64,000 nt of DNA from Auricularia sp. M13. Taxonomy: Eukaryota > Basidiomycota > Agaricomycetes > Auriculariales > Auriculariaceae. The position numbers and the translations under genes were made by a program. Below the pieces are notes generated by a model. That model was not told the origin of the DNA and did not search any database. It worked only from the letters and a program-made list of their open reading frames with translations. The stretch is taken from assembly GCA_037042915.1 (NCBI GenBank), contig CM073198.1, forward strand, positions 1,178,001 to 1,242,000, in the 5' to 3' direction. Positions 1-64,000 of this stretch are shown here, one piece after another (positions within the stretch are counted from its first letter, which is position 1; the number at the start of each line of letters is the position of its first letter).

Positions 1-65
1 AACTTGAATTTGGTCTTGATTCACTCGAGTCGTGAGTGGCAAGGTGTATCCGTGTTCAAGAAGTT

Positions 66-90
66 AGGGAGCTCCTACTCCGAGCTCCCT
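66..90. repeat. Short perfect inverted repeat
   Basis: A 9-bp perfect stem (AGGGAGCTC / GAGCTCCCT) encloses a 7-nt loop. It lies just beyond the truncated end of the KDZ transposase remnant. No transposon end or terminator function can be assigned. The rest of positions 1-227 shows no coding signal. Confidence 0.5.
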
Positions 91-227
91 CAGGTTAAAT
101 ACATGTCTGGAGGGGCAGTGTACAGGGAATGACTTAGATCTAATGACTAGGACTTGACTCACTTATGACTCAGAAGCAGTGGTCAAGCGGATCAGTAAGC
201 GGTGCAGACTGCGTCAATAGATACTAT

Positions 228-1533
228 CTAATCAAATAAATACAATCGCTGCACGAGGAAGTAGTCACTCGCAAACTTGCGAGTGTCCGCCGAACCCGCC
301 GAAGCGTGGCGCTTCAGGGAGCCATTGCCATCCATTGCCCACAGGCGTTCTACGAGAAGCGGAGGCTCAGCCTCAAGCTGTTGCGAGCACACGAAGTTAG
401 CAAATACACTTGAATCAAATGAAAGGGGCGGCGTACCTTGTAGCTGCTGGCCGGGCAAGCATTCAGCACACGCCAGTCGGCTTCATCGCGGCCGAGGTAG
501 GCGTTGGCGCGCCGCGAGACCTCACGCCGAATGTGCAGATACACGTCGAAGGCGTCCGAGAATTGGCGACGGAGTTCGGGACGGTATGGGATGCCCGCAA
601 GTGCTGCGAGGCTGCGCGCGAACGGCTGAAAACCCAGACGTGGGTGGTGAAGTCGAAGTTGCCGATAGAGCTCCAGGGCGCGCATGCCGACGCCGAATGA
701 AGGCTGAAGCGGCGTGGATGCGATGTAACCGTACCGCATCATTGCGAGTACCGCGTGTTCGTTGTGGTCGTTCCGCACGAACTGCAGCAGGAATTTCTCG
801 TCTAAATGAGTGATTTAGCTATGCAGAAACACCGTACAGCTGCCTGCGTACCAAAAATCTCCTGGACTTCGATGGTGAAAGCGGCTGAGCCTTCGGCGCG
901 CGGGTGGATGTCCAGCGGTTCGTCCGCAGTCGTGCGCCGCTTCCATTCGAGATAAACATCGACAAGGGCAGGCATAAGCCTGTCCCATTGGATCTGGTGC
1001 GCGATATTGCGCTCTTGTCGCGTGCGGCGGCCCTGCGCGCGTGCGTAGTACCTTTGCAGACAGACGTTAACGGTGGCTTTGAATGTGGTACGAATGCCAT
1101 ACTTTTTGGTCTGGGTCAGACGAGCGAGCGAGGGGCTGTCATCTTCCTCCGTTTCCCAGCCATCTTGAGAGAGTTCGAAGGCAGGCAAGGGCCCGATGCC
1201 ATCGTCGTTGTCGGTATCGAAGAAGCCGAGAGCAACACGGGGTAATTCCTGCCCCTCAAGCGCAGCCTGCTCTGTGGGATCTATAACATATCCTGCATGA
1301 GGGTGAGTGACTGTGCAACAGAAGGCAAGCAGTGGCTCACGGCGCCGATCTGCCCGTGCAAGTGCCTCTTGCCGTGTTCCAGACGAAACCTCGATATGAG
1401 CCGCTGACTGCCTTGACTTGGACTTCAGCACCGTCAATTTGTTCTTCTTGGCGACGTTGCTGCTCGTGGAGAGGCGGGACTGACGGTGCATGGCGACGTC
1501 GAGGTCGCGCGGTTCGGTCAACACGGTCAACAC
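228..1533 (-). mobile_element. Truncated KDZ (Kyakuja-Dileera-Zisupton) DNA transposon transposase remnant
   Basis: Three minus-strand segments join across plausible introns: 852..1533, 437..801 and about 264..377. The spliced product shows features I recognise from basidiomycete KDZ transposases. These are a region with WDRLMPALVDVYLEWKR, a segment with ALELYRQLRLHHPRLG and PYRPELRRQFSDAFDVYL, the phrase WRVLNACPAS, and then LWAMDGNGSLKR followed by SDYFL, which normally precedes the catalytic core. After SDYFL the similarity stops and a stop codon follows, so the catalytic domain is absent. The longest frame begins at a GTG with no convincing ATG; the first in-frame ATG is at 1491. This is a dead 3'-truncated copy. 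No terminal inverted repeats or target duplication are visible, because the left side is lost and the window starts 227 bp further on. Confidence is high for the family and moderate for the splice sites. Confidence 0.8.
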
Positions 1534-2405
1534 TCAGTCCCATTCAACTCCGAACGGGCAATTGCATTGTTCCACTCACGGAAGCAATACAAGTAAATAT
1601 ACAAATGAATCCCCCTTGAAAATACAACCAGAATGATATATATATGTTGGGGGGTCTGCGGAGCGGTTGGACGGCGGTCGTCGTCGTCGTTGACGGCGAC
1701 GACGACGATGCTGATGGGGTGGTGATGGCGCCGGGGAGCGGTGCCAACCATTGCCGCCCGCTGACAAACGTCCCGGACAGCTGTCAGACCCCGCACCCTG
1801 ATGCTTCCCCGCTCCACCTCAGTCGGCCCGAGCTTTCTTGAGGTCTTGGGATTAATCCACGCGTGGGGTTGCTGGGAGGCTTATCGAGCCTAGTTAGGCT
1901 TGCATCACCCCCCCCGGTGATACAGGCCTAACTAGGCTTGTTTGGTATACCGGACGGGTGGTGCCCAGACCACCGAAAAAGGCAGATCACTGATGAATCA
2001 ACTATGTGAACGAAATCCTTATGCTCTACACCATCAAAAATAGCTGGCAATGATTGCAATCCGAATACGTAGGTATCACGGACTGTAACATGTGCCCGAA
2101 TACGGTTACAGGAGTGCTCTCCGGCTCGACTATGCACCCGCTGAGCAAGCGAGCTAGAGCGATCAGCGACACCTATAGTACCGTGCAGCTGTCGCCGTTG
2201 TCACTGACATATCATTGCTGGTGGAATGCGTTATAGATGAGCAGGACCAAGATAGGATGGTTCCGAGGGAAGGAAGGAGCTCTGCACGCGACAGCATCAT
2301 GTGCCTGCGGAAGCGCTTGCGCTGCCCCGGCACCCTATACACGGAGACCCGGTGGATCCTTCAGCTACCCTGCATCTTTGCCCTTTTTCCTCCAGCCCTG
2401 CAAGG
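1534..2405. other. Intergenic stretch without a gene
   Basis: It contains a short CGTC/GACG-rich simple sequence (about 1676-1723) and the hairpin at 1886-1939, listed separately. Open frames here are short, overlap one another and lack introns or family signatures. The last few hundred bases are the presumed promoter of the downstream dehydrogenase. Confidence 0.5.
1886..1939. repeat. Imperfect 24-bp inverted repeat around a C-tract
   Basis: The arms at 1886-1909 and 1916-1939 match at 21 of 24 positions and are separated by six C residues. Each arm holds an inner near-palindrome (GCCTAGTTAGGC). It could be a solo MITE relic or a cruciform-forming site. No target-site duplication is seen. 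Confidence 0.6.
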
Positions 2406-4647
2406 ATGAAGGCAGTCGTGTACAAAGGCCCGTTCGAAGTCGCCGTCGAGGACGTCCGGGAACCCCACATCCTGCACCCGGATGATATCATTGTGAGTTT
2501 CTGACTCCTAGTAGACGCGATAACGAGCAAGTGCTGAGCTGGGCGGTTTATTGTAGGTTGAGGTTACTACGTCGGCGGTGCGGATGTGGCTCGCTGGACT
2601 CATCGCCGTGTCTGACTCAGATGGGTGCTGTAGATCTGTGGGAGCGTGAGTATCACTGTATCAGCTACATCAGTAGCTCCTCGCGTGGGCGTGCATTGAT
2701 AATGATATAGGATCTTCATATGTACGAAGGGGTGAGTTGGATGCGCGCCGGTCTCCATACTCCTCGTCTTTATAATGACTCGCAAATGAAAGCGCACGGC
2801 TGCAACACCAGGCATAGTCTTCGGCCACGAAAATATGGTGATTTCTCACATTTCAACTATTATACGACGCTTATCCTGCGCCAGGGAATCGTGGCCGAAG
2901 TCGGAAGTGCAGTCTCCCTTCTCAAGAAAGGCGACAGAGTGGTATGTCAATATCAGTACTGGACTGATGGACCAGAAAGCAGCTCACGCAGCGCGTAGGT
3001 CATGCCGTTCAATGTGCGTGCGAGGAGCCGTCGGAGCGCCTCCTATGCAAACTGAAACTACCTCAGGTCGCGTGCGGGCGCTGCACGAACTGCGAAGAAG
3101 GCCGCACGGCATTCTGCACGATCGTCAACCCAGGCTTCGCAGGTACGCCAATCCTGTCCTTCTCACCTTACCCATCAGCTCAAAAATCACCCCCACACTT
3201 TAAGGTGGCGCATACGGCTACGTCTCCATGGGCCCCTACGCCGGCGGCCAGGCCCAGCGGCTGCGCGTCCCGTACGCCGATTTCAACGCGCTGCGTCTGC
3301 CGCCTGGCAAGGAGCATGAGAGCGATTTCATCCTTCTGGCGGATATCTTTCCGTGAGTGGACGGAGAATAACGTGCGACGAGATTGCGCTTACTGAGAGA
3401 TTGCGATTCAGCACGGGGTGGCGTACGTCGCGTCGTCGTGAGGCTGAGAGCACTGCGCTGACATCGTTGGTGCTACTGTACAGACGGCGTCGTCTTATCA
3501 GGATTCAAGCCTGGAGAATCCATTGCGGTGTTCGGTGCAGGTGACAGTGAGATTTTTGGTGGCCGAGAAATTCTCTAATTGAAGGGGGCAGGTCCTGTGG
3601 GGCTTATGGCAGCGTATTCGTGAGTTCTCCACCTGATTCTCAACTATCCTCACTCACCCCAAAATCTTCTGGTAAAGCGCCGTTATCCAGGGAGCCTCAA
3701 AGGTGTACCCATCGCGCGACCGTCAACATAGTCTGTGTGCTAATAGAATCGATAGGTCTACGTCGTCGATCGCGTCAAAGAACGCCTCGACAAGGCTGCG
3801 AGCTTCGGCTGCGTAGCTATCGACTTCGTAAGTTCCACAATCCCGACTCACCCCCACGGATAACGAACCTCTTTCGAATAAAAGACTCAAGGCGACGCAG
3901 TGGAACAGATTGTCGCACAGCACGGCGGACTGGTCGATCGTGCCGTCGATGCGGTGGGGTATCAGGCCGTAGACGACAAGGGCAACAAGGAGCAGCCAAA
4001 CGTACGACTCGGATATGCATTCACGAGAGCAATGTTCGTCGAGTTGCTGACGATCGCAGGCCGTCCTGAGCAGCATGATCCGGGTCGTTCGCGCGACTGG
4101 CGGGCTAGGTATCCCGGGGCTCTAGTACGTCCCATAGTATATGGCTCGTTGCGCAGTCACCGGCTAACTTAACCGCTGGAGTGTCCCGTCCGACCCTGGC
4201 GCGCCGGACGCACTCTCGGCGAAGGGCATGCTCCTCATCCCCTTCGGGACCTTGTTCGAAAAGGGGCTGAGCCTGGGCACGGGTCAGTGCAACGTCAAAG
4301 TGCGCGCTTAGCCTTGCGAGAAAGAGCTGATCAATAAAGTGCGCTCACTTTCTTTCAGGCTTACAACAAGTACCTGCGAGACCTCATCATCAGCGGGCGC
4401 GCCAAACCCTCCTTCGTCGTGGTAGGTACTCCATGATCACCTTGCACACGAACGAGACTGACTCGGAGCGGTGATTTAGAGCCACGAATGCGGCATCGAG
4501 GATGCGCCCGCGGCGTACGACAAGTTCGACAAGCGCGTCGAAGGGTATACCAAGGTTCTGTGCGTAAATTTCAGTCATTGGCCTTGCCAAGCACGAAGTT
4601 CACGCAACGCGATTGATTGTAGACTCCACCCTAACGGAGGGTTCTGA
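2406..4647 (+). CDS. Zinc-dependent formaldehyde dehydrogenase-like (glutathione-independent) medium-chain dehydrogenase
   Basis: Spliced from 20 exons: 2406-2492, 2557-2577, 2634-2645, 2711-2731, 2793-2837, 2885-2941, 2999-3013, 3067-3142, 3205-3352, 3412-3422, 3484-3540, 3592-3619, 3678-3702, 3756-3827, 3885-4001, 4060-4124, 4182-4299, 4359-4421, 4480-4559, 4623-4647, giving 380 aa. Catalytic-zinc ligands are visible as ICGSDLH (about residue 38) and GHEN (about residue 58). Four structural-zinc cysteines lie in ACGRCTNCEEGRTAFC. A Rossmann motif (VFGAGPVGLMAA) follows at about 187. Family knowledge: such enzymes oxidise formaldehyde or other aldehydes with bound NAD(H) and without glutathione; the substrate here is inferred. 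Phase is kept only if exons of 11, 12 and 15 nt are used, and the 12-nt exon codes ICGS with the zinc-binding cysteine. The stop lies 497 bp from the convergent MYND gene. Length and motifs are full, so it is probably functional. Confidence 0.93.
2634..2645 (+). other. 12-nt micro-exon coding ICGS
   Basis: It is flanked by TAG acceptor and GTGAGT donor dinucleotides, with phase-0 introns on both sides. Without it the protein reads VTTSA-DLHMYEG and lacks the cysteine that binds catalytic zinc. With it the canonical TSAICGSDLHMYEG of the family is restored. Confidence 0.88.
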
Positions 4648-5144
4648 GCGTCGACCATGCAGAATGCGTGCCAACCTGATTAGCGAGTGTACGATAGTCA
4701 AAGTTTTAGTAGTCGCCCAAATGTGTAACAACGAATCGACAGCCATGTGCGCACCTTGACGCCAACACCGAGCGCGACAGGCCATCTACTCTGTCGCGCC
4801 AATTCCGGATGCATGAGAGTCTGACATGTGGCCAGGTCCAGGTTCAAGTTGAACGTTCAAAACTCCGCAGCGTTCAAAAAATGAAACCACCCAGCGTCGG
4901 TTGAAACTTGCATGGGAAAATGTTTTGAGGCGCCAATCGTGTATCTAAAACATATCAAGGGCAACACAAACCTTACCGGCGGTACATTCGAACGACATTA
5001 ATCGAGAATTCTGATCTGCATGACCTCGCTACTGAGCGGCACACCAGCTCTCTGCGCCTGGTAAGCCCGTCTAGCCTCACGGATGTTAGAAAGAGCTCTT
5101 TTGGACGCTTCAGGAGGTTCCGCTCCGGCCAGGAGCGCGAGATG
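4648..5144. other. Convergent intergenic region
   Basis: It lies between the 3' ends of the dehydrogenase (+) and the MYND protein (-). Only short overlapping frames are present, with no protein signature. It should contain both 3' UTRs. Confidence 0.5.
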
Positions 5145-6575
5145 CTACAAGTCCCAATCAGCAACTCGAATCGAGAAAGAACGCAGTTTCAGACGTACGA
5201 TTTCGGCAGCTCGGTCCAGAACCGCCATGGGCAGCCTATAGGTATTCAACGTGAACAGCGAGAGATGGAGAAGGTCGGCTGTCTCCCAGTCCACAGCGCT
5301 CGCGGCGGCCTCGAAGTCCGCAGGCTCCATGTCGACGTTCGCTGTAGCGAGCAGCCTGCAGAGGAGCGGGCAGACGGTCTTGTGGGGCACCTGGGAGCCC
5401 CGCTTCCAGTCCTCCAGCTGGCAGTCCTTGCCGCAGTAGCGCGGGATCTTGCAGCGCGCGCAGGCGGAGAAATGCGCGTCGCTGCGCGAGTTCGCCTGGT
5501 GCGTGGTGCGTTCGCAGTCGGGGCCGGAGCATATGCGGCGGGTGCGCGCGAGGAACCGCAGCGCATGGTGAAGGACGCCGTAGAGGGTGAGCCCGCCGTA
5601 TTCGACGACGACGTCGAGTATCCGGGGAGAGAGCAGCTGCGACGGATCCTTACTCGGCATGTGGACGTAGAGCGACGCACACAGAGATGCGACGGTATCG
5701 GCCAGCTGTTCAGATCCTCCGAAATGGTCCAGCATGACCAGGACGAGCTGCAGGATGTCGAACATTTTTGACTGCAGGTCGTCGACGAATGTGATGAGCG
5801 AGTTCGGGAGCGCGTCCGGGCTGTCGCGCATGCTCTCCAGCAGCAAAACTGCTGCCTGCATATTCGATTTGGGGAACCGTGCGGATACCGGAGGGAGTGG
5901 GACGGTTCCAACGAGCGGCGTCGACGGAGCCTCCCTCGGCCGTTTGACGAATGCATGCAGTCTGACCATGATGGCAAGCAGCAGCTGATGGTGCAGCATC
6001 GCGCTGTCTTCGATTTCTGAATATACGAGGGGATGCGCGACCCGGAGCATGTCGCCGAGCAGGAAGACCGGGAGCGGCGTTCCCATCGTCGTGCACCAGA
6101 AGAGCATGGACTGCACGCCGGGCTGCTCGCCGTACGGCCAGAGGTCGTCGCGGTTAGTCGGCCAGTCGCCGCCGTTATTCTCGAAGGCCCGTTTGCGATG
6201 TTCGGCGCGCTGGACCGCCGAGGTCTCCCCGACGGACAGGCAAATATGCAGGCACGCGCAAACGGCGTCGATGAACTCGTGCAGGATATCGGCAACGGAC
6301 GGCGGCGACGCACTGTGCAGTGCACACTCGTCCCGCGCCCGCCGGATTTTGACGCGCTGCTGTTCGGATATGCTTTGCATCCAGCTGTTATCCATGGCCG
6401 GAAAGCTCAGCGCCGACGCGCAGCCGTTCCACAGCTTGTGGAGGTTCTTCCGGGCGTCGTCGAGAGCGCGCGCGTCTGCCTTGAAGTCCTTGGCCAGCTG
6501 CTCAAGACAGGCTGGGCAGAAAGCATCCGGACGCAGACGTTCGCCTATTTCACGAGCACGAGAAAGCAGGGCCAT
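5145..6575 (-). CDS. MYND-type zinc-finger protein
   Basis: One uninterrupted 476-aa frame starts at an ATG. The C-terminal third (about residues 350-405) contains a MYND-like cluster: CSGPDCERTT, FSACARCKIPRYCGKDCQ, EDW, then H and C at KTVC, the C-C-C-C-C-C-H-C pattern of the family. The N-terminal 340 residues are largely helical with no domain I recognise. Family knowledge: MYND fingers bind short proline-containing peptides and occur in many orphan agaricomycete proteins. It has no intron, unlike most neighbours, which is common for this fungal family. The target and function are unknown. Its antisense strand carries several long shadow frames because of high GC. Confidence 0.88.
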   Translation of the reverse strand: MALLSRAREIGERLRPDAFCPACLEQLAKDFKADARALDDARKNLHKLWNGCASALSFPAMDNSWMQSISEQQRVKIRRARDECALHSASPPSVADILHEFIDAVCACLHICLSVGETSAVQRAEHRKRAFENNGGDWPTNRDDLWPYGEQPGVQSMLFWCTTMGTPLPVFLLGDMLRVAHPLVYSEIEDSAMLHHQLLLAIMVRLHAFVKRPREAPSTPLVGTVPLPPVSARFPKSNMQAAVLLLESMRDSPDALPNSLITFVDDLQSKMFDILQLVLVMLDHFGGSEQLADTVASLCASLYVHMPSKDPSQLLSPRILDVVVEYGGLTLYGVLHHALRFLARTRRICSGPDCERTTHQANSRSDAHFSACARCKIPRYCGKDCQLEDWKRGSQVPHKTVCPLLCRLLATANVDMEPADFEAAASAVDWETADLLHLSLFTLNTYRLPMAVLDRAAEIVRLKLRSFSIRVADWDL

Positions 6576-7303
6576 ATCCGCCTACAGAGAAGACTGAGTG
6601 TGAGCGAGCATGACAGACTCGACGCTAGTCGTGCAGAAGCCTCTGACGATCGAAAAGTCTTACAGCAAAATTTAGTTGGGAAATGTGGGGTAGTTACCGC
6701 CGTAGGTACGTGGGGGATGGTCGGGGAAGGAGGACAACGTGAAGTCGCTCGGAACTCAGATTGATGGCGGAACCAAGGCGGAACGATCCGTCGTCATGCG
6801 TTCAGGGCCGCATCAGTTGCCACGTTCTTATAATTAAATGATTATTGAGGAGTCGAAGGAACTGAGACCGCTATAATATTCACGATGCTGGGGAAGAAAG
6901 TAGAGGTGGCTACTAGCAGCGCTGGACCTAGGCGGCGACGCAGTGCAAGCGCATCCACCCGCAACGATCCAGGACATCGATGGCTCCTGGCGTACGATCG
7001 ACATGTCCGCACACGATAGCGCCGTTGTATTCGTCTTCGCCCTCCTGGAAGCTGGCAGCGAGCTTGCCCTGCGCCGGAAATCGCAGCGTCAAGTGGCCAT
7101 TGTTTATGTACGTCCGCCGCGGTTGCTCCGATGTTCAGCGTCGCTGCTACCAAAAAGTTGGCCGAGCCTCTCCCGATTCGTGACTAGTATCATTCTGCAA
7201 AAGCCTCCAGGCCAGTACGTCGAACGACAAATATACACACACCCATTTTACTGTAACAACGTTCTACAGTATCCAAAAAACCGCCATGCCTCGATCGAAG
7301 TCG
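6576..7303. other. Intergenic stretch with one coding-like relic
   Basis: Apart from the minus-strand open frame at 6928-7134, described separately, nothing convincing is present. The half near 6576 is the MYND promoter; the half near 7303 is 3' flank of the glycosyltransferase gene. Confidence 0.4.
6928..7134 (-). pseudogene. Orphan coding-like segment, no start codon
   Basis: A minus-strand frame, open between two stops, reads smoothly (NNGHLTLRFPAQGKLAAS, then GEDEYNGAIVCGHVDRTP and VLDRCGWMRLHC). It has wobble-position GC bias like real exons here. No ATG lies in frame and no upstream exon could be joined. I do not recognise the family. It may be the last exon of a decayed gene. Confidence 0.35.
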
Positions 7304-8716
7304 TCAGCTGGGTGGATCGATGAGCGGGACGGTGGCCTTTGGCGGCGCCCAGCCCCAGCCGAGCGAACGCTGGAGGACGGAGAGCATCGGGAGCGCGCGG
7401 ATGCGCGTGCAGCGCCTCTCCGGCCGCGTGAGGAACTCCTCTTCGGTCGCGAGGCGCTCGTGCGGGGGCGCAAGCCTGGCGTGCTGCTTCAGCACGATGA
7501 GCGCGAGGCGTGCGGACAACGAGCGCACCAGTACACGTAATATCCCCACCTGAGTTACGTAATACCAGAGGGTGAGCAGTGAACGCACGCCGGAACAACA
7601 CGCACCATCCCCCACAGTCGCCCGGGCCCTGTCCGTTGTTCTTTCCGCCGGGCATCGTCTGCGGATCGCTCGCGAAGACCGTGACGAAGTGGCGGGGGAA
7701 CAGCATGATCAGCGCGTTCCACACGGTCTGGTCCTTGCCCGCGAAGTAGCCGGCGTCGAGGTAGTGGTAGAAGTAAGTAAAGTAAGCTTTGTTGAACCAC
7801 CGCATCGCGGCCGGGGTGCCGCCAAAGACCGACCCTGCGGAAGCGTTGAGTTAAACGGGAGGGGGGGAGAGGGTCGTGCTGCCGATATGGACGCGTTGAA
7901 CGCACCGATGGACATGTCAATGTCGAGCGGGCCGTCGCGCTCCTTCCACCGCCGATCTCTCCACTTCGGGGTCCATTGTATGGGCAGGAAGACCGCGTCG
8001 GGCGTCTCCGCGACGTCCGTCAGGACGGAGCGCAGGAAGCAGACGTCTGGCCAGCGTCTGAACGCGTGCGGCCGGCGGAACGTCCCGATATCCATCCAGA
8101 ACGCAAACGCGTACGACTCGGAGCCGTTGCGCCGCAGCGCCGCGTCGACGAAGAAGGGCTGAAATCGTAATTGAAATGGGTTGAGATCGTGCGCGAGAGA
8201 CGCATGGGACGCACGGACCTTGGCGGCCCACACGGCGTACAGGTCGGCGTTGTGGTACGCCTTCTCGCGGTCCTTCTCGCGCTGCGCGGCGAGCTGCGCG
8301 CGCCGCGCCGCGTCGGCCAGCGGGGGGATGTCCTGCGGCCGGCTCCAGCGCGTGTCGAGCGTCAGCCGGCCGGTGTCGCCGCGGATGCTGCGCACGCGCT
8401 GCGCGAGCTGCGGCGGCACGAACATGTACACGTCCGCGCGCAGGGTGCCCAGGAAGAGCCGCATCCACTCCTCGTACTCGTCCGCGCCATGCTTCGCTGC
8501 GCTCAGCGGGAAGTACGCCGTGACGAGCAGCACGCGGTCGGGCTCGGCGTCCGGGAGTGTCGGTGGTCGGTGCGCGTTTTTGCTCGGTCTCACGCGCAGG
8601 AAACCGGACACCGCGAGAGGTAGTGGTGTCGTCCAATGGAGCAGCAGCACAAACGCGCAAATGAGAGTGAGCACGCCTGCTAGATGCAAACGCGACAGTC
8701 TCAGAATGGGAGACAT
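7304..8716 (-). CDS. Type II membrane protein, HtrL/WlaTC-like glycosyltransferase candidate
   Basis: Exons 7906-8716, 7606-7834, 7537-7549 and 7304-7483 give 410 aa. I start at the ATG at 8716; a longer frame upstream begins with TTG. Residues about 14-34 are a hydrophobic signal anchor, as in Golgi type II enzymes. The lumenal part has VLLVTAYFPL, a DEYEEWMRLFLGTL segment, YAVWAAKVR, FWMDIGTFRR, DIDMSI and WNALIMLFPRHF, the layout I associate with fungal WlaTC/HtrL-type transferases. An aspartate pair in FWMDIG could act in nucleotide-sugar binding (inference). A 13-nt third exon is needed to keep frame: it reads through CGGWWGYY into HARLAPPHERLATEEEF. Acceptor and sugar are unknown. Confidence 0.75.
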
Positions 8717-9686
8717 CGGGGTGGAGAGGGAGTCCGACGACTGCGGATATTGGAAGTGCGGTTTTGATCCGATTTTGGAATGATGGTTCAATTTGATTGA
8801 CTTGGAATTTTGCTAGATATGGAAAGAACAGATTAGAAGCAGATTAGAGCGCTGTAGTACGCATACATACCAGAAGACACGGTATTTTCAACGTCTGGTA
8901 CTCATGATAGGTCGAATGGCGATGCAGCTGGTCGAAGAAAAGATGCGGAAGAAGCCGCATATGCATCCGCTCTTCACCCGCCCACGTGACATGAGCCTCC
9001 CACCCGTCCAAATTGGCACAAATACACAAAAACATAGGAGGAGAAAGTGAAAATTGAGTGTCGCAGACGTTTAACTCGCCTCGCAATCTCGTTAGGTAGG
9101 CCGCTGAAAACGAGTAGGGCCTCGCATGATTTTCCAACCACATTCGAAGTCTCCGAAAACAAAACCTGGTTTCAATTTGGCGTCCTTGCAAGCACTTAGT
9201 CTCCTTTGCATCCTCTGTTGGAAGATAGTCGTTCCAACAAGCACTCGAAATTTCAATCTCTCAGTGACAGGAAGCGTCAGCCACGACACACACACTGAGC
9301 GCTCACCGCGTGCTTCCCAAGTTCCCAGTCCAGCCACTGCGGGGGGTAACAAAGTTCCATTCTGGGAACTATCGGGGAGGGGGGCGCAGCGCGATCGTGA
9401 ACTAATAAATGAAGTATCGGTGCAAAAGAACAGGAATCAGGACTCCGGACGCGGGAATCAGGACTCGGGAAGCGGGCGAGGGTAAGGGGGAGGGTGCGAG
9501 GCGAAATCCGCGACGGAAACAGACGTAAATCCAACAGTGAAGAGCAAAACCCGGGGTGACGTGTAGCGTAGGAAGACGGAGAGGGCGGGACGGGCAAACG
9601 AGGGGACGTGGAAAGGGAGTGCGATTCCAACCAATGATGTGATGTAGGGATGAGCGATGCAAGTGCGGACGAGGAGCGGATGGCGA
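8717..9686. other. Intergenic stretch without a gene
   Basis: It spans the promoter of the glycosyltransferase-like gene and the 3' flank of the membrane-protein gene. Short frames on both strands lack introns, motifs or consistent codon bias. Confidence 0.5.
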
Positions 9687-10729
9687 CTACCGTGTTGCGC
9701 GGTGGCGGCGCCGTCTAACAGGTGCCGCGCTCGCGGCGGGGACGGCTTGTGATGCCGACGGGGAACTCGGCGGCGCGGTAGATTGCGGGACCTTGGGCGA
9801 CAGACTGTTCTCATTCTCGCTGCCGCCAAAGACCTTGGGCGGGCCGGAGGGGGTGTTGTGGGTGAAGTACCAGCCGGCGCCGATGCCGCCGGCAATGCAG
9901 ATGAGGATGAGGATGGTGCAGCACCAGACCCACTTGCTCAGGCGACCCGCGCCGCGCGAGTACTCGCGCAGGAAGGCGCTCGAGCCGCCCTTGGCGGCGC
10001 TCGCCTGCTTCTCCTCCTTGGCCATCTTGTTGAACCGGTTCCAGAACTCGTCGCCGAACACCGTCGTGCGGTTCTTCGGGTTCGCGCCGGTGGTGCTGGG
10101 CTCGCGCGCGGCGACGGCGAACTTGGCGACGATGGGCGTCGCGGGCGCCTGCAGCGCGTGCGGCTCGGTCGTCGACGGGCGCAGCGGCGGCATGAACGCC
10201 GCGCGCGGCTGCGCGGGCTGCGGGTGCGGCGCGAGCGGCGCGAGGTTCGGCCGGCTCGACGGCAGCGGGCCCGGCGGCGGCGGCGACATGACCGGCGCGG
10301 GCGGGTGCAGGCCCGGCGGCGGCGGGTTGGGGCCGCGCGCCTGGTACTGCGGCGGCGGCGTGCGCGTGTTCGCGGAGTAGTTCGAGCGCAGCGACGCCTG
10401 CTTGGCCGGCATCGGCTTTTGCGGCTGCTGCGGCGGGGGGTGGGCGATCTTCTCGTCGGCGTCGTCGTCGTCGTCGTCGGACATGTCGCCCATGAGCATG
10501 CCCATGCCGACGGCGCCGACGCCGCTGTTGCGCTTCTCGTCTGCGTAGCCGTCCACGCTGCCATCAGACCGTGTCAGCATCTTCCGGGGGCTCAGTTTGA
10601 GGGGACGACGCACGTTCCGTGCTCGCTGGAGCGATTTTGGAGCTGGACGACTTGGGTCGGTTGTCTGCGCGGGCCGAGGTTCTGCTGGGCAGGGCGGCCG
10701 CGGTCGTTGGGGGGTTGCTGGCGGGACAT
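9687..10729 (-). CDS. Proline-rich single-pass membrane protein
   Basis: Exon 1 10614-10729 and exon 2 9687-10557 give 328 aa. I chose the ATG at 10729 because the 56-nt intron has GTGCGT, a CTGAC branch site and CAG, and the join keeps frame. The N-terminal about 210 residues are low complexity: an acidic SDDDDDDADEK run, then long P/Q/A-rich stretches. A phenylalanine-containing block (GDEFWNRFNKMAKEEKQ) follows. A transmembrane helix (about 250-272, WVWCCTILILICIAGGIGAGWYF) and a Ser/Pro/Ala-rich tail ending in a basic cluster complete it. Topology is probably cytosolic N-terminus and external tail. I do not recognise a named family; similar orphan proteins are common in agaricomycetes. 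Function is unknown. Confidence 0.75.
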
Positions 10730-12168
10730 CGTGCGAGATGCGGCCGCGCGGGGTTGTCGGGGATTAAGAGAGCGTGGGCCTCGGGACTGCGAGGCGGGGC
10801 GGAGTTATGAGTGCGGCGGGGGCGCTGCTTCGAGCCAGCGAGCGCGGGCGGGGCGGGGGGCGGGAGGCGGGAGAGAGGAGGGGAAAGTGATGGAGACGGC
10901 GCAAGGATCAGAAACCGGGAAACAACAGGAGCGCTGAGCCAAACACGCCCAAACACCCGCTTGCTGGCCGCCAGTCGGCGCCCAGCGTGCAACGCGGAGA
11001 GCTGAGAAGGCGTTGGAGCACGGCTGACATCCCCGTCAGCGCCTGCCAATGGGCGCTGTGGAGCTTCGGTTCTGGCGCGTTTGGCGAGAGCGCATCACTC
11101 GGCAATTTCTTCCCCATCAACACCGCCCCAACAGCGCCGCCAGGCCGTCTGGACCGAGGCCACCGCCAGGAAAACCACTACATACCTGTTGGAAACCATC
11201 GCTGGACAAGAATCGGGAGGGTGCAGATGGAAAATTGCCGCCTGATTCGAACGACGACCTGGCGAAAAGTTCCTGACGCCTAGCAGCTAGATCCACGTGA
11301 TTTGCAAATGCCAGGCTGGTATAGAGAGGGAGAAAAGAGCAGATACGCAGTCAAAATGAAGCAATTCATGCAGCCACTGCCAGGATCTGACGCGCAAGAT
11401 CACCAGAGCATCATGATCAGAGTCGCCGCGGAGAAGCACCAGGAGCATACGTTGTCGTCGAGCTGAAATCCTAGTTGAAGACCAATGCTGCAGAATAGTA
11501 CACCATGTCAGTTATCGTCGATCCTGAGCGATAGCCGGACCGTGTGTTTTGCTTGTCGATGCAAAGTCAATTGCAACCGCAGAGCCAGACCAGCGCGGTG
11601 CAGCATTCGTAACCTGCACAGCGATTGAATATTATCTGCCAGTAGAGGCGCTTAGCAGTCCACGAGCATAATGTTACTCAAGCAAAAAAGAATGCGATGC
11701 CAGCGTGCGTCAGTGTACGATTTGCTGGCAACAGCCATACGGGTCGCGCTTACAATGCTGTATGCTGGAGCGTAGCACAGGAATACCAGCTCGCAGTGTG
11801 GCCATGATAGTAGCAGGTCAAAGTGGGCGCAGAAAATGAGACTGGGTTCAAAATTCAAAAATTGTTCAGCAGCGATGACGTCGGCGGCAACGGATAATTC
11901 CAGCAGTCGTCCACCTCAGCAAGTCTTGTCATTACTGCTGAGGAAGATGACCGGGTGTCTGGAGTGTGCAGAGACTGATTGAACGACACTCGGAGTCATC
12001 AGCATTCTTCAGGGTAGAGCGCGGTATCCGCGGAGAAGCCGCATGCGCCGCCGTCATCGCATATACGGGCAGCCGAGCGCCTCTGGAATTTTTTTGAGGT
12101 ACATATAATACACGGGAGACAGGAAAATGAGCTTGGTGAACGATTCAGACCGATTTCTCAGGCCAGAC
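10730..12168. other. Intergenic stretch without a recognisable gene
   Basis: Its left part is the promoter of the membrane-protein gene, including a CCAAT on the plus strand near 11048. The remainder (about 11300-12168) shows no frame with family signatures, introns or RNA-gene boxes. A noncoding transcript cannot be excluded. Confidence 0.45.
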
Positions 12169-13134
12169 TCAGACGATGCGCCCCGGCCAGAACATTTCCC
12201 CCATGCGCGCCTTCTCCGCCCATTCAACATCATGCGCAAAGATAACCTGCACGCTCGCTCCTCCATCCTCAACACCATTCTCCTCCAGCGCCCTCATGAG
12301 CGCAAGAGTCCCCATCGCAGCCTCCCTGTCTGAATGGATGCAGCAGCGCTCACCCGTGCCCTCCTCAGTCCACATCGCAATCTCCTTGGTGCCGTAATAG
12401 ATACGGCGGTCGTGCACAGCGTCGCCCGCGAGGTAGATGTACTTCCTCTCAGCAATACGCACGAGGAGGTTGATGTGCCCCGGGACATGGCCGGGCGCAT
12501 GCACGATGCGCACGGCGCCGTCGCCGAACACGTCGAGCGTGTGCGGGAGGTTCTCAAACCGCTCCCACCTGCTCAGAGTGTCCCTGGAGCCCCCTAACGG
12601 CAGCACGACGTATTCCCCCGACTGGGGCGCGGGCAGCTGGGTGGTGCGGTCCAGGGGCAGGATGCCGCGCTCGAACGCGCTGTGCGACCCGGGGCCAGAC
12701 GACGCCGTCCCGTCGAGCAAACCCAGCGAGCCGGGCCCGACGACGAACCGCGCGTGCGGGAAGCGCGCCGGGTCGCCGATATGGTCCCAGTGCACATGAC
12801 TCAGCACGACGACCTCCACGTCCTCCGCGCGCAATCCGCCCCGTGCGAGCGACGCCAGCACGTCCGGCGCGCTCGTGGCGGGCTGGCGCTTCGCGATGTG
12901 CGCTTGGATTTGTGGCGAGTAGAGGGAGAGCGGGTGCCGTAGGCCGAGGTCGAACAACATTCGCGTCGTGGTCCCACTGGAGGGATGCACATGCTGGATG
13001 AGGAACGAGAGCGACGGCACCGTCATGCGCGCCGCCGGGTCCGCGGGCGCGACGAACGCCGCGTCGGGGATCGTCAGCTGCCCGGACTCGAGGGCGTGCA
13101 CTGAGACTGTGACTGTCGTGGGCTGCGTCATCAT
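12169..13134 (-). CDS. Metallo-beta-lactamase-fold lactonase, AHL-lactonase-like
   Basis: A single-exon 321-aa frame starts at the first of two adjacent ATGs (13134, 13131). The open frame continues upstream, but that part looks like 5' UTR. The metal-binding motifs are complete: SHVHWDHIGD (HxHxDH), APGHVPGHI (third His), LAGDAVHD (bridging Asp) and IFAHDVEW (last His). The motif order and 300-330 aa length fit the N-acyl-homoserine lactonase/AttM branch. Family knowledge: these dinuclear-zinc enzymes open lactone rings, and intracellular AHL lactonases are known from at least one mushroom. No signal peptide, so it is probably cytosolic. Hydrolysis of bacterial signals is inference; other lactones are equally possible. 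It faces the carboxylate transporter across 991 bp. Confidence 0.85.
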   Translation of the reverse strand: MMTQPTTVTVSVHALESGQLTIPDAAFVAPADPAARMTVPSLSFLIQHVHPSSGTTTRMLFDLGLRHPLSLYSPQIQAHIAKRQPATSAPDVLASLARGGLRAEDVEVVVLSHVHWDHIGDPARFPHARFVVGPGSLGLLDGTASSGPGSHSAFERGILPLDRTTQLPAPQSGEYVVLPLGGSRDTLSRWERFENLPHTLDVFGDGAVRIVHAPGHVPGHINLLVRIAERKYIYLAGDAVHDRRIYYGTKEIAMWTEEGTGERCCIHSDREAAMGTLALMRALEENGVEDGGASVQVIFAHDVEWAEKARMGEMFWPGRIV

Positions 13135-14125
13135 GGTTGAGGGTGCAGAACGGATGCAATGGCGCGGGTGAGACTCGGAGACCGAGAAGATCTGGGACTT
13201 TTTGCACCCGCGATACGATGAGGATTCACCTTGATTTAGCTTGGTCCCTTGACGGCACGGGTCTGCTGAGACGGCTGCGGGATAAAAATAGCGCGTCACA
13301 AGAAATCTCCGAGGAACTCGATGCACGGCGCTTCTCCGCGTAACAGGTCTTCTTGCACGCGAAACCTGAAATACGGTGCAGTGACACGTTAGGCAAAAAA
13401 GAGTGTGAAATCGCCTGAAAGTCAGAAAGACCATACTGCAACTCGGATATGGTACGTAGAACCGATAGCCCGACATGCAGAGTACACGTGAGCGTGAACT
13501 CTGAGGATGATTTAGGCTGGAGTAACATCAGCGGGTTGGGAAGCACTCTTCTGAGGTTCTCAGGCCCACGTCGCCCCTTTTCTGAGTTATCTCCGCGATG
13601 CCTGATGATTGACAATGACCTGCAAATTGTCCCCACAATCATCCGCGCCGCCGCACCAGCTGATGACCCCTCAGAACTGCATCTGGAACAATCCTCATGC
13701 CCCAGTCGAGACTCGCTGGACTATCATAATCCCGTTTTTTCGCACCTTGGCATCTTGCGGGCTTCCGGTCCGGAGACATGTGAGTTTGGAGGGATACTAA
13801 GACTTTCTTGGCAGGGGTTTGTTGACGTCGCTTCGCCCAGTGCAGGCAGCCGTTTTTAGCCCAGAAAACTCGTACACAGACCAAGCCAAGCGCACTTTCA
13901 CTGAAACTGAAAGGTCGCAGCGACATCGACGACTCTCATACGCCAGCGACTCGCGCGGTCCTACCAGGTACAGGGCACGGGCATCGGTGGTCTTCCCCGC
14001 ATCAACTGACACAACAATCCGGTGATCACCGCCGAAGCCGCCCGGTCTCTCTGTCTATAAAGAAGCGCGGGGAGCATGCGGGGAAACGGTGGGAACTGCC
14101 TCTCACGCCCGCCTGCGACTGTAAG
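13135..14125. other. Divergent intergenic region
   Basis: It lies between the lactonase (-) and the carboxylate transporter (+) and must contain both promoters. A TATA-like CTATAAAG sits about 75 bp before the transporter ATG (near 14054). No further gene is seen. Confidence 0.5.
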
Positions 14126-16153
14126 ATGTCCGCCCCCGAGGTAGCCACGCCCGCGCCCACACATGACGGCCCGCCCAAGCTGCCGTGGGGCTGGGAGCGC
14201 GCGAAGCGCCATGTCGTTGACATCTTCAACCCGACGCACGGCTGGTACTACAACGACCACGGCGAGCACGTCTACGGGCCCGTGACGCGCCCCAAGCTCG
14301 TCAACCCGCTGCGCCTCTGCGCGATGCTCACGTGGCAGAACTGGCTGTTCTTCCTCGTCGGCCTCTGGGCGTGGACGTGCGTACCTTTCCTCTGCGTATC
14401 CCTGGTGCCTTGATTTGTCGTTGCTGACGGTGAGGCGAACTCAGGATGGACGGATACGACTTCCACGCCGGCTCGCTGTCGCTCACCAACCTCGCGGCGT
14501 ACTTCCACCAGAAGCGCGAGGTCATCTCCGAGTCCATCACCCTCACGCTGCTCTTCCGCACGGTGGGCGCGACCGTCTTCGGTATCGCGGGCGACTTATA
14601 CGGCCGCAAATGGCCCATGATCGTCAACCTGGTGAGCGTTTCCCCGCAGCGCAGTCGCGTGGATCTGAGCGAGCACGCAGATCATCATCGCCGTCCTGCA
14701 AATCGGGACGGTCTACGCGCCGAGTTGGCCCGAGTTCCTGGCTGTGCGAGCGCTGTTCGGTATCGGGATGGGCGGCATTTGGGGACTGTCCGCGTCGATG
14801 AGGTATGCGAGCTCGCGTTGACTGACTGGGAGAGGAGAACTGGCTGACGCGACGACGGCAGTCTGGAGAACATGCCCGTCGAAGCACGTGGCCTGTTTAG
14901 CGGCATTCTGCAGCAGGGTTACGCCCTCGGCTACATTATCGGTGAGCATACCTTTCTGTACCAGTAATGAACTTACTGACAAATGCGTTCCCTTCCAGCC
15001 GCCATTTTCAACTTATACGTTGTGCCCCACTCCAGGTTCGGCTGGAAGGCGCTGTTCTACATCGGTATGCTGCCTAAATTCTGAGCGCAGTCACACAGCT
15101 CACGGAGTTGCACGCAGGCGCGGGACTCACGGGCCTGATCGCCTTCATCCGGCTCTTCTTCCCCGAATCGCGCATCTACCTGGAGAACAAGGAGAAGCGC
15201 AAAGGGCAGAAGGTCAGCGTCCGCAACAAAGTCAAGGCGTTCAGCTCGGAGGGCAAGGCGATGATGAAGGTCTACTGGCGCCGCGCGATTTACGCGTCGC
15301 TCATGATGGCCGCGTTCAACTTCTCGTCGCACGGCTCGCAGGACATGTACGCGACGTACATGGAAGTCGGAAAGGGCTTCAGCAAGTCGCAGTCCACCAA
15401 GGCCGCGCTCATTGGCAAGACCGGCTGCGTCGTCGGCGGCACGATCTGCGGATACTTGTCGCAGTTCTACGGGCGCCGCGCGACTATTATCGTCGTGTCG
15501 TGTGTGGGCGCGTGCTTAATCCCGCTGTGGGTGCTCCCGGACTCGTGGGGCGCGCTCGTTGCTGGCGCGTTCCTGCTGCAGTTCTGCGTCCAGGGCGCTT
15601 GGGGGTGAGTGAAACGCTGCATTGACTAAGCTCTTTCAACGCACATGCTAACGCCTTGGGCAGCGTCGTCCCAATCCACCTGTCCGAGCTGTCGCCGCCC
15701 CAGTTCCGTGCGACGTTCCCCGGAATCACGTACCAGATTGGCAACAGTGAGCACTTCCAACTTTTGCGGGTCGACCATCCACTGATTCGCTTCGCAGTGA
15801 TCTCCTCGCCTGCCGCGCAGCTGCTGTCGACCATGGCCGAGCGCTACCCGAAGGTGTACAAGGGCGAGCTGCGCCCCGACTACGCCGGCGCGCAGGCTTA
15901 CTTTATGACCGTCATCTTCATCTGGCTCGCTATTTGGCTCGCCATCGGCCACGAGGAGATTGGATCGCACTTTGAGACTGTTGCGCGCGCCGGCCACGAC
16001 GCCTTCGAGAAGGCCGAAGTAACCGCCGATGAAGAGAAGGCTAGCGGATCCCGCGACGGGTCGGAGGAGAGGCAGAGAAGTTCCATTGAAAAGGCGGCTG
16101 ACGAGCACGTTGAGCACCAGCCGAATACTGTAACGTCCGAAGCACGAGCATGA
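14126..16153 (+). CDS. MFS carboxylate transporter, JEN1-like
   Basis: Exons 14126-14376, 14445-14631, 14681-14802, 14862-14941, 14999-15064, 15118-15604, 15664-15746 and 15798-16153 give 543 aa. The protein has a cytosolic N-terminus, about 12 hydrophobic segments and a charged tail. The motif between TM2 and TM3 is GDLYGRKWPMI (MFS signature A type), and GISMGG-like GIGMGGIWGLSASM follows TM4. The opening DGYDFHAGSLSLT in TM1 is typical of the lactate/pyruvate permease branch. Family knowledge: JEN1-type proteins import monocarboxylates with protons across the plasma membrane and are glucose-repressed in yeasts; specificity here is inferred. All seven introns are 50-70 nt. Confidence 0.88.
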
Positions 16154-16456
16154 TGTACGAATGATTAAACGCAATGTGATATAATTTTCGATGAAGAAAA
16201 GCCAATCTGGGTCAGCGCTAGAGTCGTGAAGGAGGTTTAAGGCCCCTGGTGCGCGGGGATTGAAGAAGAGCAAGATGTCGCAAGCCTGGTCCTGAGCAGC
16301 ACCTCCCGCTTGTTGAGGAACTGGTCAATGACTGCCAGTGATGTTTTCCATTCATTAAAACGGAGGCCGTAGAAAGGTAGATTCGGAGGTTGGGGTACGA
16401 GGACAAGATCAGGGAATTGCCGTGTTCGTGTTTGGCGCGTGTTTTTCGCTCCGGTC
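16154..16456. other. Short intergenic region
   Basis: It holds the transporter 3' flank and the PEX1 promoter, 303 bp in total. The genes are in the same orientation. Nothing else is visible. Confidence 0.5.
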
Positions 16457-19400
16457 ATGCCGCGCCAGGCCACTATCCGCTACGTTTCGCTGCGCTCGTC
16501 GCTTGTGAACCTACCATTAAGCCTATATGGCCCGCTCGTAGAGCACCGGGTTGTGCGTGCTGCAGAGCCTGTTTAATACGGTGCTTATGGGCATGCACTT
16601 AGCGCCCGCAAGGCGTAGCCGTACACCTCTCCGCGACTGTGAACGGGAAGCTCGTGTCAGCACACGTGGGATGGACTGGAATGGCCTCCGCGTCGTCGCT
16701 TGCGCAATGGCAGAATCGGCTTTCCAGCGCTGCATCATCGTCTCGCGACGCGAGCTTCGAGACGATCGAAATAGACCCCCAATTTGCCTCAAGCTTAGGG
16801 TTCCCTGAAAATACCGTGGTACGCACTCCGACTCTCTTTGAATAAGTTTCATAATATTTTTAAGGTTGACATTGGCCTATTGCACGATCTACCTGTCGCA
16901 ACACGAGTGGCAACAGAACCTCGAACCGCAGACGACTGGGAAATCATGGTAAATGTCACACAGAAATCGAGACCAATGCTTTAAAGGCTTCTTCAGGAAC
17001 TACATGCGAACTATATGGAGGAGAGTATGCTCTCTCAAGTTCGCGTAGCCGTCGTGGGCCAAGAAATAGACGCATGGGTGATGGGCCGTACGCGCGTGCG
17101 CTTTCTAGTCGGTACGGTGTCGCCTATTGCTCTCGACTCATCTGATATACCAGCCACGCAGTATCCACAGAACCATCTGGCGGGCCTTGTCTACTATCGA
17201 CCGACACCGAAGTTTCAATCGCACCAAAGACTCGCGCACCAAAACAGCAAGCGAACGGAGCCAGTGAAGAGCGGCCGAAACCCATTAATTCATCTTCTCA
17301 GTCTTCCACCGATAAACGTTCCCAAACGCGAGCGGGGACGACTCTGCGTGTTTTAACGCACATGCGGGACTGGGCCCCGCCCGCGTTGTCCGTTGCCACG
17401 CTCTTGGTCTCGCCTTACGTGTTCGACTCGATAGCCCCCGGTTCTGGCACGAGCTCGATGGCCAATGTCTCTGTGCGGATTCACGTACTGCGACCACCGT
17501 TCACCGTTTTGGATCAACGCGAGGCCACTCCTAAAGTCGACGATGTCCGCGTCTTCAAGCCTCAAGAGCCGTCTTCCACCCCTGCCCCAAAAATCGCCGA
17601 AAAGGCCGATGAAGAGGCGAAACCTCTCATCGCGCGCCTCCTCCCCGAACCTGCTGTACCACAAGGACATGCCGTCGCCTTTGGGATACCGTCTATATCG
17701 ACATGGGACTTGGTCACGTTAGTTTCCGCATTTATAGCTGTACCCCGTCTCTGACGGATGATTTCAGCGTTACAGCTACTCTTCCCGCAGACGGCGAGCC
17801 ACCTCGAATAGTTCATCAACCTGACCCCGCTGCTGCGTACGTTCCTCAACCACCCGATCCCTATGATTCAGCTTTTTACATGATCTAGTCCACCGAAGGC
17901 TCTTGCTGGCGTGTCAAAGCTGCTCGATACGGCGACGGATTATATCTTGCATGGCTTCGTAACTCAGGCTCAGGCTACGCATGGTTCGCGAGAGACTTAC
18001 CGCGAAAGCCAAGGACTCCAGGGTGCGTTCCACATCTGCGCCTGAATTCATGATGCCCAGCTTATATTTTCCAGGTTTGCTCCTTGTCGGACGACCAGGC
18101 TCTGGGCGAACGTCCGTCGCGCAAGCCGTCGCACAACGACTGCGGGACGACCCGCGCGTATACGCACGTACGCTATACATTACCAGCGCGAGGCTGCCTA
18201 CTCATCTGATCGCTGTTCTCTCACAGAAATATTGTACAAAGACATGGTGACGCTCGCCGAAGACCGCGTCTCAGTCATCAAATCCGAATGGACAACCCTC
18301 CTCGAGCGCGCAGCATGGAGCCGCCCGTCCGTGCTCATCCTCGACAACCTCGACGTCCTCGTCGGCGCCGAGCTCGAAGTACGCCTATCTTATCTCAGTA
18401 TCCGCGCCCAGCCCATGCTGAATGCCGATAAAATAGCACGCAGATTCGTCGCGCCAGAGACAACTTGCCGAGCAGTTCCTCGCGGTGTTCGCGGGTGGTA
18501 AAGCGCACCTTGCGGGTGTCGCGGTCATCGCTGTGGCGAAGGGGGCGGCGAACCTCCATCCCCTGCTGGCGACCTCGCATATCTTCGGCCTGCATCTGAC
18601 GCTGATGCCGCCGAATCGCGATGCGCGACGAGATGTGCGTGGACATGGTTATGAGACCTTACCTTTACGTGTTGACATTGAGGCCGCAAATAGATCATGA
18701 GCGAACTCGTGCGGGAACACATCGCGCAGTCGGACCTGCAGCTGGACATGGAAGACGCCATCAACTACGTTGCGCTCGCGACAACGACCGAGGGATACTC
18801 CGCGACAGACCTGAAGGATCTCGTAGCCGGCGCGGTACACCATGCCGCCATGCGCGACGTACGCGCCCTTCATCCTACCATGCTCGTAGCTGACAACGCT
18901 GTGCAGCGTCCCGCACTTGGCGCTAAAGACTTCGAACGCGCTCAGAAGGAGTTCGTGCCCCTGAGCCTGCGCGATGTGCAGCAGACCAAGCGCACGGACG
19001 TCCGCTGGGCGGATATCGGCGGTGAGTGTTCACACCGCATATGATAACCGGGTCGACTGAATGAATATGATAGGACTGGGCGAAACGCGCCGCGTATTGC
19101 GCGAAACGCTCGAGTGGCCCACCAAATACGGTGCGATATTCGCAGAGTCTCCTTTGCGGCTGCGGTCTGGGTACGATACATCATATTGTGCGATCCTCAG
19201 CGGGGTCCTCATCTGACAAATTTTCGTAGCTTGCTGCTGTACGGCTACCCGGGCTGCGGAAAGACTCTGCTCGCATCAGCCGTCGCGCGCGAGTGCGGGC
19301 TCAACTTTATCGGTGTCAAGGGCCCCGAGCTACTGAACAAGTACATTGGCGCGAGCGAGAAATCGGTGCGCCGTACCTTCGAAAATAACTGCCCGACGCG

Positions 19401-20577
19401 TCCCCCTGATGATGATTTTGTACGAATTCTCTGTTTAGGTGCGCGACCTTTTCGAGCGTGCGACGGCTGCGAAGCCATGTATCCTCTTCTTCGATGAATT
19501 CGACTCGATCGCCCCGAAACGGTAGGTCTGCCTTTGGCCTCCATTTTCATTCTATTGTAACTGGCTTGCAGTGGTCATGACAGCACCGGCGTCACGGATC
19601 GCGTTGTGAACCAGATGCTTACACAGATGGATGGAGCCGAAGGATTGGATGGTGTCTATGTGCTCGCCGCCACAAGGTGTGCGCCCTTCCTCCATCTGAA
19701 GAAAATAAGCGCTTATGTTCCCCGAAGTCGTCCTGACCTGATCGATCCTGCGCTCCTTCGACCAGGCCGTCTCGATAAAGCCTTGTTGTGCAATATGCCC
19801 GACTTGGCGGAACGCCAAGAGGTATATAATCTCGGTCAGCCTGGATTCCCAGCCTCTAAAATCAGCCCAGATATTATCCGTCGTGGCCCGCAAACTCACG
19901 CTGAGTCCGGACGTCGACATCTCGGAATACGCCGCCCAAACGGAGGGGTATTCTGGCGCGGACTTGCAGGCGCTGCTTTACAACGCTCATCTGGACGCCG
20001 TGCACGAGAGTATTACCGTTCCGCTCTCTGACGCCACGAATGGGACGCGGCCGGGCGAGGAGAATGATAGAGTTCACGTGACGGCCTTTGGCGGACCTCC
20101 GGAGACACGCATGACCGGTCGGGCGTCGGTGGCAGAGTCCAAAGCGCTCGAACGACGTGTGCGTGCTCAGAATTTCCTGCCTCATTGGTTTTTATTTGAC
20201 AACCTGGCCAGATGGCCGCTATGCTAGGTCGCAATTCTCCGAGCGGCCGCAAGAAACCCGCCGTCGCACAGCCGAGTGCGAAACCAAAGGTTCGCCTGTT
20301 TCCTTGCCACTGAGAGAAGGCTCCTCAATTTGCGTTGTTAGATCGAGATTCATGATGGTCATCTTACGAAGGCTCTACAAGGGATGAAGCCGTCGCTGCC
20401 TGTGGATGAACGCCTCAGACTAGACTTCATGTGAGTATTCCCCACGCCACCGTGACAAGCTGCCAATGTAATTGCTCATTTTTGTTTAGCTACGACAAGT
20501 TCAGAGCTGACCGCAGTGGCGATCTGCCCAGACCCGGTGCTAGCAACGGCGTCGGACAGCGGACGTCCCTCATGTAG
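16457..20577 (+). CDS. PEX1: Peroxisomal biogenesis AAA ATPase PEX1
   Basis: Twenty exons (16457-16552, 16603-16818, 16865-16948, 16997-17111, 17171-17717, 17768-17836, 17889-18022, 18075-18167, 18227-18378, 18437-18634, 18694-19021, 19074-19170, 19230-19365, 19439-19521, 19572-19676, 19728-19821, 19871-20158, 20212-20289, 20342-20430, 20490-20577) give 1029 aa. The N-terminus ([17 protein letters not shown], then [10 protein letters not shown]) is that of PEX1. Domain D1 has Walker [10 protein letters not shown] (about 426-434) and a degenerate Walker B (LILDNLD). D2 has GYPGCGKT (about 715), Walker [10 protein letters not shown] and arginine fingers in [10 protein letters not shown]. Known role: with PEX6 it forms the hexamer that pulls ubiquitinated PEX5 from the peroxisomal membrane. 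The D1 Walker lysine is replaced by arginine, so ATP hydrolysis there may be weak. The conserved tail [13 protein letters not shown] supports the last exon. Confidence 0.95.
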
Positions 20578-20712
20578 CCAGATGACGCGACCTATTGCCT
20601 ACACGAACTGTGTTGTGTGCAGTGAACATGTCGATTTCAGGCAAAGTACATCAATTTATACACGGCTTTGGCTGTTAGCTGAACTCCTCGATGCTGTTCT
20701 CGTGTTCTTGAA

Positions 20713-21263
20713 CTAATCGTCGAACTACAGGAGTGTGAGATTGACGGACAACCGAAGCGCAGCAAACACATACGCAGTCCGAACAGCCGCTCCCGTCGGA
20801 AAGGCAAACGGAGCCGACGTTGCGGACGGCAACTCTGCCGTTGACCCTGTCCACGCTGGCGTCTCCGCAACCGAGGATTTGACCAACTGCGTCGCGCACG
20901 TCGGACCAGAGCGCATCGACGTAGTCAACATACACGCAGCCTGCGACTCATGTCAGTCTGTCGCTCGTCCAAGCAATCAGAGGCCGGCGACGCACAATTG
21001 CCAGGAGAGCAGGTCGGGTTCCAGGCGGGGGAGATACCGCCGACGGTGCACGTACGGCTCCAATCAGGGGTCAGCGTCGACCAGTTGTCGAAAAGAGCCT
21101 GGCAGTCGCTGAGCGTCGCGTCGCTGGTCGTACCGCAAGTCGGGCTGTTGTCGTTTCCGGGACCGACAATTTGGCGGCGCAATACTGTAGAGTTGTTCGA
21201 AGGGAATGCGACGGCAGAGCTCAGAAGGAGTGCTGTCGCAGCAACGAACGTGAGAAAGTGCAT
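20713..21263 (-). CDS. Cysteine-rich small secreted protein, copy A
   Basis: Exons 20996-21263, 20774-20940 and 20713-20724 give 148 aa. A signal peptide ends near SSAVA (residue 19). An RR pair at 29-30 could be a Kex2-type site before QIVGPGNDN. About ten cysteines follow, in patterns CGTT, SRTC, NPTCSPGNCC, GCGD, VCLS and GCSDC, and the last exon codes only FDD-stop. The junctions are confirmed by copy B (43179-43733), which has the same three exon lengths (268, 167, 12). A TATA box lies 52 bp upstream. I do not recognise the family. The arrangement loosely recalls Ecp2/KP4-type secreted cysteine-rich folds, but I could not establish that. It abuts PEX1 tail to tail and starts the accessory module. 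Confidence 0.82.
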
Positions 21264-22667
21264 GGTAAGACTGACAGTGTTGGGGATGGGGTCTTGAGAG
21301 TGAACAGGCAGACCCTTTATATGATGCCTTCGGCTGACTGTTCGGCAGGACGTCTGAGCGCTCTCTAGAAAGCATTTCGTGTGCCATTACAGTGCACATC
21401 TGTGCCCCGCAGGTGAGTAAGGCTATTAATGTTCCGGCGCTACATATGCATGACAATCCGGAGCCGCGATGGGGTGTGAATCCGGCTCCACAGGACCAAC
21501 AAACCTAATTGTGCAGCGGCAGGACAAATAGCGTCTGAGCGTCCGCGACCATCGATGCAGCACAAGTCTGGCCCAGGTGGGCCCGTCACCCTGTCGAGGT
21601 AGATCGTCCACTGGAACTTGAGAAGTCGCAGACAAGCTTGTGTCACTCGTTCGCTACGCCACCTACTATGTTGGGGAACCTCCTGCCGTCGTAGGAAGTA
21701 TGGAATCAGGAATCTCATGATTCGAACCCTGGGAAGCATGCACCAGCATGCATCATATGTTATCCACAAGTCTGAGAAATCAGTAAGTGGTTGGCTCGAC
21801 AGTGAGCCACATGGATCTGATGTTAGCGCTTGCTGTCGTACCCACCACTTAGGAGTCAGCATCGGGTCAGCACCAGTCAGCTTTGGCGCCGATGGGCTTC
21901 ATGCGTGAGGTCATGCCTGGACTGAGTGGCAAAGTTATTTTTTTGCGTCATTGAGACTGTAAGTGCTTCTCTCGATATCAATTTTCCTCTGTAATTCCCA
22001 CGGGACCGTCTCGGCACAGGTGTCCCAATTGCGCAGTTGAGCCACCCCGTGCGAAATGCACAGGGCCAGACCCTATGAGCAAATGCATTTGATCGATCAG
22101 GATCTCAGGACAGTTCACCCCTGACATTGGCTTTCGTGATAGTTTCGTTTCCAGTAAATCTGAAAAGGTAGTTGTTGTAGTTGGGTAGTTGAGGTGTGAG
22201 CAGCACGAAGAAGACAAACAAGTGCGTCAGGAAGTCCAATCTCATGCGTCCGATGAGGGGCATTGACAGAGACGGCTTCAACTTCATCCCCTGTAAATTC
22301 TTCATGAAATTCGATATTCCATTATATATCACCAACGGCTCGAAGCTGTAAAAGAACAGGTGACTTCCGGCTGACTGTGACTTACCCGCCATTTTCAGAT
22401 TCCGCTTGTACACTGCTTGACCTTGAACGGTAACATTCGACCGTCATGCCGCGGCGCGCAACAAGAAGCGCGCCTGTAACTCATTTTCCTGGCACTGCAT
22501 GCCATCAGGTGCTCAACTCATGCACCGACGAGTTTCGAATTGCATTTCTGCGGCTATACTGTCTACTCCATGAATCGCTACAAACATGGATCGCGACAAA
22601 GACTTGGTCACTTGGCGTCTATCTTGATCCTCCTTGCTCCGGGCTCACACGGTGGTCTGCGCGTGCG
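21264..22667. other. Intergenic stretch in accessory module A
   Basis: It is the promoter side of secreted protein A and the 3' flank of the DUF6924-like gene. A lone tRNA-B-box-like string near 21730 (minus) has no matching cloverleaf. Frames here are short and lack signatures. Confidence 0.45.
21315..21321 (-). promoter_or_regulatory. TATA box of secreted protein A
   Basis: TATAAAG on the minus strand sits 52 bp before the ATG. Copy B has the same heptamer at nearly the same distance, so the core promoter came along with the duplication. Confidence 0.65.
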
Positions 22668-23247
22668 CTAGAAGGATCTCCAGACCCGGTCGTCGTCGAT
22701 CGAATAGATGTACTGGTTGTCTGTCAGCCTGAGAACTTCTGGACTAGCGCAAGCATGGGCGTACGGAGGACAGATCCTGGTTGCCTATCTGTAGGTTCAC
22801 GGCAGCTACGGGCACAGCGCGCGCGACGAAGCGCACCCCGAGGACACCGCTCGAACCTTTGCCGTCGGGCGAAGGCAGCTCGAACTCATCCAGCCGACGG
22901 TCCCTTCCCTCCTGTTTGACTTCGCCATGATCTTCGTTCTCGCTGTCTTCGTCATCGTCGGAAAGGGGTTTGTTAGCGACGACGAGCACCGTATTGTCCT
23001 CCAGCGTGCGCTCGTCCAAGATGACGATCGGGTCTCCGGTCATACCGTCTGGGATCTTAGACCAGTGGTGGTTTCGAATCTGGAGTGCCGTCATGCCGTG
23101 CGTTCTCTCGGGCGCGGGCGTCAAGGTGATGTGGCCCGGAGGCGGGAAGCCGTTGTTCCCACCGGTGTCGAAGTCGTGCTGGATACGCTGCATAATCCCC
23201 GTGGGGATCGGGCACGTTTGGTACAGCGCTACGCGGTGGAATACCAT
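22668..23247 (-). CDS. Small acidic protein, DUF6924-like, divergent partner of DNase A
   Basis: Exons 22772-23247 and 22668-22728 give 178 aa; the start is the ATG at 23247. The centre holds an acidic linker (DDDEDSENEDHGE). Around it runs the order PIVILDERTLEDNTVLVVA, VRFVARAVPVAAVNLQIGNQDL and a terminal IDDDRVWRSF. I associate this pattern with DUF6924 (a strand of hydrophobics, then a VNLxIGNxDx block and a D-G/R-V-F/W end). That assignment is from memory and uncertain. There is no signal peptide, so it is probably intracellular. It is head to head with the secreted DNase at 23543, 295 bp apart. The donor (GTCCTC) is weak, but it alone restores frame to the conserved C-terminus. A decayed homologue occupies the same position in module B. 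Confidence 0.6.
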
Positions 23248-23542
23248 GATGCGTCTGGTTGTTTGAGCATGCCGCACGTCGCTAGGTCTGCTTTTGACTG
23301 CTTCATGTCCCCTTGAGGTCATGCAGTGTCTGCTACGCGCTTCGCTGGCCGTACACATGTCAGCTTAATGATCAGCTCCAAGCGCCGTGGCGGGACAGCT
23401 CCACATCGTCTGGCCAAGGAGTCTCATGCAGAGTTCTTCCGAGCGCTCGTTCGGGCATTGGTGCCGCAAATGTGTAAACAGCAGTTTCTGCATAAAAGCG
23501 GGCGAGGTTTAGTGCGTGGTCACTCATCTCAGTATCGCAACC
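23248..23542. promoter_or_regulatory. Bidirectional promoter between DUF6924-like gene A and DNase A
   Basis: A 295-bp divergent spacer; module B has a 299-bp counterpart with visible stretches in common, including TGTGTAAAC/TGTGTAAACC and a CATAAAAGC TATA-like element. CATAAAAGC lies at 23491-23499, 44 bp before the DNase ATG. Shared control of the two genes is inferred. Confidence 0.6.
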
Positions 23543-24627
23543 ATGCTGACCGTCAAGTTGTGCATCGCATCGTTCTCGCTTCTTGCCGCAGTCGTGACGG
23601 CCCAGCCGGTTTTCACTCTCGACTGTAACACCTACCCCGATGTGTAGGCCTTGCGTTCGACACGCTTTCACTCGCTGATTATCATCAGGTGCGAAAACCA
23701 TTGCAACGCTGCGTTCTGCCACGGCTTCGACAATCCGAACGCATTCTTGCACTACGATCCAAACTCCAACAGCGACATGCCCAACCCCGGCACGCAAGTG
23801 ACTGCAGCGACCTACAGGCGCAACGCTATTGGCTGTGGCAGCGGAAACTATTGCTCCGGCACAGGCAATGACTGCGATGAGTTCCCCTACGCGAGCACGT
23901 AAGTTGACTGGTCTACTCGTCCTCCCGACCTCTCCACTTACCATTTTCACGCAGTTACGACGGAGGACTTGGCGTCAGTCCAATCCGCTATTCTCGGTTT
24001 TGAGACTCACCGTACCTACAGTGCATCGTGGCTCGCTACACGGGAACCGACCCGATCGCCCAGAGCGGGACTACCCGCTGCGCAAACCCCACGCAAAACA
24101 GTCAGCATGGCAATGCCATTGGGCAGTTCTACTCCAATGAAGGGCTGGCCGATGGCGCGCAATTCCGTAAGCACCTATACTGCTGTATTTTACCTCACCC
24201 TCATACTCTTTTTCTCGTTCAGAGGTTGCCTTTGACCCCAACAATGTCGACAACGCGCCGTTGTGCGCGGACCTCCGGGGCCCGCAGGGAACCAATGCAT
24301 GCCCCGATGAGTCCACCGGAGATTATCGTTTCCGTTCCACACCTCAAAGCGTCCGTGTGCACGGACTCTGACTGTGCCCACGGCCATTCTAATCATTTGC
24401 AACAGGACTTCTGCCCTTCGCGTGCTGCCCGCCGCCGCCGCTTCGATATTCCCGGCCTCCGCCTCCGCGAGAGCCCATCGCGTCCCGGAAACTCGTCGTT
24501 CCACAGCGTCAAAGACTCTGACGGCCACGAGGTCATTGTCATTCACGGCCCTCGCCCCGTACCCGGTACGAGGGTCTGGCGCATGACTCCAGACGGTAAA
24601 GGGGCGGTGAGCACCATTGTTGGGTGA
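23543..24627 (+). CDS. Secreted NucA/NucB-type deoxyribonuclease, copy A
   Basis: Exons 23543-23643, 23689-23898, 23955-23973, 24022-24166, 24223-24350 and 24406-24627 give 274 aa. A signal peptide ends near residue 20 (AVVTA). The family hallmark CDEFPYASTYDGG (residues 96-108, acidic pair D97/E98) is followed by CANPTQNSQHGNAIGQFY and EGLADGAQF, matching the DE-P-ASx / QxGxxxxxFY layout of bacterial NucA/NucB DNases. Cysteine pairs upstream (ENHCNAAFCHG, GCGSGNYCSGTGNDC) suggest an extra disulfide-stabilised N-terminal part. The Arg-rich C-terminal exon ends in WRMTPDG. Expected role: secreted, metal-dependent degradation of environmental DNA. Exon 3 is 19 nt and is conserved in copy B. The fourth donor uses GTCAGT and the last GTCCGT. 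Confidence 0.85.
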
Positions 24628-25225
24628 ACGCCTACGATTCACTTGAGACGGATGCCTTCCCGCTCATTAGTAACAACTGTCAACTTCATACTATGTCCCT
24701 CAAATTTAATCAAATAATGTTCGTGCACGATCTCGAAGTCTTACCACGGCAGAGTCTCGCCGATTAAGCCGCCTTTGGCTCAGTGAGTCTCCTCAGAGCC
24801 AACGTTCACTCACTCCCTTCATTGAGACTGTGTGTCGCCGTATGAATCACATGATTAAAGCCTCTCTTCGTGAGCGCACTTCACCGCAGTGGAAAATTTT
24901 GTCGTCGTGATAAGTCAGATTAGATACGAGTACAGAGCCAATGCAGAGGAGCTTCTTGGACCTGCCGCACGCAATAGGGTGACGTCCGACGCCTGGCCAT
25001 GCAACCATCATTCTTACGCGTCCTCTTGGCATTGCCGGCCGAGCAGAAATACGGCTAGATGCAGACTGGAGAGGGCATTCCGCAGGATCGGCGGTGCAAG
25101 ATCGGCCGTAAAGAGGCTAGCTGCGCAGTGCGAAGCAGTGCCATGCACAGCCGTATATATACCGCGCCGAGCCGCGTGTCTCACTTCGTTCTTGCATTCG
25201 CACTACCCGCAAATCACTCGCAATA
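24628..25225. other. Intergenic stretch
   Basis: DNase A 3' flank and promoter of the first DUF7330 gene. A TATA-like TATATAT lies near 25152, about 70 bp before the ATG. No other gene is seen. Confidence 0.45.
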
Positions 25226-25958
25226 ATGCTCACGAAAGCTGAAGAGTCGGACGCTCCTCCAGCATACAGCTCTTCCTCGATGGCCGCGCCAGCTGGAGCC
25301 GCTGTCCCTGAGGTCGCGCGCTGCAACTTCGTCAGCATCTCGCGCACGCATAATCGCATCGACGGCACCTATGTCGTAGACCCATTCATGCGCGTTCCAA
25401 CGGAGTTTCTCGCGCCCGAGGAGGGCGGCGCGCGTCCGAACCTCCTCCTCGCGAGTGCGCACGGTGTCATCGACGCGGACGTTTGGGTCTTCCCCGTGCC
25501 CGACGGCGACGTGAAGTCAGAGTCCAAGACGAGACTCTGCTTTGAGAACAAGCACGGCAAGACTGAAGTTCGGCTGGTACGCAGCCTGCGTTTGACTTGG
25601 CGGGCGTTTTTCCAACTTACTCCCGCGAAGCATGCGCTAGGAGATCTTCCTTGCCTTGTCGATGCGCACTCTACGCATGGGTCGGTTCACCTCACGCTAC
25701 CGCATGATTTTGTCGGCGTCATCACGACCAGCACGAAGCACGGAAAGGTTGATTTGCCTCGTGAGCTGCTGTCTCTTGGCGAGGCGAATGGAGTAGCCAA
25801 GTACTTCAAAGGCAGCCAACTTGGTGAGTGTTCGTCAATTCCGCACTCTAAGATTAACTTGCGTGATAGGCTCGGGAACCTGGGAGGGCTCTCAGATCGA
25901 CATAAAGACGACTCACGGCAAGATAAAGGTTACGGTCTCCGGGGCGCCGAAAGCTTAG
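25226..25958 (+). CDS. DUF7330-type protein, copy 1
   Basis: Exons 25226-25576, 25631-25823 and 25870-25958 give 210 aa. It follows the order I know for fungal DUF7330: a PPAY-bearing disordered start, ISRTHNRIDGTYVVDP, RPNLLLASAHGVIDADVWV, VDAHSTHGSVHLTLP, a KYFKG block, then IDIKTTHGKIKVTV. These repeated beta-strand motifs (xGxVxVxL) suggest a beta-solenoid or beta-sandwich. Function is unknown. No signal peptide or TM segment. Three other copies lie at 46.4-47.9, 48.0-48.9 and 55.2-56.1 kb, all with the same two-intron plan. It is the only copy in module A. Confidence 0.82.
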
Positions 25959-26600
25959 CAGATCCCCGTGCCCGAGAACGCGGCTTGTACCCGTAGGCTT
26001 GTTCATTACTGTGCTCGCACCATAAAGTGTACGACTAGATGAAGAAATCATGGTACCCGATCAACAGTTTAGAGTTGACACCTTCTCGGGAGGGGTCAAT
26101 TACCTTGACCATGTTCTTGAGGGCCATGACTCAATATATGGCGAAACGGACTCCTTGCTCGTTTTATTATATCGCACTCTACATCAACACTGGAAAGCAG
26201 GTATCTTCTGGCCGAGGCCGGCTTATAAAGACCGATGTAACGTGATGGCGCTGACATGAATGAAGTTCTTCTGGAGTTCAGTTTTAGCTCTATTACAGCG
26301 AACACATACATAAATGCGCGAATGAAATGCCTATTCAACTCACGGATATAGAAGAACATAAGGAAACCATACGCGCCCTGAATACCTATGGGAATCCTGT
26401 AGGCTCTAAATGGTTTGTCAGCCATGATAATCAGCGGTGGGTGGGACCATTTTAATGGGCTGACAAAGCGCATACGGATTACGCAAGCAGAATGGCTTCA
26501 GGCATCCGATAGTACGCGCAACGCAGCGGCCATGGACCCCGGTAAAGCTATAAATGTCAATAAACACGCCATGTATCTTCTCAGCAAGCCTCTTTCGCAG
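25959..26600. other. Intergenic stretch
   Basis: Between DUF7330 copy 1 and the SDR gene. It contains only short frames with no signatures; the last part is the SDR promoter. Confidence 0.45.
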
Positions 26601-27659
26601 ATGTCTACTCCCGCTTTCAACGACACAACCACCGGGGACGAAGTGGTCGCCAGATTCAAGGACCGCGTCGTAGGACGCACAGGTGCGGCTTTCGTCAAGA
26701 CGGCGGTCACGGAGATGATAACCAAGCGCAGTAATTGTCACCGGCGTCTCGCAGACCGGAATCGGCGGTTCGACCGCGCTCGCTCTTGCGCGCGGAGGGG
26801 TGAAGACACTCATCCTCGCCGGGCGCTCCGAGGCGCGCGTTAAGCCATGCGTCGAGGAGGCACGCGAGGCGAACAGCAAGGTAGAGGTCATCTTCCTCCA
26901 GCTCGACCTGGCGTCGCTCGCCTCAGTTCGCGCGGCTGCCCAGAAGATCATCAACGACGCATCCATGCCTGTTATCGACATTGTCATCAACAACGCCGGC
27001 GTATCGGGAACGGAGTACCGCAAGACCGAGGACGGCATCGAGCAGATGTTCGCCGTGTGCCACGTTGGCCACTGGCTGTTCACCAGCCTGCTCATGCCAA
27101 AGATCCTCGCCGCTGGAGAGCCCAGGGTCGTCAACCTCACTAGCACGGCCCACAACTACTGGGACGGCGATTTCGAGGACTACAACTTCGAGCGCGGCGA
27201 TAGGATGTGGACGCACACCCTGGCGTACGGACAGGCCAAGGCGGCCAACATCATCTTCACGAAGGCACTGGTGGAGAAGTTCGGCGGCAAAGGGCTCAAA
27301 TCGTATGCCGTCCAGCCCGGCTGTGAGTCATCGAGTAGAGCTGTTGAGTAATAACTGTACTGATACCGTTGGCAGGGGTCACGACGGAGCTGACCAGAGC
27401 CTGGACGCAAGAGCAGCTTCTAGAAGCATTTGCAGCATCGAAGGACGCCGGCCTCGAGTTCGGCGCGCAGCCCAAGACCCTTGAGCAAGGCTGCTCTACC
27501 ACACTCGTCGCGGCCTTCGACCCCGATATCCCGAACGGTGCTTATCTCGACGACTGCCACACCAGGGAGACCTCCAAGCGCACCCAGGATCCTTCCCTAA
27601 TCGATGTACTGTGGAGGGTGACCGAGAACTGTGCCGGAGAGAAGTTCTGGAGCGGGTGA
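26601..27659 (+). CDS. Short-chain dehydrogenase/reductase (retinol-dehydrogenase-like)
   Basis: Exons 26601-26682, 26732-27322 and 27376-27659 give 318 aa. The cofactor loop is VTGVSQTGIGGSTA (about 30-43), followed by the acidic/NNAG strand INNAGVS, the serine strand VVNLTSTAH and the active-site YGQAK. All catalytic residues of classical SDRs (Asn, Ser, Tyr, Lys) are therefore present. A basic residue after the second strand (AGRSEAR) favours NADP(H) (inference). The substrate is unknown; neighbours do not form a clear metabolic cluster. An extra copy of its last exon lies on the minus strand at 39945-40223. Confidence 0.88.
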
Positions 27660-27942
27660 ACGCAAGTGTAGTCAACTTTCAATACTTACAGTATCACCGC
27701 AAGGAGAATTGAGCGTACTAAGCTAGGCACTTGAGATGGGAGAATGCACGCCACCGTGCTCCGCGATCACTGGAAACCACTCGTCTGTGCACCGTTGTAA
27801 GGAGCTGGATGTACGTTAGTTGACATCAATGGCACGCCAGGCGTGCGAGACGTGGGTCACGGTGATGAGTTCGATGATCTCTCGTTATTGCAAGAATTTC
27901 ACCTAGTAGTCTGACAGTCTTTTGACACCGTCCGACCGAAGA

Positions 27943-29599
27943 CTACACTTGATCCCGAAGCTCAACACCGGAGAGCTTGATTGTGCACTCCTTGTCGGTC
28001 AGAGCAGCCACGAATTCTCTGACGGACGTTGCTGACAAAACAACGCCACGGGTCGACGACTTGATTTTCAACACCGTGAGATTCGGAAAGCTCGGGCGAC
28101 CGACATCATAGAGTGCCATGAGGTCGTCGATCCCGAGCCGTAGACTAGTATCCGAATCCTCGACGACCAGTTGGATGCGGGACACGCCCGGCGCGGCGAT
28201 ACGGCTGTCCAGAAGAATCCCGCGCAGCACCCAGCTCAGCTTCAACGTGCGCAAATGTCGGGCGGGAAGGTAGGTCCAGACGTGCAAAAGTGAGATGAGA
28301 ATGGGCTGTTCGTGAATCGGGTAGCCGAAGAATTCAAAGCACCGCGATTTAGAATTCTCGTCTTCCGCTTTAAGCTTGAAGGCAGCATACCGCGACAGGC
28401 CGCCCATGATGCTGAGCTGCACGCCATCTTCGAGATGATGCATAGACTCGAATATTGTCTCGGCGTCAAATTCGTCGTACTGCAGAGTATGACTCGTGAG
28501 GGCGGAGCGTCGGATGATGGGCCGGACAGCCGACTCCCAGAAAGGCGTCATGAGGTCCATAATGAGCTCCCGCAGGCGCGGAGCGAGCGTCGCCTCGTCC
28601 AGCGGCACAGGGGGAAGGTGGGTTGCCGAATAGTCGTCGAGCTTAGCATTCAACACAAGGAGATTAGGGCACGCGCGCAAGCAGTCGTAGAACGATTGTG
28701 CATTCGAAAAGTTGCAAGACAGGTGCTCTAAAGCACCTAGTGATCGAGCATCCGGTGACTGAGGAATATCCCACCAGAAATCACCATAGCCGCGGAACTC
28801 GCGAAGCCTTGGGATCTCGAGATGCTCGAGCTCCAACTTCGCCACGGGCCAGGTGTCGTGCTCGCCTGCTAGATAGGTTATTCGATGCATGTGCAGGACG
28901 TCCAAAGACGGGAAATCTTTGATCCCCTGCATGAAATCGACGAAAAAGGAAACGTCGCCGAAAACGCAGACGAGAGACGCAATCCGAGCTGCGTGCGGCT
29001 TCACGATCTCAGCCAGTTCAACCGCCAGACGGTGTTCAGAGTAGACGGGATAGATGCAAACTTTCATCGCGAGGAGAGCACCTTTGCTGCGTGCAAGAAA
29101 CGTCTCGACTTTGTCCAGATTATGCATCGGCCCTGGTGTTTCGCCCTCCCAGGCGATAGCCTCCTGACAATCGCACAGACCGTCGTCGCAGCTCGAGCCG
29201 CGCTTATGCACCGTAGTGAAGAAGCGCAAGTTTTTCCAGAAGGGAGCGTAGTCGACTGCGATGGCGCGCCAGGCGTGACAGACGTGGGTGACCTCGATGA
29301 GATCCTGCGCGGGAACCAGGGACCAGACGAGGCACCAAATCTCCGGCGGAAGTCTCGCATGCAGGAGTCCAGCGTTGTGCGCCTTCTTGACTTTCGCCAC
29401 AGCTGAAGCGCACTGCTCCAGGACGTTGTCGGAGAGCTTTTCGACACTATCACTCGGAACATCGGTTCAGGCACTTCAGCTCGCACGTTGGGCTTCTAGC
29501 TGCTCACTTCGTCAAATACTCGCTGTCCGCGCCTTCGTCGTTCAGGTCCTTGCGGATTTTGGCAAACAAATGTTGCTGCAGCGCCGAAGACCGCGACAT
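27943..29599 (-). CDS. F-box protein with degenerate LRR-like C-terminus
   Basis: Exons 29508-29599 and 27943-29452 give 533 aa. Exon 2 alone has no ATG. A 55-nt intron joins it to a first exon starting at the ATG at 29599 and supplies a helical N-terminus with LFAKIRKDLNDEGADS and SVEKLSDNVLEQ. The F-box follows (LPPEIWCLVWSLVP, LIEVTHVCHAWRAIA, FWKNLRF). The remaining about 420 residues alternate hydrophobic and polar segments in the manner of the divergent leucine-rich repeats of agaricomycete F-box proteins. Expected role: substrate adaptor of an SCF ubiquitin ligase through Skp1; the target is unknown. F-box genes of this kind are expanded in mushroom genomes. Confidence 0.87.
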
Positions 29600-29949
29600 C
29601 GTCAAGAGCAAAAGGCAGCTGCGGAGCTTGAACCCTGACGTGTGTAAGTTCCCGGCCCTCGCGATTCTCAACTGTTGGACTCAAATGTCGCAGCATGGCT
29701 GCTAACTTTGCAACTTGATTCTTACTATTACCATGCCGGCTCTGGACAGACCAAAGGACACGCTTCACTGGCAAATCAACGATAGGGTCACCACCAACTG
29801 GTGCATACACCACTTTCCCCGACTCCCTCCGCGCGAGCGATTGCCCTGAAGTATCGTCCGAGGTGCGGCTGATCAGCTTCGCACTACACAATCGCTTCCT
29901 CTGGCCAGTCTACAGTACCATGCCTTCAACTCAAAATTGGCGAGCAATA
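29600..29949. other. Intergenic stretch between F-box gene and MITE
   Basis: F-box promoter region. An antisense-looking frame at 29496-29891 (minus) overlaps exon 1 and is not supported. Confidence 0.45.
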
Positions 29950-30366
29950 GGGGGTTTCACGATGGCGGTTTTTGAGCTGTTTTCGAGTCTGTTTTTGAGC
30001 CTGTTTTCGAATCCAAAACAGCCATCAAAACCAGAGCAAACTGTTTTCAGCCGTGAAACCCCCCTCGGGAAAACCGGCAGTCCGTGAGTGGTTTCTCAAC
30101 CGTCCGTAGGATATGCCCTTAACGGTCAGGGATTAGGGGTCGGAAGCCCCGAGTGGAGCCGATGCCGAAAAACAGCGGGCAAAAACGAAACGGAAAACGA
30201 AAACGGGACGAAAAGCAGCTCAGAGGCTGGTCGCGCCAAAACTGTTTTTCGGCCGAATCCGTGTTTTTCCCAGCGGTTTCGGGGTCCTGTTTTTGCAAAA
30301 ACAGCTTCGAAAACAGATTTGAAAACAGCCGGAAAACGGCTCAAAAACCGCCATCGTGAAACCCCC
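29950..30366. mobile_element. 417-bp MITE with TA target duplication (Tc1/mariner-like)
   Basis: Terminal inverted repeats begin GGGGGTTTCACGATGGCGG and end in the exact complement. They match at 35 of the first 36 positions (counting one T/C difference) and continue imperfectly for about 60 bp. A TA dinucleotide flanks both ends (29948-29949 and 30367-30368). The interior repeats CTGTTTTCGA-like words and has no coding capacity. The ends and TA duplication fit a non-autonomous Tc1/mariner-type element. The well-preserved repeats suggest recent movement. Confidence 0.88.
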
Positions 30367-30523
30367 TAATTGCGCGTAAAGTAGGTAGCGTCTCCGCCTC
30401 TATGAATTAAGCTCTATGAATGGGCGTCTATGAATACCGAAAGGAGAGTGTATGGTATGTGCGCATGTGCGTGTGCGTGTGGATGCGTGGAGTGGCAGAA
30501 AGAGCGCGCACGCTTTCCGAGTA

Positions 30524-32079
30524 TTACTGGACATCGACGCCCGAGTCGCTAATCGCGCCATCGGGGAACACAGGGCGCGCGGCGGCGAGGCCTTTTGCGT
30601 TCTTGAAGAACACGACGTTGCCCTCGTCCTCAATGAACTGGCACTCGCGATAGACGCGGTAGAGCTCGCTCCATCCGCCCGGTGCGCCAATGAGCTTGAT
30701 GCCGGCGCTCTCGAGCCGGCGGCGCAGCGCGTCGGTCGCTTCCCAGGCATGGTAGTGCGGGATCTTGGAGCTGACGTGGTGCAGGACGTGCGTTTCCGAG
30801 ATGCCGTGAGTCGCGCACGCGCCGAGCCAGCCCCAGAACTTGCCAGCACCTCCGAGGAGCGAGCGATCGAACGTGGTGAGCGCGCCGCGCGCGAAGGTGA
30901 ACATGGGCGGGCGGTAGTGCGGCAGCAGTGGATCCGTGTGCTGCAGGAACGTGATGAGCACGATCCAGTGGTTGACCCAGAGGTACGGCAGGCCGTAGAT
31001 GCGCAGCATCTCGCCGAATGAGCGCGTCGCGCTCCAGTAGACGAGCGCGCCGAGCCACAGGAGGACACCGATGTCGGACACGACGACCTGCCAGAACTGG
31101 TGCGGCGCGAACAGTGGCGGACGCGGGTTGAAGTGGTTCGTGCCGCTCGGGTAGGGCTGCCCGGCGGCGTTGCCGAGCATGTGCGCAGGCCAGCCGATCG
31201 TCTGCGCTGCGCGTAAGTGTCTCGAGATGTGACAGTAAACTGCAGTGCTTACGACGTAGGAAGCGGCGCCGAGGGCGGCACCGATGGGCGAGTCGCCCAG
31301 AGCTTCATAGAGCTCCTTCTTGACTTTTTCCGTCACGCTGGACCCTAACAGGTCCTCGCCTGTCGGATCGAGCGGCGGCAGGCCCAGCTCGGAACGCGTC
31401 CTAGGCACGTACGCCTGGTCCAGGTAGACATGACCGGTCGACGCATGGTGCTTCGAGTGTGTAATACGCCAGGAGAAGTACGGGACGCCGAGGCTGCAGC
31501 TAATCTTTAGCACCAGTCCAGGCGATCGAGCGAAGACGTGCCTGGAGTGCAGAACCCAGCCAACGGAGTTATTGAGCCACTTATACTCAGAGAAGGCCTG
31601 GTGTCCGCACTCGTGCGCGATAATCCACACGCCCGTCGCGACGAGGCCCGCCGCGAAGCTGTACGCGCCCCAAATCCCGAGCCAGCCGACGGTATACAGC
31701 GCTGGGTGTGGCAGCACAATGTGTTCGGGCGTCAACCAGTCCGATGCGCGGGCAGCCAGCCAGTGGAACCCGTACAGCAGCGCCGCGTCCCATACGCTGT
31801 GCTTTGCCCATCAGCCACAGCGCGGCGGCGCCAGCGTCCTGCTACTCACACGTACGCCCCCGATCGCAGTGCTGAGCGTTTTTGGCAGTGCGGCCTGTCC
31901 ACCCCAACGCGTGAGCACCGACGAATAGATATGAAAAAAAGGCGGGCGACGCACGGTATGGCCGACAAAAGGTCCTTCACGGTGAGCCCGGGCACGACGA
32001 ACTCGACCTGCTCGACTTTTTCTCTGGCCTCGCCGTCGTCGCTGAACACGGTCACGGGTTGGGCGTCGTCGGGCGCCAT
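30524..32079 (-). CDS. Delta12 fatty acid desaturase, copy 1
   Basis: Exons 31955-32079, 31850-31894, 31542-31796, 31253-31493 and 30524-31201 give 447 aa. The three histidine boxes are HECGH (118-122), HSKHH (154-158) and HVLHH (360-364), with the spacing of membrane oleate Delta12 desaturases. Four TM spans are expected in the ER membrane. The conserved phrases SEYKWLNNSVGWVLHS and FTFARGALTTFDRS support the family. Known reaction: oleoyl to linoleoyl lipid using cytochrome b5. Intron 3 has a GC donor (GCACGT) where copy 2 has GTGCGT. It shares all five exon lengths with copy 2 at 34500-36082, so the pair is a tandem duplication about 2.4 kb apart. Confidence 0.92.
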
Positions 32080-33757
32080 GGGAGCGGATAAGAGAGCGGA
32101 GTGAAAGGCGGTGCCACGCGCGAACGGAATGCCCAGCCCTTTTGTATCGTTACGCTGATCGAAATTTTCGTCGGGTGGCGGCTATTTGATATGGTTTTTG
32201 CTCCCGTTTTGCTTGAGTTTAGACTCCATCAGTGGCGGCGCCAACCGAGCACCGCTCTCCAGGGGAGAAATAATATCACACAGGGACCTGCTTGGATTAG
32301 TACTAGCAAGGCCTTGACGATACCGATACTTACGGATCGTCTGCAACGCAAATTTGCGGCTCCCACCTTTGTAAATCATTAGGATGCCATCTTCCGGTGC
32401 GATCACTGTTGACCACTATCAGGGCTTGCAGTTGACCCTCGTTTACGACATAAAAGCTCTGAAGGCGCATGGCCCAAGCCTTCTGGAGCAAGGAACTAGC
32501 TTCAGTCTCACCATGGACATCGACTCCGCAATGATTCACTTGCCATCGAAGCTGCAGGCAAATAGACTGTCTTGACTAGTAGGTCATGTTCGGCGTGTGA
32601 GATGAGCGTTACCAATTAGTCGATCAGGTGAGAAGAGGGGGCTTACCGGCTATAACAATGCGCAAGCGCGTGTGGTACGGCGCCGGCTGAGCGCTGAGGA
32701 ATCCCGCCATTCGATGTGTATCATAGGAACACCAAGCGGCTAAGCTCTACCGCCGACGCGTCATACTCAGTTGAACACAGACTCGAATGAGATTCGTCGC
32801 TGCAGCCAATGCCGGGGATGAGACCGTCTCGAAAGCAGCATGCGCACGGATCGTTACAGTTTCAGGTCAGCACGTTCGAGTCCTGGTTGCCATTGCGCGA
32901 AGATAGAATCGCGCTGGAAATGCAGAAAACGATGGCCATGGGCGACGCTCATTCAGCGAGCCGTCGGACTGAAGTAGTCGAGGTGCGAGTTCCGGTCAGT
33001 AGTACGTGGGACTGGCAGAATGGGAGCAGCGACACAGTCCGCAGAATATCCTTTTCTGTGACACGAGAGACAGGTTAAAAGCTTTGAAAACGTTGGAGCC
33101 AATGCATAAAACCTTTTCAGAACCTATTCAAAGCCTTCTGTGCCACGGAAAAGGACATTCTGCAGGCTGTGCGAGTCTGGCATGCCTGAGCCCCCCGCCA
33201 TCGGAGTGAGACAAACGAACGAGCAGCCACTAAGCACCAAAGCGGAGCTGCCCACCGACAGACTCAATTGCAAGCTCCAAGTTGACAAGACGAGGCCATT
33301 CAGACGTTGCGCGCCGCACGTCACGTCACGTCCAGACCCGCGTGCTGGGCGATAACGAAGTAGACCGCCAGCCAGCCAGCCAGCCAGAGTTGCGACGAAA
33401 GGACTGCAGCATCGAGGAGGTTGGGGGGCAAGTTACGAATTCTGTTGACGCATCGTTAATCAGCGCACATCCGGGGGCAAATATCGGCCCGACGTGGGAA
33501 CTTCTGTCAGTCAGGTTCGACGCCACGGATCTACGGCGCTGTAACTTGCCTGGCAGAGCGCTGGGGCACTCTCACTCGCATGAGCTGAAGTCTCAATGAA
33601 TATTACCGGGGAGTGGTACATATCATGCGCACGGGCTACATACGTGGCCACCTGGTAGTCCCCATGTCAGCTATCACATTACCTCCTCGCCTACTGCATC
33701 GCAGACTGCGGTTCAGGCCGCGACCCTCGTCAGATCTCGCGTCTTCCCAGGGAGAGC
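32080..33757. other. Spacer between the two desaturase genes, left part
   Basis: It begins with the promoter of desaturase 1 and has no recognisable gene. Contains a short (GCCA)4-5 microsatellite near 33370. Open frames (e.g. 32384-32575) are short and unsupported. Confidence 0.45.
32156..32171. promoter_or_regulatory. Conserved desaturase promoter element, copy 1
   Basis: TGATCGAAATTTTCGT lies 77 bp upstream of the desaturase 1 ATG. The same 16 bp occur 85 bp upstream of desaturase 2 (36167-36182), next to an A/T-rich TATA-like string (ATACAAAAG here, TATAAAAG there). The core CGAAATTTTCG is palindromic, as expected for a dimeric factor site. A role in lipid or temperature control is only a guess. 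Confidence 0.6.
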
Positions 33758-34209
33758 TTTCCTCCTAGCCAACCGCACTCCCTGACTCGGAGAAACACCG
33801 GGCTCAGGTTGAGACTCACCATTTGCACTCCTTTCTCCATCGCCTGAACGAGGGAACCGAGATGAATCCCCCGTGCCGCAACTCAAATAACGTCGTACAC
33901 TATAGCTCTCTTTTCTCCTAGCCAATCCCCCGGACCCGGACTGAGAAACCCCAGCCCCCCATCACCAAGCTGAGTATAGTAACCATTCACACTCCTTTCG
34001 TCGAAGCGTCGAGCAAGTGAACTGAGGTCACTCGCCACAGCAAAAGAAATGTTGTACGCTCTTCCTCGCTTTCCCTGGCCGAGAAACACCGAGGTCTGTA
34101 CGAATAGCTTAGTTTGAGGCTGAGATCACGGTTCACATTCCTTTTGCGCTGAACGAGGGAACTGAGATGACTGACTATGTATTGCCGCAGCGAAAGTAAC
34201 TTCGTGCCT
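33758..34209. repeat. Degenerate tandem array, about 3 units of 150-160 bp
   Basis: Three successive blocks begin near 33758, 33911 and 34071. They repeat the same order of words: TCCTAGCCAA, GAGAAACACCG, a CATTCACACTCCTTT-type string, and GAACGAGGGAACTGAGATGA followed by a GCCGCAAC-like end. Copies differ by many substitutions and small indels, so the array is old. It sits between the tandem desaturase genes. Confidence 0.75.
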
Positions 34210-34499
34210 TGTACTCAGAAACGCGCCCGCCCGATCGAACATATTCGCATGGTCTTGTGCACTTTTGACCTTCATCCTCGCAAGATTATTCAACGCACGC
34301 CGCGGCAGCAACAGATTATCTATCCTGTGAAAGCAGGGAGCGTCTTCGCTCAGCCTCATTGAGCTCTATCAATTCGTTCGTCTAAGCACACACAAAAGGC
34401 TAAGCAAGGGGGCGGTAGGGGTAAGAGAACGGTGGGAAGCGGTATAAACAGCGACTGAACACCAACGCCCAAGAGTCAGGTCGGCACGCATGCAGTCTT

Positions 34500-36082
34500 C
34501 TACTGCACATCAACACCGGAGTCACTAATCGTGCCGTCAGGGAACACAGGCCTAGCAGCCGCGAGCCCCTTGGCGTTCTTGAAGAACACAACGGAGCCCT
34601 CGTCCTCGATGAACTTGCACTCGCGGTACACGCGGTACAGCTCGCTCCATCCACCGGGCGCACCGATCAGCTTAATCCCCGCGCTCTCCAGGCGGCGGCG
34701 CAGCGCATAGGTCGCCTCCCATGCGTGATAGTGCGGGATCTTCGAGCTCACATGGTGCAGCACATGCGTTTCCGAGATACCATGGGTCGCGCCCGCGCCA
34801 ATCCACCCCCAGAACTTGCCCGCGCCGCCCAGGAGCGAGCGGTCGAACGTCGTGAGCGCGCCGCGCGCGAAGGTGAATACCGGCGGGCGGTAGTGCGGCA
34901 GCAGCGGGTCGGTGTGTTGAAGGAAGGTGATGAGCACGAGCCAGTGGTTCACCCAGAGGTACGGCAGGCCGTACACCCGGAACATCTCGCCGAACGAGCG
35001 CGTGAAGGACCAGTATGCCAGCGCGCCGAGCCAGAGCAGCACGCCGACGTCCGACACGACGATCTGCCAGAACTGGTGGTCCGCGAAGAGCGGCGGGCGC
35101 GGGTTGAAGTGGTTCGTGCCCTTCGGGTACGGTTGGCCGGACGAGTTGAGCGTCAGGTGCGCGGGCCAGCCGATGAGCTGCAGAGCGTCAGGATGTCTGC
35201 GTTAGAACTTGAACCAAGTTCGGCGCTTACAACGTAGGACGCGGCGCCGAGCGCGGCACCGATGGGCGAGTCGCCGAGCGCCTCCCACAGCTCCTGCTTA
35301 ACCTTTTCCGTCACGCTGGACCCAAGCAGGTCCTCGCCGGCCGGGTCGAGCGGCGGGAGGCCGAGCTCAGAACGCGTCTTGGGCACCCAGACCTGGTCCT
35401 GGTACAGATGGCCCGTGGAAGCGTGATGCTTCGAGTGCGTGATGCGCCACGAGTGGTAAGGAACGCCCAGCCTGCGTAGCAACTAACCGTTAGCATGGGA
35501 ATGGGAAGACCAGCGCAGAGATAGGGGCGCTTGGACGCACGCGGAATGCAGGACCCAGCCGACCGAGTTGTTGAGCCACTTGTACTCGGAGAACGCCTGG
35601 TGGCCGCACTCGTGCGCGATGACCCACACGCCGGTCGCGACGAGGCCCGCAAAGAAGCTGTACGCGGCCCAGATCGCCAGCCAGCCGGCGGTGTAGAGCG
35701 CCGGGTGCGGCAGGGCGACGTGCTCAGGCGTCAGCCATTCAGACGCGCGCGCGGCGACCCAGTGGATGCCGTAGAGCAGCGCAAAGTCCCACACGCTGCG
35801 TGGCGTCAGCGATTGCGCGAGAATCAATCAGACGGTTGGGTGGTGCCACGCACATATACGACGCTGACCGGATCGCCGAGCGTTTTTGGCAGTGCGGCCT
35901 GTGAGCGGCAGGGCGTCAGCAACGAAAGGCCGAAAGAAAGGAACGTGTGGCACGCACGGGATAGCCGACAAGAGGTCCTTGACGGTGAGCCCGGGCACGA
36001 CAAACTCGACCTGGTCGACTTTTTCTCTGACCTCGCCGCCGTCGTTGAAGACGGCCGCCGGCCGTGCGTCGTCGAAGCCCAT
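34500..36082 (-). CDS. Delta12 fatty acid desaturase, copy 2
   Basis: Exons 35958-36082, 35854-35898, 35541-35795, 35231-35471 and 34500-35177 give 447 aa. The exon lengths (125, 45, 255, 241, 678) are identical to those of copy 1. All three histidine boxes (HECGH, HSKHH, HVLHH) are intact, so it should be an active ER Delta12 desaturase. All its introns have GT donors. Differences from copy 1 cluster in the first 60 residues and the loop after intron 4 (LTLNSSGQPYPK versus MLGNAAGQPYPS). The promoter has a good TATAAAAG (minus strand, 36155-36162). Functional divergence (for instance growth-phase or temperature isoforms) is possible but not shown. Confidence 0.92.
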
Positions 36083-37297
36083 GGGTGCGCGGAAACGAAA
36101 GGGAGCGGGGTATGGGGAGCGGAGTCGGGGCTCGCGTTGCCGCTACGCCCAGCCCTTTTATACTGATGATCGAAATTTTCGTTGGGGTAACTCGGCCGAA
36201 GCCGGTTGGCGCGACGATTGGCTCCAGACTGCCCGCGCCTATTATCCACAAAGGGTGCACCTGATATCCGCTGGCAGTGGCACGCTCGCTTTCGCGGGAT
36301 GTATTATCAGACGCGGCCTCCAGTACTTAGAACGCCCGCTATAGCCTTAGATTCTCGCTGTGAAGCTGTCTCCGGACGCAAACACACTGCATGCAGCCGC
36401 GGGTGACGTCGGACGATGATGCTGGTCCGCGGTAAGGCCAAGAGCCCGCGCGTCAGTGCTGAGCGCATCAACAGGGGGAGAGTCGGGAATGAACGTCGGA
36501 GGCCGCGGTTCAGCAGCCCTGGGACCCGTGAATCCGAGATGAAGCATGCAGTCAGGGCCCATATTCAGATAGGATCCAATGCGGGGAGCCGGTCCGAGAA
36601 AGCTCCAAATGTAACCAGTCTGGAAGAACCGCTGAGTGTATGCCGCCAGGAGCCCATGTGCCATTGGATCCCGAAGCAAAAGGTGAAGCACTGGCAGCAG
36701 CAGGTAAGCTTCTAGTCCCCAAGCCACCGTCAGTCCAAGTGCCATAGCGATTCACAGTAGCCATGGTGAAGCAGACTAAGAGCTGTAGACAGCTGCTAGA
36801 CTATGCCAGGGCGCGAGGCTCGAGTCAGGCGCGCTCCGGGTCCTATCCTCTGGCTACAGCTGCCATGATGAGCGCGCTCGTCGACGAGATCGATGAGCAG
36901 GCCGCCGGCGCTGCTCGTATGGCAGCTGAGGGATCCAGCTATTGCGTGGCGAAGACGACGATGTGAGGGGAAGAGGGAGGGATGCGGAATTGGCCGCGCG
37001 CGTGCACGGGCGGTGGTAAACATCCGCGGCACGTGACGAGCACGCGACGATCTGTATATGCACCTCTCGCGGAGCCCGACATTATTATACACGTGAGTTG
37101 AGAATGGAATAGGAAACAAATGAATCGCACTGCGAGTACCAAAAACAAAATTGAGGACGACAAAGTTGAAAAAGCAATAACAAAAACCAATTCGAGAAAG
37201 CCACGACACATCTAGTACTGTAGATACTGAAGATGGAGATCAATCACTTCCTGCCAAACGCGATATCCTGCACGTTGCTTCAAAGCACCATCAGTCT
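36083..37297. other. Intergenic stretch between desaturase 2 and the peroxidase
   Basis: Contains the desaturase 2 promoter (TATAAAAG at 36155-36162; shared 16-bp element at 36167-36182). A minus-strand 132-aa frame at 36347-36745 starts with ATG and is hydrophobic at first, but has no support as a gene. The right end is peroxidase 3' flank. Confidence 0.4.
36167..36182. promoter_or_regulatory. Conserved desaturase promoter element, copy 2
   Basis: Same 16 bp as at 32156-32171 (TGATCGAAATTTTCGT), 85 bp before the desaturase 2 ATG and directly upstream of its TATA box. Confidence 0.6.
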
Positions 37298-39184
<1,887 letters not shown>

Positions 39185-39944
39185 TTCCAATGCGATTCGA
39201 CCGAGCTGTGCGACTCAAGCGCTGAGAGCTGAGTGTTGCTGTTCCCTTGTCGCGTTTCCCCAGGATTTATACCCCTTTCCGGCTGCTGGTAGTAAGACTC
39301 GTACCGGCGCTGGCCCAGGCGTCGACCAAAGCCTAAACACCCAGTTTTCGCACGCCCGCCAATGATCTTGCGCGCATTACTACTCATAGTCGGCACGAGC
39401 AGAGACACCTTGCCTCCCGACCACCAACTATCTTCGTATGGCCTGGATTGCGCAGTACGGTACCCAATCGACTGCGCCGCATTACGGAGAGTTCGGTATT
39501 GTTTTGCTGACGTCGTGCAGAGCTCCACCCACGCTTGAGTGAACAGACGCGGAGAAGCGCTTCGACTTCGAGGCGTTACGCGTCATGTACCTCCGGGTAC
39601 TTGTTCAAGTCTGTCGAGACCGGGCCAAAGTCGCCGAATAGTAACTGCAGCAGGCGTACTTGGTGTATAATAGGAATAGACTTCCGGACCGGTGAGTACT
39701 AGTGCCAACTGGTTGAATAAAGTGCGCGGAAGCGTTTTTCGGTTGTCGGAAGGCTCGTACAGAAGAATACTAGCCATCTCGTCCCAGAGCATAGGTAAAC
39801 TGAGTCAGAAGACCCATGAGGATGCACTGCAGAGAATGAGCGAGGTCCAGGCGCAGCTGATAGCGGTTTACAAATCGGCAGTCAATGGCGAAAACGCTTG
39901 TTCAGCGGAGTTCAAAGAAGGTAACACACTTGCGTTCAAACGCC
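39185..39944. other. Intergenic stretch between peroxidase and SDR relic
   Basis: Peroxidase promoter side. No further gene was found; frames are short and overlapping. Confidence 0.45.
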
Positions 39945-40223
39945 TCAGAGTTTCTCGCCGGCAAAACTTTCGGTCACCTTCCACAGCACATCGACAAGAG
40001 CTCGGTCCTGGACGCGCTTGGCGGTCTCCCTGGGGTCGCAGTCGTCGAGATAAGCGCCGTTCAGAGCGTCCGGGTCGAAAGCAGCGGCAAGGGTGGTTGA
40101 GCAGCCTTGCTCGAGCGTCCTGGGCCGTGCGCCGAACTTGAGGCCGACGTCTTTTGAGCAGGAATGGCGTCGTGGATCTGCCCTTGCGTTTAGCAGCTCG
40201 CGTGCTCCGTCGTAACCCCTGCC
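39945..40223 (-). pseudogene. SDR last-exon relic
   Basis: The minus strand matches the third exon of the SDR at 26601-27659, including the end of the preceding intron (GGCAGGGGTTACGACGG). It encodes FGARPRTLEQGCSTTLAAAF, YLDDCDPRETAKR and VDVLWKVTESFAGEK. The dehydrogenase core (exons 1-2) is absent. It is a dispersed partial duplicate that marks the left edge of module B, oriented opposite to its parent. Confidence 0.85.
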
Positions 40224-40291
40224 TATCAGCGCTCTGGCCGTCTCCCAACAGCTCAACTCATAGACTCACACCCGGGCTGGACGGTGTACGA

Positions 40292-40819
40292 CGTGAGGTC
40301 AAATGTTGTCGTCGATTGATTAGATGTGCTAGTTGGCTCTCAACTTGCGAACTTCTCGGCTAGCGACAGCATGGGCGTACCGCGAACAGGTCCTGGTTGC
40401 CTACCTGTAGGTTCACGGCAGCGACGGCCACAGCGCGTCTGAAGATGCGCACGCCGAAGACGCCACTCGAATCTTTGTCGTCGTACGATGGCAATTCGGA
40501 TTCGTCCAACCGACGGTCCTTCCCCGCTTGGCTTCGCATTGATTTTCCTCCTGGTTACCTTCGTTATGGTCGAGAGGCTTGTTAGTGACTACGGCACCGA
40601 GTTGTTCTGGATTGGATCTCCGTCCTGCCATCTGGGATATTGGACCAGTGGTGGTTGCGAATCCGGAGTGCCGTTATGCCGTCCGTACTCTCAGATGCGG
40701 GCGCCAAGGTGATGTGGGCCGGAGGCGGAAAGCCGTTGTCGCCTCCGGTGTCGCAGTCATGCTGGACTCGCGGACGGGATTGGGCATGCTTGGAGCGGTG
40801 CTGCGTGATGAAATACCAT
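40292..40819 (-). pseudogene. Decayed DUF6924-like gene, copy B
   Basis: Nucleotide similarity to the gene at 22668-23247 runs over the whole coding length, beginning with ATGGTATTTCA at 40819. Recognisable pieces include CDTGGDNGFPPPAHITL, RIRNHHWSNIPDG, a TNKPLD block and AAVNLQVGNQDL. The frame is broken in several places, so no full product can be made. It keeps the head-to-head position relative to DNase B (41119), 299 bp apart. Confidence 0.75.
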
Positions 40820-41118
40820 GATGCGTGGTGTTTGTCGAGTATGATGCACGGCTAGGGCTGCTTTTGACTGTTTCATGTGCCCTTGAGGTCATGCTGTGAC
40901 TACTGCCAGATGTTCTGGCGCTTCACACGGTCGACTTAACAGTCAGCTCCAAACGCTGTGCGAGGACAGCACCACATCCAACGTCCAATTGCAATAAATT
41001 CCCTGGTACTGTCCCTGAGCGCTCGTTCGGCAGTCGGTACCGCGAATGTGTAAACCACCGTTCTGCATAAAAGCAGTTAGGATTTGGTGCGTGGACTACT
41101 TGTCTCAGTATCGCAGTC
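40820..41118. promoter_or_regulatory. Divergent promoter region of DNase B
   Basis: Counterpart of 23248-23542. The TATA-like CATAAAAGC is at 41066-41074, 45 bp before the DNase B ATG. Preservation of this spacer although the minus-strand gene is decayed suggests it still serves the DNase. Confidence 0.55.
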
Positions 41119-42209
41119 ATGCTGACCGTCAAGTTGTGCATCGCATCGTTCTCGCTTCTTGCCGCAGTCGTGACGGCCCAACCGCCGATTTTCACTCTCA
41201 ACTGTACCACCTATCCCGACGTGTAAGTTTGAAGTCGACACGCTCACACTCGCTGATTATCATCAGGTGCGACAACCATTGCAACGCTGCGTTCTGTCAC
41301 GGCTTCGACAATACGAAAGCATTCCTGCACTACGATCCAAATTCCAACACCGACAAGCCCAACCCTAACACCCAAGTGACTGCAGCGACCTATAGACGCA
41401 ACGCTATTGGCTGTGGCAACGCGAACTATTGCTCCGGCACAGGCAATGATTGCGATGAGTTCCCTTACGCGAGCACGTAAGACTACTCTACTGGTTCGCC
41501 TAACCTCTGTATTAATCACCCTCCTCGCAGATACGACGGAGGGCTAGGTGTCAGTGCCATTGAATTTTCCCGGCGTTGAGACTCACTGTCACTTGCAGTG
41601 CGTCGCAGCCAGATACACGGGAACCGACTCAATTGCCCAGAGCGGGACGACCCGCTGCGCAAACCCCACGCAGAACAGTCAGCATGGCAATGCCATTGGA
41701 CAGTTCTACTCCAATGAAGGGCTGGCCGACGGCGCGCAATTCCGTGAGTACCCCAAGCTATACTCTGGTATCCCACCTCACCGCCTTACTCGTTGTCTCA
41801 TTCAGAGGTCGGTTTTGACGCGGACAATATCGACGACGCGCCGTTGTGCGCAGCACTCCGAGGCACCGACGGGACTGATGCATGTCCCGACGAGGACAGC
41901 GGAGACTATCGTTTCCGTTCCACGCCTCAGAGCGTACGCTTTCGTAACTCTGACCATGTCCTCTGGTGTTCTGATCATGGGCTATAGGATTTTTGCCCTT
42001 CGCGTGCTACCCGCCGCCGATACCTGGATATCCCCGGTCTCCGGCTCCGCGACAGCCCCTCGCGTCCCGGAAACTCGTCGTTCCACACCGTCACAGACGC
42101 TGACGGTAAAGAGGTCATTCTCATTCATGGAACTCGTCCTGTACCTGGTACGAAGGTCTGGCGCATGACTCCAGACGGTGTTGGGGCAGTGAGCACCGTA
42201 GTTGGGTGA
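41119..42209 (+). CDS. Secreted NucA/NucB-type deoxyribonuclease, copy B
   Basis: Exons 41119-41222, 41267-41476, 41531-41549, 41599-41743, 41806-41933 and 41988-42209 give 275 aa. The gene plan is that of copy A, one codon longer in exon 1. Signal peptide, CDEFPYASTYDGG, the QHGNAIGQFY block and the Arg-rich end are all present, so the enzyme should be active and secreted. The first about 60 coding bases are nearly identical to copy A, while later exons differ more, which hints at local gene conversion or constraint on the signal peptide. Donors here (GTCAGT, GTACGC) are slightly better than those of copy A. Confidence 0.85.
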
Positions 42210-43178
42210 CAGGCGACGGCCCTCTCGTGACGGCCACATTCCCACTCATTAGCAACAAGATTCCAACCTGAAGTCAATACTATGTCCTTCGAACTGTAAA
42301 TGCAATAAACTTGCTTCTCTAAATTTCGAAGTCTTGGGCGAGCACGCTGGAAATGTGTACTCGACTCTGTGGCTTGCCTCAGAGTTGATCTTCATTGACG
42401 ACGTGAAGGGTGAGGGGCATTCCCTTCGATGACTGGGACCGTAATTTCTGCCATCTGGCAATCCAACATAGCATCCTGGAGACTCGCCGACAGTCACGGA
42501 CTCGTCCCATCCTCTGACTTCGGCTCCTTCGTCGTCCGTCGCAACCAGATCGCCTAGCATATCGGCACAAAGTAGATATCTGAAGCAGTTCGAATTCCCT
42601 TCTCACGCTGACACGCTCGCCTCACTTGCCTAGTTCGACAAACGCATTCCCAGACGACTCACGTCTAAGGAAACGGATGACGGAAAATGTTTAGGGGAGC
42701 TATCCTTAGATCCTGGATAATTGAATGAATTTTTTCACAGGGCCTGCGAATACAAATTCTGCACAGGGTGGCTAAGCTACGTAACCAGGAGACCTGTACT
42801 GCGATGCGGTCCCGAGGTTCACACAGGAAACATAGCGTTGATAATTGAAGGACTGACATCTATATGACGCAAAGCATACTGTAATGTTATTCACCCAGGC
42901 ATGAGCTCACGCATGAAGCCAAGCTGATCCAGAGGCTGGTCGATGCTAACATGGTGCCGAGTAGTCGATTCGTGGGATCCTCGATCCTCTCTGCATACCT
43001 AACATCAAGAACCACACTGACGTATGGGGTAAAGTGTGCTACCATACAAAACACTTCCTCAATAGTTCCTGGAGAGCGCTGAGACGTCCTGCCGAACATT
43101 CTGCGGCCGAACGAGCTGTGATATAAAGGCCTGGCCATTGCCTCGGAAGGCACCATCCGCGATACTGTTAGTCCCAGC
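42210..43178. other. Intergenic stretch in module B
   Basis: DNase B 3' flank and promoter of secreted protein B. No gene was found. Confidence 0.45.
43122..43128 (+). promoter_or_regulatory. TATA box of secreted protein B
   Basis: TATAAAG, 51 bp before the ATG, matching the spacing in copy A. Confidence 0.65.
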
Positions 43179-43733
43179 ATGCGCCTTCTCACAGTCATTT
43201 CCACAGCAGCACTCCTTCTGAGCACTGCTGTGGCATTTCCGTCGGGCAACTCTACAGTGTCGCGCCGCCAGGTAGTCGGGCCCGGAAACGACAACAACCC
43301 AACGTGCGGCACGACCGGCGACGCGACGCTCAGCGACTGCGAATCGCTATTCGACAACTGGTCGACGCTGACCCCGGATTGGAGCCGAACGTGCACCGTC
43401 GGGGGTATCGAGCGGGCTTACAACCCGACCTGCTCTCCCGGCAATTGTGCGTTGCCCGCCTCTGACCGCCTGGAGGGGTGAGAATGCTGAAATGAATTCC
43501 AGGCTGCGTGTATGTCGATTACATCCATGCTCTCTGGTCCGACGTGCGCGACGCGGTTGGGCAAATTCTGGGTTGCGGCGATGCGGACGTCAACAAGGTC
43601 AACGGCAGAGTCGCCGTCCGCGACATCGGCGCCGTATGCCTGTCCGATGGGAGCGGCTGTTCGGACTGCGTATGTATCTTCCACATTCCGCATCGGTAGT
43701 GCCGGTCTCACATTCCCGCAGTTTGATGACTAG
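43179..43733 (+). CDS. Cysteine-rich small secreted protein, copy B
   Basis: Exons 43179-43446, 43503-43669 and 43722-43733 give 148 aa, with the same exon lengths as copy A (20713-21263). Signal peptide (STAVA end), RR pair before QVVGPGNDN, and the cysteine motifs CGTT, SRTC, PTCSPGNC, GCGD, VCLS, GCSDC and C-terminal FDD are all conserved. The last intron donor follows GCSDC directly. Unknown family. Conservation of both copies, including the tiny last exon, argues that both are expressed. Here it lies downstream of DNase B in the same direction, whereas in module A it is upstream and inverted. Confidence 0.83.
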
Positions 43734-45366
43734 TTCGAGGACACGAGAGCGACGTCAACCTGAGCTCAGCTGCCTATAGAAAGCCATGTACTTTGCCTTG
43801 AACCAATATGTGCAAAACACCACAGAATTGATGTATCACCCGAAGCCTGAGGTGCAAGGGCGGCAGTCTCAATCCTCGACTTCCTTGAACGCCCCAAGAT
43901 CTAGAACAACAACGGTGTAGCGCTGCAGCTTGTAGCCTAGTACCAATATAGTGGCAAGGCACCGAGAGCAACGAGATGCGGATAGGATAGCTGTGCGCCC
44001 AGGTATCCTGCGCGCCGGTCCGGGTGGGCGCATCCCGAGTGAATAACTAGCGCACGCGGCCTCGTTGCCACGGCGCAAAATTAGAACGTAATGCCCATGT
44101 TTTCTAGTTCCGTTTCCCGTGTGGTCAGCCAAAACGGTGTACAGCGCCGAGGTCAGTAGGGTTCCGGCGGGCCTTCCAGGTCAAAGCCCGGGCCACGCAA
44201 AAGTAACTGAGCATGCGCGTAGGCAGAAGGAATAAGGGAGCTGCGGCACGAGGAAAGTGGGGAGCGCAAGCTGAGGACGACAATAGCTTCAGAGTGCGAG
44301 TGCGAGCACCCCAGCGGAAGTTTGAACCAGGTTCAAACGAGAATGCGCAACCGGTGCGTTCTGACAAGAGATACAAGAGCAGGTACGCGACATAGCAAGC
44401 GAAGAGGATCAAGGTGCGGGCAGGCTAGTTCGCGAGGCACTTCTTGAGATACGAGCATCTCAATGCTCTATCTAGAACGGCGCTGGCCTCACAAGCCCGA
44501 ACGGCGGACTCTTTGCTGACCCAGAAGGCAGCTAGCAGTGACATAGAATGCGGCGCAGTGCATATGTCGCGTCTGCAACGATAATTCGACCATCATGAGC
44601 AGGCAGCTGGCGAAGCCAGCGATATTCACCTGGTCTTCCATCAATCAGATGTGCGCACCTGTTTTCAGCTCATGATAACCTCGCAGCTGTTAAAATGCTA
44701 GTTGATTTCCAGACGAGCGCGCGTTTTGGAGCTGGCGAAGGGAGAAAATCAAGAGTGGTCGGAGCTGGCACGATAAACTCCGCGGCTCCTCCTCTTCTCC
44801 TCCTCCTCGAAGCCCTCGGTGACTCGCGGCTGGTTTCTTATGTTGTGCGCAGTTTATGGACTCGTGAGATATGTGATGCCGCGCTCTCCACCGAACGCCT
44901 GGAGGCCGTGAGTGGGCGCGACGACAATGACGCCTGTCGGTTCCGGACTGAGCGTCGCATGTCGAACGCCCAGTGGCCTGCGCAAGCTGACTGTTTCCCT
45001 GCCATTATATTCAAATCTCATGGCAAGCAGTACAGTCTGTCTGAGTGCGTCATTATGACTGCTAAAGCGCTGCGAGACTCTTACTTGTATTCTATAAAGG
45101 CATCGTTGTGCGCAATGCTTGCCATTGTCACCAGCGCAGGATACATATATGGGACTTCGCGCGTTTCATAACAAGCTCAGAATGCGTACCGGTTGTAACG
45201 AGGCCTAGGCGCACTGCAGGGGCTTCCGGAGATGACACGCTGGGCGATCGCGAGCTCCGAAACCTCCTCTTCGTCTGGATAGACGGATCGATGATTCGGT
45301 TCCGCTAGAAATGGATTACGTCGATGCTTCATCCCCTCCACCCCTTTCGTATCTTCGCCCGCTACC
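43734..45366. other. 1.6-kb intergenic stretch
   Basis: A plus-strand 158-aa frame at 44695-45171 has no motif or intron and is probably chance. No RNA gene or repeat was recognised. The right end is the promoter of the SDR-like gene. Confidence 0.4.
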
Positions 45367-46308
45367 ATGTCTTCAGTCATTGGCATCCCAGCACCGAGTC
45401 TGCCGGACGAACACGAGTCCGAGCTCGGCAGTAACGACCAGCTCACGCCCGAGCCCGCCGCCAATTACGAAGTGACGACGGCCAAATTTCACAAGTGCGT
45501 CCTAGTCAGGCATGTCAGGTCTACCGCTTACTTTACCACTTGCCATACTCCAGATTGTTCGAGGGCAAAGTCGCGCTGGTTACCGGCATCGACTCGCTCT
45601 ACGCGCGAAACATGGCGCGTCGGTTTTGTGTGTCCTCTTCAATCTCCCCCCGAGTCCCGTCAGTGCCCCTAGTTGACCACGCTACAAGGTGTCGATGGAG
45701 GACTCGGCGTCACCATCGCGTACGCGCCGCAGGACGAGGCCGCCGCGCGCGCCCTCGAGAAGAAAATCACGGCCACGGTTCCTGCCGCCAAAGTTCATCT
45801 AGAACTCTTCCACGGAGACACGGACTCCGAGGACGCGTGCGCGGGCGTCATCGCCGCCCACATGAAGACATGGGGCCGGCTTGACTTCATGTTCGATCTC
45901 TTCCTTCAAGTCCCAAGTCCCTTTCGAATTCCGTTGATTTTCCTTCAATGCAGGGCGCTGCACTACAACACGCAACCTCTGCGCAAGGGCGTTGACGCAG
46001 GCACGATCACCGAGCAGGACGCGCGTGCGGCGGTCGACGCGGGCGTGCAGTCATTCTTGGAGCTTTGCCAGGCAGCCACTGCGCATGTGCGGGAGTATGA
46101 CGACGATTGCTACGTATTCATCCGCCTGCGCGACGACCGCGCGCCGGTCGGAATGGACCCGCTGCTGGACCGAACGGCCGCCGTGCGCAAGATCAACGCA
46201 TTCCTGCGCAAGCTAGAAGCGCCGCCCGACTCGGACTCGGGTGAGAGGGACATCCGCTTCGACTCCATTCTTCTTCTTCGAAAGCTGCCAATGTGCACCG
46301 CGAGCTAG
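45367..46308 (+). CDS. Divergent SDR-like protein lacking catalytic motifs
   Basis: Exons 45367-45494, 45554-45627, 45689-45890 and 45954-46308 give 252 aa. The segment LFEGKVALVTGIDSLYARNMARR is the first strand-turn-helix of an SDR, followed by LGVTIAYAPQDEAAARALEKKI and GRLDFMALHYNT in place of the NNAG strand. The glycine motif TGxxxGxG is replaced (TGIDSLYA), and neither the catalytic Ser strand nor YxxxK can be found. It is therefore either a non-enzymatic SDR homologue or a protein that has lost cofactor binding. Introns are clean and frame is kept, so it is not an obvious pseudogene. The third donor (GTTCGA) is weak. Confidence 0.68.
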
Positions 46309-46427
46309 ATCGTGCGACACTTTGACCGAAACGAGGTGCTGACTTGAGATGCAGATAGATTGTATAATACAGGCACCAATATCAAGACCCAAGCCACGCA
46401 GAGTCAAATGGAGCAAATAGCAACGCG

Positions 46428-47865
46428 TTACGAGAACCAGCTGGTCCAACCCGACTTTGTGAGTTTTGCCGTGTCGCGCTCGTCTGCGCAGGTGAACTTT
46501 ATTCTGTTGTGGGTGGCCTTGGCGGTGATCGTCGTGCCGTTCCAGCCGTCTGGACCTGAATTGGGCGTGAGTTACTACGATATACATTCCGCAGCGTCGC
46601 ACGCACCGACGAGACCCAAATCGCCCATGAAGCACTTACTCTCGCCCTTCGCCTCACTCAAGATCGTGAGCTGCGGCGGGACGACGGTCGAGCCATGCGT
46701 CGTTTTCGTGCTGACGGCGCCGACAAAGCCACGTGGGAGCATGATGCTCACCCTGCCGTACTCCGCGCGCACTTCGATCTCACACGGGCGGTTCCCGAGT
46801 GAGTGCTGCAAAAATTGTCTCTCATCAGCATCCATGTTTGGAGGAGGAGCAGAAGACACGCACCAAGCGCACATCCACACTTGAATACTCCGAATCGAAC
46901 ACCATCCGCACCTTCTCCTCCCCTTATTCTGCACAAATAAAAAAACCTCCAAATAAGACCTTCCTCCACCCTGAGAAACTATTCCATCCTAGAATTGATG
47001 TCCATCCCAAAATAAGCGCCCGCCCTCCAAATGGGGATGTGTCCATCCAAACTGGGCGATGTCCATCCCAAATAAGCGCCCACCCTCCCAAAATGACCCA
47101 CCTCCAATTTTTGCGAGGACATCTGTCCCAGCCACCCATTCCATCCTAGATATTATATAAGCGGCCCCTCGGCAGCAGAGCTGAGATTCTCGGACCGAAC
47201 TCGGACGCGCACTCCGGATGCTTCTGAGCTGCTTCTTGGACTTCGGCCGCATACTCGGAAGCATCCGGAGTGCGCGTCCGAGTTCGGTCCGAGAATCTCA
47301 GCTCTGCCGCCGAGGGGCCGCTTATATAATATCTAGGATGGAATGGGTGGCTGGGACAGATGTCCTCACAAAATTTGGAGGTGGGTCATTTTGGAAGGAT
47401 CGGCGCTTATTTGGGATGGACATCGCCCAGTTTGGATGGACACATCCCCATTTGGAGGGCGGGCGCTTATTTTGGGATGGAAATTAATTCTAGGATGGAA
47501 TAGTTTCTCAGGGTGGAGGAAGGTCTCATTTGGAGGTTTTTATTTTTGTGCAGAATAAGGAGGATACGATCCAGGCTGGCAGGAGAATCGACGACCCACA
47601 TGTCGGCGGCCACTGCAGCGTGGCAGCTCGCAAGGCGCAAATTTGGGCGCGGGTCTGCGCCGTCTGGGAGCGGCGCGAGGAGCGACTCGGGCACGGTGAG
47701 CGAGGAGTCGATGAAGTACGAGACGCCCTTGACGCGGCTGTGCGTGCGCGCGATGTCGAGGTGGTTGCTCCGCGCGAGGCCCGGCGGTGGAGCACTTGCA
47801 CCCACGCGTGGGCGTCGACACGGGCGTGCGTCCTTATAAGTTGGACCGCAGCCACGGGAAGAAGT
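46428..47865 (-). pseudogene. DUF7330 gene copy 2, split by a foldback element
   Basis: Two halves of one minus-strand gene lie on either side of the insertion at 46922-47560. The N-half (47561 to about 47865) reads LARSNHLDIARTHSRVKG, SSLTVPESLLAPLPDGAD, RPNLRLASCHAAVAADMW and VVDSPASLDR. The C-half begins with EEKVRMVFDSEY, then HSLGNRPCEIEVRAEYGRV, LPRGFVGAVSTKTTHG and the last exon DGWNGTTITAKATHNRI...GWTSWFS. The C-half keeps the intron plan of copy 3 and an intact last exon. No start codon was found for the N-half. The insertion point is the variable linker between VVDS and EEK. Confidence 0.8.
46922..47560. mobile_element. 639-bp foldback (palindromic) element
   Basis: Two arms of about 307 bp (46922-47228 and 47254-47560) are near-perfect reverse complements around a 25-nt loop; the symmetry axis is at about 47241. 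Ends read CCTTATTCTGCAC and GTGCAGAATAAGG. Arms contain sub-repeats of GGGATGGACATC and AAATAAGCGCCC. There is no transposase frame; the mirrored frames on each strand simply reflect the palindrome. No clear direct target duplication. Arm identity is high, so it is young or kept alike by conversion. A transcript of it would fold into a long double-stranded RNA. Confidence 0.88.
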
Positions 47866-47998
47866 GGTGTAATTGGCGCTTCCAGCTGGGACCAAAAGCT
47901 ACTGATTCATTGTACAACATCGTGAAATTTCCAATGTCAAAAACCAAAACTACAGTACAGTCGCGACCGCCTGCGTTGAACATAACTTGTAGAGCGCG

Positions 47999-48920
47999 CT
48001 AAGAGCTGAACCAGCTGGTCCAACCCGATTTCTTCAGTTTCGCAGCGTCCCGCTCTTCCGCGCAAGTGAACTTGATTCTGCCGTGCGTGGCCTTCACGGT
48101 GATGGTCGTGCCGTGCCAACCGTCCGCACCTGAAATCGCAAGAAAACAAATGTAAGTTGCTAACTTATGCACAGAAACGAGAAGATCCTCACCAACAAGA
48201 CCCAAATCGCCCATGAAGTACTTGCCCTCGCCCTTCGCGTCGCTCAAAATCGTGAGCTGCGGCGGGACGACGGTCGAGCCGTACGTCGTGCTCGTGCTGA
48301 CAGCACCGACGAAGCCGCGCGGGAGCATGATGTTGACCCTGCCGTATCCCGCGTGCACCTCGACCTCACACGGGCGGTTGCCAAGCGAGTGCTGCCAGTG
48401 AATAACGCCAACATCAGCATCTAGGCAGCCGAGGCAAGAAATAAGGCATGGAACGCACCAGCCGTACGTCGACACTGCCATATTCCGAATCGAACACCAA
48501 ACGCGTCTTCTCCTCCTGCCCCTCCGAGCCCTTCCTATCCGGAGCGGGAGAGGAATCGACGACCCAGACATCAGCATCGACCGCAGCATAGCAGCTCGCG
48601 AGGCGGAGATTCGGGCGCGGCGCCGCAGGGTCTGCGCCGTCCGGGAGGGGCGCCAGCAGCGACTCGGGCACGGCGAGCGCGGGGTCGATGAGGTACGCGC
48701 CCTTGACGCGGTTGTGCGTGCGCGCGATGTCCAGCAGGTTGCTCCGCGCGATACCCGGCGGAGGCGGTGTGCCGGGACTGCTGGGTGTTGCGGCGCTGGT
48801 GCTGGACGTCACAGTGGATGGCCCAGCGGTGGAGGACTGGACAGCGGTGAAGGCGGCGGCGGATGCGCCGATGTAGGGCGGCGGCGCATCTTCTGCTGCG
48901 AGTTGAGACTTCGAGACCAT
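47999..48920 (-). CDS. DUF7330-type protein, copy 3
   Basis: Exons 48459-48920, 48193-48391 and 47999-48129 give 263 aa. I start at MVSKSQLAAEDAPPPY (ATG at 48920); a longer frame upstream lacks support. A Ser/Thr/Ala-rich disordered N-terminus with a PPPY motif precedes the domain: SNLLDIARTHNRVKGAYLID, RPNLRLASCYAAVDADVWV, RLVFDSEYGSVDVRL, HAGYGRVNIMLPRGFVG, KYFMGDLG, TVKATHGRIKFT. PPxY motifs can recruit WW-domain ubiquitin ligases (inference). Function of the domain is unknown. It is the closest relative of the interrupted copy 2 lying directly downstream. Confidence 0.85.
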
Positions 48921-49278
48921 GTCGGTATGAAAATTGGAGAAACGGGCGTTCGTGCGTCGTTTTATGTCGCTGGAGGCTGTCCAGCAGAGGACTGCGCAGG
49001 GCTGTGGCGCGGGCGGCGCACAGCCGCTAGGCACGTTTGTGTGGCTATGCGGCATTCACGGGCCGGGGCTGCCGAGGACGCGAACAGCCATCATCAATGT
49101 CCTTTGCTCTGAGTGCTCGGCGACACACGAGGATGGTTGGCGCTGTCATAACCAACCCACTATGATTCGGGCTTCAGAGGATGCGCAGAACGCGTCCGTT
49201 GGATGAAGTCTGGTACATTCGTTGGCAAAGCTTCGAGTGCGAGGCCCATGTACAGTGCCATACATATTCAGGCTCAAC
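48921..49278. other. Intergenic stretch
   Basis: DUF7330 copy 3 promoter and subtilase 3' flank. Nothing else is seen. Confidence 0.45.
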
Positions 49279-50999
49279 TCATACTGTCACTGGCAGGCGA
49301 ACGCCGTTGTTGATCAGCTCGTTGATGGTGTCTGCAGCTTCACGGAGGGTTAGCAGTGACGAACGAATGCCAAAAGACGCCGCAACGACATACGCAGGCC
49401 AGTGAGAATTCCATCTGGGCTGAACTCCTTGATGCGCGCCAGGACCTCCGCGGTGGGCTTGTTGCCCTCCAAGCCGATAAAATACGCGACGAGACCAGCC
49501 TGAGGTGAGATAAGCACGGTAACAACACGGAAGTGCAGCTTCCAGTGAGAAAAAACACAGACCACATGAGGACTCGCCATGGACGTCCCAGACATGACGG
49601 CTGTGCCGTTTAGCGCTGAAAGTCAGAGGTTTCTGGGCGTGAATACTTCTGTTGTAGATTGCCGTTCAAGGGATGGGACTCACAGTCAATGGCAGCAGAA
49701 ACGACAAATACTCCAGGCGCAAAGATGTCGACGAGCGGCCCGTGGTTGGAGAAAGGCGCCATGCGGTCGTCGATGGTCGATGCGCCGACGGTGATCACCG
49801 CAGGGGCGCGACCTGGGCTCCAATAGTCGACATCGAGGTTCGAGTTGCCTGCGGCGACGATGACGTGCACGCCGGCGTTGACGGCCTGTCGTGAAGAATT
49901 CATTGTGGCGTTCAGTGACAAAATATTGAGGAATGGGCGTAAAGCCTACCGCAGTCACCGCCGCGTCCAGTGCCTCGCTGGCTTGATAGTGAAGGCTCAT
50001 GTTGATCACGCTGGGACGCCGCGTCCTCGTTGTGGCTTCCTCAACAACCCAGTTGACGGCAGCGATGCTGAAATCTGTTAGCTCTGAAACAGAGCTTCAA
50101 AGCGTGAAGCTCACGCGTCAGAAATAGCTACAACTGACGTTAGAAAGCAGCCACAATGCGTAACAAGCGAAGAACCTACCACCGACACCATCGTCGTCAA
50201 GAACGCGTACGGCGATGACATTCGCTGCCTTTGCTACCCCGTAATGCCTTCCTGCGGCAGTGCCAGCTTAACTTCAATGAGCAACATTCCGCATCGTAGG
50301 TGGTCGACTTGCCAACATGAGTACCGTGCCCTTCGACATCGACCTGGGCATAGCCGCCGAAATTCTGAAGCAACATTCATCAGCCATAGACCAAAGAAAG
50401 GCAGGTTATTTCTTCACCAATCCCCAGCGGGCGCGACCCCCGAAATCTTCATGCTCGACCAAAACACCTGAAACGTCGTCGTCAGAAAATCATGCCACCA
50501 AACGAAATCCATTCGCACCGCTGTCGATGATGTAGATATCAACCCCCTTGCCCGCAGACCGGTCGTAGGTGTAGTTATAGCTCAGCGCCTCGTACTCGGA
50601 AGCCGGGTCGAGCTTCTGCAGCTGCGAGATGCGCTGCAGACCCCACGGTGCGTCGGTCTGCCTTTTGATTCGGGCGACACCGCCAAGCGTGTCGTGCTCG
50701 ATGGCCGCGACGTCGCCCGAGGCGCGCAGCGCCAGCAGGGCATCATCGCTGAATGTCGCGGCGAAGGCGTTCAGAGTCGGCCATTCATACTTGATATGCG
50801 CCGCGTCGAACGAGGTGAGCAGCGAGGAGAAGCTGGCGTTCTGGCCGATGCGCGCGACAGCGTGTTCCTTGAGCGTTACAATGTAGCTTCCCGCGCGCAA
50901 TGGTCCTCGCGCGGCGGGAATCGACAGCAGGCTTGGAGCGGCATTGGCTGCGCCGAGCAGCGCGAGTGACAGAGTTGCGATGCGTGCAATGGAGTACAT
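49279..50999 (-). CDS. Secreted subtilisin-like serine protease (S8, proteinase-K type)
   Basis: Nine exons (50519-50999, 50418-50467, 50313-50364, 50180-50251, 49950-50074, 49684-49885, 49563-49615, 49394-49499, 49279-49337) give 399 aa. A signal peptide (about 1-20) and an inhibitor-I9 propeptide (GSYIVTLKEHA, about 38-105) precede the mature enzyme near ARIKRQTDAPWGLQR. The catalytic triad is Asp159 (IYIIDSG), His190 (EGHGTHV) and Ser339 (SGTSMASPH); the oxyanion Asn is in AAGNSN. Known role: extracellular protein digestion. The segment after GTHV is shorter than usual (GRHYGVAK without the GTI loop). Intron 3 is a GC-AG intron (G|GCAAGT). All joins keep phase, so the gene looks intact. 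Confidence 0.93.
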
Positions 51000-51624
51000 C
51001 GCGTCAACCGGGACTGTTGGGAGAACCGAAGACAGGCTCGCTGCGCCCTGCAGTCTTATAGGGAGCCCACATCATTGCGGAAGCCGGCATCCACATGAGC
51101 AGCACGAGAATCTTCGCCCAGAAGAGTGCGTATGCTGTGCGATCTGGAGCAAGTGAACGAAGCGCCCCCAGAATTGCCAGGATAGATGGGTGGAAGAGCA
51201 CATTGGCGATAATTGGCGTTTTGAAAATCCAACATGAGCGGGTACGAGTCCAGGATAACCAGATTAAGGCGAAGATATCCATCGACAAGCACAGCACGTG
51301 CTGATCACATGCCCACAACCCGTCAACGCGCTTCGCAGTCGTGTCAACCGCCAATCCGGTACCCATGGCCCGTCTTAAGGACTTGAAGAGTAGAATGTTC
51401 CTGCATATCGAAGGACAAGTTGTGCACGTCGGACATCGAATCCTTCCTCGTCTCTTCTTCCGATTTAACGTTGTTAGTCAGCATTTCAATGACGCGGCGC
51501 TGGCTCTGGTCCACAATCAATACCTGGGACGAAGAAAGGCGCTGTACGTGCGCCATTGTATCTGTTTTGCTTGAATTTATTCGCTGGACCAGCAGTAGTT
51601 AGATTTGCACACAGGCTCACTCTA
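51000..51624. other. Intergenic stretch between subtilase and MITE
   Basis: Subtilase promoter region. No gene recognised. Confidence 0.45.
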
Positions 51625-51774
51625 CTGTACCATTACGACCGTTTGTTCATCTTATCGAAAAAATCTTATCTGATGGAGCTCCGATAAGTAATCGGAGGCG
51701 ATTTATGGTATCTAACCTTTTTCTTGGAGGCCAGTGTTACACGTTACAATGAACATATGGTCGTAATGGTACAG
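51625..51774. mobile_element. 150-bp MITE with 26-bp inverted repeats and TA duplication
   Basis: The left end CTGTACCATTACGACC and its complement at the right end match at 24 of 26 positions. TA flanks both ends (51623-51624, 51775-51776). The interior is A/T-rich and noncoding. The ends differ from those of the 29.95-kb MITE, so it is a second family, again Tc1/mariner-like by target choice. Confidence 0.82.
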
Positions 51775-52083
51775 TATCTTGCATCCAGTCATCTTCCGAT
51801 CGACCAGACGAGTCTCGATGCTTCCACTTTTTCTTGGTTTCGTAGCAGCAGCCTCTGTGGCTTCCTGGAAGCCACGGAAGTCAGGCACGGCTCTGGATGA
51901 AGTACATATAATGCTCTTCCTCCTTCTGGTATGAACCTGGCCGTGGGTGGCGCAAACATACGACCCTGGGTTTTATCGTTCGGCTGCCAGATCGCATCTG
52001 CTGCGCAGCATCCGATCGATTCATAAACGCGCCGGCTGTGCGTCTCGAGTGGCTGGTCATTGATCTATCTCCCCAGCTCACGA

Positions 52084-53271
52084 ATGACTTCAACGCCACC
52101 GCGCATTGCGATTATAGGCGGCGGCCCTAGCGGCCTCGTCCTTCTCAACGTGCTTGCGCGGCACGACATCCCGGCGACACTCTACGAGCGCGACGAGGAA
52201 TCAGGCACGCGCGCGCACCTCGGTGGGATGCTTGACCTGCACATTGACGCTGGCCAGGCCGCGATGAAGGGTGCCGGGCTGTGGGACGCGTTCGAGAAGC
52301 ATGCGCGGCCGGAGGGGCAGGAGATGAGGATCTCGGACAAGACGGGCGAGATACTATTCCACCTCGTACCCCCACCCGACGCGGAGCAGCATGCCGCGCC
52401 GGAGATTGATCGCACAGTCCTGCGCAATATTCTACTCGAGGGCGCGCCGGCGGGCAGTATCAAGTGGGGCCATTCGCTCGTTTCTGCTGCGCCCGTGCCG
52501 GGGACGGCGGAATGGGAGCTCACGTTCGCCAACGGCTACAAGACCGTCGTAGACTTGCTTGTGGGTGCGGATGGCGCGCGGTCCCGCGTACGGCCGCTCG
52601 TGACGGACGTGCAGCCGGAGTACACTGGCATCACGTGTCTCGAGCTCTCCTTCGACTCGCGCGCGCACCCCGAGCTCGCGGCGCGCATTGGGAACGGCTC
52701 GATGTTTGCTTTAGACGAGTACAAAGGCATCGCCTCGCAGCGCAACGGCGACGGCCGCATCCGCACGTACCTCTACTTCCACCGCGACGAGGACAAGGAG
52801 CGCGCCTCTGGGTCGCCCGTGGTCTCCGACCCAGAGGCTGCGATCTCCGACGCGTTGGCGCGCTACGAAGGGTGGGCGCCATGGCAGCGCGAGTTATTGA
52901 GCTTCGCCGACCGCAACGCCGTGTACCTCCGCCCGTTCTACATGCTCCCCGTCGGTTTCTCCTGGGATCACCGCGCGGGTGTGACGCTCATCGGCGACTC
53001 CATGAGTCTCATGCCCCCGTTTGCCGGCAAGGGCGCGAACATTGCGATGCTCGCTGCTCTGAAGCTTGGGCTCGCACTGGCCTCCGTGCGAGGCCGCCCA
53101 TTGACTGAAGTCGATGCTAAGGTCGCCGAGTATGAGCTGGAGATTCGGCCACTTGCTGCTAAGGACGCTGCGGATACGGAGAGGAACCGACAGACGCTCC
53201 TTTTTGCTGAGCATGGCGCGAGGGATAACTGGGTACCGCTGTTGAAAAAGGCGGCAGCGGCGAAGAAGTAA
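52084..53271 (+). CDS. FAD-dependent monooxygenase, TetX/UbiH-like
   Basis: A single-exon 395-aa frame. The true ATG is at 52084 (MTSTPPRIAIIGGG); the upstream extension starts with TTG. The FAD-binding GxGxxG is IGGGPSGLVLLNVLARHD, followed by the dinucleotide-strand Glu in YERD, the second motif LVGADGARSRVR (DG motif) and the third GDSMSLMPPFAGKGANIAM (GD motif). All three signatures of aromatic-hydroxylase flavoproteins are present. Family knowledge: such enzymes hydroxylate phenols or other rings with NAD(P)H, and bacterial homologues inactivate tetracyclines; the substrate here is unknown. It has no introns in an intron-rich region, so acquisition from bacteria is possible. No signal peptide. 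Confidence 0.9.
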   Translation: MTSTPPRIAIIGGGPSGLVLLNVLARHDIPATLYERDEESGTRAHLGGMLDLHIDAGQAAMKGAGLWDAFEKHARPEGQEMRISDKTGEILFHLVPPPDAEQHAAPEIDRTVLRNILLEGAPAGSIKWGHSLVSAAPVPGTAEWELTFANGYKTVVDLLVGADGARSRVRPLVTDVQPEYTGITCLELSFDSRAHPELAARIGNGSMFALDEYKGIASQRNGDGRIRTYLYFHRDEDKERASGSPVVSDPEAAISDALARYEGWAPWQRELLSFADRNAVYLRPFYMLPVGFSWDHRAGVTLIGDSMSLMPPFAGKGANIAMLAALKLGLALASVRGRPLTEVDAKVAEYELEIRPLAAKDAADTERNRQTLLFAEHGARDNWVPLLKKAAAAKK

Positions 53272-53638
53272 CCACAGTACCTGGCAGCTGCGTAAGTCTG
53301 ATCATTTTTACTGTACAATTCACATTGTCTCTCGTACACAGTGTGTCAGTGACAAATAAAGTGTAAGTTCGGCGAAGAATGTTGTCAACGTCTGCGGCGG
53401 CACGAGAAAGACCACACTATGAGCAGTCCCCGTAAAAGACAGCGCCAGAGGAACGGGATTTGCGACGACGCGAGCATGCGACCAGTCCAAAGGCAAGGAG
53501 CATCGTCGGACTTTGGCGTCCGCTCCGCTCTTCCTCACGCTTCGTCTTTGCAAACTATATTCTGAATGAGACGCATTGATTCATCAATCTTATTGGTAGT
53601 ATATAGAAAGCTGCGTCGCGCCAATAGCGCATTCGTAT
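53272..53638. other. Convergent spacer between two flavoprotein genes
   Basis: 367 bp with both 3' flanks; no gene. Confidence 0.5.
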
Positions 53639-54793
53639 TTACAGGAACTTACTTGGATGCAATTTTTTCAGGTTCGCACAGGAGATCTTGCCCTCCATTA
53701 CAAGCTCGCTGAGGGCTTTGCCCGTACCGGGGCCGTTGCAAATACCCCAGCACGTATGCCCCACGCCTATCACAAGTCCCGCCATACCATGAATCTCGCC
53801 AATAATAGGTCCACCTCCCGTCGCGACATTGGGCAAATAACACGCTTGCCTGACGAGCGGCGTAGCCTTCGCCAGCGCCGGCGATATCGCGGCGACCTGC
53901 GTCCGAATGGCCTCGCATTTTTCCTCGTCGACCGCAACCTGGGCAGACGTTTCCGGCAGCGGCAAGCTGTCCGAGCCGAAGCATGCGTAGACCTCGTCGT
54001 TCGGGCGCGCGTAAATCTCTGGCGCAGCGGTGCGCCCGTCTGGCAGCGCGATTTCGGTGAACACGCAGTATGCTGATATAGACATCGTTGGCGGCGGCCG
54101 GAGCGTGATGGAGTGCGCGCGCGACGCGGTAATCAAGCCTTGCAGCGCGGGAAGAACGCGAGGTGACCAAGGCCCGGCGGCGAGCACGATATGCGACGCA
54201 GGTAACGTCTCCCCGCTGGCCAGTTGCACGCCCGTGACTCGGCCGCCACCCGAGTTAATCTTTGTGACGCGTGCCTTGACGAATTGGGCTCCGCGTTCCT
54301 GGGCGAGGGCGAGCATGCTGGTCGTGAACTGGTACGGATGCACCTGCGCCGTCTCTCCCTCGAACGGCATGTAGCTCTCCGTTAAATCCGCGCGAATCCA
54401 GTCCAAGTCGCTAGGCAGGCTGCGCTTGCCCCTCTTCTTGGTCCTCTCGTGGAGCCCGTCCATGTTCTCGCCGTGTTCTGCTGCGCCGCGCCCCTCCCAT
54501 TGCCCACATCCGACAATGCGATAGCCCCACCGTGTCGCGCCGCCGTGCTCTTCCGCCAGCTTACGGTGCTCCTCATACGAAACGGCAACGAGCTCTTTCG
54601 GATACGCCCATGTCGCGACGAGCCCGCCGGCCTTGCCGCTCGCGCCGCCCGCCACGTCTGCTGCTTCGACGACCGTCACGCTGTCGCGCGATACGTCGAA
54701 CGAAGCATGCCGCGTGATATAGTAGGCCGTCGTGCAGCCTATGATTCCGCCGCCTATGATTATTATTCGCTTCGACTCTGAGCCTGGCGACAT
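53639..54793 (-). CDS. FAD-dependent oxidoreductase, D-amino-acid-oxidase/glycine-oxidase-like (DAO family)
   Basis: I take the ATG at 54793 (MSPGSESKRIIIIGGG), giving 384 aa. An in-frame ATG at 54937 would add 48 residues rich in Arg and Leu that could be a targeting peptide. The N-terminal GxGxxG (IIGGGIIGCTTAYY), the VVEAADVAGGASGKAGG segment typical of DAO-type enzymes, and the C-terminal GGGPIIGEI and GHTCWGICNGPGTGK blocks define the family. Close fungal relatives are often annotated as FAD-dependent oxidoreductases of unknown amine or amino-acid substrate. There is no intron. It is convergent with the intronless monooxygenase, an unusual pair in this window. Confidence 0.88.
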   Translation of the reverse strand: MSPGSESKRIIIIGGGIIGCTTAYYITRHASFDVSRDSVTVVEAADVAGGASGKAGGLVATWAYPKELVAVSYEEHRKLAEEHGGATRWGYRIVGCGQWEGRGAAEHGENMDGLHERTKKRGKRSLPSDLDWIRADLTESYMPFEGETAQVHPYQFTTSMLALAQERGAQFVKARVTKINSGGGRVTGVQLASGETLPASHIVLAAGPWSPRVLPALQGLITASRAHSITLRPPPTMSISAYCVFTEIALPDGRTAAPEIYARPNDEVYACFGSDSLPLPETSAQVAVDEEKCEAIRTQVAAISPALAKATPLVRQACYLPNVATGGGPIIGEIHGMAGLVIGVGHTCWGICNGPGTGKALSELVMEGKISCANLKKLHPSKFL

Positions 54794-55227
54794 CGGTGAG
54801 AGTGGGAGTGCAAGTGACGTGAGCCGGGTGGCTCCGGACCGCTCCCCGATCATTCGTTGTTTTCCCTTTTTGGGCAAACTTTCGATGGCTTTGACAACTA
54901 CATGCCATGGCGCGCACCTTCCCAGGCGGGGTAGCATTTATGCTCCTCCTATAGCATTTTAGTCAGCTGAACTGCGTCTCTCCATATCCCGCCATTATGT
55001 CATACTCATATTGTACACTCGCCGCCCTGGTGGATAAATCATTATCGGAAGGCAACTCGCCAACCATTCCCGACTCTGATTGAAGTCCCAAGCGGACGTG
55101 GTACAATAACTCGCCATATCACTGGAATATGCACAGGTGAATGTCTTGGATTCCCATCGATTCGCAGTTGCCACTGCGGGGCATTCATAAAAGTACAAGC
55201 AACAAGGCTACGTCTCCGACGTTTCCG
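54794..55227. other. Intergenic stretch upstream of the DAO-like gene
   Basis: Holds the possible N-terminal extension of the DAO-like gene (to 54937), its promoter and the 3' flank of DUF7330 copy 4. Confidence 0.45.
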
Positions 55228-56088
55228 CTAGGACACGATGCACTCGCTGGGGACCTCATCTCCGGCCAACGTGACTCTAATCTTCCCCACGGGCGCCACA
55301 ATTTCAATCGTCGAACCCTGCCAGTCGTTCTCACCTGCAAATCGAAATGGGGGGAAGGGAATAGTGAGCAAAGTTTGCTCCTCAATGCAGCATTACTGAC
55401 CAAGTCGCGTCAGGTCTCCTTTGAAGTACTTTCCCTCGCCCTCCACCTCGCTCAGAGTCGCGAACGTCACTGGCATCATTGCCGGCCCGCACGACGTGGT
55501 CGTCTTCACGACGCCCACAAAGTCGCGCGGGAGGGTGAGTGTGATGTTGCGCCCCGAACGCGCCTCGATCAGGCAACGACTCGTTCCCGTATGATGCTGT
55601 AGAGCAAGCATCCTTAGTTCACGACTATCGCACGTGGACTCACGCCCGCATACTGTACGTACAATGCGAATCTTGAGATGCGCATCCCTCGATATGAAGA
55701 CGAGGCGCACGGTTTCGCCGGACGGCGCATTCACCGGCAGCACCCAGACATCGGCCTCGACGCTCTGGTTGCTCGCCAGCCGCAGATTAGGACGGGCGCC
55801 ATCCAGCTGCAGCTCGTCGGGCAGCGGCGCGAGCAGCGTATCGGGAACGCTGACGGACGGGTCGACGACATACTCGCCCCTGATGCCCTCCTTCGGGCGC
55901 GAAATGTTCAGAAGGTTGCAGCGCGGGATATCGGGCGGTGCTCGCGGCGGCGGCGAATCGGGCTCGGCAGCAGTTTGCTCTTTGCCAGGCTTGCCGATGT
56001 TGTCGCCGTTGTTGCCCGGGCCTGTACCGCGGTATGGCGGCGGGTTCTCGTCGCCGCGGTTGGGATGCGTGGACGTACTGCTCGTCAT
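55228..56088 (-). CDS. DUF7330-type protein, copy 4
   Basis: Exons 55663-56088, 55401-55596 and 55228-55334 give 242 aa. The disordered N-terminus carries PPPY. The domain runs RCNLLNISRPKEGIRGEYVV, RPNLRLASNQSVEADVWVL, RLVFISRDAHLKIRI, LIEARSGRNITLTLP, KYFKGDL and IEIVAPVGKIRVTLAG. Both intron positions and phases (0 and 1) match copies 1 and 3, so all four derive from one ancestral gene. It is the most diverged copy. Function is unknown. Confidence 0.83.
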
Positions 56089-56832
56089 GTCGCGGCGTCG
56101 ATGGAAGAGCTAGAGGCCGTCGGACTTGCAGTGCGGGAACGCCTCAGTTCGGCTGCTAACATGCTGTCGAACGACTGAGACCGAGTCGGCGTCAAGCTCT
56201 TGGGCTCACAGTGTCATGATTGAATGGTCTCCTTGTTCTCTCACCTCGATGGCTGTAATGCTTGCGCTTCACGAACCAGGATTTAGACGAGTTCAAACAC
56301 AACCGCATTGAAAGGGTATCACGCGGCCAAATGTAGTTATCAGTGAAGGCTATTAGAGATGCAACATATGAGACAGGCATAATATAAGGTGGGGTGCTCA
56401 GTTCCATCCCGTCAATTGGCCCAGGCTGCGATACATGAGTATCTCACCCACCTCATGAGTCATGAGCAGCGTGCGCAAGATACAAAAGACCTTGAGATCG
56501 AGGGCTAGCGGATCCATAGAATGACCCGTTGACGGTGCAAAATGACCGAGAAAAGAGGGCGAGCAGGTCGCCGATAATCTGACCAAACGTCTGCGCGGAG
56601 GGGTGCCGTAGTTGCGGCGCTGTCAGTGAATCCGGCTCTTCCACAAACCTAACGGACCATCGCTGTGCGTTGTACTCCTATCATCCTGTCATTTATTTCC
56701 TTCAATTCCTGAGTCTCTGACCATGCACGCTGTATACATAGAATCACCTAAACTAAAAATTTCCGTTCCGTTGACACTGTTTGTTTGATGCCGCGCGCAG
56801 CTCCACTCCGACCGCCTCTCCCACAAACATCC
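56089..56832. other. Intergenic stretch with a possible relic
   Basis: On the minus strand two adjacent frames (56453-56644 and 56398-56586) read as fragments with DPLALDLKVFCILRTLLM and HEVGEILMYRSLGQLTGWN, which look coding-like but belong to no family I know. The right end is the TPR gene promoter. Confidence 0.35.
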
Positions 56833-57699
56833 ATGAACTCGACCTCAGGAGCCCAAAAGTTCAAGCCAGGTGACCCGCTCAACCCTTTCGACCCAGGTAA
56901 ATCCACTGCTACATATCGAATGGCGAGCTAAGTATGAACCACAGCCGCTCTGAGCTTGGGCGAAGAAGGCTTGGAAACTCGTATCCGGGCCGGAAACAGT
57001 CCCATCAACCCCCGCATGCTCGCTGAGCTCGTCAAGGACCCGACCAAGATGGATATGATGATGAAAATGATGCTCGCCGATGCGGAAGAGCGCAAGCGGA
57101 CCGGCGAGACGCCTGAGCAGCAAGCTCTGCGGGAAAGGCGAGAATGGGCCGAACAGGACGCGCGGAGCGACAAGCTCAAAGCCGTCGGAAACAAGGCATT
57201 CACAGGAGGAGACTATCGCAAGGCGTTCATTGTATACTGCGCCTGCGTGTTCCAGAGCGCGCACGAGCCGTTGTACAGGATGAACCGCGCCGCGGCTGCG
57301 TTGAGTACGTGCCAGATTCTGTTTTTCGTTGCGCATTATACTCACTGATTCCTCTTAGAGCTTGGACTCTACACAAAAGTCTTCGAAGACGTTCAAGAGG
57401 CGATCGATCGCGACTTTATGGTCGCCAAGGCGCACTACCGCCGTGCTCAGGCAAACCGCGCCCTCGGGCGCTGGAACGACGCCAAGCGGGACCTCGAAAT
57501 GGCACTGAAACTCGCACCAGGCGACGTCAACGTTATCAAAGAGCAAGCAAAGCTGGAACGCGTCGTGGCGCTTTCTGAGGATGCTCGCGCAGAGTGGGTA
57601 AAATCCCAGAATGCGAAGAGCGTACGAGACGTGTTCTCCGACTCGGAAGAGCTCGCCCGCCTCGTGAAGGAGCAGATCGAAGTGTCTAAAACACTCTAA
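56833..57699 (+). CDS. Small TPR-repeat protein
   Basis: Exons 56833-56896, 56945-57304 and 57359-57699 give 254 aa. After a short N-terminus with FDPAALSLGEEGL and a charged helix (ADAEERKRTGETPEQQ), three TPR-type helix pairs begin at KAVGNKAFTGGDYRKAFIVY (about 122), LYRMNRAAAALKLGLYTKVF and AKAHYRRAQANRALGRW...DLEMALKLAPGD. The arrangement resembles co-chaperone-type TPR domains that bind Hsp70/Hsp90 tails (the carboxylate-clamp Lys/Asn positions KxxGNxxF and N are present). A helical tail ends the protein. Partner unknown. Confidence 0.85.
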
Positions 57700-58005
57700 T
57701 TCTCTTTTCAAGCCCTCTCGCGGTGCATTTCTTGTCTGATCCCACGTGTGGCAATCGCTTAAAATAGGTGCATTCTAGTTTTGGATGAGTCTGATCGCCG
57801 TGGCGTCGGGGGATTCTCGGTTGTCACCCCAACTATCCATAGCCGGAGAACCGAGCAGGTTGCACGAACCGCCTCAGCCATGACAACTCTAAAAGGCGGT
57901 CTATTTCAGTGGACCAGCGCCACGCTGCATCGTCGAGGCCCTTATCTTCTCCCCTTCACCTTCATTCCCAAGTCTGCAGCTGGACTGCCAGCGCGCGAGG
58001 CTCTT
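57700..58005. other. Spacer upstream of the small secreted protein
   Basis: 306 bp with TPR 3' flank and promoter of the next gene; a plus-strand frame runs through it without signatures. Confidence 0.45.
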
Positions 58006-58974
58006 ATGTTCCTTTCGAAAACCGCGCTTTTCTTCCTTACGTTTCTATCGTGCTCTCATGGTGCACCCACTGGCCCAGGCAAAAGACTCGTGACGTACAG
58101 ACCGTGAGTCGACGCTTCCAGACGCTCTCATGTCTCTCATGTGCACTGTCCCAGATACAATGACATCCAGGTGTGTTCTTCATTCACACTAGCGAACCAA
58201 TGTGCCGCCCACCATCTCGTCGTGCATCTTCTCACTCCCAGCAGATCTCAGACGGCGTGGGCGGCACCGCATACGCCGAGGCCGCCGCACTCTTCGTCTG
58301 TCAGCCACCCCGCCCGCGACCCTTGAAACTCTCACTCACCCTTGACAGCGCCATTCGACGGCGTCCGGCTCGCCGGCGTCTCCTACGCCGACTTCGACGC
58401 CGTCATGCTCATGGCCGAGTCCGCTGAGGACGCGGACGTCGAGCTCTTCGAGCCCGCCATCGCGGCCTCCGAGAACGTCACAGTCGGTGCGCATGCGCTA
58501 AATTTTGCTGCACTCCGTTGGTGGCTGAGACTCGCACGCGTTCCTCTCTGGCATCAGGCGACGCGTTGGAGGTCGGCCGCGTGAAGAACAAGATCCTGCA
58601 GTTCACAGTGAGCACTGAGCAAGACAGACATCCCGCGTTGCCTGAGACTAACTGAATTGCGTGAAGGGCGTGCTGCAAGCGATCAAGATCAAGGTATGTA
58701 ATCGAACTTCGCAGCCTGTGCAAGAACCTGCACACCGATCGTAACTGAGATCTGAGAATTCATATCTGATGCCCCTCTCAGATCGCACGACGGCAGCCAG
58801 ACAAGGAGGATCCTCTCTGGGAAATCATGGGCGCCGTCCGGTGCGTATGTATGCAAATTTCCGCTCTTGGCTTCTTAACGTCGCCGCAGGGATGCTCTAG
58901 ACGAGTACGTAGAAATGGACGCCGCGAACGCAGGCCTCCCATCGCGCGGCCTGCGCAACCCAACGGACTCCTGA
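58006..58974 (+). CDS. Small secreted protein of a common agaricomycete family
   Basis: Eight exons (58006-58103, 58155-58170, 58245-58299, 58349-58486, 58558-58607, 58667-58693, 58782-58840, 58890-58974) give 175 aa. The signal peptide ends near SHGAP (residue 20). Then come YNDIQISDGVGGTAYAEA, VSPFDGVRLAGVSYADFD and the central VKNKILQFTGVLQAIKIKIA. I recognise this arrangement (IQISDGxAG...VGKxKNKVLKLTxEVxALKIxxA) from unnamed small secreted proteins in many fungi. The protein is mostly helical with few cysteines. It has no enzymatic motif; roles in host or microbe interaction are guesses. Exon 2 is 16 nt and exon 6 is 27 nt. Confidence 0.8.
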
Positions 58975-59997
58975 GCCGCCAGCGAGACGAACACTGGCAT
59001 TGCCTTTACATTCCTACTTCCTCATCATCATCATCATCTTGGACTGTAGCCTTAGCGAGCGCCAACCCATCTTCCTGTTCATCTTCATGCATTGGCACAG
59101 AAACAATCAACGCCTCCTCTCGCATTTGTTCGTGTTGGTATCCGAGCACTGTACTTCGAGGCTGTACCTCAGGCCGGAGCTGAAAATCGTTCCCACAAGC
59201 ACTGACGGACAGTAAAGCGTTAAAAAGCGTGTCATTCCTCCACAGAAGCGTGACGAGTCAACATGATATGAGCATCAACGGGACACCGTAAAACATGAAC
59301 GTGAGCGGCGAGGCCGAACATGAAGCAGAACAACGTGTCAAACGTAGCGGACGGGGCAAGAGTAAGTGTTCGTGAGAGCGCGTTATTTCGTGGATGGGTG
59401 GGGCGGGGGAGACGGATGGGGGTGGGGGCCAAGCGGAAAGGGGTAGGTGAAAGCAATGCGACAGCAAAGCTCTATCCAGCAGTCGAGCGTCAGATAGCGA
59501 ATAGATAGTGGGGAGTGGGCGGCAAGAAGGGCGAGGATGGAAAGCTGGACGGTGGACGGGGTGGGGAGGCGGGGTGATGTGCAGCAACAGACGGATGTGC
59601 AGTGATCAATGCGAGAGATGCAGAAGGGGGGGGAAGGAGACGAAACGAAGCGAAGCACGGGGAATTGGAGCAGAAAAAGAAAAGAGGAAACCGAAGCAAT
59701 AAGCAGAAATAGAAAGGGGACTTTGGATGAGGATGGGGATATACACACATGGGTGGGTGGGGGAGATGACACGGGGATTCACGGGGACTTCGACAAAACA
59801 GCAAGGGGGACGGGGGTTGAGACGGGGGATACGAGAGTGGGACAGTAACAGCAAAATATAACAGCAGAACAGACAGACGGGGCGGCTTTTGCGTTATGTT
59901 ATACATACAACACCCTGCGCAGCCGGCACGAGGGCGCGAGCGGGAGAGCGGGGCCGCGGCGAGGGGAGGACGGGCGGCGTGGCAACACTAGCGGCAC
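58975..59997. other. Long 3' flank, purine-rich
   Basis: About 1 kb between the secreted protein (+) and the kinase stop (-). The plus strand from 59380 to 59850 is strongly G/A-rich, so long frames appear in several frames but none is gene-like. It may form the kinase 3' UTR. Confidence 0.5.
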
Positions 59998-62900
59998 TTA
60001 CACCGCCCTCGAGAGCCGGCGCGAGCTGACGGTGCCCGACACGGCGTTGTTGATCGCGCGGAACGCGCGGCGCACGATCGTGCCGTCCTTCCTGCCCGTC
60101 GACCCGCCGGCGTGCGAGCTGGCGCTCTTATCGACCATGGCGAACTCCTCGCTGGCGAACGTGCTGTCGGGCGCGGAGCACAGATCGCGCTTGACGGGCT
60201 GCGCGTTGGTGTGCGCGTTGGCGATGCCGGGGTGCAGCAGGCCCTTGTGCGTCGTCGTGAAGAAGCGCGAGCCGCGGTTGCCCGACTTGGACTTGCTGAG
60301 CTTGCGCGTGTGCGAGTACTTGGTGGGCACAGGCGCGTTCTGCAGGCCGGCGCCGACGCGCTGCACTGCGCCGGGCGCCTCGCGCATCAGCCGCGCGAGC
60401 GCGGCGTCAGCCTCGCTGCCAGCGTCCGCGCCGCGCTTCTGCGCATCCGCGGCCTCCATCATCGCCGCCAGGCGCATGCTCGGCTGCGGGCGCGGGCCGG
60501 CGCCGTCGAACGCGCGCGGTGAGGCCGGCTGCTCGAGTTCCGCAAGGTCGGGCTCAGGGCTCGAGCTCTTCGGGACGGGGGACGGCGAGGGTGGGGCAGG
60601 AGGTCCGCCCATATCTGCAACAGAAAAGAAGCAAGTCAGCATGCGTGAAAAGGATGAGTGAAAGCAAACGAAAGCGACGATAGCAAGCGATAGCGAAAGC
60701 AACGAAAGCAAATGCGACGACAGCAAAGACAGCAATAGCGACGAAAGCAACGAAAGCGACAGCAACGAAAGCGACGACAGCAACAGCAACGACAGCAACG
60801 ACAGCAACGAAAGCGACAGTAACGAGCTAGGTAAGGTACAGGGTACACGCGGGCGGTTAACAGGATGTACACGGACGGCGACGAAAGCAAATGCACGACA
60901 GCAAAGCCAACGAAAGCAACGACAGCAAAGCACGACAGCAAAAGAAATCATGGAAGAGAATAATGCAAGGAAAGCAACGATAGCAAAGCACGACAGCAAC
61001 GATAGCAAGAATGCAACGACAGCAGAAAAATGCACGAAAGCGACGACAGCATAATGCAACGATAGCAAGACTGCAACGAAAGCAAAAGAATGCACGAAAG
61101 CAACGACAGCAATGCACGAAAGCGAGGATAGCGAAATGCGCGACAGCGACGAAAGCGAGGATAGCAATGATAGCAAAGCAGGATACCGGGCAAAGAAAGC
61201 GAGGATAGCAACGAAAGCAATGCAATGCACGAAAGCGAGGATAGCAAGGAAAGCGAGGAGAGCGAGGAAAGCGAGGGCGGAAAGGACGACGATAGTGAAG
61301 CAGGTGGAAGCGACGATAAGGGGCGAAAGCAACAATAGGAAGAGTTCACAGTGGCGGATAGGGGATATGGGCTTGCACATGGGGGATGGATGGATGGGAA
61401 GGGTCGAAGATAGCCGACGCAAAACAAAGTGCGTCAAAAAAGGGCGGAGGGAGCGGAAGGCGTCCAAGGGGGGGCAGGCGTGGACCGTCAAAGGGAGCAT
61501 TGGGCGGCGGGATGAGCCATGGAGATGGACGAGGGCAAGGCGGGGGAGTGAAAGCACAGGAGATGGCCGACCGAATCGAACAAAAGGAAATCCGAACAAA
61601 AGAAAGTGAAAGACGCACCCTTCATCATCTCCCGGCGCATATTCTCAAAGCTCTCCATGCGGCTCCGCGCGCTGCGGTTCATACTGGCATTCCCGTTCGC
61701 GAGGTAGCCTTTGCCCACACTTCCGGCGGCAGCTTTCCCCACACTCCCGGCGGCAGCACCAACACTTCCGGCGGCAGCACCAACACTCCCGACGTTGCCC
61801 AGCCCAACAGTCGCATGCCGTCTCTTCGCCGGACTGGTCACAACAGCTTCATCCTCCTCGGTCGTCTCGGGCGGCGTAACGGGCCGCGCAAAGATCTCGT
61901 GCGCGCGCACGACCTTGCGCGCCGCGCGGTGCCCGGCGGAGCGCGGCGCGGGCGGCGGCGGGATGGACGGCACGGCTGGCGGCGGGTCGGCCGGGTTGGC
62001 GTTGGCGAAGGAGGCGCGGGCGTCTGCTACGACCTCTGCAAACGGGGGGAGCCGGTCGTGAGCATCAATGATACGGGACGGGCGAGCGGGTCGGGTGAAG
62101 CGAGGAGAACAAAATGAAGAAACGCACTCTCGACGTTCTGGATCCACAGACTCATCCGGTCGAGCTGGTTCTCCGCGGCGATGCGCTCCGTGCGGATCGC
62201 GTGGTGCACCACCGGCAGGCTCGTGTTGGCTGCAGCGAGCGGCGTCAGTCATCATGAAGCGGAACGGGGAGGGTGTGCTCGGGCCAGCAGCACGACCATT
62301 GCCCGGGACAGCGGCACGACCGCTCCTTGGAGCAGCTGTCCAGCACTCTTCAGAGCAGCTGTCCTGCACTTTTCAAAGCAGCCGTCCAGCACTCTTCAGA
62401 GCAGCCGTCCAGCACATTTCAAAGCAGCCGGCCAGCGCCACTAGAGCAGCCGTCCAGCACTCTTCAGAGCAGAGCAGCCGTCCAGCACTCTTCAGAACAG
62501 CAGCCGTCCACCAGCCGCGCATTTTCCGAACAAAAGCGAACAGAAACATCAACGCACCTTGCAGCATAACCTCCTCCTCCCAGCTCTCGCGCCGACTCAC
62601 GCCCTCATTATCGACGCTCGCGCGCGAGCCAGCGCGGCCCCACGTCGAGCTCTTCGCCAGATTCGCTGTTGCCGTGCGGTCCAAGTGAGTTTTAATAGGA
62701 GTTGCGGTTGAGAGTCGTCGAGCGAAGTGCGTTCCAGTGAACCAGTTTTCGAGCGTAATAGCGACCAAGACCGGCGCACGGAGGAATGCAAAAAGAAAGC
62801 ATCAAGAAAGCAAGAAAGAAAAAAAAGAAAATCGCATCAGCCTCCCCCACCCAACGCACACACCACATACCCAAAGAGTTGCGCAAACTCGCCTTGAGCT

Positions 62901-64000
62901 GGCCCAGCCCCAACCCGCTCGGCGTCCGGCTGTGCTTCTGAATCTTCGTCGGCGACTCTGGCTGCGGCGGCATAGCTTCTGCGAGGACTTGGGCGGACCA
63001 CTTGCTCGGCCTCTCCTTCCCATTCCCATTCTGCAACCCAACTCCAACTCCACTCCCCATCGCACCGGCACCGGGCGCAGTAAGCGCAAGCGCAAGCTGA
63101 CTAGCACTCGCAACAGGGGCGACCGCCCGCTTCCCCGTATGTTTCCTCGACGGCGTCGTGGTAGCAGCGGAATTCGAGGGGCAGGCGTTCTCGTCGTTCT
63201 CTGCGCGCTTGCGGCGCGATTTGGGTGTGGCTTTGGTTGGGGAGGGCGAGGTCGGGACGCTGTGGATGGTGGAGAGCATGCTGTGGTGTTGGTGCTGGTC
63301 GAGGAGACGGGTGGCGTTCGCTGCGATTTCGAGGTCGAGCTCGTGCTCGGGGTCGGTGAACATGATTGGGCTTGCGGGCGGTGCTGCGTGGGGGTGTGAG
63401 CGTCAGGGAAGGAAAGGAAGGGAGGAGTGAAGGAGGGGACCGGGACGTACAGATGGGCGCAACCGCAAAGTAGTCGTCCAGCACGACGGCGGAGATGGTC
63501 GCGCGCAGGTCTGCGTTGGGGCAGATCATCTTGCGCAGCAACCGTTCGACGTCTGCAGCTCATCAATTTAATGAATGGACTCAAAATACACGCTCAGGCG
63601 CGAACGCACCCTTGGACAGGCGGACATGGGTGCCGACCCAGCGGCCCTTGACGGTGCGGGCCCAGTAGCGCTCGAGGTCGTCCTTGGTCGCGAAGCTCTC
63701 GCCCTCGGCGGACTCGAACGGCGTGCGGCCCTCGAGGATCTCGAACATGGTCACGCCGAGCGCCCAGACGTCGCTCTTGCGCGTGTCGTGCGCGACGCCG
63801 CGCGCGCGTTCCGGGGACAGGTACTGCAATCGCGCGATCAGCATCCACAATCACCATAAAATAAAATTCAAAACAAAACTGGCAAAGAAACGAACCTCCG
63901 GAGTGCCGTAAGATAATTTCGAGATGAACGCGCCCTCCGCATCGACGTCGTACCGCTGTGCGAAGCCAAAGTCGACGAGCACGGGCGTGTCCTGCGGCGT
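59998..64000 (-). CDS. Ser/Thr protein kinase, C-terminal part; gene continues beyond the right edge
   Basis: Exons on the minus strand: 63896-64000 (partial), 63610-63823, 63451-63552, 62871-63383, 62558-62665, 62128-62229, 61619-62035, 59998-60614. The visible part starts at TPVLVDFGFAQRYD (DFG motif), then SYGTPEYLSPERARG (APE loop), KSDVWALGVTMFEIL and the last kinase helices DVERLLRKMI. A long disordered tail follows: S/T-P-rich segments, a basic stretch SPTKATPKSRRKRAEN, a run of GSVGAAAGSVG repeats and a basic C-terminus (TGRKDGTIVRRAFRAINNA). The N-lobe and start lie past 64000. I cannot place it in a kinase subfamily from this half. The 1004-bp intron 60615-61618 and the intron 62230-62557 contain minisatellites; other introns are 58-205 nt. 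Confidence 0.82.
60640..61345 (-). repeat. Intronic minisatellite of TTGCTDTCG-like units
   Basis: About 700 bp inside the 1004-bp kinase intron are built from 6-12 nt words AACGAAAGC, GACGACAGC, GATAGC and CACGAAAGC (plus strand), i.e. pyrimidine-rich TTGCTGTCG-type units in the sense direction. Units vary but the period stays near 6 or 9. No coding potential; long frames are a by-product. Confidence 0.85.
62331..62516 (-). repeat. Intronic tandem repeat, about 7-8 units of 22-24 bp
   Basis: Plus-strand unit GCAGCCGTCCAGCACTCTTC, with variants ending in TTTCAAA or TTCAGAG. It lies in the kinase intron 62230-62557. Units are head-to-tail and 80-100 percent alike. They are not CRISPR: there are no unique spacers, and this is a eukaryotic intron. 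Confidence 0.85.

What the first reader, a model, noticed from the sequence alone, without database searches (positions are those of the whole stretch)
22668..24627. Head-to-head pair: secreted NucA/NucB DNase and an intracellular DUF6924-like protein
A secreted DNase and a small acidic cytosolic-looking protein share a 295-bp divergent promoter, and the same arrangement recurs at 40.3-42.2 kb. Linked divergent genes of a nuclease and a small acidic protein are reminiscent of enzyme-inhibitor or self-protection pairs (bacterial NucA has the inhibitor Nin). No such pair is known to me in fungi. The inhibitor role is inference; an acidic linker and lack of signal peptide fit a DNA-mimic or enzyme-binding role but do not prove it.
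Basis: partly seen in the sequence, partly recalled or inferred. Interest (0 to 1): 0.72.

Follow-up and report, generated by a model that had tools for sequence, protein, structure and literature searches.

The report
Fungal DNase gene with linked partner
In this fungal genome every gene found for one family of secreted DNA-cutting enzymes sits beside a gene, or the remains of one, for an acidic protein of unknown function, which makes a nuclease-and-protector pair plausible but unproven.

Summary
At 22668-24627 a PF14040 (NucA/NucB) DNase with a signal-peptide-like start and an acidic protein without one lie head to head, 295 bp apart. Correcting the small gene's intron by comparison with a relative (52 nt, 175 aa) lifts its DUF6924 score from 18.6 to 27.5 bits, over Pfam's cut-off of 24.4. 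The copy at 40.3-42.2 kb is not independent: it is a segmental duplicate with an open DNase and a broken partner. Independent support lies outside the window: all five DNase genes found in the genome, at three loci (contigs 5, 6, 11), adjoin a DUF6924-like gene or relic. At contig 11 the genes are in tandem and interrupted as assembled, so linkage recurs but orientation does not; the contig 5 partner scores below Pfam's cut-off. No ComJ/Nin was found. Bacterial DUF6924 genes show no recurrent toxin or nuclease neighbour; their predicted fold resembles the anticodon-binding domain of glycyl-tRNA synthetase, yet all 46 examined are acidic. Best reading: nuclease plus intracellular inhibitor, about 0.4. 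Rivals: another shared role, or inherited linkage alone. Other fungi could not be searched; no complex could be modelled.

The parts
23543..24627 (+). DNase copy 1, 6 exons, 274 aa, signal-peptide-like N-terminus, PF14040 domain at residues 71-160, C-terminal tail beyond the Pfam domain
   Evidence: signal peptide by eye
22668..23247 (-). DUF6924 partner gene, exons 22765-23247 and 22668-22712, 52-nt intron 22713-22764, 175 aa, acidic insert, no signal peptide by eye
   Evidence: PF21962 27.5 bits, cut-off 24.4
23248..23542 (.). 295-bp divergent intergenic region; 72% identical to the copy-2 counterpart, within the range of the introns
41119..42209 (+). DNase copy 2, 6 exons, 275 aa, open
40300..40819 (-). 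copy 2 of the partner gene, broken (pseudogene); lower end approximate
22689..24664 (.). duplicated block; counterpart 40305-42246
   Evidence: families D2, D4, D6, D7, D8, D10, D11, D13, D14
40305..42246 (.). duplicated block, counterpart of 22689-24664

Best explanation
The pair is a two-gene unit: a secreted metal-dependent DNase of the NucA/NucB family and a cytosolic acidic DUF6924-family protein that binds and silences the enzyme inside the producing cell, guarding nuclear and mitochondrial DNA against mis-sorted or re-entering enzyme. Shown here: both genes, their families, and their repeated linkage at three loci with one difference of orientation. Inferred: secretion and cytosolic location (from the N-termini, by eye), binding, inhibition, and the reason for protection.
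For: All five DNase genes found in the 52-Mb genome adjoin a DUF6924-like gene or relic: C6 twice, C11, C5 twice. DUF6924 is the best Pfam match of the partner at all three loci: window 4.1e-6 and C11 piece 3.7e-4, C5 0.0012; only the window protein passes the cut-off. Within the 9.9-kb C11 stretch the ORFs over the DNase and the partner are the only ones matching the window. Linkage is kept although orientation differs. The partner is under constraint (C6 vs C11 dN 0.34, dS about 1.0 by NG86). Partner and bacterial relatives are acidic (pI 4.76 for the 178-aa model; 46 of 46 bacterial domains scored, out of 80 loci held, 4.05-5.06). Precedent: B. subtilis NucA with its neighbour Nin (ComJ), which inhibits NucA and NucB (PMC5758888 and PMC3482391, passages read).
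Against: In both duplications (C6, C5) the extra partner copy decayed; at C6 the extra DNase is demonstrably open, at C5 the matched PF14040 exon is open (the whole C5 gene models were not built). So a one-to-one partner is not needed. As assembled both C11 genes are interrupted. Bacterial DUF6924 genes have no recurrent nuclease neighbour, and only 7 of 47 of their genomes tested have PF14040 at all. The nearest fold is an RNA-binding anticodon domain, not a known nuclease inhibitor. A secreted DNase should meet a cytosolic inhibitor only if mis-sorted or taken up. The DNase domain is itself acidic (pI 4.36). No complex was modelled.
Confidence: 0.4

Rival explanations
1. The two proteins share a task or a regulatory programme (for example use of external DNA, or fruiting-body lysis) but the partner is no inhibitor: it binds nucleotides, nucleic acid or another protein in the cytosol.
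Against: All 46 bacterial domains scored are acidic, unusual for a nucleic-acid binder. A shared intergenic region is not a constant feature: the genes are in tandem at C11, and at C5 the partner's open frame ends about 1.15 kb from the DNase start (first exon unresolved, so the true gap may be smaller).
Confidence: 0.3
2. Inherited linkage only: one ancestral neighbour pair was copied to three loci and has not yet been separated; there is no functional tie.
For: C6 copies are one duplication and C5 copies another; similarity orders the loci the same way for both genes (C6 and C11 closer, C5 further), as expected of a unit copied whole. Extra partner copies decay.
Against: Proteins at the three loci have diverged far (DNase roughly 31-52% identical in tblastn pieces; partner 57% C6-C11 and 27% C6-C5), nothing else in the flanks examined matches the window, and orientation differs while proximity stayed.
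Confidence: 0.25
3. The C5 partner is not a relative of DUF6924, and the genome-wide pattern rests on C6 and C11 only.
For: hhalign probabilities are low: C5 vs bacterial DUF6924 19%, C5 vs the C6/C11 pair 2%; a profile of bacterial sequences alone gives C5 E 0.022; the Pfam score 19.6 is below the cut-off 24.4; tblastn does not link the C5 partner to the window.
Against: DUF6924 is the best of 24736 Pfam models for the C5 protein (E 0.0012, next 1.5), aligned over profile positions 13-115 of 129; it ranks second of 1241 fungal ORFs with the bacterial profile; a relic of the same gene lies beside the second C5 DNase.
Confidence: 0.12

Closest known systems
Bacillus subtilis NucA (ComI) with inhibitor Nin (ComJ, PF11033)
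   Same: DNase of the same Pfam family (PF14040) next to a small partner gene
   Different: Partner is DUF6924, not ComJ; no PF11033 match in this genome; genes split by introns, divergent or tandem; inhibition not shown
Polymorphic toxin Tox-ComI with Imm-ComJ or Imm-SUKH (PMC3482391)
   Same: Taken as the same nuclease domain (equating Tox-ComI with PF14040 is partly recalled); that paper lists it in fungi (Ascomycota, Basidiomycota) too; nuclease beside a presumed protector
   Different: The Tox-ComI row seen lists Imm-ComJ and Imm-SUKH as immunity proteins; no DUF6924 in it (passages read; the paper predates that family name)
Pfam DUF6924 (PF21962), bacterial members
   Same: Window protein scores over the family cut-off; nearly the same predicted order of secondary structure
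   Different: N-terminal RTDFSDD-type motif not evident and an acidic insert of about 35 residues, by eye; bacterial members are not tied to PF14040
Anabaena NucA with NuiA
   Same: Nuclease with a dedicated protein inhibitor
   Different: According to PMC5758888 (passages read) Anabaena NucA shares no significant sequence similarity with NucB, and NuiA none with Nin; not compared with the window protein here

Membership tests
DNase_NucA_NucB (PF14040) | score over curated cut-off | tested here: met
   54.0 and 53.8 bits against 23.8; C5 pieces 51.3 and 55.4 bits
DNase_NucA_NucB (PF14040) | adjacent acidic pair at the active site (D93-E94 of B. licheniformis NucB, PMC5758888) | tested here: met
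   CDEFP or CDEYP invariant in the 4 fungal sequences aligned and seen in 2 of the 4 bacterial PF14040 loci looked at, the other 2 giving no usable frame in that script; D97-E98 by count in copy 1; equivalence by motif, not by structure
DNase_NucA_NucB (PF14040) | remaining active-site residues (N117, H53 equivalents) | tested here: inconclusive
   no PDB sequence match to align to
DUF6924 (PF21962) | score over curated cut-off | tested here: met
DUF6924 (PF21962) | whole domain, N-terminal half included | tested here: inconclusive
   Pfam match covers the C-terminal half; the N-terminal strand and helix agree in predicted structure, but the window model has pLDDT 66.1 and was built on bacterial rows
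DUF6924 (PF21962), C5 partner | score over curated cut-off | tested here: not met
   19.6 bits against 24.4, E 0.0012; relationship argued, not filed as member
ComJ/Nin (PF11033) | profile match | tested here: not met
   no match in own genome at E up to 10 while the B. subtilis control rings; hmmscan of the window protein lists DUF6924 only
nuclease-inhibitor pair | partner inhibits the nuclease | not testable with these tools
   no complex modelling or assay
nuclease-inhibitor pair | stable genetic linkage | tested here: met
   5 of 5 DNase genes found, in this one genome only; other fungi not searchable
class II tRNA-synthetase anticodon-binding domain | fold | tested here: inconclusive

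The most novel reading that the evidence does not exclude
Fungi of this kind carry a two-gene nuclease-protector unit, copied as a unit to several loci, in which DUF6924, an acidic domain with an anticodon-binding-like fold, is the dedicated inhibitor of secreted NucA/NucB DNases: a eukaryotic counterpart of bacterial nuclease-immunity pairs, with a protector family not known to me to serve this nuclease in bacteria, and a first function for DUF6924.
Probability: 0.33. Interest if true: 0.8.

Novelty: new variant of a known kind. Interest (0 to 1): 0.58.

Why it matters
If true, it would give a function to DUF6924, a name that no paper in the searched library contains (0 hits). It would also show a nuclease-protector gene pair in a fungus, and make the question of how secreted fungal nucleases are kept from harming their maker directly testable with two small proteins. 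Even if the inhibitor idea fails, the repeated linkage is a concrete clue to what DUF6924 does.

Tried and rejected
Independent recurrence inside the window: rejected, since 22689-24664 and 40305-42246 are one duplication. ComJ/Nin kinship: rejected. Sequence search of solved structures: only chance-level matches for the partner, best E 0.25; none for the DNase; the four-sequence DNase profile gave one chance-level match, E 1.4. tblastn of the window protein against plasmids: only chance-level Rhizobium hits, E 6 to 8.

How complete is the count? The PF14040 search of the genome found the two C5 genes and C6 copy 2 only; C6 copy 1 and C11 came from the protein search. The PF21962 search found one weak match, on C1 (E 0.0077, below cut-off), and missed all DNase-linked partners. 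So further diverged members of either family may exist unseen. The C1 gene has no DNase in the 8.5 kb read, so not every DUF6924-like gene is paired. A search with the C1 fragment found no further relative (best other match E 0.38); a search with the C11 partner piece found both C6 copies and one chance-level match, but not C5. A search with a C5 DNase fragment found the two C5 genes and no further DNase, nor the C6 or C11 ones; nine evenly spaced weak hits on C14 (E 0.07-0.08) are taken as chance matches in a tandem array.

Bacterial neighbourhoods: of 80 loci, 78 gave a DUF6924 ORF (L042 and L044 dropped for broken frames). 73 upstream and 76 downstream neighbours of at least 100 aa, called by my own simple ORF picker, were scanned at E up to 0.001. 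The commonest families occur in 3 of 73 and 2 of 76, and none that recurs is a toxin or nuclease family (integrase cores 2 of 73). Lists were cut at 25 of 82 and 25 of 75 families, so single cases are not excluded, nor are neighbours without any Pfam match. PF14040 was sought in the genomes of 48 of the 80 loci; 47 were held and 7 of these matched. The distance to DUF6924 was not measured.

Longer bacterial proteins with the domain (10, 3 on plasmids) gave no second domain over a cut-off. Below cut-off: B_lectin in two Streptomyces proteins (and an RHS match, E 0.21, in one of these), SMI1_KNR4 in one planctomycete protein (E 0.039). Viral contigs: no relative of the partner, 3 weak relatives of the DNase, not followed. 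PADLOC: no match for either protein. That C5 units 2 and 3 are further repeats of the domain was seen by eye only; the bacterial profile does not support it.

hhalign results against the reading: window pair vs bacterial DUF6924 probability 22%, E 0.001; C5 19%, E 0.0012; C5 vs window pair 2%. Fold-search absence of nuclease-inhibitor folds is not evidence against them.

Literature: DUF6924 0 papers; two searches gave 1 and 0. Searches gave cut or short listings (titles and starts of abstracts, for example 20 of 273), in which no fungal NucA/NucB-inhibitor pair was seen. Only PMC3482391 and PMC5758888 were opened (passages). This is not proof that nothing is in print.

Full report
Setting. The window is contig 6, 1178001-1242000, of a 52.1-Mb genome in 14 contigs with spliced genes. 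No relatives of this genome are held, and no other fungal genome could be searched.

The pair. On the plus strand, six exons from 23543 to 24627 encode a 274-aa protein with a signal-peptide-like start (by eye) and a PF14040 domain (54 bits, cut-off 23.8). On the minus strand, starting 295 bp away at 23247, lies the small gene. The contig 11 homologue has a canonical GTGAGT...TAG intron at this place and reads NQDLSS-YIATIDSDMVWRTF. By that guide the window gene has a 52-nt intron (22713-22764, GTACGC...CAG) and 175 aa. The correction was made from homology before rescoring, and it raised DUF6924 from 18.6 bits (E 0.0025) to 27.5 bits (E 4.1e-6), above the gathering score of 24.4. This supports both the intron and the membership.

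The copy at 40 kb. Ungapped repeat families link 22689-24664 to 40305-42246 at 73-94% identity. The second DNase has the same six exons, 275 aa, dN 0.077 and dS 0.362 (NG86) against the first. The second partner gene carries gaps, frame changes and stops. The intergenic region is 72% identical, inside the 63-84% range of the five introns, so there is no sign that the promoter itself is specially conserved. This copy is therefore not independent evidence.

Other loci. Searching the genome with each protein found a third pair on contig 11: DNase at L024 about 6682 to 5608 and partner 4698 to about 4147, both on the minus strand, DNase upstream, about 0.9 kb apart. Partner identity over the aligned piece is 57%, DNase 31-52% in tblastn pieces. 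Both genes are interrupted as assembled by frame changes; I cannot tell decay from assembly error. The partner shows constraint between C6 and C11 (dN 0.34, dS about 1.0 by NG86; the ML dS of 11 shows saturation). Contig 5 has two more PF14040 genes in tandem (51.3 and 55.4 bits for the matching frames). Head to head with the first is a 531-aa open frame whose best Pfam match among 24736 models is DUF6924 (19.6 bits, E 0.0012, below cut-off). The second contig 5 DNase faces a truncated relic of that gene (E 5.4e-5 over 47 residues; the duplicated block also shows at DNA level). The start of the contig 5 partner is not resolved, so its location in the cell is unknown.

Count and chance. DNase genes found: C5 two, C6 two, C11 one. 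All five adjoin a DUF6924-like gene (C5a, C6 copy 1, C11) or relic (C5b, C6 copy 2). One more DUF6924-like gene, on C1, stands alone. With four DUF6924-like loci in 52 Mb, a given DNase locus would have one within 3 kb by chance about 5 times in 10,000 (my arithmetic). But the pairs probably descend from one pair, so the fair statement is that proximity survived two deep splits with one difference of orientation. Of the ORFs of at least 60 aa in the 9.9-kb C11 stretch, only those lying over the DNase and the partner match the window at E up to 0.001; from the C5 stretch only the DNase does.

How firm is the C5 link? Against: hhalign probabilities of 19% and 2%, no tblastn match to the window partner, and a purely bacterial profile gives E 0.022. 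For: with that profile the C5 frame ranks second of 1241 fungal ORFs, after the C1 gene; the C11 and window partners rank third and sixth, at chance-level E of 1.1 and 4.5.

What DUF6924 is. A probe written from memory found real members on actinobacterial plasmids (six confirmed with PF21962 at 98.9-159.5 bits). A profile of these six found 266 encoding stretches in the prokaryote collection, of which 80 were kept, in Actinomycetota, Planctomycetota, Verrucomicrobia, Acidobacteria, Bacteroidetes, Chloroflexi, Cyanobacteria and others by record title. Neighbouring genes share no family: at most 3 of 73 upstream and 2 of 76 downstream. PF14040 occurs in 7 of the 47 genomes tested. So the tie to NucA/NucB DNases does not look like a property of the family as a whole.

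Known pairs. In PMC5758888 (passages) NucB uses an adjacent Asp-Glu, and Nin, encoded beside NucA, inhibits NucA and NucB in mixed lysates. PMC3482391 (passages) lists Tox-ComI in fungi including Basidiomycota, with ComJ and SUKH as immunity proteins. The fungal DNases here keep the Asp-Glu motif. The fungal genome has no ComJ match.

Verdict. Observation confirmed, with a corrected intron. The inhibitor mechanism is the best single reading at about 0.4 and is untested.

Noticed in passing
window 25121-25996, 48002-48808, 55396-56109: Three open frames with DUF7330 (PF24016) within 31 kb, one next to the DNase pair: a local gene family.
   Followed up: no
window 30508-32086 and 34484-36089: Tandem duplication, 4 kb apart, over a fatty-acid-desaturase-like frame (PF00487 on the first copy, minus strand; the matching frame of the second copy was not scanned).
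   Followed up: no
window 20768-21317 and 43125-43675: Inverted repeat arms of 80-85% identity about 22 kb apart that enclose both DNase copies.
   Followed up: no
window 24406-24627: The DNases on C6 and C11 share a C-terminal tail beyond PF14040 (GPRPVxGxxxW, then DGxGxxSTxV), of unknown role.
   Followed up: partly
L076, L090, L093, L094, L097, L099, L102, L110 and L031: In several Streptomyces the DUF6924 domain is the C-terminus of a protein of 614-656 aa; the two scanned (L031, L099) have a sub-cutoff B_lectin match.
   Followed up: partly
G000 C14, positions about 7.8 to 78.3 kb: Nine weak hits about 8.8 kb apart, probably a ribosomal DNA array (inference).
   Followed up: no
L026 4178-4543 (G000 C1): A solitary gene with an N-terminal DUF6924 half (VVRADFSDDAAW; 22.8 bits, below cut-off) and no DNase in the 8.5 kb read.
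   Followed up: partly
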